IMG/VR virus record: IMGVR_UViG_3300027659_000233
Span: 1 to 22,312 of that record
Origin: a virus
Direction: 5' to 3' (one strand)
DNA length: 22,312 nucleotides
The number at the start of each line of letters is the position of its first letter. Within the stretch, counting starts at the first letter, position 1. The notes beneath the pieces are model-generated. The model was not told the DNA's origin and did not search any database. It saw only the letters and a program-made list of their open reading frames with translations. A program made the translations under genes and the position numbers. Below, one piece after another: positions 1 through 22,312 of this stretch.

Positions 1-6
1 TACACA

Positions 7-465
7 ATGAACCGCAAGATCAAGACTTCCTTGACTCGCACGACATTTACAATCGATCAGAATGAGGACAATCCAGACTTGACATCATTCTTGGAAAACT
101 ACGCTCCGACTTCAACAGTAACACCTGATACAGGTGAATACGAAGACGGGACAAAGTTCAACTCTTCACAAGCAACAAGCGATACATTGCTTCAAATTGT
201 GTATGGTGGAACTGACATGGTAACAAAGAAGCGTAAGGTAACTTTGTTGCTTTGCAAATTGGCTCAAGATGCAGGTGCATTTGACCAAGAATCAGGTAAG
301 TACACAAAGCCAAAGGTAGCAGGCGATGTAGTTAACAATGAGACTGACATCACAGTGCCTACAGCTTTGTTCTGTGGCTCTTTGGTGACTGGTCTTGCAA
401 CAGTTTGTATTCCTGCAAAAGTAGGATATAAAGAAGTATGGTTCACTGATCCGACAATTCCATAA
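7..465 (+). CDS. probable major tail (tail tube) protein
   Basis: 152 residues from ATG 7. The frame is open to the left edge of the window (codons for Tyr and Thr precede the ATG), so the true start could lie upstream. I recognise no specific motif. The call comes from position: a small beta-rich, Thr/Val-rich protein directly upstream of a chaperone pair and the tape measure gene, the usual place of the tail tube subunit in long-tailed phages. A stable GC-rich hairpin follows the stop, fitting a highly expressed structural gene whose transcript is partly ended before the chaperones. No sheath gene is visible, so the tail is probably non-contractile. Function is inferred, not read from a signature. 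Confidence 0.6.
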   Translation: MNRKIKTSLTRTTFTIDQNEDNPDLTSFLENYAPTSTVTPDTGEYEDGTKFNSSQATSDTLLQIVYGGTDMVTKKRKVTLLLCKLAQDAGAFDQESGKYTKPKVAGDVVNNETDITVPTALFCGSLVTGLATVCIPAKVGYKEVWFTDPTIP

Positions 466-481
466 GCAACTGTTTAATCAA

Positions 482-501
482 GGGGCGGTTCAGGCCGCCC
501 C
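482..501 (+). terminator. GC-rich hairpin after the major tail gene, partial terminator
   Basis: GGGGCGG (482-488) pairs perfectly with CCGCCCC (495-501) around a 6-base loop, followed by the weak T-rich stretch ATATTTTAT. It lies between the tail protein stop and the Shine-Dalgarno of the next gene. The poor U-tract suggests partial termination or protection of the upstream mRNA 3' end, which would set a high tail-tube to chaperone ratio. Confidence 0.55.
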
Positions 502-524
502 ATATTTTATCATAAGGAGATAGC

Positions 525-1022
525 ATGAAATTATATCTAAACGATACAGCACATGAAGTGCCTTTGCATACCAAGTTAACACCTGCATTGTATGACAAAG
601 TGACGCCTCTTTTGAGTGAATTGGCACAGACTAAAGGGGCGCAAGCCGCTGCAGAGCAAGAGATCATGGAGAGAGTATTTAGTCACGAGGTACTTGCATC
701 TAAAATAGATTTGACAAAAGGGCAAGATGCCTTCAAAGATATTATGCAAGAGTTTGCCTTTCAAGAAATTATCAAGACTGCATATCTCAAAGTGCGGGCT
801 AATCTCTTTGAGCTGATCAATGTAGATGCAACTACAATCCCAAAGATATTCGAGTTCACAAAAGAATGCATTGACATAAGCAAGGTGCAAAATGCCGAGC
901 TCTTGGCTGGCATACAAAGTCAAGCAGACTCCGAGTTCTGGCAAGGTCAGGATATCGATGGCATCTTGGATGCCCTTAAGTTTTTTCGTGAAACAGTATG
1001 CCGAAGAATCCGCATTATGTGA
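525..1022 (+). CDS. tail assembly chaperone (short form, G-like)
   Basis: 165 residues, starting at ATG 525 behind the strong Shine-Dalgarno AAGGAG. It is largely helical and acidic in its C-terminal half. It sits between the tail tube and tape measure genes, the conserved place of tail assembly chaperones (lambda gpG/gpGT and equivalents), which bind the tape measure protein during tail assembly and are absent from virions. Its frame ends at TGA 1020 while the +1 frame stays open to 1281, so the last ~11 residues (R-E-T-V-C-R-R-I-R-I-M) belong only to the unshifted product. No sequence motif defines this divergent family; the call rests on order, size and the overlapping second frame. Confidence 0.65.
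   Translation: MKLYLNDTAHEVPLHTKLTPALYDKVTPLLSELAQTKGAQAAAEQEIMERVFSHEVLASKIDLTKGQDAFKDIMQEFAFQEIIKTAYLKVRANLFELINVDATTIPKIFEFTKECIDISKVQNAELLAGIQSQADSEFWQGQDIDGILDALKFFRETVCRRIRIM
981..987 (+). promoter_or_regulatory. candidate +1 ribosomal frameshift site TTTTTTC
   Basis: In the chaperone frame this reads AAG TTT TTT CGT. A +1 slip of tRNA-Phe from TTT (984-986) to TTC (985-987) moves reading into the frame open to 1281 and gives a 251-residue fusion. TTC is the better match for the tRNA-Phe anticodon GAA, the same logic as the prfB +1 site. The net shift equals +1 or -2. No clear internal Shine-Dalgarno stimulator was seen. Confidence 0.45.
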
Positions 1023-1281
1023 GTATTACTTGTCGGAGCTTGTGATATTCAATGACCCAGACGATGACGAGTATGAAGAGAATGAGAACGAGAGTGCGTA
1101 CTATTTAGGCGAATTGAGCGGGCAATATTGGATCTTCAAAGGCGTAGCAAACGGCGACCCCGCCGCTTTCTTGCGACTTTACTATGATACATCTCGAGTC
1201 GATGTAATCAAGACCTATGCCTATCTAATTACATACCACAAAGAACGCCGTAAAATGGAGCGCAGAATACATGGCCGATGA
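985..1281 (+). CDS. +1-frame extension of the tail assembly chaperone (GT-like)
   Basis: About 97 codons in the +1 frame relative to the upstream chaperone. The product from about F-V-K-Q-Y onwards reads like real protein: an acidic stretch (N-D-P-D-D-D-E-Y-E-E), then an aromatic/hydrophobic part, and a basic C-terminus (H-K-E-R-R-K-M-E-R-R). The frame is also open upstream to an ATG at 892, but those residues look like a shadow of the first frame and no own start is convincing. A weak GTG at 1042 is the alternative if it is translated alone. It overlaps the tape measure start by 11 bases, as GT-type extensions often do. Most likely made as a 251-residue frameshift fusion. Confidence 0.55.
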   Translation, partial: FVKQYAEESALCEYYLSELVIFNDPDDDEYEENENESAYYLGELSGQYWIFKGVANGDPAAFLRLYYDTSRVDVIKTYAYLITYHKERRKMERRIHGR

Positions 1282-4200
1282 TATTAAAATTAAGTTAGGG
1301 CTTGATGTAGGTCAACTCTTTACAGATTTGAGCAAGGTCACTACACAACTTAATCAAGTTGCAGTATCAGCTGACAAAGCAGAGACCGAAATCAAGCAAC
1401 TCGATGCGCAAAAGGTCGATATCGATACAAGCGGTGCAAAGAGTGCGCTTGATAGCCTTGCATCTGATGCCAAGAGTACCGGCGGAGGCATAGCCGATAC
1501 ATTCAAAAGCGCCCTTAATCCAAGCAATCTTACATCCGGCATTGTAGGAGGCCTTGCAGGTGGACTTGCAAGCGCTGGTATAGGCACGGCAATCAGTGCA
1601 GTGCAAGGTTTGGGGACTGCGATCTTTGAGGGAGCGGTTCGAGCCGATGAGTTTGGGGATAAGCTCGAGGTCGCATTCAAGCAACAAGGGATAGCAGACG
1701 TTGAAGGTGAGATCAATAAGGTCAGGGAATCCACTCTGCAGCTCGCAAATGATCTCGGCCTACCAACGGAGCGAACTCGCGAACTTGCAGGCACTGTGGC
1801 CACGTTAGGGGGTGTATCGGGCAAGCAAGCAGAGGACTTGACAAAGCTATCAGCCGGTATTGAGACCTTCACCGATGGCACGGTCAAAGGTGAGGCAGTT
1901 GTTAAGGCGTTCTCACGTGGTCTTGCTGATCCTGAAGGGGCAGCTGCGATTGAATCATTAAGCAAGAAATACCCCCAGCTTGCTGAAACGCTTAAAAGCA
2001 ATATCAGTCCTACCGAAAAACTTGCAGCCGCTAATAAAATTCTTGGCACTTCATTTGAGACTGTAAAAAAACAACAAGAAGATGCAGGTGGTACGTTTAA
2101 TAAATTAAGCAATACAGTCAATGAGGCATTTGAGACCATCGGATCAGGGCTAAATAATGCACTTAACACATTGATACCGATATTCACTGAATCACTCGGC
2201 CCCGCGTTCTCTACTTTAGGCAATACAATCAGCGAATTATTCAGTCGCGTATGGAGCGTATTAGAGCCAATCCTTGGATTGATTGGTGGTGCTATCATGG
2301 TCAATATAGTTGGCATGATATCAGTAGCCGTTGAAGCATTAAATACAATATATGAGACTGCAGTCTATGCATTTGATCAAATCATGCTTGCACTTGCACC
2401 CGTCTTCGATGCAATTAAGAACGCTCTTGGTATGGATGGAGCCGTCGGTGAGGGTGTGGATGCAATGGGAATTTTGCAAAATGTTCTTGATGGAGTTACC
2501 GCTGTTATAGGGGTATTGTTTGATGTTATTGGCAATATAGCAAAAGTCATTGTCGATGTATTTGTAGCTGCGCTTAAGCTTGCAATTGAAGGAGTTACTA
2601 ATATAGTTGAAGGTATTAAGTCGTTTATAAGTTTTATAGGCGATTTGCTATTAAAAATACCAGGCGTGAGCAGCGTATTCAAAGGTCTTAAATCTGCATT
2701 TGATGATGTTTATAATTTCTTTAGTGATCTACCAAAAGCAATCAATGAAGTACAGGTGTATCTTAAAGCAATTGGTATGACATTCCAAACAGTTTTCAAT
2801 GTATTAAGGCAAGCATTTGATGATGTGCTCAAATTAGACTTTAGTTCAGCAGGTACTAAATTAGCAGCTATATTTGATAGCAATAATTGGAGCGCTACTT
2901 TTAGTGCAGGATTGCAAAAAGCACGATCTGAAATAAAGCAAACTGGTGAAACTGCTAAGACTACGAGAAAAGAATTAAATGAGATTGACAATAATAATGG
3001 AGGCGGAGGCGGAGGCGGTGGCGGAGGCAAAGGCGGCAGAGGCAAAACCCCTAAAGAAACCGAGTCTGATCTACAAAAGCTAAAGACTCTCTATGCTGAT
3101 TATGCACAGAGCTTGGTTAATGATGATGAAGAAATCCTTGCAACCTTCAAAGGCACGGCTGATGAGCGTAAAGCCAAAGAGCAAGAGCTCGCACAAGTTC
3201 GCGCTCAAAAGCTGAAAGAATATCTTAATACAAGTCTTGCTGATGTAAAGGACTTCAACACTGTATTGTCAAAAGAGCAATTGACTCTCAAGATAAAACC
3301 AGATAAAGCAAAGAACGAAGACTTTGAAGATATCCGCTCATTTTATCTTGGGGAATCTACCAAATTAAGTAAAGATATAAATTTAGAAATCAAACCTAAG
3401 GTTGAGTTCAAAGTTGAAGGTCTAAAAGAATTTGCCGATCAAATCAAAGCAAACCAAAAGGTTATTGTAGATGATGTAAAAAGAGGCGCTAATGAAGTGC
3501 TAGAGTTCAGCGCTTTACCAACAAAGTCTCTTATTGATTCGCTTGCTGAATTTGTAGATATACAAACAGGATTTACTGAAGCCTACGATGAATCACTTGG
3601 TACGAATGAAAACAGGCTTGATGCTTACAATGCTAAAATTGCACAGATAAATGAGTCGATAATTGCTAAAAATCAAGTTGCTATTGCTAAGATTGGCGAA
3701 CTGCAATCACAAGCTGCTAAACAAATAGCCGAAGTTCAAGCAAAAGGCGGGGCGAATGTAGCCGAGAATGTCAAAAAAATTGAAGAAGCATTGGCAGCAG
3801 CTGAAGCGCCAATTAGAGCATATGTAGAAAGCAATATAAATCAGCTTGATGAACTTCAGAAACAATCAGGCCGCACAATTGCACTTGCACGATTGCAGGC
3901 TATTACGGATGTAACTGAAAGAGAACTTCGCATTGAGATTCAGAGCTTGGAATTTAAGTATCAAGACGATATCTTAAAGGCTAAGGATAATGCAAAAGAG
4001 CGCCTCAAGATAACCGAAGAGTATAATAAGAAAAAGAAAGAGCTTGAAGATAAGCTAAAAAATGAAACTGATATAATTACCAATATAACTACGGCTCTGC
4101 AGACGAGCATATTAGATGAGTTTAATTCCGAAAAAATACGCAAGGAAAAAGAGACTAATGATGCGATTCGAGCCGAGCGTTTAGGCGCCCTTGATACTGA

Positions 4201-5065
4201 AGAAAACGACCTTAACAAAAGCCTTGCAAAGCGCGAGATATCATTTGAAGATTACGCTGCAAAAGTTGCTCAAATTGATGAGCAAAGAAAGCAAACTGAA
4301 GAACAAACCGAAACTTCATTCTTAGATCGCCTTAAAACCGTTGGAGATAAAACAGCGGCTTCGGTGCTGAAATCTCAAGGTGATATATTCACCAAGAACG
4401 CCGAAAAGATGGAAGGCAATCAGAAGATATTTAATGAAGCAATAGGTCAGACGCTCACTTCATTTGCTGCTTTAGCCGAAGGCGGTAAAGCTACCCTCGG
4501 TGACTTTGGTAAAGCCGCAGCTGGCGTCGCATTCGATGCAGTGAGCAAAATGATACCAGCTTTCGTAGCCGGTATATTGGGAAGCTCCATCACTGCACTT
4601 GGCCCGATTGCTGGGCCGATCGCTGCGGGTCTTTTGACCGCATCGCTCCAGCTGTTACTTGGTCAAGCAAAAGCTGCACTCGGCTTCAAAGATGGGGTCG
4701 TTGATTTGGCAGGCCCGGGCAATGAGACCTCGGACTCGATACCGGCATGGCTATCACGAGGCGAGTCAGTCATCACAGCTGCAGGGACAAGAGCAAATAA
4801 AGAAGAGCTTGCATGGATGAATGCAAACCCCGGCATGAGTATCAAAGACTACTTTGCTATGCAAGCACCAGCGATACGCTATTCAGTCACTGAAGATGGC
4901 GACCTCATTAAAGAGGTGCGTAAGTTACGTGAAGAGACTCGCGGCCTTGGTAAGCAAATCAATCGCAATACTCATGTAGAAATAAGCGGCGTACTCAAAG
5001 CCGATAATAACTCAATCAAGGCGATGCTCGAAAGTGACCGCCGCCGTAATGCAAGGAGAGGATAA
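1271..5065 (+). CDS. tail tape measure protein
   Basis: 1264 residues, the longest gene here, which is the hallmark of a tape measure. Order: short helical N-terminus (1-60), Gly/Ala-rich hydrophobic segment (about 89-121), two long hydrophobic stretches (about 300-385 and 400-478), a ten-glycine linker (577-586), long charged coiled-coil-like segments (about 590-1075), a hydrophobic Gly/Ala segment (about 1077-1140), and a C-terminal G-F-K-D-G-V-V-D-L-A-G-P-G...S-D-S-I-P-A-W-L-S-R-G-E motif seen in many phage tape measures. It sets tail length; at about 0.15 nm per residue the tail would be near 190 nm (inference). GGAG lies about 10 bases before ATG 1271. No lytic transglycosylase or peptidase domain recognised. 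Confidence 0.93.
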   Translation: MADDIKIKLGLDVGQLFTDLSKVTTQLNQVAVSADKAETEIKQLDAQKVDIDTSGAKSALDSLASDAKSTGGGIADTFKSALNPSNLTSGIVGGLAGGLASAGIGTAISAVQGLGTAIFEGAVRADEFGDKLEVAFKQQGIADVEGEINKVRESTLQLANDLGLPTERTRELAGTVATLGGVSGKQAEDLTKLSAGIETFTDGTVKGEAVVKAFSRGLADPEGAAAIESLSKKYPQLAETLKSNISPTEKLAAANKILGTSFETVKKQQEDAGGTFNKLSNTVNEAFETIGSGLNNALNTLIPIFTESLGPAFSTLGNTISELFSRVWSVLEPILGLIGGAIMVNIVGMISVAVEALNTIYETAVYAFDQIMLALAPVFDAIKNALGMDGAVGEGVDAMGILQNVLDGVTAVIGVLFDVIGNIAKVIVDVFVAALKLAIEGVTNIVEGIKSFISFIGDLLLKIPGVSSVFKGLKSAFDDVYNFFSDLPKAINEVQVYLKAIGMTFQTVFNVLRQAFDDVLKLDFSSAGTKLAAIFDSNNWSATFSAGLQKARSEIKQTGETAKTTRKELNEIDNNNGGGGGGGGGGKGGRGKTPKETESDLQKLKTLYADYAQSLVNDDEEILATFKGTADERKAKEQELAQVRAQKLKEYLNTSLADVKDFNTVLSKEQLTLKIKPDKAKNEDFEDIRSFYLGESTKLSKDINLEIKPKVEFKVEGLKEFADQIKANQKVIVDDVKRGANEVLEFSALPTKSLIDSLAEFVDIQTGFTEAYDESLGTNENRLDAYNAKIAQINESIIAKNQVAIAKIGELQSQAAKQIAEVQAKGGANVAENVKKIEEALAAAEAPIRAYVESNINQLDELQKQSGRTIALARLQAITDVTERELRIEIQSLEFKYQDDILKAKDNAKERLKITEEYNKKKKELEDKLKNETDIITNITTALQTSILDEFNSEKIRKEKETNDAIRAERLGALDTEENDLNKSLAKREISFEDYAAKVAQIDEQRKQTEEQTETSFLDRLKTVGDKTAASVLKSQGDIFTKNAEKMEGNQKIFNEAIGQTLTSFAALAEGGKATLGDFGKAAAGVAFDAVSKMIPAFVAGILGSSITALGPIAGPIAAGLLTASLQLLLGQAKAALGFKDGVVDLAGPGNETSDSIPAWLSRGESVITAAGTRANKEELAWMNANPGMSIKDYFAMQAPAIRYSVTEDGDLIKEVRKLREETRGLGKQINRNTHVEISGVLKADNNSIKAMLESDRRRNARRG
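2999..3046 (+). repeat. GGN codon repeat encoding a poly-glycine linker
   Basis: Ten consecutive GGN codons (2999-3028), then K-G-G-R-G-K, inside the tape measure gene. The DNA is a run of GGAGGC/GGTGGC units. It separates the hydrophobic N-terminal half from the coiled-coil half, so it is probably a flexible hinge. The unit is prone to slippage and length variation. Confidence 0.85.
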
Positions 5066-5542
5066 ATGTCTTGGAGATATTGGATTAAGTTCGAGGGAGC
5101 CGATGTAGATACTTTCTCGACTGGGCATGCAAGTTATACGGCGGTTGAATTACCTATCTTTGGTATTCAACCGGGTTACACTGTGGAAAGTTCCAATGAG
5201 GTAAGCATGAGCGGGACGGAAATAGGTCAGCGCCGTATCCGAGTTTCACTTGAAGTTGATTGCATACCTAATAGTACATGGGATGCAGGAACGGTAACTA
5301 CTGATAATATCCAATTTTTACTACAGACCGTGCTACAAAAGAAATACACTCGAATCGTAGCACCTAATCCGGGTACGAATAACAAGCAATTGCCTCAAAG
5401 ATGGCGAGATACGACAAACTTCCCTCTTACCGCTGCGCTTATCCCATTTGTATTCGCACGATGCGACTTTAGTAATGAAAAACAATGGGCTTCAGGCCTT
5501 GAGAAATTCACAATCACCTGCTATCGCAAGGAGCTTATTTAA
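5066..5542 (+). CDS. tail tip / distal tail-like structural protein
   Basis: 158 residues, starting at ATG 5066 directly after the tape measure stop, behind GGAGAGG. The composition is beta-rich, with an aromatic start (S-W-R-Y-W-I-K-F). No catalytic motif. The gene directly after a tape measure usually encodes a distal tail or baseplate subunit, so a structural role at the tail tip is likely. Its stop overlaps the next start by one base (5542), implying co-translation with the 600-residue neighbour. Family not recognised. Confidence 0.5.
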   Translation: MSWRYWIKFEGADVDTFSTGHASYTAVELPIFGIQPGYTVESSNEVSMSGTEIGQRRIRVSLEVDCIPNSTWDAGTVTTDNIQFLLQTVLQKKYTRIVAPNPGTNNKQLPQRWRDTTNFPLTAALIPFVFARCDFSNEKQWASGLEKFTITCYRKELI

Positions 5543-7344
5543 TGGCTCTATCTAATCAGCGCTTTGTGACTACATGGACAAGCGAAGACGGGGTCTTATG
5601 GCGCATGTATATCATACCAAGCAGTATAGACTACATAAGCAGCGGCGTAAGCTCAAATGTTACCTTGCCTGCAGAGTTTTTATTGCGTGATATGACTCTT
5701 GATACCGAGCTTGGTAATATACCGGCTGGGCTCGTTGGTCAAGTGCTCAAGATCAATGTCAATATAGCCGCTTTGCAGGGCACTAATGCACTCAATGACC
5801 TTCGCACTGATCTATTACGAGGCACTACGGCAAAGCGCGTGCCTTTGAATAGCGATGGATCGGGCTATCTTGCATCCGACCTGACCCTTGCAGAACGTGA
5901 ATTTGATGCATTCAATACATTTGTGCTTCAGTATGATGATGGCTCTGGCTACAAGAGCGCATTTATAGGATGCCAAAAGTACAGCGCGGAAAATGAGCTT
6001 GAGATCACCGCTCTTGACAATGTAGTCAAGTTCACAATAGAGATATTTGATATCAATCGTTGCATCGGTGAAATAGTTAACCAGACAATCTGGACAAAAG
6101 CTCTAAAATGCACAAGTGATGTAGTCAATTACAGTATCACTATGTCACAGCCGGAAAATACCGAAGTTAAAGAGATGTTTATTGGCTACCCGTATATCAA
6201 TACGGATATAACACCCGGATCTATCTCGGCAAAAGACTACGCTCCAGGCGATAGCTACATGCATATATCTACTTTTGATCGACTCAAGACCAAAATAAAT
6301 ACGATGTATAGTGCATATATGAGGGCAATCACTCAAAAGCTTACATCAAGCTTTGTAGCTGATGACTTTTTTGCAAAGACAATGGTCTTTTTTCAAAGCC
6401 AATATGTAATACAAATCAATACTTACCTATGCTATGTAGCAGAGATATGGACAACGGTAGATAGTCAACTTGTACTTGCTGGCGGGGCTCATGTAGATAA
6501 AGGATTATTTGGTCAGTTTACAAATTTTTATGAAGTGTATAAAAGCATTGTTGAAGGATCAGTAGAAACGCTCCGACCATCATATACTTTCACAAGCGGA
6601 ACGCCTGATGCATATACCTTGACTATGGTAGGTAGCAATCCCTATCCATATCCATCCGTTGCAACCTTTGATGAAGATAATACCTATAGCAGTCTCAAAA
6701 TAAAGATGTTCAGTGAAGCGCTTAATCAAGTAAATGTAACAGTATCTACAATAACAGGCGAAGCTGATACAACAGAGTATGGATATGGCAAGCAAGGGAC
6801 AAGCGGTGATAATAGCAAAGACTTAAAAATCATGTTTCATAATTTGCCCTTAATCACGTTCCGTAATGGCTATAAAGATGAGGGCGGATTAGGCAAAATA
6901 TGGTATCGCAATACAGTCAATGCAGGGACTTTGCTTTATTGGGATATCTACGGCTTTACAAAACCCCAAACTTCATGCAGTTTGTTTTTTGGTGGTGAAG
7001 ACTTTGCTTTGCCAGTGCAACCATCACTCTATCTCAAGCGACCTGAATATCAAATGATATTAGAGCAACAGACAAGCGGCGCAGCTACAACTATAGCAGC
7101 TGCAATGGTTAATTTTTTAGGACGACCAAAGCAAGCCGAGGCTACTTTGACAAGCCGCTTTGTAACCATCAAGCCTGCAGACGTTGCAAAGCGTTGCGAG
7201 GTGGATCTAAATGATTACAATAGTCTGCTCTATGCAATATATGGGCAAAACACAGCCTACGGGGTGCTCACAAAACACTCGCATAAAGTTTACGAAGGTA
7301 TGTGTGATCTCACAATCAGAATAGATGCGGAGCCATTATCATGA
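5542..7344 (+). CDS. large tail tip / baseplate protein (hub candidate)
   Basis: 600 residues. Second gene after the tape measure, where tail hub or baseplate proteins usually lie. The N-terminus (T-T-W-T-S-E-D-G-V-L-W-R-M-Y-I) looks like an edge-strand-rich beta domain. The middle (about 190-460) is Tyr/Thr-rich and beta-like, and the C-terminal ~100 residues turn polar and helical (D-L-N-D-Y-N-S-L-L-Y). No peptidase, lysozyme or glycosidase motif seen. AGGAG lies about 7 bases before ATG 5542. The stop overlaps the next start (ATGA at 7341). Structural role inferred from position and size only; it could also be a receptor-binding protein. Confidence 0.5.
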   Translation: MALSNQRFVTTWTSEDGVLWRMYIIPSSIDYISSGVSSNVTLPAEFLLRDMTLDTELGNIPAGLVGQVLKINVNIAALQGTNALNDLRTDLLRGTTAKRVPLNSDGSGYLASDLTLAEREFDAFNTFVLQYDDGSGYKSAFIGCQKYSAENELEITALDNVVKFTIEIFDINRCIGEIVNQTIWTKALKCTSDVVNYSITMSQPENTEVKEMFIGYPYINTDITPGSISAKDYAPGDSYMHISTFDRLKTKINTMYSAYMRAITQKLTSSFVADDFFAKTMVFFQSQYVIQINTYLCYVAEIWTTVDSQLVLAGGAHVDKGLFGQFTNFYEVYKSIVEGSVETLRPSYTFTSGTPDAYTLTMVGSNPYPYPSVATFDEDNTYSSLKIKMFSEALNQVNVTVSTITGEADTTEYGYGKQGTSGDNSKDLKIMFHNLPLITFRNGYKDEGGLGKIWYRNTVNAGTLLYWDIYGFTKPQTSCSLFFGGEDFALPVQPSLYLKRPEYQMILEQQTSGAATTIAAAMVNFLGRPKQAEATLTSRFVTIKPADVAKRCEVDLNDYNSLLYAIYGQNTAYGVLTKHSHKVYEGMCDLTIRIDAEPLS

Positions 7345-8099
7345 AATTCAATGAACCCGTAAGGCCTGCCGGTATAGGTCGCAAGCAAGTCGCTTTTGAT
7401 GTCAACCGCAACCCCTCTGCATTTACTATTGTTGAAGATGTCGAGAATACACAGACCGATCCGCAGTCAAATGAGGCGCAAAATGTAGCCACCTTTGCAA
7501 ATGCCACTGCCATGAGCCGTGCTATTGCTTATTCAGCTGCAAGTAGTGCGATAGTGACTAATCAGAATGATGTCTGGAGTACTCAATCGATACAAGACTG
7601 GACTCACTTTGGTAGTAGTTTCGGGCCGTCATCTTCATATATCAAATGGGCTAATCCCGATCCGGATAATCTACTCAATATACGCAGCCCGCTTGCCTAT
7701 GTAGATAGCGAAGATCCCACAATCGTGAGAGTCAATAGACCGGGCTGGTATCTTGTCAGCGTAAATTTTTACCAAGGCGATCACTCACTGAATAACTATG
7801 TAAATGAGCTCACAGTAGTATCGGCTGATAGCGTAGATACAACTACGGCGCGTGCAAAGATGTACTCACATGGCTATCCGAGTTTAGGTATATGCCAAGT
7901 CGTACCAGTGCCAGGCTACGGTGCAAGTGGTAATGCTGCATCGCCAAATGATATACACAGTAAAGGCGGCTTTATTGCAGTGTACACAATAGGAGCTCAT
8001 AATGGTAACCTATCTATCACTGCAGCCAATTCATACGCAAGCATGCAGATCATTTGGCTACGGCCTTGGGAAGAAAACTTCTTTTATAATGGAGCTTAA
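7341..8099 (+). CDS. tail fibre-like protein with C-terminal jelly-roll-like region
   Basis: 252 residues. The first ~70 are polar and look like an attachment segment. The C-terminal part (about 125-250) has the strand pattern of a C1q/TNF-type jelly roll: T-I-V-R-V-N-R-P-G-W-Y-L-V-S-V-N-F-Y early, then L-S-I-T-A-A-N-S-Y-A-S-M-Q-I-I-W-L-R-P as the last strands. In phage tails such folds often form trimeric receptor-binding or tip domains. It starts within the preceding stop (ATGA), with an A-rich leader and no strong Shine-Dalgarno, so translational coupling is likely. The fold is judged by eye. Confidence 0.45.
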   Translation: MKFNEPVRPAGIGRKQVAFDVNRNPSAFTIVEDVENTQTDPQSNEAQNVATFANATAMSRAIAYSAASSAIVTNQNDVWSTQSIQDWTHFGSSFGPSSSYIKWANPDPDNLLNIRSPLAYVDSEDPTIVRVNRPGWYLVSVNFYQGDHSLNNYVNELTVVSADSVDTTTARAKMYSHGYPSLGICQVVPVPGYGASGNAASPNDIHSKGGFIAVYTIGAHNGNLSITAANSYASMQIIWLRPWEENFFYNGA

Positions 8100-8102
8100 C
8101 TA

Positions 8103-8594
8103 ATGGAATTTTACACAGGAAAAACAGGACAAGACCGCACCTTGCAGACAATCGACTTCGGAACGCTTGATACTGCAGCTTATGCGGCAAATGATATACT
8201 CACAAGTGGTGCAATCGCAATCGACTCGGCTCGCTTTTTAGGCTTCAGCGGTGTGATAGATCGCATCATATTGAAAGAAACTACTTCAGGCACGTTGCAA
8301 AAACCAGCGATGCGTCTTTGGTTATTTGGATCTTCAATAACACCCGCTGCAAGAAACGCCGCACAAGCCTTTACAAGCGCTCAATTTGATGTGCTTGTAG
8401 GTTATGTAGATATAGCCGAAGCGGACTGGGTAGATGGTGGATCAGGCGTATGCACTTTGCAAAAAACACCTGATTTGCCATACGTATGCCAATCAACAAG
8501 CCGCACTCTTTACCTCGTACCAGAGATCAAGACTGCTGATACATTCGCAAGTGGTGCAACTATAAAAGGGCAAGTCATACTTCGGAGGGATTGA
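8103..8594 (+). CDS. small beta-rich phage structural protein
   Basis: 163 residues, starting 3 bases after the previous stop behind GGAGC. The sequence is beta-rich and includes F-L-G-F-S-G-V-I-D-R-I-I-L-K-E and M-R-L-W-L-F-G, followed by further strands and a K-G-Q-V-I-L-R end. It looks like the small beta-sandwich proteins found near the tail or head-decoration genes of many phages, but I cannot name the family. Being last but one in the late operon, it could be a tail accessory or virion decoration protein. Confidence 0.5.
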   Translation: MEFYTGKTGQDRTLQTIDFGTLDTAAYAANDILTSGAIAIDSARFLGFSGVIDRIILKETTSGTLQKPAMRLWLFGSSITPAARNAAQAFTSAQFDVLVGYVDIAEADWVDGGSGVCTLQKTPDLPYVCQSTSRTLYLVPEIKTADTFASGATIKGQVILRRD

Positions 8595-8800
8595 TGCAAA
8601 TCAAGATCGCCAAATATGAAGATGAGCAACTAATCCGAGAATTTGCAGCAAAACACAAGCTACCTTGCACAAAAGCAGTAATCCATGCAGTAAAGATGGC
8701 AGAGGATGTTCACTTTATGCAAGGGCAAGTCGCAAGTCTGAAATTCTTTATCAAGTGCCTACGAGAAGAACATGCAAAAAAAAACCCGCTTATTCGATAA
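8594..8800 (+). CDS. small helical protein at the end of the tail operon
   Basis: 68 residues, predicted mostly helical, with a basic C-terminus (K-C-L-R-E-E-H-A-K-K-N-P-L-I-R). ATG 8594 is chosen because GGAGGG lies 4-5 bases upstream and the ATG overlaps the preceding TGA. A TTG one codon earlier (8591) is less likely. The stop codon lies inside the hairpin of a minus-strand terminator. No family recognised; Q-L-I-R-E-F-A-A-K-H-K...A-V-I-H-A-V resembles helices of small ribbon-helix-helix-like DNA-binding proteins, but weakly. Confidence 0.6.
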   Translation: MQIKIAKYEDEQLIREFAAKHKLPCTKAVIHAVKMAEDVHFMQGQVASLKFFIKCLREEHAKKNPLIR

Positions 8801-8805
8801 GCGGG
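8776..8805 (-). terminator. intrinsic terminator read on the minus strand
   Basis: An 8-bp perfect stem (CCCGCTTA 8785-8792 with TAAGCGGG 8798-8805, loop TTCGA) is preceded on the + strand by nine A residues (8776-8784). Read on the minus strand this is a hairpin followed by nine T, a canonical Rho-independent terminator. On the + strand no T-tract follows, so it should not stop late transcription efficiently. Confidence 0.75.
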
Positions 8806-8858
8806 CTTATGCCGGGGGGAGGCAGGCATCTATGATAGGACGCTAATTGCAATATAAC

Positions 8859-8889
8859 AAAAAAAGGCAAGACCCCCACAGTCTTGCCT
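8859..8889 (-). terminator. second intrinsic terminator read on the minus strand
   Basis: AGGCAAGAC (8865-8873) pairs with GTCTTGCCT (8881-8889), a 9-bp perfect stem with a CCCCACA loop. Seven A residues (8859-8865) on the + strand become a T-tract right after the hairpin on the minus strand. No T-tract follows on the + strand. Together with the terminator at 8776 it forms a tandem block to leftward transcription. Confidence 0.75.
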
Positions 8890-8915
8890 CCACAGCATTG
8901 TCATTGTCCCCATAA

Positions 8916-8956
8916 GTATTTGTGCAACCGCACTTAAGGTTGCATCCGCAAAATAC
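8916..8956. repeat. long imperfect inverted repeat (stem-loop or operator)
   Basis: TGCAACC (8923-8929) pairs with GGTTGCA (8938-8944) around an 8-base loop. Outside it GTATTT (8916-8921) pairs with AAATAC (8951-8956), with an asymmetric interior loop (G against TCCGCA). Thirteen or more base pairs in total. It could be an RNA structure on either strand or a dyad for a DNA-binding protein; it lies in the boundary gap, away from U-tracts of its own. Confidence 0.6.
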
Positions 8957-8969
8957 ATAACTTGCCAAA

Positions 8970-9158
8970 ATGTACCAAATAAAAATAATCAAATCCAATG
9001 GCGATGCCTATGGCTGCGCCGTGCCCTCTCTATCTGCAGTTACTAAATTAGCAGAGCTGCAGTCTATTGTGCAAATTATTTTATATGGCATAACTCCTAG
9101 AGAATACAACTACTTACGTAGTTTAGACCTACCCGAAAAAATAAAAATATCTCGATAA
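8970..9158 (+). CDS. small hypothetical protein, doubtful
   Basis: 62 residues from ATG 8970. The product reads reasonably (Q-I-K-I-I-K-S-N-G-D-A-Y-G-C-A-V then a helical middle and a basic end), but there is no Shine-Dalgarno before the ATG and no clear + strand promoter, unlike its neighbours. The AT content is higher than in adjacent genes. It is flanked by the inverted repeat on the left and the early promoter on the right. It may be a minor gene or chance ORF in the boundary region. Confidence 0.4.
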   Translation: MYQIKIIKSNGDAYGCAVPSLSAVTKLAELQSIVQIILYGITPREYNYLRSLDLPEKIKISR

Positions 9159-9170
9159 AGAAAAAAAATA

Positions 9171-9202
9171 TTTGCATTGTGTTTTATTTGTTCGTAAGTT
9201 TG
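9171..9202 (+). promoter_or_regulatory. Bacteroidota-type promoter of the early operon
   Basis: TTTG (9171-9174), 20 bases, then TAAGTTTG (9195-9202), an exact match to the Bacteroidota -33 TTTG / -7 TAnnTTTG consensus. The start would be near 9208, with AAGGAG at 9223-9228 and ATG at 9235. It is the only clear promoter ahead of the 9235-16699 gene run, so it probably drives the early operon. Confidence 0.75.
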
Positions 9203-9234
9203 AACCGTAATCAACAACACACAAGGAGAACGGC

Positions 9235-9396
9235 ATGAAACTCTACAAGCTCTACAGCAGCAAAGCACAAGCACAAAGCGAAGCGCCGCTCAATACAAGA
9301 GTAGTTGAATATCGCGGCAAATTTATCATCATCAATAAGGAGGCACGCCATGAAGCGACCAACACAAGCACAGCTCGACCTACTCGCTCACGTTAA
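9235..9396 (+). CDS. small basic protein, first gene of the early operon
   Basis: 53 residues (M-K-L-Y-K-L-Y-S-S-K...), behind the strong Shine-Dalgarno AAGGAG and about 27 bases after the predicted transcription start. The first gene of phage early operons is often a small host-takeover protein, but nothing in this sequence identifies a function. V-V-E-Y-R-G-K-F-I-I-I could form a beta hairpin; the C-terminus is polar and basic (T-A-R-P-T-R-S-R). It overlaps the next small gene by 47 bases. Confidence rests on promoter and ribosome site. Confidence 0.6.
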   Translation: MKLYKLYSSKAQAQSEAPLNTRVVEYRGKFIIINKEARHEATNTSTARPTRSR

Positions 9397-9451
9397 TCTC
9401 GGCTTTGGGATGGGCATAATTGTTACTTATTTACTTATGAGGTTATTATGA
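9350..9451 (+). CDS. single-span membrane micro-protein
   Basis: 33 residues. ATG 9350 has a near-perfect Shine-Dalgarno (AAGGAGG, 7 bases upstream). A polar N-terminus (M-K-R-P-T-Q-A-Q) is followed by one hydrophobic segment (about residues 11-32, G-F-G-M-G-I-I-V-T-Y-L-L-M-R-L-L), so it is likely a membrane peptide with its N-terminus in the cytoplasm. It overlaps the preceding gene in another frame and ends in an ATGA overlap with the next micro-gene. Function unknown. Confidence 0.5.
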   Translation: MKRPTQAQLDLLAHVNLGFGMGIIVTYLLMRLL

Positions 9452-9549
9452 AGCAAGGCAAACTTTGGCACGGCGTAGTGTATATCCTACTTGCTATATG
9501 GGCTTCAACCCAATTCGATTTATGGTATGTCGGCGAGGTTATCAAGTGA
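9448..9549 (+). CDS. second single-span membrane micro-protein
   Basis: 33 residues starting in the ATGA overlap at 9448. One hydrophobic segment (W-H-G-V-V-Y-I-L-L-A-I-W-A-S) lies at about 7-20 with a polar tail. The ribosome site is a poor AGG about 9 bases upstream, so translation probably depends on coupling to the previous gene. The stop overlaps the GTG start of the following HTH gene. Function unknown; the tandem of two such peptides suggests a membrane role early in infection. Confidence 0.45.
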   Translation: MKQGKLWHGVVYILLAIWASTQFDLWYVGEVIK

Positions 9550-9779
9550 AGGTTTGGATAACAATCAGCGAGGCAGCCGAGATCTTCGGCTTGAGCCATC
9601 GCTATCTACACTACCTTGCAAGAGGTAGACCTGAAACAGCTGAACGCAATGCGAAGCCGCCCATACTTCGCAAGATTAAGGAGTTACCCTATGGGCAGAA
9701 AACAATGTATTTATTAAATTACAAAGAGCTGCAAGCTCTATTAGGAGAAAGACATGAGACTGATACAACAAACCGATGA
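9546..9779 (+). CDS. small helix-turn-helix DNA-binding protein
   Basis: 77 residues if started at GTG 9546, which overlaps the preceding TGA and has CGAGG upstream. A longer start upstream would read through the micro-protein gene in another frame and looks artificial. The N-terminus I-T-I-S-E-A-A-E-I-F-G-L-S-H-R-Y-L-H-Y-L matches a MerR/excisionase-type winged HTH (HTH_17-like), followed by a basic wing and a Y-L-L-N-Y-K-E-L end. A role as excisionase-like or early regulator is possible. Its 3' end overlaps the Sak4-like gene by 26 bases. Confidence 0.6.
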   Translation: MKVWITISEAAEIFGLSHRYLHYLARGRPETAERNAKPPILRKIKELPYGQKTMYLLNYKELQALLGERHETDTTNR

Positions 9780-10647
9780 CATGAATGTTCAAGGTCTGAA
9801 CATCCTATACTATGGAGATCCGGGCATCGGTAAAACTACCCTCGCATTTACTGCGCCAAATCCCCTCTTGCTTGATTTTGATCGTGGTGTTCACCGTGCA
9901 TCGCATCGCAAGAACGCTATTCAATTTGATTCTTGGCAGGATGTCGTGCAAAGCAAAGCAGATCTTGACAAGCTTATTGCACAGCATGAGACAATCATCA
10001 TCGATACAGCCGGCACTGTGATCGAAGCAATGCAAGGCTATCTCGTACAACAAAACCCCGCACTGCTTCGCAATGGTATCAAGCTTTGGGGCGAGACAAA
10101 GCGCCTCTTTCAAGAGTTCTTTTTGCCTCTCAAGTTAAGCGGTAAGAATGTAGTCTTTATTGCACATGGCAAAGAGAAAGAAGAAGGCGATGTACGGATA
10201 AAGAGACCGCTCATACCAGGCTCAAGCTACGATCTACTTATGCAATCATGCGACCTTGTAGGCTACTATACTACCATCGGCAATCGCCGCGTCTTGACCT
10301 TTGACCTATCCGATACAGTTACGGCAAAGAACTGTGCAGAGATCGCACCCGTGCAGATCGGAGGCCTGCACGAAATGACTACACAACTGACCGAGATCAT
10401 CACACACACTAAACAAGCAATTGCAAAGCGCTCCAAAGAGCAAGAGGCAGCCATCGCAATCGTAGCCGAATGGGCAAAGAAAGCCGAAGCTGCAAAGGAT
10501 GCCAATAAGTTTGTCGCTGAACTTGGCAAGGCAGGGCTCGATGATGCAGTCAAGCGTACCGTATGGGCTGGCGTAGTGCAGACCTTTGGCAAGCGCGGGC
10601 TCGTATGGAATAGTGAAACCAAGCAATTTCAGGAAGCCGCAAAATGA
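9754..10647 (+). CDS. Sak4-like RecA-fold ATPase, phage recombinase
   Basis: 297 residues, ATG 9754 behind AGGAGA. Walker A G-D-P-G-I-G-K-T-T (21-29) and Walker B T-I-I-I-D-T (80-85), with K-N-V-V-F-I-A-H-G-K-E as a sensor-like strand (about 126-137). This is the AAA_24 / phage nucleotide-binding family that includes Sak4 single-strand annealing proteins. Sak4 proteins act with a cognate SSB; an SSB-like gene lies at 20250 and a RecB-type nuclease at 11611, so a phage recombination set is likely. The C-terminal ~80 residues are Ala/Lys-rich helices. It could alternatively assist replication rather than recombination. Confidence 0.85.
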   Translation: MRLIQQTDDMNVQGLNILYYGDPGIGKTTLAFTAPNPLLLDFDRGVHRASHRKNAIQFDSWQDVVQSKADLDKLIAQHETIIIDTAGTVIEAMQGYLVQQNPALLRNGIKLWGETKRLFQEFFLPLKLSGKNVVFIAHGKEKEEGDVRIKRPLIPGSSYDLLMQSCDLVGYYTTIGNRRVLTFDLSDTVTAKNCAEIAPVQIGGLHEMTTQLTEIITHTKQAIAKRSKEQEAAIAIVAEWAKKAEAAKDANKFVAELGKAGLDDAVKRTVWAGVVQTFGKRGLVWNSETKQFQEAAK

Positions 10648-10886
10648 GTAAAGCAATGAATCAGCTGCGTGAGTTTGTCAATAACAATCAATTGCACATT
10701 CCTAAACGATATGCCAATACGACCTATGAGGAGTTCAAGACAAAGGAGTTTATATTCAACTCGAATAGATCCGGCCTAAACTTTGCACTCGATATAGTAG
10801 GCATGCACAAGACTCTGCAATTTATCTGGACAAGAAATCAGCAAGGCAAAACAGTAATTAAATTTAAGGAGAAGGACAATGAATGA
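10644..10886 (+). CDS. small hypothetical protein of the early operon
   Basis: 80 residues starting in the ATGA overlap with the recombinase stop. A helical N-terminus (M-S-K-A-M-N-Q-L-R-E-F-V-N-N-N-Q) is followed by a beta-rich segment and a lysine-rich end (T-V-I-K-F-K-E-K-D-N-E). No motif recognised. Its tight coupling to the Sak4-like gene hints at a shared process, but this is position only. It overlaps the next gene by 8 bases. Confidence 0.6.
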   Translation: MSKAMNQLREFVNNNQLHIPKRYANTTYEEFKTKEFIFNSNRSGLNFALDIVGMHKTLQFIWTRNQQGKTVIKFKEKDNE

Positions 10887-11127
10887 TTTTATCAACCGGC
10901 TCTTCGGCATGAAGCCAGAGCCACAGCCTCAAAAAAAGAAAGGCCGCCGCTTTAACTTTACCGAAGAAGACTTCAAAAGCGTAAAGGTCAAGATGCTGAC
11001 CTATAACATGATCAGCGATTATGCCAAGAGAAACAAAAGACCCAAGTCACAAGTAGTTTTTTTAGCAATGAATCACTTACTAAATGCGGAGAAGCAGCAT
11101 GAGAAGAATACTAACCAATCTAATTGA
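10879..11127 (+). CDS. small basic protein, possible DNA-binding
   Basis: 82 residues, ATG 10879 behind AAGGAGAAGG. Contains a lysine/arginine patch (Q-K-K-K-G-R-R-F) after a proline-rich stretch, then two predicted helices (S-V-K-V-K-M-L-T-Y-N-M-I-S-D-Y-A and S-Q-V-V-F-L-A-M-N-H-L-L). The second half resembles a ribbon-helix-helix or small HTH layout, weakly. The 3' end overlaps a membrane micro-gene (11099). Function unknown. Confidence 0.6.
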   Translation: MNDFINRLFGMKPEPQPQKKKGRRFNFTEEDFKSVKVKMLTYNMISDYAKRNKRPKSQVVFLAMNHLLNAEKQHEKNTNQSN

Positions 11128-11203
11128 GTTCGCACTATTAGCACTCGCAGTATGCACCGGCATTTTACTTGCAATATTGATCATCGCAGAGGTGTTACGA
11201 TGA
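11099..11203 (+). CDS. single-span membrane micro-protein
   Basis: 34 residues (M-R-R-I-L-T-N-L-I-E-F-A-L-L-A-L-A-V-C-T-G...). Nearly the whole chain from residue 8 to 31 is hydrophobic, with two arginines at the N-terminus, typical of a positive-inside membrane peptide. GGAG lies about 8 bases upstream of ATG 11099. It overlaps the preceding gene by 29 bases and ends in an ATGA overlap with the next. With the genes at 9350 and 9448 this makes three such peptides in the early operon. Confidence 0.5.
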   Translation: MRRILTNLIEFALLALAVCTGILLAILIIAEVLR

Positions 11204-11385
11204 GCACATATCGATATCATGGCTGGGCAGCCTTGGCTCTCAATGAAGAGATCCTTGATTATGCCAATGACTTTGAGACCGTTGACTCATGGAAGCATGA
11301 TCGCTTTCAAGGTGAGATGTACTACATCTGTGAGATCACTATGTACAATCAAGAATGCATCTTCAAAGATGAGGAGGATATATGA
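11200..11385 (+). CDS. small acidic hypothetical protein
   Basis: 61 residues from ATG 11200, chosen because it sits in an ATGA overlap with GAGG upstream; the frame also extends left to 11152 but that part lies over the membrane micro-gene. The sequence is acidic and aromatic (Y-R-Y-H-G-W-A-A-L-A-L-N-E-E-I-L-D-Y and Y-Y-I-C-E-I-T-M-Y-N-Q-E-C). Phage anti-host or DNA-mimic proteins are often small and acidic, but there is no specific signature. Overlaps the next start by four bases. Confidence 0.55.
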   Translation: MSTYRYHGWAALALNEEILDYANDFETVDSWKHDRFQGEMYYICEITMYNQECIFKDEEDI

Positions 11386-11609
11386 AGCGCACCGTATTAG
11401 GAGACTTTGCACACCGCTTGCCTATTGCATACGGCGGTGAGGTCGAGCACTTGAGAGTCAAGCAAGTAATAAAGCTCTTTCAAGAAGAGGTCGAGAGCTT
11501 GCTTGCAAAAGAGCGCCTTCAAATCATGCAAGCTTATGAGGATGGTAGAAAGCTCGGCGAGTCATGTTCAGCCGATGCGTATTACACACTGAAGTATGAG
11601 AGGAGGTAG
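11382..11609 (+). CDS. small helical hypothetical protein
   Basis: 75 residues, ATG 11382 behind the strong GAGGAGG. A predicted long amphipathic helix covers about 25-60 (V-K-Q-V-I-K-L-F-Q-E-E-V-E-S-L-L-A-K-E-R), suggesting coiled-coil dimerisation. No enzymatic motif. It directly precedes the RecB-type nuclease gene in the same operon; a partner role is possible but unproven. Confidence 0.55.
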   Translation: MKRTVLGDFAHRLPIAYGGEVEHLRVKQVIKLFQEEVESLLAKERLQIMQAYEDGRKLGESCSADAYYTLKYERR

Positions 11610-11610
11610 C

Positions 11611-12228
11611 ATGATTAAGATCAGTGCAACCCAACTCGAATCATACCGCCGCTTGATCGATGGCACGCTATCGCCAGAGCAGTTCGAGCGCCAGCTCTTA
11701 CGGCTCGATCCGCCAAACGCAATGATGGAGAAAGGCACGGCCTTTCACGAAATGCTACAGACCGATGACCCGATGCAATTTGAAGGCATCTTTACCACTG
11801 ATTGTATCACCAAGGCACGCTCAAAGATGGACTACCGATCCAAAGTATTTGAGTATAAAGTACGCAGGCAATACCGCACCAAGTATGGCGATATATCAGT
11901 GACCGGTGTAGCTGACCAACTACTCGGACTCGATGTGGTGGAGATTAAGACAAAGTACAGCCCGATCTCATACGATGCCTACGCGGACTCGATGCAATGG
12001 CGAGTGTACTGCGAGCTCTTCGGAGCTAAATTTGTCACCTACAAGGTCTTTGAGTTTGCCGATGTCGAAGCCGATGACTTTAAGAACTATCAAGAGTTTA
12101 CCTTTGTGCGCCCTGCATTCAACGATGAGAAGGTCTTTAACATGATACACTACTTGCATGAGTATATCATGATCCGAGGCCTACATGAAGAGCCGGCGCT
12201 GCAGATGTATCAAGGAGTAACGGCATGA
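11611..12228 (+). CDS. RecB-family PD-(D/E)XK nuclease (Cas4-like fold)
   Basis: 205 residues from ATG 11611, chosen over an upstream ATG at 11596 because AGGAGG lies at 11601-11606. All family motifs are visible: G-T-A-F-H-E (42-47, the GxxxH motif), Asp102 in G-V-A-D-Q-L, E-I-K-T-K (111-115, ExK), and Q-W-R-V-Y (129-133, QxxxY). These are the metal-binding and catalytic residues of RecB-type exonucleases. With the Sak4-like ATPase and SSB it probably resects DNA ends for annealing recombination. No Fe-S cysteine cluster is seen, unlike true Cas4. Overlaps the HNH gene by four bases. Confidence 0.85.
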   Translation: MIKISATQLESYRRLIDGTLSPEQFERQLLRLDPPNAMMEKGTAFHEMLQTDDPMQFEGIFTTDCITKARSKMDYRSKVFEYKVRRQYRTKYGDISVTGVADQLLGLDVVEIKTKYSPISYDAYADSMQWRVYCELFGAKFVTYKVFEFADVEADDFKNYQEFTFVRPAFNDEKVFNMIHYLHEYIMIRGLHEEPALQMYQGVTA

Positions 12229-12758
12229 GAGTGAATACACGTAAAGGTATGCCAACAGTAAAGCAACTCGTTTCAAGGCATTATGATTGGCTTGAAAAGC
12301 ATTTTGAAGGTTGGTTTGATGATTGGCAGCTAAAAGACTGCAATTACAATATGTCGAAATTATATGCAGAAACTTGTTGGGCATGTAAATTGGGATTCCC
12401 TGTTCATGTATCTTTTTATAGAGCGCATATACTTCCAATCTGGAAAGGTGGCAGCAATGATTATACAAATTTGCATCTGTTGTGTGATGAATGCCATAAA
12501 GAATCCGAATATTTGGATGGTGAACCATATTGGCATTGGTTCAATGATAGGCCTAACCATCCTTCAGTAACTTTTGAAAGACGTCTGAAAGAAGCCGCAA
12601 GGATTCAAAAAGAATATGAGAGTGGCAATTTCAAAGCAATCCCAGAAGATGTTTTACCTAAACTTCATCAGTTATATGACGAGCATCGCATACAAGAAAG
12701 GTATAATAAAAATTATGCAAAATATTACGACGTTTTCAATCCAGTGAAAGGCATGTAA
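12225..12758 (+). CDS. HNH endonuclease
   Basis: 177 residues. C-W-A-C (51-54) and C-D-E-C (87-90) form the zinc-binding pairs around the beta-beta-alpha metal core: R-A-H (66-68) carries the first histidine, with N-D-Y-T-N-L (78-83) and H91 after the second pair. The rest is basic and helical. AT content is clearly higher than in the flanking nuclease gene (many TTT, AAT, GAA codons), suggesting separate acquisition, as expected of a free-standing homing-type HNH gene. It could also be a replication or recombination nuclease. No intron boundaries seen. Starts in an ATGA overlap. Confidence 0.8.
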   Translation: MRVNTRKGMPTVKQLVSRHYDWLEKHFEGWFDDWQLKDCNYNMSKLYAETCWACKLGFPVHVSFYRAHILPIWKGGSNDYTNLHLLCDECHKESEYLDGEPYWHWFNDRPNHPSVTFERRLKEAARIQKEYESGNFKAIPEDVLPKLHQLYDEHRIQERYNKNYAKYYDVFNPVKGM

Positions 12759-12814
12759 TGATGAAACCCATCTCGATACCACCCGAAACTACATCATTCA
12801 AAAAAGGAGTCAGC

Positions 12815-13102
12815 ATGAGTGAGCAACTACGTAGAGAGCGTATTAAAGTAGAGCGCTCTGCAATTAAAGAAGTAGGAAGTGACGAGCCGCCAAAAAGAGG
12901 CAGACCGCCAAAGGCAAAGCCTGAAGGCATACAGGTAGTCAAAGTCAAAAAACCTATGGGCAGACCAAAGAAGATCAGAGAAGCCTTTGAGCCGGATCAC
13001 GTGACCAAACTCGTATCAACTATTCTTGATATGAATTTTGACCCAAGCCAAAAGCTCATGTTCATCGATGCTATCATCACAAAGCACAAGGAGGCTAAAT
13101 GA
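12815..13102 (+). CDS. basic protein with two AT-hook-like motifs
   Basis: 95 residues from ATG 12815, chosen because AAAAAAGGAG lies 5 bases upstream; an in-frame ATG at 12758 (overlapping the previous stop) would add 19 residues. Two G-R-P cores in basic contexts (P-P-K-R-G-R-P-P-K and P-M-G-R-P-K-K) resemble AT-hooks, which insert into the minor groove of AT-rich DNA. The C-terminal half is helical. A role in binding AT-rich DNA near replication genes is plausible; the AT-rich gap at 16700 is a possible target. Overlaps the next gene in ATGA. Confidence 0.6.
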   Translation: MSEQLRRERIKVERSAIKEVGSDEPPKRGRPPKAKPEGIQVVKVKKPMGRPKKIREAFEPDHVTKLVSTILDMNFDPSQKLMFIDAIITKHKEAK

Positions 13103-13527
13103 CAAGCGAATTTGAGACAAGGCAATACCGCCCAAAGATAACAGAGATGAAAGGCGATATTAACAAAGGTTCAGGTTGGTTTTTACGCAGAGCAGAGGGT
13201 GTGGCATTTAATAAGCCACACCTTCTGATGCCAAGCCTCGAGAAAGAGATTCTTAAACATTATCCGACCTTACTTGACTTCTCATACAAGGTACGACATC
13301 AAGAGGTAATTCAAGCAAAGAGAATCTTTATCTTTTTTTGCATGACATACTTCAAACTGACAAGCAAGTTTGTTGCTAACTATTTGAACCTCGAACGCTC
13401 AACCTTGTCACATCATTGCCATGTAATTTTGAACGAGCTTGATATTTATCCCCAAACACAGCAAATTGCATTTAAGATAGATCAATACCTTTACAAACGG
13501 AGCGAGGATGAAGCACTACGAGATTGA
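13099..13527 (+). CDS. stand-alone DnaA domain IV-like DNA-binding protein
   Basis: 142 residues, behind AAGGAGG. Residues about 70-112 follow the domain IV pattern of DnaA: a helix (Q-A-K-R-I-F-I-F-F-C-M-T-Y-F), a serine/threonine helix (L-T-S-K-F-V-A-N-Y-L-N), then E-R-S-T-L-S-H-H-C-H-V-I, which lines up with the D-H-S-T-V-I-H-A-C-R-K-I recognition signature of DnaA. There is no AAA+ ATPase domain, so it could bind DnaA-box-like sites without initiating alone. It may mark the phage origin, recruit the host initiator or act as a regulator. The match is by eye. Confidence 0.65.
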   Translation: MTSEFETRQYRPKITEMKGDINKGSGWFLRRAEGVAFNKPHLLMPSLEKEILKHYPTLLDFSYKVRHQEVIQAKRIFIFFCMTYFKLTSKFVANYLNLERSTLSHHCHVILNELDIYPQTQQIAFKIDQYLYKRSEDEALRD

Positions 13528-13711
13528 ATTACAACGCCCGGCAAGATCTGGTGCAATCAAAATAAACCTAAACAATTATGACCTTGCCGAGGGTATAGAC
13601 TTTGTGCTTGAGACTCCAACGCTGGTCAAGATCACTTCGCACTATGGCAAGAGAGCATACGATCAATGGAAGGATACATCACTCATAATTGAAAGGACAG
13701 ATGAAGCATGA
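13508..13711 (+). CDS. small hypothetical protein
   Basis: 67 residues, ATG 13508 behind GGAGCGAGG, overlapping the preceding gene by 20 bases. Mixed strands and helices (H-Y-E-I-E-L-Q-R-P-A-R-S-G-A-I-K-I-N-L and G-K-R-A-Y-D-Q-W-K). No motif recognised. Ends in an ATGA overlap with the next gene, so both are co-translated. Function unknown. Confidence 0.55.
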   Translation: MKHYEIELQRPARSGAIKINLNNYDLAEGIDFVLETPTLVKITSHYGKRAYDQWKDTSLIIERTDEA

Positions 13712-13959
13712 AATGGACTAAACTTAAATACGGCAAATGGCCTAAAGGCATGATACTTGTACGGCTCGAAGCTGAAGAAGGCGATGTGCATTATGAGATA
13801 GGCTACATTCAAAGAAATTTAAAGACCGGTGACTGGATTTTGTACTGCAATAAGCCAATGCCAGGCATGATAAACATGGACTCTATTTACGACATCGAAC
13901 CGCACTACATTCAACTCGACCATATCGAAATGCCGGAGGTAGACGATGAACAACTATGA
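13708..13959 (+). CDS. small acidic beta-rich protein
   Basis: 83 residues, predicted beta-rich (M-I-L-V-R-L-E-A-E-E-G-D-V-H-Y-E-I-G-Y-I), with an acidic C-terminus (M-P-E-V-D-D-E-Q-L). It could be a small SH3/OB-like fold or a protein-interaction module, but no family is identified. It starts in an ATGA overlap behind AAAGGACAG and overlaps the next start by 14 bases. Confidence 0.55.
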   Translation: MKWTKLKYGKWPKGMILVRLEAEEGDVHYEIGYIQRNLKTGDWILYCNKPMPGMINMDSIYDIEPHYIQLDHIEMPEVDDEQL

Positions 13960-14170
13960 CAAGCAAAGCCTTGATGAGCTTGCACAATCTTTCACAAATA
14001 TCGGGCAAACATTATGCGCATTCAAGCAATCGGTCATATCTATGACCTCGCAGCTGACTCGAATCGCAACCCGCTTGAGACACTTCCCCTCTCTCAACAG
14101 CTCAAGATCGAAAGAGAGATCCTCTTCGGTCAAAGGCCAAAAAAGCCACGCGGAAGAGTCAAAAGATTAA
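13946..14170 (+). CDS. small protein overlapping the second DnaA-like gene
   Basis: 74 residues. ATG 13946 has an excellent ribosome site (GGAGG, 6 bases upstream), so initiation here is likely. The first ~45 residues (N-N-Y-D-K-Q-S-L-D-E-L-A-Q-S-F-T-N-I-G-Q) look like a real helical protein; the last ~30 are Ser/Arg/Lys-rich and lie over the neighbouring gene in another frame. It overlaps the gene at 14014 by 157 bases. It may be a genuine short protein, a leader that couples translation to 14014, or the front half of a -1 frameshift product. Confidence 0.45.
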   Translation: MNNYDKQSLDELAQSFTNIGQTLCAFKQSVISMTSQLTRIATRLRHFPSLNSSRSKERSSSVKGQKSHAEESKD

Positions 14171-14463
14171 CACCAGTAGAGCTCTATGAGATCGCCGAGC
14201 GCGCGGCTGACATAACAGCCCGCGCTTATGGCATCGACATCACAGCTATCTATCAACAGCAAAGCTTTGCACGATACGTTGCAATCACTCTTTGCTACTT
14301 GCACAATGGCTTTACTAAACAAGACTGCAGTTTTATGTTTAATTGCGGACATAAATTGCCTATCATTGCAGCCCGCGTTGTTGAAGACCGCGCAATAATT
14401 GATCCAGACTTTAGAACACTATACCGACATCTTATACAGGAGAGTAAGCAGCATGGCGCATGA
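14014..14463 (+). CDS. second stand-alone DnaA domain IV-like protein
   Basis: 149 residues. A basic linker (R-P-K-K-P-R-G-R-V-K-R, 41-51) precedes a helical domain (about 53-141) with the DnaA domain IV order: I-T-A-R-A-Y-G-I-D-I, S-F-A-R-Y-V-A-I-T-L-C-Y-L, G-F-T-K-Q-D-C-S-F-M-F and G-H-K-L-P-I-I-A-A-R-V-V. The last element aligns with the H-S-T-V recognition region but is less conserved than in the 13099 protein. Again no ATPase domain. The ribosome site is poor (CGGGC), so translation is probably coupled to the overlapping 13946 gene. It overlaps the primase-helicase start by 11 bases. Confidence 0.6.
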   Translation: MRIQAIGHIYDLAADSNRNPLETLPLSQQLKIEREILFGQRPKKPRGRVKRLTPVELYEIAERAADITARAYGIDITAIYQQQSFARYVAITLCYLHNGFTKQDCSFMFNCGHKLPIIAARVVEDRAIIDPDFRTLYRHLIQESKQHGA

Positions 14464-16699
14464 GATAACAATGTTTGCAAATGCCGAAGCGAAAGTACCG
14501 GAGGATCACTTTGACTTTGACCGATACCTTAACTGCATTTTAGATGGTAAATGGGAGGATATTGTGCATGAATATCGCAATATCAAAGACCCAGAGACAA
14601 AAAAAGCCTTCAAAAAGAAAATACCAGCCTTTACACCATCCGGAAAGTTCGATGGGAGAGGTGTTGCAGGCATGGTCAAGCATAACGGGTTCATTTGCAT
14701 GGATATTGACGATAAAGATAATGTCAATATGAGCCCAAAAATCGAAAGACTCAAAGAAGATCCTCACGTGTATGCTCTGCATCAGTCCGTAGGAGGTTTT
14801 GGCTATGCTGTATACTTCAGAATTGAGTCTGATAAGCACAAAGAAGCCTTTGAGGCACTCGAAGAGTACCTAATGAACAATTATTTTCTTATATCCGACA
14901 CTTCATGCAAGGATAAAAGCCGTTTACGCTTCGTTTCTTACGATCCTAACCTTTACAAGAACGAAAACGCTCAAATATTTCGCAAATACAAGAAAAAAAA
15001 GGAAAAATACACCTCAAATACAGTCATTGTGCATACTGAAAGCGATATGGACTTTGTTATTCAGCAAATCAATGAACGAGGTATCGATTTGACCGATAAT
15101 TACAATGACTGGTATCGGATTGGCTTTGCTTTGGCCTCTGAATACGGTGAAAGAGGTCGAGACTACTATCATGCTATAAGCAGAATGCATGAAGAGTACT
15201 CTGTGCAGTCTTGCGATAAGAAATATGACAACTTTTTGAAGAACGCAACAGGCAAAATTGGTATAGGGACGTTCTTTCAGAAGTGCAAGGAGGCCGGTGT
15301 TCAAGTTCAGACCGAAAAAACACGGAAATGGGAAGTTGTAACTACAAATATGATAACAAAAAGCAACCTTAAACCTGAAGCAATCCTTGAAAATATCGAA
15401 AAACTTGCCGAAGCCGATGGCGATGATCCCAAACATGCAGATGAAGTAGCTAAACAGGTCTTGGAAATACCTATTGACCAGCTCAAAAAGACCAAAGATG
15501 ATAATATTATCCCTCTTATCAAGCTTCGCCTTGCAGAATATGAGCTAAAACGCAATGACGTGACTCACGAGATTGAATATAACGGCAAACCAATCACAGA
15601 TACCGACATCAACTCAATTTGGGCTGAATTGGCAACCGATCTCGGCACCAAATGCACAAAAAACTATATCCATGACCTCATCGGAAGCAACTTTACCAAG
15701 TCGTACAACCCCTTTCTTGACTTCTTTGAGGCAAACAAAGATCGCGAAATGACCAGAGGGCATATCCAAAGGCTCATAAATGCAATAAAGATAGCTCCAA
15801 TCTACACTGTTGAGGATGGCAAAACAATCGAAGTCAGTGAACAATTCAAACATGGCCTCGTAAGCAAGTGGATAATCAGCCTCATAGCTTCGATGCATGG
15901 CACGTACTCACTCTTGATCCTTGTTTTGTGCGGTCATCAAGGTATTGGCAAGACAAACTTCTTTAGATGGCTCTTACCAGCCGAGCTCCGAGACTATTAC
16001 GGCGAATCAAAGCTTGACCGAGGCAAAGATGACGAGATCTTGATGTGCCGTAAGCTCATCTTATGCGATGATGAGTTCTCCGGCAAGTCAAAAAACGAAT
16101 ACAAACTACTCAAGCAGTATGCTTCTACGCAGTTTTTTAACCTTCGCCAGCCCTATGGCCGCAAATTTGAAGACTTTAGACGTTATGCCGTGCTTTGTGG
16201 CACGTCAAATGAGAACGAAGTCATCAACGATCCAACCGGCAACCGCAGGATTATACCAATGAACGTCCTTGACATTGACTTTACCGAGTACAATAATGTG
16301 GATAAAACAGCTTTGCTCTTGGAAGCCTATGCAATCTGGAAGGCGCAAGGCGATAGCTCATGGCAACTAAACAGCCGAGATATTAACACCCTTGAGCAAT
16401 ATACTACGGCAAATAAGCAAGTGGACTCAATGGAAGAAGCAGTCAATATGTTTTTCACCATCCCAACCGAAGGCGAAGTCTTCGCAAAAGGTGAAAATGT
16501 TAAGTTCTGGTCAACAACTGAAGTCCAAGTGCATATCGAAGCAAACACCAAACTGAAAGTCTATCCTAATCGACTCGGGATGGCTCTGCAGAACCTCGGA
16601 TATGTCCAATTGAACCGCAGAGAAGATGGTAAATCGAAAAAAGGTTACTGGATAAAGCTTACCGGACACACGCTTTTCGGCAATAATTCACTGTATTAG
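14453..16699 (+). CDS. VapE-type primase-helicase
   Basis: 748 residues from ATG 14453, chosen for AGGAGA upstream; an in-frame ATG at 14399 lies inside the previous gene. Order: VirE_N / BT4734-like domain (about 30-195) with F-I-C-M-D-I-D-D-K-D near 80 and S-R-L-R-F-V-S-Y-D-P; a PriCT-2 region (about 200-285) with W-Y-R-I-G-F-A-L-A; and a VapE helicase domain with Walker A G-H-Q-G-I-G-K-T-N near 493, Walker B K-L-I-L-C-D-D-E-F near 535, and C-G-T-S-N-E-N-E sensor. It should unwind and prime phage DNA. This layout is common in Bacteroidota mobile elements. Followed by the AT-rich gap. Confidence 0.9.
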   Translation: MAHEITMFANAEAKVPEDHFDFDRYLNCILDGKWEDIVHEYRNIKDPETKKAFKKKIPAFTPSGKFDGRGVAGMVKHNGFICMDIDDKDNVNMSPKIERLKEDPHVYALHQSVGGFGYAVYFRIESDKHKEAFEALEEYLMNNYFLISDTSCKDKSRLRFVSYDPNLYKNENAQIFRKYKKKKEKYTSNTVIVHTESDMDFVIQQINERGIDLTDNYNDWYRIGFALASEYGERGRDYYHAISRMHEEYSVQSCDKKYDNFLKNATGKIGIGTFFQKCKEAGVQVQTEKTRKWEVVTTNMITKSNLKPEAILENIEKLAEADGDDPKHADEVAKQVLEIPIDQLKKTKDDNIIPLIKLRLAEYELKRNDVTHEIEYNGKPITDTDINSIWAELATDLGTKCTKNYIHDLIGSNFTKSYNPFLDFFEANKDREMTRGHIQRLINAIKIAPIYTVEDGKTIEVSEQFKHGLVSKWIISLIASMHGTYSLLILVLCGHQGIGKTNFFRWLLPAELRDYYGESKLDRGKDDEILMCRKLILCDDEFSGKSKNEYKLLKQYASTQFFNLRQPYGRKFEDFRRYAVLCGTSNENEVINDPTGNRRIIPMNVLDIDFTEYNNVDKTALLLEAYAIWKAQGDSSWQLNSRDINTLEQYTTANKQVDSMEEAVNMFFTIPTEGEVFAKGENVKFWSTTEVQVHIEANTKLKVYPNRLGMALQNLGYVQLNRREDGKSKKGYWIKLTGHTLFGNNSLY
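16297..16305 (-). promoter_or_regulatory. perfect DnaA-box match (minus strand)
   Basis: TGTGGATAA, the reverse complement of the consensus DnaA box TTATCCACA, inside the primase-helicase gene. A second exact match lies at 18315. About 0.2 exact matches are expected by chance in a window of this size on both strands, so two are mildly notable, though both lie in coding sequence. Confidence 0.3.
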
Positions 16700-16880
16700 T
16701 CATAATAAGGGTGTGTCGGGTAGAAGGTAAAAAAACACACTTTTATAGGCTATAGAAAAATAATTACATGCATGTGTTATGTCTACTATCTATAGTAAAT
16801 ATAAATATATTTAAGTTAAAATATTACTATTTACTATATACAGTATAGCCCAAACCCTTGATTTTCAAAAACTTACGGTG
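16700..16880. other. AT-rich noncoding gap, possible origin or regulatory region
   Basis: The only long noncoding gap inside the early gene run, and markedly AT-rich between 16741 and 16845. It holds short palindromes (TATAGGCTATA at 16744-16754, ACATGCATGT at 16766-16775), an 11-bp inverted repeat (16791-16838) and an imperfect direct repeat at its edges. A weak hairpin GTGTGT/ACACAC (16711-16716 with 16735-16740) followed by TTTTA could end the upstream mRNA. No TAnnTTTG promoter found. Its position between two helicase genes fits an unwinding element or origin, but this is inference. Confidence 0.4.
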
Positions 16881-16892
16881 TGTCAAGTAAAA
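16710..16892 (+). repeat. imperfect direct repeat flanking the AT-rich gap
   Basis: GGTGTGTCGGGTAGAA (16710-16725) and GGTGTGTCAAGTAAAA (16877-16892) match at 13 of 16 positions; all three differences are G to A. Each copy contains a GTG followed by codons V-S-G-R-R-stop or V-S-S-K-N, so the left copy could be a broken duplicate of the helicase leader. The two copies bracket 151 bases of AT-rich DNA. Confidence 0.5.
16791..16838. repeat. 11-bp perfect inverted repeat in AT-rich gap
   Basis: TATAGTAAATA (16791-16801) and TATTTACTATA (16828-16838), separated by 26 AT-rich bases. Could be a dyad for an origin-binding or regulatory protein, or an unstable cruciform typical of duplex-unwinding regions. 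The AT-hook-like and DnaA-IV-like proteins in this window are possible ligands (speculative). Confidence 0.6.
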
Positions 16893-16934
16893 ATGGCTAC
16901 TTGGAGCACTACTTTCTTACTGGATACGCTATGA
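16893..16934 (+). CDS. possible 13-residue leader peptide before the helicase
   Basis: ATG 16893 opens M-A-T-W-S-T-T-F-L-L-D-T-L and its TGA overlaps the helicase ATG at 16931 in an ATGA. The helicase has only a weak ribosome site, so coupling from this mini-ORF is a possible way to start it. Against it: the mini-ORF has no Shine-Dalgarno itself, and a longer in-frame helicase start (GTG 16880) would run over it. Confidence 0.25.
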   Translation: MATWSTTFLLDTL

Positions 16935-18349
16935 ACTTGAGACCCTACCAAGCCAATGCAATTGACAAACTACGAGCCGCTTTTGGGCAAGGCCATAAGC
17001 GAGTGATCTTGTGCGCTCCGACCGGTGCGGGAAAAACGGTGATGTTCTCCGCTATCGCTCATGGTGCTATGCAAAAGGGCAAACGAGTGATGATCCTGAC
17101 TGACCGAGGCGAACTGCTATGGCAAGCAGGCGGCGCGCTCAATAACCTTGCCATTGTCCCGGAACTCATCACGGCCGAGACTACGCGGCTGAACCATAGC
17201 CAGCGAATCTTTGTAGCCATGATAGAGACGCTTTACCGCCGAAGAGAGCAACGTGAGTACAAGTCACTACTTGAGAGCGTGGATTTATTCATCTTTGATG
17301 AGTGCCATAAGCGGACCTTTGACAAGCTCATCACTTCCCTACCGGCTGATGCCTTGATCCTTGGCGCAACGGCTACCCCTTGGAGGGAGGGGAAGGGGAC
17401 AAGCTTGAGAGACATCTACACTGCTATGGTGGAAGCCGCAACCATACCGAGCCTAATCCATGATGGCTACCTTGCCAAGCCCTCGTACTTTAGCGTACCG
17501 ATTGACTTGAGCGAGGTCAAGACCAAGGGCGGCGATTATGATCCGGACTCACTTGCCGATATGTACAGCCGTTCTCAAATTTACAAGGGCGTAGTGACCA
17601 ACTACAAGCGATGGGCAAATGAGAGCAAGGCGATTGTATTCGCACCTAACTTGCAAAGCGCTGCCGAGGTATTGCACGAGTTCAAGTCTGCAGACTTGCC
17701 CGCTTTGGCATTAGACGGGTCTGCGGGGCTCGTAGAGAGGCGAAACGCTTTGAAGTGGTATAAAGAGACCAACGGCGCTATTTTGATCAATGTAGGGCTT
17801 TTTACTACGGGCTTTGATGAGCCGAGTATAGAGACTGTGATTTTGTATAGAGCAACCAAGTCCCTACCCTTATTTTTGCAGATGATCGGGCGGGGTTCAA
17901 GAACATGCGAGGGAAAGACCGAGTTCAAGGTCCTGGACTTTGGCAATAACCTTTACCGCTTCGGCATGTGGGATGAAGATCGGGACTGGTCAAAGCCACC
18001 GAAGAAGCCAAAGAACGGGCTACCGATTTACAAGAATTGCCCGGGCTGTAATGCGTTTCTTTACGCCTCTGCAAGGGTTTGTTCACATTGTGGACAAGTT
18101 ATCCCAAAGACCGAGGCTGAAGTTCTGCAAGAGCTTGCTATATTGCAACCGCATGAGGCTCGTGCTATGGCAAAGCTCGGAGGCTTGCAAGATTGGATCA
18201 TGCTGACAAAGGCGGGTAAACTTCACCCGCTCTATGTTCTGCAAAGTTTGTGTAAATTGCGAAGCGAAGCGGAGAAGTATAGAGATGCAATGGGATATGC
18301 CAAAGGCTGGCTATTTATCCACAAAGACAAGACGAGGCATTTACTTTGA
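16931..18349 (+). CDS. SF2 DEAD/DEAH-box helicase with zinc ribbon
   Basis: 472 residues from ATG 16931; the protein then begins at the Q-motif-like L-R-P-Y-Q. GTG 16880 in frame would add 17 residues. Motif I A-P-T-G-A-G-K-T (about 28-35), motif II D-E-C-H near 122, motif III G-A-T-A-T-P near 144, and motif VI Q-M-I-G-R-G-S-R-T near 317 define an SF2 helicase of the RecG/UvrB-like 'restriction-helicase' layout. A C-terminal zinc ribbon follows (C-P-G-C ... C-S-H-C, about 371-396). It likely remodels forks or recombination intermediates next to the primase-helicase and nucleases. GC content is higher than in the gap before it. Confidence 0.9.
   Translation: MNLRPYQANAIDKLRAAFGQGHKRVILCAPTGAGKTVMFSAIAHGAMQKGKRVMILTDRGELLWQAGGALNNLAIVPELITAETTRLNHSQRIFVAMIETLYRRREQREYKSLLESVDLFIFDECHKRTFDKLITSLPADALILGATATPWREGKGTSLRDIYTAMVEAATIPSLIHDGYLAKPSYFSVPIDLSEVKTKGGDYDPDSLADMYSRSQIYKGVVTNYKRWANESKAIVFAPNLQSAAEVLHEFKSADLPALALDGSAGLVERRNALKWYKETNGAILINVGLFTTGFDEPSIETVILYRATKSLPLFLQMIGRGSRTCEGKTEFKVLDFGNNLYRFGMWDEDRDWSKPPKKPKNGLPIYKNCPGCNAFLYASARVCSHCGQVIPKTEAEVLQELAILQPHEARAMAKLGGLQDWIMLTKAGKLHPLYVLQSLCKLRSEAEKYRDAMGYAKGWLFIHKDKTRHLL
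18315..18323 (+). promoter_or_regulatory. perfect DnaA-box match (plus strand)
   Basis: TTATCCACA, exact DnaA-box consensus, near the 3' end of the SF2 helicase gene. An inverted pair of degenerate copies lies at 18089-18107 (TGTGGACAA, one mismatch, and TTATCCCAA, two mismatches). Coding constraint could explain them; the presence of DnaA-IV-like proteins makes them worth noting. Confidence 0.3.
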
Positions 18350-18513
18350 ACTATCGCCAGGTCTCTCAAGACTTTATAGATGACATAGTGATGGAGCATG
18401 GTGTGAGCTACGATACGGCTCGCGTGCTCTTCATGGTGTGGCTGATTGGCATGAAGCACTGGGAGTCTAAATGCGATGGAATGGTTGAGTATATTTTAGG
18501 AGAAGAAAGATGA
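18346..18513 (+). CDS. small protein with TTG start
   Basis: 55 residues from TTG 18346, which overlaps the helicase stop, with GAGG about 8 bases upstream. Its TGA overlaps the ATG of the next gene (ATGA at 18510), the spacing rule used throughout this operon, which argues it is real. The sequence is helical (S-Q-D-F-I-D-D-I-V-M-E-H-G-V-S-Y-D-T-A-R-V-L-F-M-V), with a V-S-Y-D-T-A-like turn suggesting a small three-helix fold. Easily missed because of the rare start. Function unknown. Confidence 0.6.
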   Translation: MNYRQVSQDFIDDIVMEHGVSYDTARVLFMVWLIGMKHWESKCDGMVEYILGEER

Positions 18514-18890
18514 TTGAAGTATCAGCTAATACGAAGGAAGCTCTACATAGGTTAAGCCTTCGCTATGGGTTTAGGATCAGTGATATTATTGACATGGCTT
18601 TGGTTGGTTGGGAGATCAGGATGGAAGCAATGGACATTCCAGACCATAACATCAAAGAGATTATCCTTGCAAGATGGGATGAGTTCATAGACTCTACATC
18701 ACCAATCCTGCAGTTTGCATTGAATACAGTTGAGCCGGAAATAGAAGGCAATAGGCTTATTATCAATACGGGGCTTAACTTTGTACACGATCAATTGCAA
18801 CAAAACATGCCGGCATTGAAGAAAGCCTTTGGCTGTTTCTATGGAATGGATATAGAGATCGAAGTCAGAGTAGTAGTGCAGTATGGCTGA
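18510..18890 (+). CDS. protein with a DnaX/DnaA-N-like C-terminal domain
   Basis: 126 residues, ATG 18510 behind AGGAGAAG. The first ~45 residues resemble a short ribbon-helix-helix-like segment (S-A-N-T-K-E-A-L-H-R-L-S-L-R-Y-G). Residues about 55-123 follow the pattern of the C-terminal KH-like domain of clamp-loader subunit DnaX (tau) or domain I of DnaA: R-W-D-E-F-I, L-N-T-V-E-P-E-I-E-G-N-R-L-I-I-N, a long helix, then D-I-E-I-E-V-R-V-V-V. If right it may mimic or bind host replication proteins. By-eye fold match only. Overlaps the next gene by eight bases. Confidence 0.45.
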   Translation: MIEVSANTKEALHRLSLRYGFRISDIIDMALVGWEIRMEAMDIPDHNIKEIILARWDEFIDSTSPILQFALNTVEPEIEGNRLIINTGLNFVHDQLQQNMPALKKAFGCFYGMDIEIEVRVVVQYG

Positions 18891-19080
18891 ACAAGAGTAT
18901 AGTTGCTTTACCTGTATTCATGGTGAGAAGGTATGGGGCTTTCAGCATACGGTCTATTGCAGATGGCTTAATGATTGCTACAAAGATACCAAGGCAACCG
19001 AGTGCAAAGAGTATGTAAACAAGAAAGTATTCGAGGAGTTGAGCAATGGATCTGCCAGAATGGAAATTGAAGAACCTTAA
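18883..19080 (+). CDS. small cysteine-rich, probably zinc-binding protein
   Basis: 65 residues. Five cysteines (C-F-T-C-I-H-G, Y-C-R-W-L-N-D-C, T-E-C-K-E-Y) in the first 45 positions suggest one zinc site; the C-terminus is acidic. It starts within the preceding gene (overlap 8 bases) with no strong ribosome site, so coupling is likely, and overlaps the next gene by 35 bases. Similar small Cys-rich proteins are common in phage early regions. Function unknown. Confidence 0.6.
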   Translation: MAEQEYSCFTCIHGEKVWGFQHTVYCRWLNDCYKDTKATECKEYVNKKVFEELSNGSARMEIEEP

Positions 19081-19639
19081 GGAATTTAGATCTCAAGCGG
19101 TAAAATTTGATGTAGTATTGCAAAGTAATTGTAGGTATTGTGGATGCAATACGGTAATGCTTGTATGGGCAGGTTTAAATTTGAGCCAACGATGTGAAGG
19201 ATGTAGTGAGTTTCGTGGGCATGCTAAATATGAAGATCATGGATATAAGCCTGATTCTACGAAATGGACAAGAGAAGAAAGACTACTAAAAGCAGAATAT
19301 GATGGCAACCAAATGAATGAATCACAACTCCAAGCGCACTGCTTCACATGGCACTGGAATAACCGCCCTGACGAGCGCGGCTTGCTGTACATGAATCACA
19401 ACAACCCTCGCGATGCGAGGCACGGCGCGAGTCTTAAGGTGATGGGTTTGGTGGCAGGCGTAGCCGACATGACATACATCCACCCGGACGGATCGGGCGT
19501 GACCTTCCTTGAGTTCAAAGCCGAGAGGGGAACGCAGAGCAAGTCGCAAAAGTGGTGGCAGTCTACGGTTGAGCAAGCGGGGTGCAAGTACATGATTGTA
19601 AAGAGTTTTGAAGATTTTACTAAGTCCCTTGCTTTTTAG
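19046..19639 (+). CDS. zinc-finger plus VRR-NUC nuclease
   Basis: 197 residues, ATG 19046 behind GAGGAG. The N-terminal part has a CxxC-type ribbon (C29, C32 and C50, C53). From about residue 90, E-S-Q-L-Q-A-H, G-V-A-D-M (138-142), F-L-E-F-K-A-E (154-160) and S-K-S-Q-K-W-W (166-171) match the VRR-NUC (PD-(D/E)XK-type) fold, which cuts branched DNA such as Holliday-type structures. The N-terminal ~260 bases are clearly AT-richer than the nuclease part, and Met90 could be an ancestral start, suggesting a domain fusion. Likely resolves recombination or replication intermediates. Confidence 0.85.
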   Translation: MDLPEWKLKNLKEFRSQAVKFDVVLQSNCRYCGCNTVMLVWAGLNLSQRCEGCSEFRGHAKYEDHGYKPDSTKWTREERLLKAEYDGNQMNESQLQAHCFTWHWNNRPDERGLLYMNHNNPRDARHGASLKVMGLVAGVADMTYIHPDGSGVTFLEFKAERGTQSKSQKWWQSTVEQAGCKYMIVKSFEDFTKSLAF

Positions 19640-19648
19640 GTAAGTTTG
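19615..19648 (+). promoter_or_regulatory. candidate promoter before the methyltransferase
   Basis: TTTT (19615-19618), 22 bases, then TAAGTTTG (19641-19648), an exact Bacteroidota -7 element identical to the one at 9195. The -33 element has one mismatch. It lies in a rare 38-base intergenic gap, just before the ribosome site AGGAG (19665-19669). It could give the modification/SSB/lysis genes separate timing. Confidence 0.4.
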
Positions 19649-19677
19649 TTGTATAGATTATTTTAGGAGCGGATGGC

Positions 19678-20247
19678 GTGGAGCATTATTACGGCGAGAT
19701 ACATGGCTGGTTCGATTATCAGGAAGTCTATGACATAGCCATAGGCACGGCGAGTGATGGCGCTCGCTTTGTAGAGGTCGGAGCTTGGAAGGGCAGGAGT
19801 GCAGCGTATGCCGGTGTTGAGATTATCAACTCTGGCAAGAAGATCACCTTGCACGTGATTGATCACTTTCTTGGAAGCGAAGACCACCGGGACTCAAGCT
19901 CAAAACACTTCGAGCCGTTGACATGTGTTGAAGATGGCTTGTACAAATTGTGTAAAGAGAACCTTAAGCCGGTCAGAAAGGTAGTCAAGATTGTGCGGAT
20001 GGACTCGCTTGATGCGGTCAGCTTGTATGATGTTGCGAGCTTAGACTTTGTTTTTATCGATGGCTCGCATGACTATGACTCGGTTTGCAAGGATATTGAT
20101 GCATGGCTGCCAAAGGTCAAGCCAAATGGTATCTTGGCTGGCCATGACTACCGATATTATGAAGGCGTGCGACGTGCAGTGGATAGCAAATTAGAGGGCG
20201 CTCAACCAATTGGAGCGTCTTGGATATATTACAAATTAGGAGAGTAG
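19678..20247 (+). CDS. class I SAM-dependent methyltransferase (Methyltransf_24-like)
   Basis: 189 residues from GTG 19678, with AGGAG eight bases upstream. Motif I F-V-E-V-G-A-W-K-G (31-39) binds SAM; D62 in H-V-I-D follows the second strand; L-D-F-V-F-I-D-G-S-H-D-Y (122-133) and G-I-L-A-G-H-D-Y (151-158) are typical of small-molecule/sugar O-methyltransferases of the MT24 group. No DNA-methyltransferase N-P-P-Y or cysteine-loop motif, so base methylation is unlikely. Two genes downstream lies a galactosyltransferase, suggesting sugar modification. Substrate unknown. Confidence 0.8.
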   Translation: MEHYYGEIHGWFDYQEVYDIAIGTASDGARFVEVGAWKGRSAAYAGVEIINSGKKITLHVIDHFLGSEDHRDSSSKHFEPLTCVEDGLYKLCKENLKPVRKVVKIVRMDSLDAVSLYDVASLDFVFIDGSHDYDSVCKDIDAWLPKVKPNGILAGHDYRYYEGVRRAVDSKLEGAQPIGASWIYYKLGE

Positions 20248-20249
20248 AG

Positions 20250-20576
20250 ATGGCAAAGATCGAGATTAGTGGTGAGGTAGCTTTTAGAGGCGAGCCTGTA
20301 AAGTATTCGGACAAGTTCACAAAGGCCGAGATCGTGATCAAGGATGTGACAAGCAAGTATCCAGAGTTCATCAAGTTCGAGGCGATCAATGACAAGGTCG
20401 ATATGCTACTTGGCATGAGGGTCGGTATGCAGGTCACAGCCGAGGGCTTTCTTGGTGGTAAGGAATACACAAAGAAGGATGGCACGATTGGCTATATCAC
20501 AAGCATTAAGCTTGCAAAGATTTACGAGAACAAACCAGCCGCGCCTGCGGTGACTCAAGATGCTGTACCATTTTGA
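20250..20576 (+). CDS. single-stranded DNA-binding protein, DUF3127-like OB fold
   Basis: 108 residues from ATG 20250 (AGGAGA seven bases before). The pattern I-E-I-S-G-E-V, K-A-E-I-V-I, Y-P-E-F-I-K-F-E-A, D-M-L-L-G-M-R-V-G and Y-I-T-S-I-K-L-A-K-I fits the DUF3127 family of Bacteroidota SSB-like proteins. The end D-A-V-P-F resembles the D-D-I-P-F tail by which SSB recruits partners. It probably coats single-stranded DNA for the Sak4-like recombinase and the replication helicases. Overlaps the next gene by 17 bases. Confidence 0.75.
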   Translation: MAKIEISGEVAFRGEPVKYSDKFTKAEIVIKDVTSKYPEFIKFEAINDKVDMLLGMRVGMQVTAEGFLGGKEYTKKDGTIGYITSIKLAKIYENKPAAPAVTQDAVPF

Positions 20577-20823
20577 TGACCATAACTTTGAGGAGCTGCC
20601 TACATTGGAATGGGAAGAGCTACGCCTTAACAATTACAAAACAGAACTGATCAAGAACGGCGTGCCTTTCGAGGCGCGCCTCTTTCAGGTCGAGAAGTCT
20701 TGGAAGCTCAAGCTGACAAATAAGATGACGGGCAAGTATGCTCTTGAGTTACGGTTCAGGGACTTGAGTCTGAATGATGCGATGGTGAAAGCAGAGTATT
20801 ACATCTTGGAAAACCTTGAATGA
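20560..20823 (+). CDS. small hypothetical protein
   Basis: 87 residues, starting inside the SSB gene (overlap 17 bases) with a weak ribosome site. Acidic N-terminus (F-D-D-H-N-F-E-E-L-P-T-L-E-W-E-E-L), then a beta-rich segment (S-W-K-L-K-L-T-N-K-M-T-G-K-Y-A-L-E-L) and a helix. No family recognised. It ends four bases into the galactosyltransferase start. Possible SSB partner by position only. Confidence 0.55.
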   Translation: MLYHFDDHNFEELPTLEWEELRLNNYKTELIKNGVPFEARLFQVEKSWKLKLTNKMTGKYALELRFRDLSLNDAMVKAEYYILENLE

Positions 20824-21452
20824 GATTAGAGGTAGTGATCCCGTATAGGGATCGTGAAGAACATTTGAGAAAGCAAGTGCCTCATTTGTGGAAGGTGCTA
20901 AATGATCAAGGTCTTGACTTTGGTATTACGGTTGTAGAGCAAGAGCAAGGCAAGAAGTTTAATCTCGGCAAGATCCGGAATGTAGGATTTATCGAGTCGC
21001 CTGATGCAGAGTACTATTGCTTTCACGATGTTGATATGTACGCTGAAGATGTAGACTACTCATATACTGATATGCCTACGCATTTGGCTTATGCTTGTGA
21101 GCAGTTTGGCTATGAGCTTCCCTATCGGACGTTCTTTGGAGGCGTGCAGTTATTTGACAAGGCCTCGTATATCAAGGTCAATGGTCACTCAAATGACTAC
21201 TGGGGATGGGGCGCTGAAGATGATGATATGTATTGGAGATGCACGTTAACAGGGTTTAAGCGTAGGCAAGGGCGGTTCTGGTGTGATGACCACAAGAGAC
21301 CCGGCGCTGGTGCTACGCAGAAAGAGAACCATAATAAGTTCAGAGCTAATATGCTTGAGACTGAACGGAGCGGCTTGAGTAATTGTGAATACAAAGTAAT
21401 TGAAGTGAAGCAATTTAATTCACGGCTTCGCACTATTTTAGTATCTATTTAA
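20820..21452 (+). CDS. beta-1,4-galactosyltransferase-like enzyme, GT7 family
   Basis: 210 residues, starting in an ATGA overlap. Animal beta4-GalT landmarks occur in order: V-I-P-Y-R-D-R-E-E-H-L (6-16), F-N-L-G-K-I-R-N-V-G-F (47-57), F-H-D-V-D-M (68-73, metal-binding DVD), L-P-Y-R-T-F-F-G-G-V (100-109), N-G-H-S-N-D-Y-W-G-W-G-A-E-D-D-D (121-136), C-D-D-H (155-158, metal His), and G-L-S-N-C-E-Y-K-V-I-E-V (185-196). It should transfer a hexose from UDP-sugar to a GlcNAc-like or other acceptor. There is no membrane anchor, so it is a cytosolic catalytic domain. The donor-gating tyrosine (Tyr289 of human B4GALT1) is Phe105, and the Met344 metal ligand is Cys155. Substrate unknown. Confidence 0.85.
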   Translation: MRLEVVIPYRDREEHLRKQVPHLWKVLNDQGLDFGITVVEQEQGKKFNLGKIRNVGFIESPDAEYYCFHDVDMYAEDVDYSYTDMPTHLAYACEQFGYELPYRTFFGGVQLFDKASYIKVNGHSNDYWGWGAEDDDMYWRCTLTGFKRRQGRFWCDDHKRPGAGATQKENHNKFRANMLETERSGLSNCEYKVIEVKQFNSRLRTILVSI

Positions 21453-21467
21453 TTGGATCAAAACAAC

Positions 21468-21734
21468 ATGGACACAATCAAGACTTTTGTGCCTTTGCTT
21501 GTGCTATCAGTGATAGCACTTGGCGCAACTCTCGGAGTTGGAGATGGGAGCTTCAGCACATTCGCAGTCGGTCTGACAAAGTATGCTTTGGCAGTTGGAG
21601 CGGCGTGGTTTGTGGATTCTTACTTAATCAAGGAGGTAAATACTCGTGAAGTTATCAGTACGAACCCTATTGCTTACGCTTTGTTTTTGGCTGCAAATAT
21701 CATCACAGCCGCTTTATGCTTCTCACAGTCTTAA
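21468..21734 (+). CDS. holin-like membrane protein
   Basis: 88 residues from ATG 21468; an in-frame TTG at 21453 would add five. Three hydrophobic segments (about 7-24, 31-50, 67-84) separated by short charged loops make it a class I holin candidate. It sits directly before the endolysin gene, the usual lysis order, and its last 89 bases overlap that gene in another frame. No strong ribosome site before ATG 21468, which may keep expression low until late. Function inferred from topology and neighbour. Confidence 0.65.
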   Translation: MDTIKTFVPLLVLSVIALGATLGVGDGSFSTFAVGLTKYALAVGAAWFVDSYLIKEVNTREVISTNPIAYALFLAANIITAALCFSQS

Positions 21735-22203
21735 GGTACTGACCATAGCCAAGGGCTTTATCGGTACAAAAGAAGAAGGGAATAATGGTGGCTATTGGGT
21801 TACTCGTTTTCAGAAAGTAACCAAGTCCCCAAAGGGCGCTCAATGGTGTGCATCATTTGTCAACTTTTGTCTTGACTCTGCAGGGGTCAAGGGTTTGCCT
21901 TTTACCGGATCGGGTTTGGCTCGTCACTTTGCAACTCGCAATAAGACGATCAAGGCTACCGAGGTATTAAGCAAGAACATGCAGTTACCACCAGGCACAA
22001 TCATTGTATGGCGAAGAGGCACTACGCCTTTTGGTCATGCAGGCATAGTTGATACATGGAAGGGAAAAAAGGGTACGACCGTTGAAGGCAATACAAGCTC
22101 GGGGCTTAAGGGCTCGCAGCATGATGGTGATGGTGTTTGGGGTCGCACCCGCACAATCAACCCTACAAACTACTTTAGGATAACAGATTTTATTGTCTAT
22201 TAA
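21646..22203 (+). CDS. CHAP-domain endolysin with signal peptide
   Basis: 185 residues from GTG 21646, behind AAGGAGG nine bases upstream. An N-terminal signal peptide is visible: K-L-S-V-R, hydrophobic L-L-L-T-L-C-F-W-L, and L-Y-A-S with a likely cut after Ala25, so it may be exported by the host Sec system. The CHAP amidase/peptidase domain follows, with Cys68 in A-Q-W-C-A-S, His131 in F-G-H-A-G-I-V, and E147/N149 as third residue candidates. It cleaves host peptidoglycan. The signal peptide code lies within the last 89 bases of the holin gene. Confidence 0.85.
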   Translation: MKLSVRTLLLTLCFWLQISSQPLYASHSLKVLTIAKGFIGTKEEGNNGGYWVTRFQKVTKSPKGAQWCASFVNFCLDSAGVKGLPFTGSGLARHFATRNKTIKATEVLSKNMQLPPGTIIVWRRGTTPFGHAGIVDTWKGKKGTTVEGNTSSGLKGSQHDGDGVWGRTRTINPTNYFRITDFIVY

Positions 22204-22211
22204 AAATAAAA

Positions 22212-22244
22212 TTTCTAAGTCCCTTGACAATACCCTTATATTTG
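22212..22244 (+). promoter_or_regulatory. candidate promoter after the lysis genes
   Basis: TTTC (22212-22215), 21 bases, then TATATTTG (22237-22244), an exact TAnnTTTG match with one mismatch in the -33 element. Transcription would start near 22250, downstream of the endolysin stop, and run into DNA beyond the window. It probably serves the next operon (packaging or head genes) or a small RNA. Confidence 0.5.
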
Positions 22245-22286
22245 AACTGCCTTTATGGCACTCCTAATCTCATGCCTTCACTCCGC

Positions 22287-22310
22287 AGGGGCTTACTTCG
22301 GTGAGCCCTT
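22287..22310 (+). terminator. UUCG-capped hairpin, terminator or attenuator
   Basis: AGGGGCTTAC (22287-22296) pairs with GTGAGCCCTT (22301-22310), ten pairs with two G-T wobbles, capped by TTCG closed by a C-G pair, the exceptionally stable cUUCGg tetraloop. It lies about 40 bases after the predicted transcription start. The window ends two bases later, so a T-tract cannot be judged. Confidence 0.55.
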
Positions 22311-22312
22311 GT

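Follow-up and report, generated by a model that had tools for sequence, protein, structure and literature searches.

Known stand-alone DnaA domain IV proteins and origins 3' of primase-helicase genes

DnaA domain IV without an AAA+ part is already known from: (i) GafY (HdaB) of Caulobacter, a stand-alone domain like the two proteins described here, P1 and P2 (PMC9632790, PMC11150451), (ii) GafA of the Rhodobacter GTA, in which the N-terminal part is a fused domain IV, and (iii) gp40 of Cellulophaga phage phi46:1, a stand-alone DnaA_C protein, annotated as a putative DnaA protein, that is matched by the phage DnaA-IV profile A5 and occurs alongside a related primase-helicase. The phi46:1 protein illustrates how readily a stand-alone DnaA-IV protein is labeled 'DnaA' and taken for a replication protein. 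GafY contacts RpoD and acts with IHF as a transcriptional activator, and GafY and GafZ jointly activate the GTA cluster of Caulobacter (PMC9632790, PMC11150451).

Origins located 3' of a primase-helicase or replication gene are described for P4 alpha and the pri-rep-ori of PICIs. PICI origins have two sets of iterons that flank an AT-rich region (PMC6092414), and the winged-helix domain of P4 alpha binds the repeats of its own origin (PMC4234260).

The locus compared here with these systems lies in a 22.3-kb viral record (22,312 nucleotides), the whole of which is termed the window. Compared to GafY, the window encodes two paralogues, one of them degenerate, next to a primase-helicase and with no sigma-like partner. 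The phi46:1 gp40 differs from P1 and P2 in being a single copy downstream of helicase and VRR-NUC genes, and its neighbor gp41 is not the sigma-like protein found in relatives of the window. The candidate origin of the window is, as in P4 and the PICIs, 3' of the primase-helicase, where relatives of the window clearly have two iteron sets flanking an AT-rich region (PMC6092414, PMC4234260). The window differs from P4 and the PICIs in its BT4734-like/PriCT_2/VapE domain set, in the phages having structural genes of their own rather than being satellites, and in a primase-helicase C-terminus and origin that, in the wider family, appear to be swapped jointly, as a cassette. New are the pair of paralogues in which one member is without the DNA-reading residues, the finding that DnaA-IV genes of relatives are linked to a gene for a sigma-like protein, and the exchange of iterons in step with the C-terminus of the primase-helicase.

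Gene order of the window and its relatives

The features of the window are listed in Table 1, and related viral contigs and loci used in the comparison are given L-numbers. The window is probably from a phage with a Bacteroidota host, since related primases occur in named phages of Nonlabens, Cellulophaga and Flavobacterium. A P2 profile found no relative among 84,980 species genomes; thus, the host assignment runs through these named phages.

Table 1. Coordinates of the features surrounding the primase-helicase gene of the window.
Feature	Coordinates	Strand	Description
P3	12758..13102	+	114 aa, basic, AT-hook-like; N-terminal SEQLRRER; overlaps start of P1
P1	13099..13527	+	142 aa; predicted stand-alone DnaA domain IV-like protein; R66 = E. 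coli R399
Conserved small gene (P1-P2 interval)	13708..13959	+	MKWTKL.YG.WP.GMIL
P2	14014..14463	+	149 aa; N-terminal LSQQLKIER helix, then predicted DnaA domain IV fold (residues ~52-149)
Primase-helicase	14453..16699	+	BT4734-like N-terminus, PriCT_2, VapE-like (Pfam); PHROG DNA primase, E=8e-146
Candidate replication origin	16700..16930	.	AT-rich core (~16755-16850) between GGACACAC/GGTGTGTC repeats
DEAD/ResIII helicase	16931..18349	+	Pfam ResIII, E=2e-26

The P1 and P2 genes, first called from the sequence of the window, are real: the open reading frames are present, orthologues occur in the same order ahead of the primase-helicase in other viral contigs (L002/L003, L004/L005, L006, L012, L013 and L014), and codon changes in the informative pairs compared are those of purifying selection (dN/dS ~0.04-0.25). 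The initial annotation placed both genes just before the primase-helicase, which is correct for P2, whereas P1 is upstream of P2 by ~0.5 kb, an interval that contains two small open reading frames. One of the genes in this interval (13708..13959) is kept at this position in L005 and L006 as well. For the primase-helicase and the DEAD/ResIII helicase, the start codons in Table 1 are those that agree with relatives: the primase-helicase frame opens at a TTG (14399), while the ATG at 14453 is the better match, and the DEAD/ResIII helicase frame, listed from a GTG at 16880, has its ATG (MNLRPYQ) at 16931.

In relatives, the P3-like gene and P1 are separated by helicase and methyltransferase genes that are missing from the window. 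Downstream of the DEAD/ResIII helicase, positions 18510-18890 of the window encode a 126-aa protein that resembles the PolC-type DNA polymerase III N-terminus II (27.0 bits versus a Pfam cut-off of 26.3). The GC skew of the window changes from near zero to +0.2 around the gap 3' of the primase-helicase (from ~17000 onward).

Fold and family of P1 and P2

By profile and model comparison, P1 and P2 are paralogues, each a single-domain protein of the DnaA domain IV type, and it is almost certain that each is a stand-alone domain IV fold. The initial annotation had proposed this resemblance from the order of the helices, and structure prediction bears it out for both proteins, with AlphaFold2 models that have the six-helix fold in common with DnaA domain IV (PF08299; 1j1v, 3pvp). 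The P1 model (pLDDT 82.5) matches 3pvp at Z 12.8 (rmsd 1.9 over 95) and 1j1v at Z 12.6, with the next unrelated chain at Z 5.5. The P2 model (pLDDT 78.1), for which the input was P2-type sequences alone, matches 3pvp and 1j1v at Z 14.5 (rmsd 1.8 over 91), with the next unrelated chain at Z 5.4. Unlike DnaA, the two proteins are without the AAA+ part, as had been noted: at their lengths (Table 1), neither has an AAA match in Pfam.

Both proteins fall under the Pfam gathering cut-off of Bac_DnaA_C (PF08299; 31.5 bits). In a search against this family, proposed in the initial annotation as a check, P1 has a weak match (E=0.0024, 18.3 bits) and the P2 of the window has none; the L012 orthologue of P2 is matched (E=6e-4) over profile positions 2-55, which do not cover the recognition helix. 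A P2-family profile, built without any other family, has DnaA chains as its only matches in the PDB (E=0.002). A profile of six P1 orthologues finds nothing in the PDB; thus, the link of P1 to DnaA comes from its fold, its weak Pfam match and the wider family of related proteins. P1 is connected to this wider family by hhalign (E=1e-5) and by an iterated search of 87 loci, which joined it to many small DnaA_C proteins near primases of 39-44% identity. The DnaA_C cut-off is passed in 22 of 35 related viral records, and a combined profile that includes such clear members matches DnaA chains of the PDB at E=1e-12. Direct profile comparison of P1 to P2 is weak (probability 15%), and the two are linked via the wider family. 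Neither protein was matched by tblastn in 50,697 named phage records or has a family in PHROGs.

DNA-reading residues and DnaA boxes

The base-specific contacts of E. coli DnaA are made by residues 399, 423, 432-435 and 438-439 (PMC5043019). The stretch E-R-S-T-L-S-H-H-C-H-V-I, pointed out early on as the counterpart of the DnaA signature, is present in P1 as residues 99-110. In the HMMER register, P1 R66 is the equivalent of the minor-groove arginine R399 and is invariant in six P1 orthologues, while D433, H434, T435, T436 and H439 align to E99, R100, S101, T102 and H105. The equivalents of R399, T436 and H439 are kept. The recognition helix (E99-R-S-T-L-S-H-H106) has the signature D-H-[ST]-T-V-x-H in part only (E-R-S-T-L-S-H), and the major-groove readers are altered: H434 is replaced by R, position 433 is E, D, H or N, and P423 is also changed. 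Because P1 keeps the arginine while its readers are altered, it is expected to bind DNA, probably at a sequence other than the DnaA box. P1 would be the DNA-binding member of the pair, using the minor-groove arginine and a DnaA-type recognition helix at a non-DnaA-box site. The analysis identified no target site for P1.

In P2, the position of the signature reads G-H-K-L-P-I-I and the STV motif is absent. In the profile alignment to DnaA, the R399 loop is shortened by 5 residues and has no equivalent of the arginine, and the pI of the domain is 6.45 compared to 8.96 in P1. With arginine loop and signature lost and a domain that is not basic, P2 more likely acts through protein contacts than by binding DNA, and it may represent a domain in which the fold was kept as DNA reading was lost.

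Reading of the DnaA box TTATCCACA by P1 or P2, as first envisaged, is not supported, given the altered base readers of P1, their loss in P2 and the distribution of the boxes. One-mismatch boxes number 26 in the window versus 24 expected, as by chance. Two exact boxes (0.19 expected) are at 16297-16305 (-) and 18315-18323 (+), 2 kb apart and flanking the origin gap, inside coding sequence, and are not retained in most relatives. A clustering of DnaA boxes was rejected, as the one-mismatch boxes are at chance level and the exact pair is neither clustered nor conserved. The base readers also bear on a take-over of the host, in which P1 (or P2) would bind host DnaA or its boxes and block or redirect host initiation. 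The predicted domain IV fold is compatible with such a role, and the first report on HdaB (GafY), as cited in PMC9632790, described an effect of its overexpression on chromosome replication; however, P1 has altered residues at the positions that read the DnaA box and P2 has lost them, and the replication effect of GafY is ascribed by the authors to GTA production (PMC9632790). A host take-over is judged improbable.

The candidate origin and its probable reader

The gap between the primase-helicase and the DEAD/ResIII helicase looks like an origin of the P4/PICI type. Primase and helicase are joined in one protein in the window, with the candidate origin immediately 3', and the gap is of similar length in all phages of the window's subgroup. 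In relatives, the gap has repeated 7-8-mers around an AT-rich core that are absent or nearly absent in the rest of the locus. These iterons vary by phage (TGACAAC, TTACTAC, CGACTACC, TGACTAC, TGACTAT and TAACCAC); for example, TGACAAC occurs in seven copies in the gap of L012 and in none elsewhere in that locus. The GGACACAC/GGTGTGTC repeats of the window (16664-16671, 16710-16717 and 16877-16884) are few in number and no more frequent than in shuffled sequence; thus, the origin assignment for the window is drawn from position and from relatives.

The initial annotation proposed that P1 and P2 may bind a phage origin in the gap at 16700-16880. This gap does resemble an origin, while P1 and P2 as its readers are not supported, as in the wider family of related phages the iterons track the primase C-terminus. 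In the wider family, pairs with DnaA-IV proteins of 99-100% identity have different iterons and primase-helicase C-termini that are 48-50% identical, while the primases are 79-94% identical outside the C-terminus. In L051/L059, L042/L061 and L036/L058, the DnaA-IV proteins are 100% identical, the N-terminal parts of the primases 93-95% and the C-termini 48-49%. Nucleotide identity is 83-97% over most of the primase gene, falls to ~60% over its last 300 bases and is still low in the gap; other local dips exist, such as one inside the helicase gene. Changes of iteron type number at least 16 on the DnaA-IV tree versus 7 on the tree of the primase C-terminus.

Since DnaA-IV proteins are identical while iterons differ, the DnaA-IV protein does not determine iteron type in the wider family. 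The co-variation of iterons with the primase C-terminus makes it likely that the primase-helicase is the iteron reader, and the reading part is likely its C-terminal ~100 aa. The C-terminus adjoins the gap, so the two could also be exchanged jointly by linkage, without mutual binding. The coupled change was seen in the wider family, outside the window's subgroup, and in that family C-terminus and iterons appear to represent a natural exchange of origin specificity, as a cassette. The C-terminus would bind the iterons 3' of its own gene and the enzyme would load itself, as in P4 and the PICIs. Such natural swaps provide ready-made pairs for studying origin recognition in VapE-type replicons.

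An initiator role of P1, in which P1 would read the repeats of the gap, has in its favor the gene order beside the origin and the divergence of P1, which is faster than that of P2 and the primase between subgroup phages with different repeats (64% versus 73-87%). It is very unlikely given the identical DnaA-IV proteins that accompany different iterons in the wider family, where the primase C-terminus co-varies instead.

A possible regulatory or replication-accessory role

A role of P1 and P2 as regulators similar to GafY is tentatively favored, its chance put a little short of even. The argument comes from the wider family, in which the DnaA-IV gene is followed by a gene for a sigma-like protein, an arrangement likened to that of gafY and gafZ. 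Of the 52 wider-family loci that extend 4.5 kb or more past the primase, 48 have both genes and 4 have neither, many of these loci being closely related and, thus, not 52 independent events. The terminase is a few genes after the pair. The sigma-like proteins are ~190 aa (e.g., L016:11721-12287 and L066:8756-9331) and have a weak resemblance to ECF sigma factors (best E ~0.02-0.2), with no relative in the PDB by sequence. Separately, gp33 of Nonlabens phage P12024S, which occupies a similar place, is annotated with a Sigma-70 region 2. The parallel to GafY-GafZ suggests a regulator role, in which P1 and P2 would bring RNA polymerase or factors of the phage itself to phage promoters. The GafY-GafZ arrangement may, thus, have phage counterparts in another phylum, which would bear on the origin of GTA regulators.

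The subgroup of the window counts against this reading. P1 and P2 are in the replication operon there, not before the terminase, and a search that detected its positive controls found no sigma-like partner in the window or in any of its close relatives. This gene order would suit a replication-accessory role, with P1 and P2 bound near the origin or the primase-helicase, docking via a shared motif, LSxQLRxER, and assisting in the opening of the AT-rich core or the recruitment of the helicases. P1 and P2 are always directly ahead of the primase-helicase and origin in the subgroup, the motif is common to P2, P3 and the relatives of P1, and the six subgroup origins share a non-iteron block near AACTTA. 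By contrast, the wider-family DnaA-IV genes are ~2-3 kb from the origin beside the sigma-like gene, a DnaA-IV gene is missing from four relatives whose origin is of this kind, and in the wider family iteron type does not follow the DnaA-IV protein. An accessory role is considered less probable than a regulatory one.

A shared N-terminal motif

The LSxQLRxER stretch is 20-31 residues from the start of P2, P3 and the longer orthologues of P1. P1 of the window is without it, while P3, which overlaps the start of P1, has it. A regular-expression search of all open reading frames of the retrieved loci places 20 of 24 matches in the P1, P2 and P3 gene families, with carriers at 12758-13102 and 14014-14463 of the window, L005:4126-4674 and L012:2497-2805. 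For the regulators favored above, this helix of P2, P3 and the relatives of P1 might serve as a shared docking element, which is a guess. The proteins of L005:4126-4674 and L006:4137-4703 have an N-terminus in common with P2 (GS.Y.HVAD...LS..L..ER..LFG); as a third DnaA-IV paralogue they found no support, the C-terminal part not being assignable to DnaA-IV. P3 has a weak AT-hook match in Pfam and a pI of 10.1. A complex of P1, P2 and this AT-hook protein, tied together by LSxQLRxER, could couple phage transcription to initiation at the cassette-exchanged origin, although the odds of such a complex are low.

Follow-up and report, generated by a model that had tools for sequence, protein, structure and literature searches.

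A GT7-family glycosyltransferase encoded by uncultured phages, and the genes around it

Described systems closest to the locus

Glycosyltransferases of family GT7 have been studied mainly in animals, and demonstrations of protein glycosylation by phages are limited, to our knowledge, to a few that infect actinobacteria. The GT7 gene discussed here lies in IMG/VR virus record IMGVR_UViG_3300027659_000233, and the whole of the 22,312-nucleotide stretch that was analysed is called the window below.

B4GALT1 (CAZy GT7; PDB 1o0r, 1tvy, 2ae7) and the window protein have in common the GT-A fold, the D-V-D and W-G-W-G-x-E-D-D-D motifs, the metal ligand His347 and the C-terminal strands, and about 32% of residues are identical where the folds match. 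They differ in that the window protein has only 210 aa, with neither the membrane anchor nor the N-terminal region, and in the replacement of Arg228, Tyr289 and Met344 by Leu, Phe and Cys respectively; in the catalytic-domain pair Cys247-Cys266 of B4GALT1, it is Cys266 that is absent from the window protein. B4GALT7 (PDB 4irp, 3lw6) has the same fold and motifs (TM 0.76-0.82), and shares H-D-V-D with the window protein where B4GALT1 has S-D-V-D. However it scores lower than B4GALT1 against the window protein (2.7e-24 versus 5e-36), and it retains the Arg228 equivalent that the window protein has lost. Among predicted viral structures the best are giant-virus GT7s (for example A0A5J6VLB6, from a Megaviridae environmental sample), the top two having TM 0.79-0.84. 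These are larger proteins from viruses of eukaryotes, with 24-28% identity to the window protein, and the named phage proteins in that set are distant from our model (TM about 0.6).

With regard to the function that we propose, the likeness is to virion glycosylation in mycobacteriophages (Che8 and others, Freeman 2023), where phage enzymes are cited as glycosylating capsid and tail tube (PMC12619734 and PMC11256854). Those systems belong to actinobacterial phages and are likened here by function. With regard to variation, the available part of PMC7468147 describes metagenomic islands in cryoconite phages, and the genes exchanged within fixed backbones include glycosyltransferases and tail genes. 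These Bacteroidetes phages resemble the window group in having single-gene allelic exchange in an otherwise stable backbone, but that part of the account describes no GT7 or TylF-like methyltransferase alleles.

The GT7 protein and its donor pocket

By fold and by family the window ORF is a genuine GT7 enzyme. An earlier note on this DNA, made from the letters alone, had proposed that a phage encodes a catalytic domain of GT7/beta4GalT type, and its coordinates, strand and length of 210 residues are correct; the ATG overlaps the stop of the preceding gene (ATGA). Both profiles that the note had suggested as a check score above their Pfam cut-offs, PF02709 with E=4.4e-21 and 74.8 bits (cut-off 23) and PF13733 with E=9.7e-19 and 67.8 bits (cut-off 27), and bovine B4GALT1 is the best solved relative (phmmer E=5.1e-36, residues 3-200). 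An AlphaFold2 model based on the window protein together with six relatives from viruses (pLDDT 88, pTM 0.88) superposes on B4GALT1, as the note had expected, with TM 0.87-0.90, reaching 0.90 at 2.3 A. In a Foldseek search of the PDB the top 30 chains were all B4GALT1 or B4GALT7 (TM 0.76-0.90), and the next GT-A enzymes had TM 0.34-0.66. The dN/dS of about 0.09-0.15 indicates purifying selection.

An ordinary GT2-type enzyme that merely resembles GT7 could also have a DXD motif, which is common to GT-A folds, and the earlier note had named a better GT2 profile as evidence that would count against it. PF10111 gives a weak signal, with E of only 0.11, against 1e-19 to 1e-21 for the GT7 profiles. 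Given these scores, the phmmer match and the gap between B4GALT chains and other GT-A structures, we reject a GT2-type identity and see practically no chance of it.

A sequence scan found no membrane segment in the protein, and it begins at the first beta-strand without an N-terminal extension, so that the enzyme is probably cytosolic; the note too had called it soluble. Family membership predicts a UDP-sugar donor, Mn2+ dependence and inverting transfer.

The motifs quoted in the note are all present in the order given, F-H-D-V-D-M at residues 68-73, F-F-G-G-V at 105-109, Y-W-G-W-G-A-E-D-D-D at 127-136 and G-L-S-N-C-E-Y-K-V-I-E-V close to the C-terminus. For residue comparison we aligned 83 GT7 sequences, comprising the window protein, phage and bacterial proteins, bovine B4GALT1, and human and fly B4GALT7 (the human B4GALT7 PDB chain was retrieved by sequence query, and the match extends over its full length). 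In B4GALT1 numbering, Pro187, Asp252, Asp254, Gly292 and Asp318 are invariant, and Arg189, Arg191, Phe226, Asn227 and Trp314 nearly so. His347 is retained in the eukaryotes and in all phage members that do not have the lectin insert discussed below. The window protein has the equivalents of the metal motif (Asp70 and Asp72), the catalytic Asp (Asp134), the metal His (His158) and Trp314 (Trp130). Positions are given in Table 1.

Table 1. Genes and residues of the window discussed in the text, with B4GALT1 equivalents where relevant
Feature	Position	Strand	Basis
Methyltransferase gene, Methyltransf_24/TylF-like, SAM-dependent	19678..20247	+	PF13578 1.5e-18, PF05711 5.7e-4
DUF3127 gene, between both swapped genes	20253..20576	+	PF11325 3e-10; 100% identical in L007
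87-aa gene, overlaps GT7 start codon, conserved neighbour	20560..20823	+	ORF and synteny
GT7 glycosyltransferase gene, 210 aa	20820..21452	+	PF02709 and PF13733, B4GALT1 phmmer match, AF2 model, dN/dS
Leu49 codon = B4GALT1 Arg228, donor-sugar contact	20964..20966	+	alignment of 83 GT7s
D-V-D metal motif, Asp70-Val71-Asp72 = Asp252-Val253-Asp254	21027..21035	+	both Asp invariant, 83/83
Phe105 codon = B4GALT1 Tyr289	21132..21134	+	Tyr in 7/10 clade members
W-G-W-G-A-E-D-D-D; Asp134 = Asp318, presumed catalytic base	21201..21227	+	Asp318 equivalent invariant
Cys155-Asp-Asp-His158 = Met344...His347, metal site	21282..21293	+	alignment
Holin-like small membrane protein, directly downstream of GT7	21468..21734	+	hydrophobic segments, synteny
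CHAP-domain endolysin	21646..22203	+	PF05257 1.1e-8; PHROG endolysins

The earlier note had also aligned Phe105 with Tyr289 and Cys155 with Met344, which is right, and had argued from this pair that donor or metal preference may differ. That argument is weak at both positions. At position 344 Ser is found in nine of the 10 members of the window protein's clade and in 26 of 30 other phage GT7s, and among the sequences compared Met is peculiar to B4GALT1; at position 289 all 30 of the other phage proteins have Tyr, and the clade itself is mixed (7 Tyr, 3 Phe). The substitution overlooked in the note is that of Arg228 by Leu49, a loss of a donor-sugar contact that is specific to the clade. All 10 clade members have Thr (7) or Leu (3) at this position, whereas Arg or Lys is found in 46 of the 47 others (29 of 30 other phage proteins, non-LamG, all 14 bacterial and all three eukaryotic). 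Seven of the 10, the window protein not among them, also have Asp for Glu317 together with Ala or Ser at Gly315.

We infer from these residues that the donor pocket is altered in this clade. In B4GALT1 the R228K change gives higher glucosyltransferase activity, because the axial 4-OH of galactose is poorly bound (PMC4202792). As Arg228 helps B4GALT1 to read the galactose 4-OH and is lost in the clade, the clade's enzymes may use UDP-Glc or some other UDP-hexose as donor instead of UDP-Gal, and for the same reason we file the protein as a GT7 enzyme and not as a galactosyltransferase.

Distribution of the family and the phage neighbourhood

The census of phage homologues and the GT7 tree that the earlier note had called for place the window protein among phage proteins. 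A profile scan of IMG/VR gave 183 contigs encoding a GT7 relative, ranging from phages of about 38 kb near the window's to contigs of 373 kb. In contrast, tblastn with six different GT7 proteins against 50,697 deposited phage genomes gave no significant match (best E about 1), and this negative is informative as the same tool found matches there for both the primase and the methyltransferase of the window. PF13733 scored above its cut-off in 1 of 395 Bacteroidota, 5 of 151 Chlamydiota and 2 of 398 Pseudomonadota genomes, each of these counts including a genome picked because it had one, and in none of 14 control genomes. The family is thus widespread in uncultured phages and rare in bacteria. 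The term "animal-type" used in the note fits the fold and motifs but not the range of the family, which is also found in phages, in giant viruses and sporadically in bacteria. Full-text searches of open-licence papers found no earlier description of a phage GT7. A weak xylose isomerase match was rejected as resting on a local 'YYCFHDVD' string, and the bacterial loci L049-L051 were rejected as GT7 with only that string behind the match.

In the maximum-likelihood tree the window protein falls inside a starred clade of 10 phage proteins, and its closest relatives are phage proteins with 60-82% identity. The phage GT7s form many deep clades, with the bacterial and eukaryotic proteins among them, in a tree that has three eukaryotic sequences only, long branches and a root that is not fixed. 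The high similarity to B4GALT1 (E=5e-36) might suggest that a phage recently acquired a B4GALT gene from an animal. However, the clade around the window protein is all phage, its nearest relatives are phage proteins, and the bacterial and eukaryotic GT7s sit on separate long branches among deep phage clades, so that we regard such a capture as highly improbable.

Other architectures were seen in the family. Several large phage contigs (L073:4104-8966, also L074, L082, L087, L094, L095, L097, L042 and L043) have two or three clustered GT7s, each about 430-570 aa long, in which a Laminin_G_3 lectin domain interrupts the GT7 domain. In this unusual architecture the insert lies between W-G-W-G-x-E-D-D-D and the C-terminal strands. 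There are also GT2-GT7 fusions, in a phage contig (L060:5332-6633) and in an Elusimicrobia genome (L040:6960-8672), that recall two-domain polysaccharide synthases.

The window is a virus contig with the gene content of a phage, including a tape measure protein, a VapE-type primase and a CHAP endolysin, together with tail genes, a helicase, a nuclease, a DUF3127 gene and a holin-like gene. The primase has its best relatives in phages of Nonlabens, Cellulophaga and Flavobacterium (34-38% identity), which makes a Bacteroidota host likely. Because the window is a fragment (22 kb), further glycan genes may exist outside it. The L004 contig, of 38,147 bases, repeats the window's gene order, though permuted, and includes an HK97-type capsid gene as well as a tail gene of the Mtd_N type. 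That contig (L102:10955-11935) also encodes, within a segment absent from the window, an N6/N4 DNA methylase and one more helicase. About 30 relatives share the order nuclease, Methyltransf_24, DUF3127, 87-aa gene, GT7, holin, endolysin. The holin-like gene may have an alternative TTG start at 21453, and its product has a weak DUF350 match below the cut-off. Elsewhere in the window, the tail genes are followed by a gene (7341-8099) for a 252-aa protein that, in comparisons with four relatives, ranks among the least conserved against three (38-54% identity); it is a candidate receptor-binding or tip protein, with no family match over the cut-off.

TylF is a macrolide-sugar O-methyltransferase. 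The window methyltransferase scores 68.1 bits with Methyltransf_24 (cut-off 26.3) and 19.6 bits with TylF, below the cut-off of 23, and a sequence search of the PDB gave as its sole relative 6g7d (E=4e-8), which we take to be the mycobacterial mannoside 1-O-methyltransferase MeT1. That enzyme is described in PMC9883506. The gene product is probably a sugar O-methyltransferase, and the gene is present in every relative whose contig reaches that position. PHROGs (phrog_2675) and some RefSeq phage records label this family 'DNA methyltransferase', whereas Pfam and 6g7d point to small-molecule or sugar O-methyltransferases.

Other glycan-linked genes occur in the relatives. In 15 of them a further gene lies between the 87-aa gene and GT7, with a weak GT25 likeness (E=0.087) and a match to a PHROG named glucosyltransferase (1.4e-6); its structure model has pLDDT 33, and its profile gave no match in the PDB. 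L004, L005 and L007 have a GT2-like gene (weak, E=0.009) beside a putative major tail gene, and in L061, an unrelated phage, a Methyltransf_24 gene directly follows GT7. Other phage GT7s are near GT2, GT11, GT31, GT47, FkbM, UDP-galactopyranose mutase or epimerase genes. The scan of neighbouring families is a description and not an enrichment test, as glycan genes were found both near to and far from GT7. Cyanophages have Methyltransf_24 genes also away from recognisable glycosyltransferases, and the Mycobacterium phage relatives of the methyltransferase (Cheetobro), considered as a glycan link, were rejected because no recognisable glycosyltransferase adjoins them.

Apparent allele exchange and possible role of a proposed cassette

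Two independent pairs of closely related contigs differ at GT7 and the methyltransferase while the products of the neighbouring and intervening genes show 95-100% identity. In the pair formed by the window and L007 the nuclease, DUF3127 protein and primase are 100% and the 87-aa protein 99% identical, but the methyltransferases are only 62-63% and the GT7s 82% identical (the latter over the first 99 residues, where the L007 contig ends). Synonymous divergence is 0-0.19 for the neighbours, 1.05 for the methyltransferase and 0.83 for GT7, and it is this jump that makes the two look like replaced and not fast-evolving alleles. The tape measure gene and the next tail gene are also divergent in this pair. 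Between L003 and L006 the DUF3127 protein is 100%, holin 99%, endolysin 98% and helicase 95% identical, with the methyltransferase at 54% and GT7 at 70%. Both pairs are metagenome contigs, for which assembly chimerism is possible. As two conserved genes lie between them, GT7 and the methyltransferase appear to have been exchanged separately, and travel of their alleles as a single haplotype was rejected, the L007 methyltransferase being about equally far from both types. In a 47.5-kb record (IMGVR_UViG_3300032050_006297, which includes L006 and L015) two different GT7 alleles lie 37.1 kb apart, about one genome length, and the record is probably an assembly joining two related phages.

The pattern suggests that GT7 and the methyltransferase form an exchangeable glycan cassette that varies a sugar coat. 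In the mechanism that we propose, a soluble, metal-dependent GT-A-fold enzyme would use a UDP-sugar as donor and add its hexose to a glycan or a glycosylated protein, the nearby TylF-like enzyme would O-methylate the transferred sugar, the further glycosyltransferase-like genes of the relatives would add more sugars, and exchange of enzyme alleles by recombination would change the glycan. Virion proteins would be the most probable acceptor, since GT7 has no membrane part or recognised membrane partner, lysis genes adjoin it, and a GT2-like gene lies in the structural module of relatives. Activity, donor, acceptor, sugar methylation and benefit to the phage are what we infer, and we hold this reading as a whole tentatively, at somewhat short of even chances.

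The earlier note had offered virion proteins, host-surface glycans or modified DNA as targets, and of these DNA is now disfavoured while the other two both stand, with virion proteins favoured. If the target were at the host surface, GT7 and the methyltransferase would between them attach a sugar to a glycan of the capsule, LPS or S-layer, or to a precursor of one, in the infected cell and then cap it, so that competing phages would be kept from adsorbing or progeny from being lost on cell debris. We regard this as a serious rival, somewhat less likely than virion proteins. In the comparison of the window with L007, tail genes (tape measure, 5066) diverge along with the alleles of both genes, as would be expected if interaction with the host surface is what varies, and an RgpF-like (rhamnan) gene is near GT7 in L061. 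However no membrane transferase or flippase was recognised near GT7 in the window or the L004 record, and the adjoining lysis genes suggest late expression, when masking of receptors would gain little. The last of the three targets would have GT7 glycosylating a hydroxylated base of the phage genome and so evading restriction. Phage glycosyltransferases that modify DNA do exist (Pyle 2024, as cited in PMC12619734), and the DNA methylase of the L004 record makes restriction pressure plausible. Against this, no base hydroxylase was found among the genes scanned, and the thymidylate-synthase family, which covers the dCMP/dUMP hydroxymethylases, is missing from all 12 related records, some of which may be fragments, while nine of 14 control genomes were positive; this absence makes a DNA target very unlikely.

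In our judgement the locus adds a new branch to a known enzyme family, in a setting that has been little described, and is not a new kind of system. Its most interesting points would be the apparent change in the donor pocket and the exchange of both genes. The fullest form of our proposal, in which uncultured Bacteroidota-type phages exchange alleles of a donor-switched GT7 and, separately, of a sugar O-methyltransferase in an otherwise fixed genome, rewriting a methylated virion glycan and so varying their coat by recombination, we think rather unlikely, but if true it would be a coat-variation system built from an enzyme family with which animals modify glycans of their own. With swapped alleles in near-identical phages, the idea that phages adapt by varying glycosylation can be tested directly, and the large phage branch of GT7 offers minimal soluble enzymes and natural donor-pocket variants for studying how donor choice evolves.
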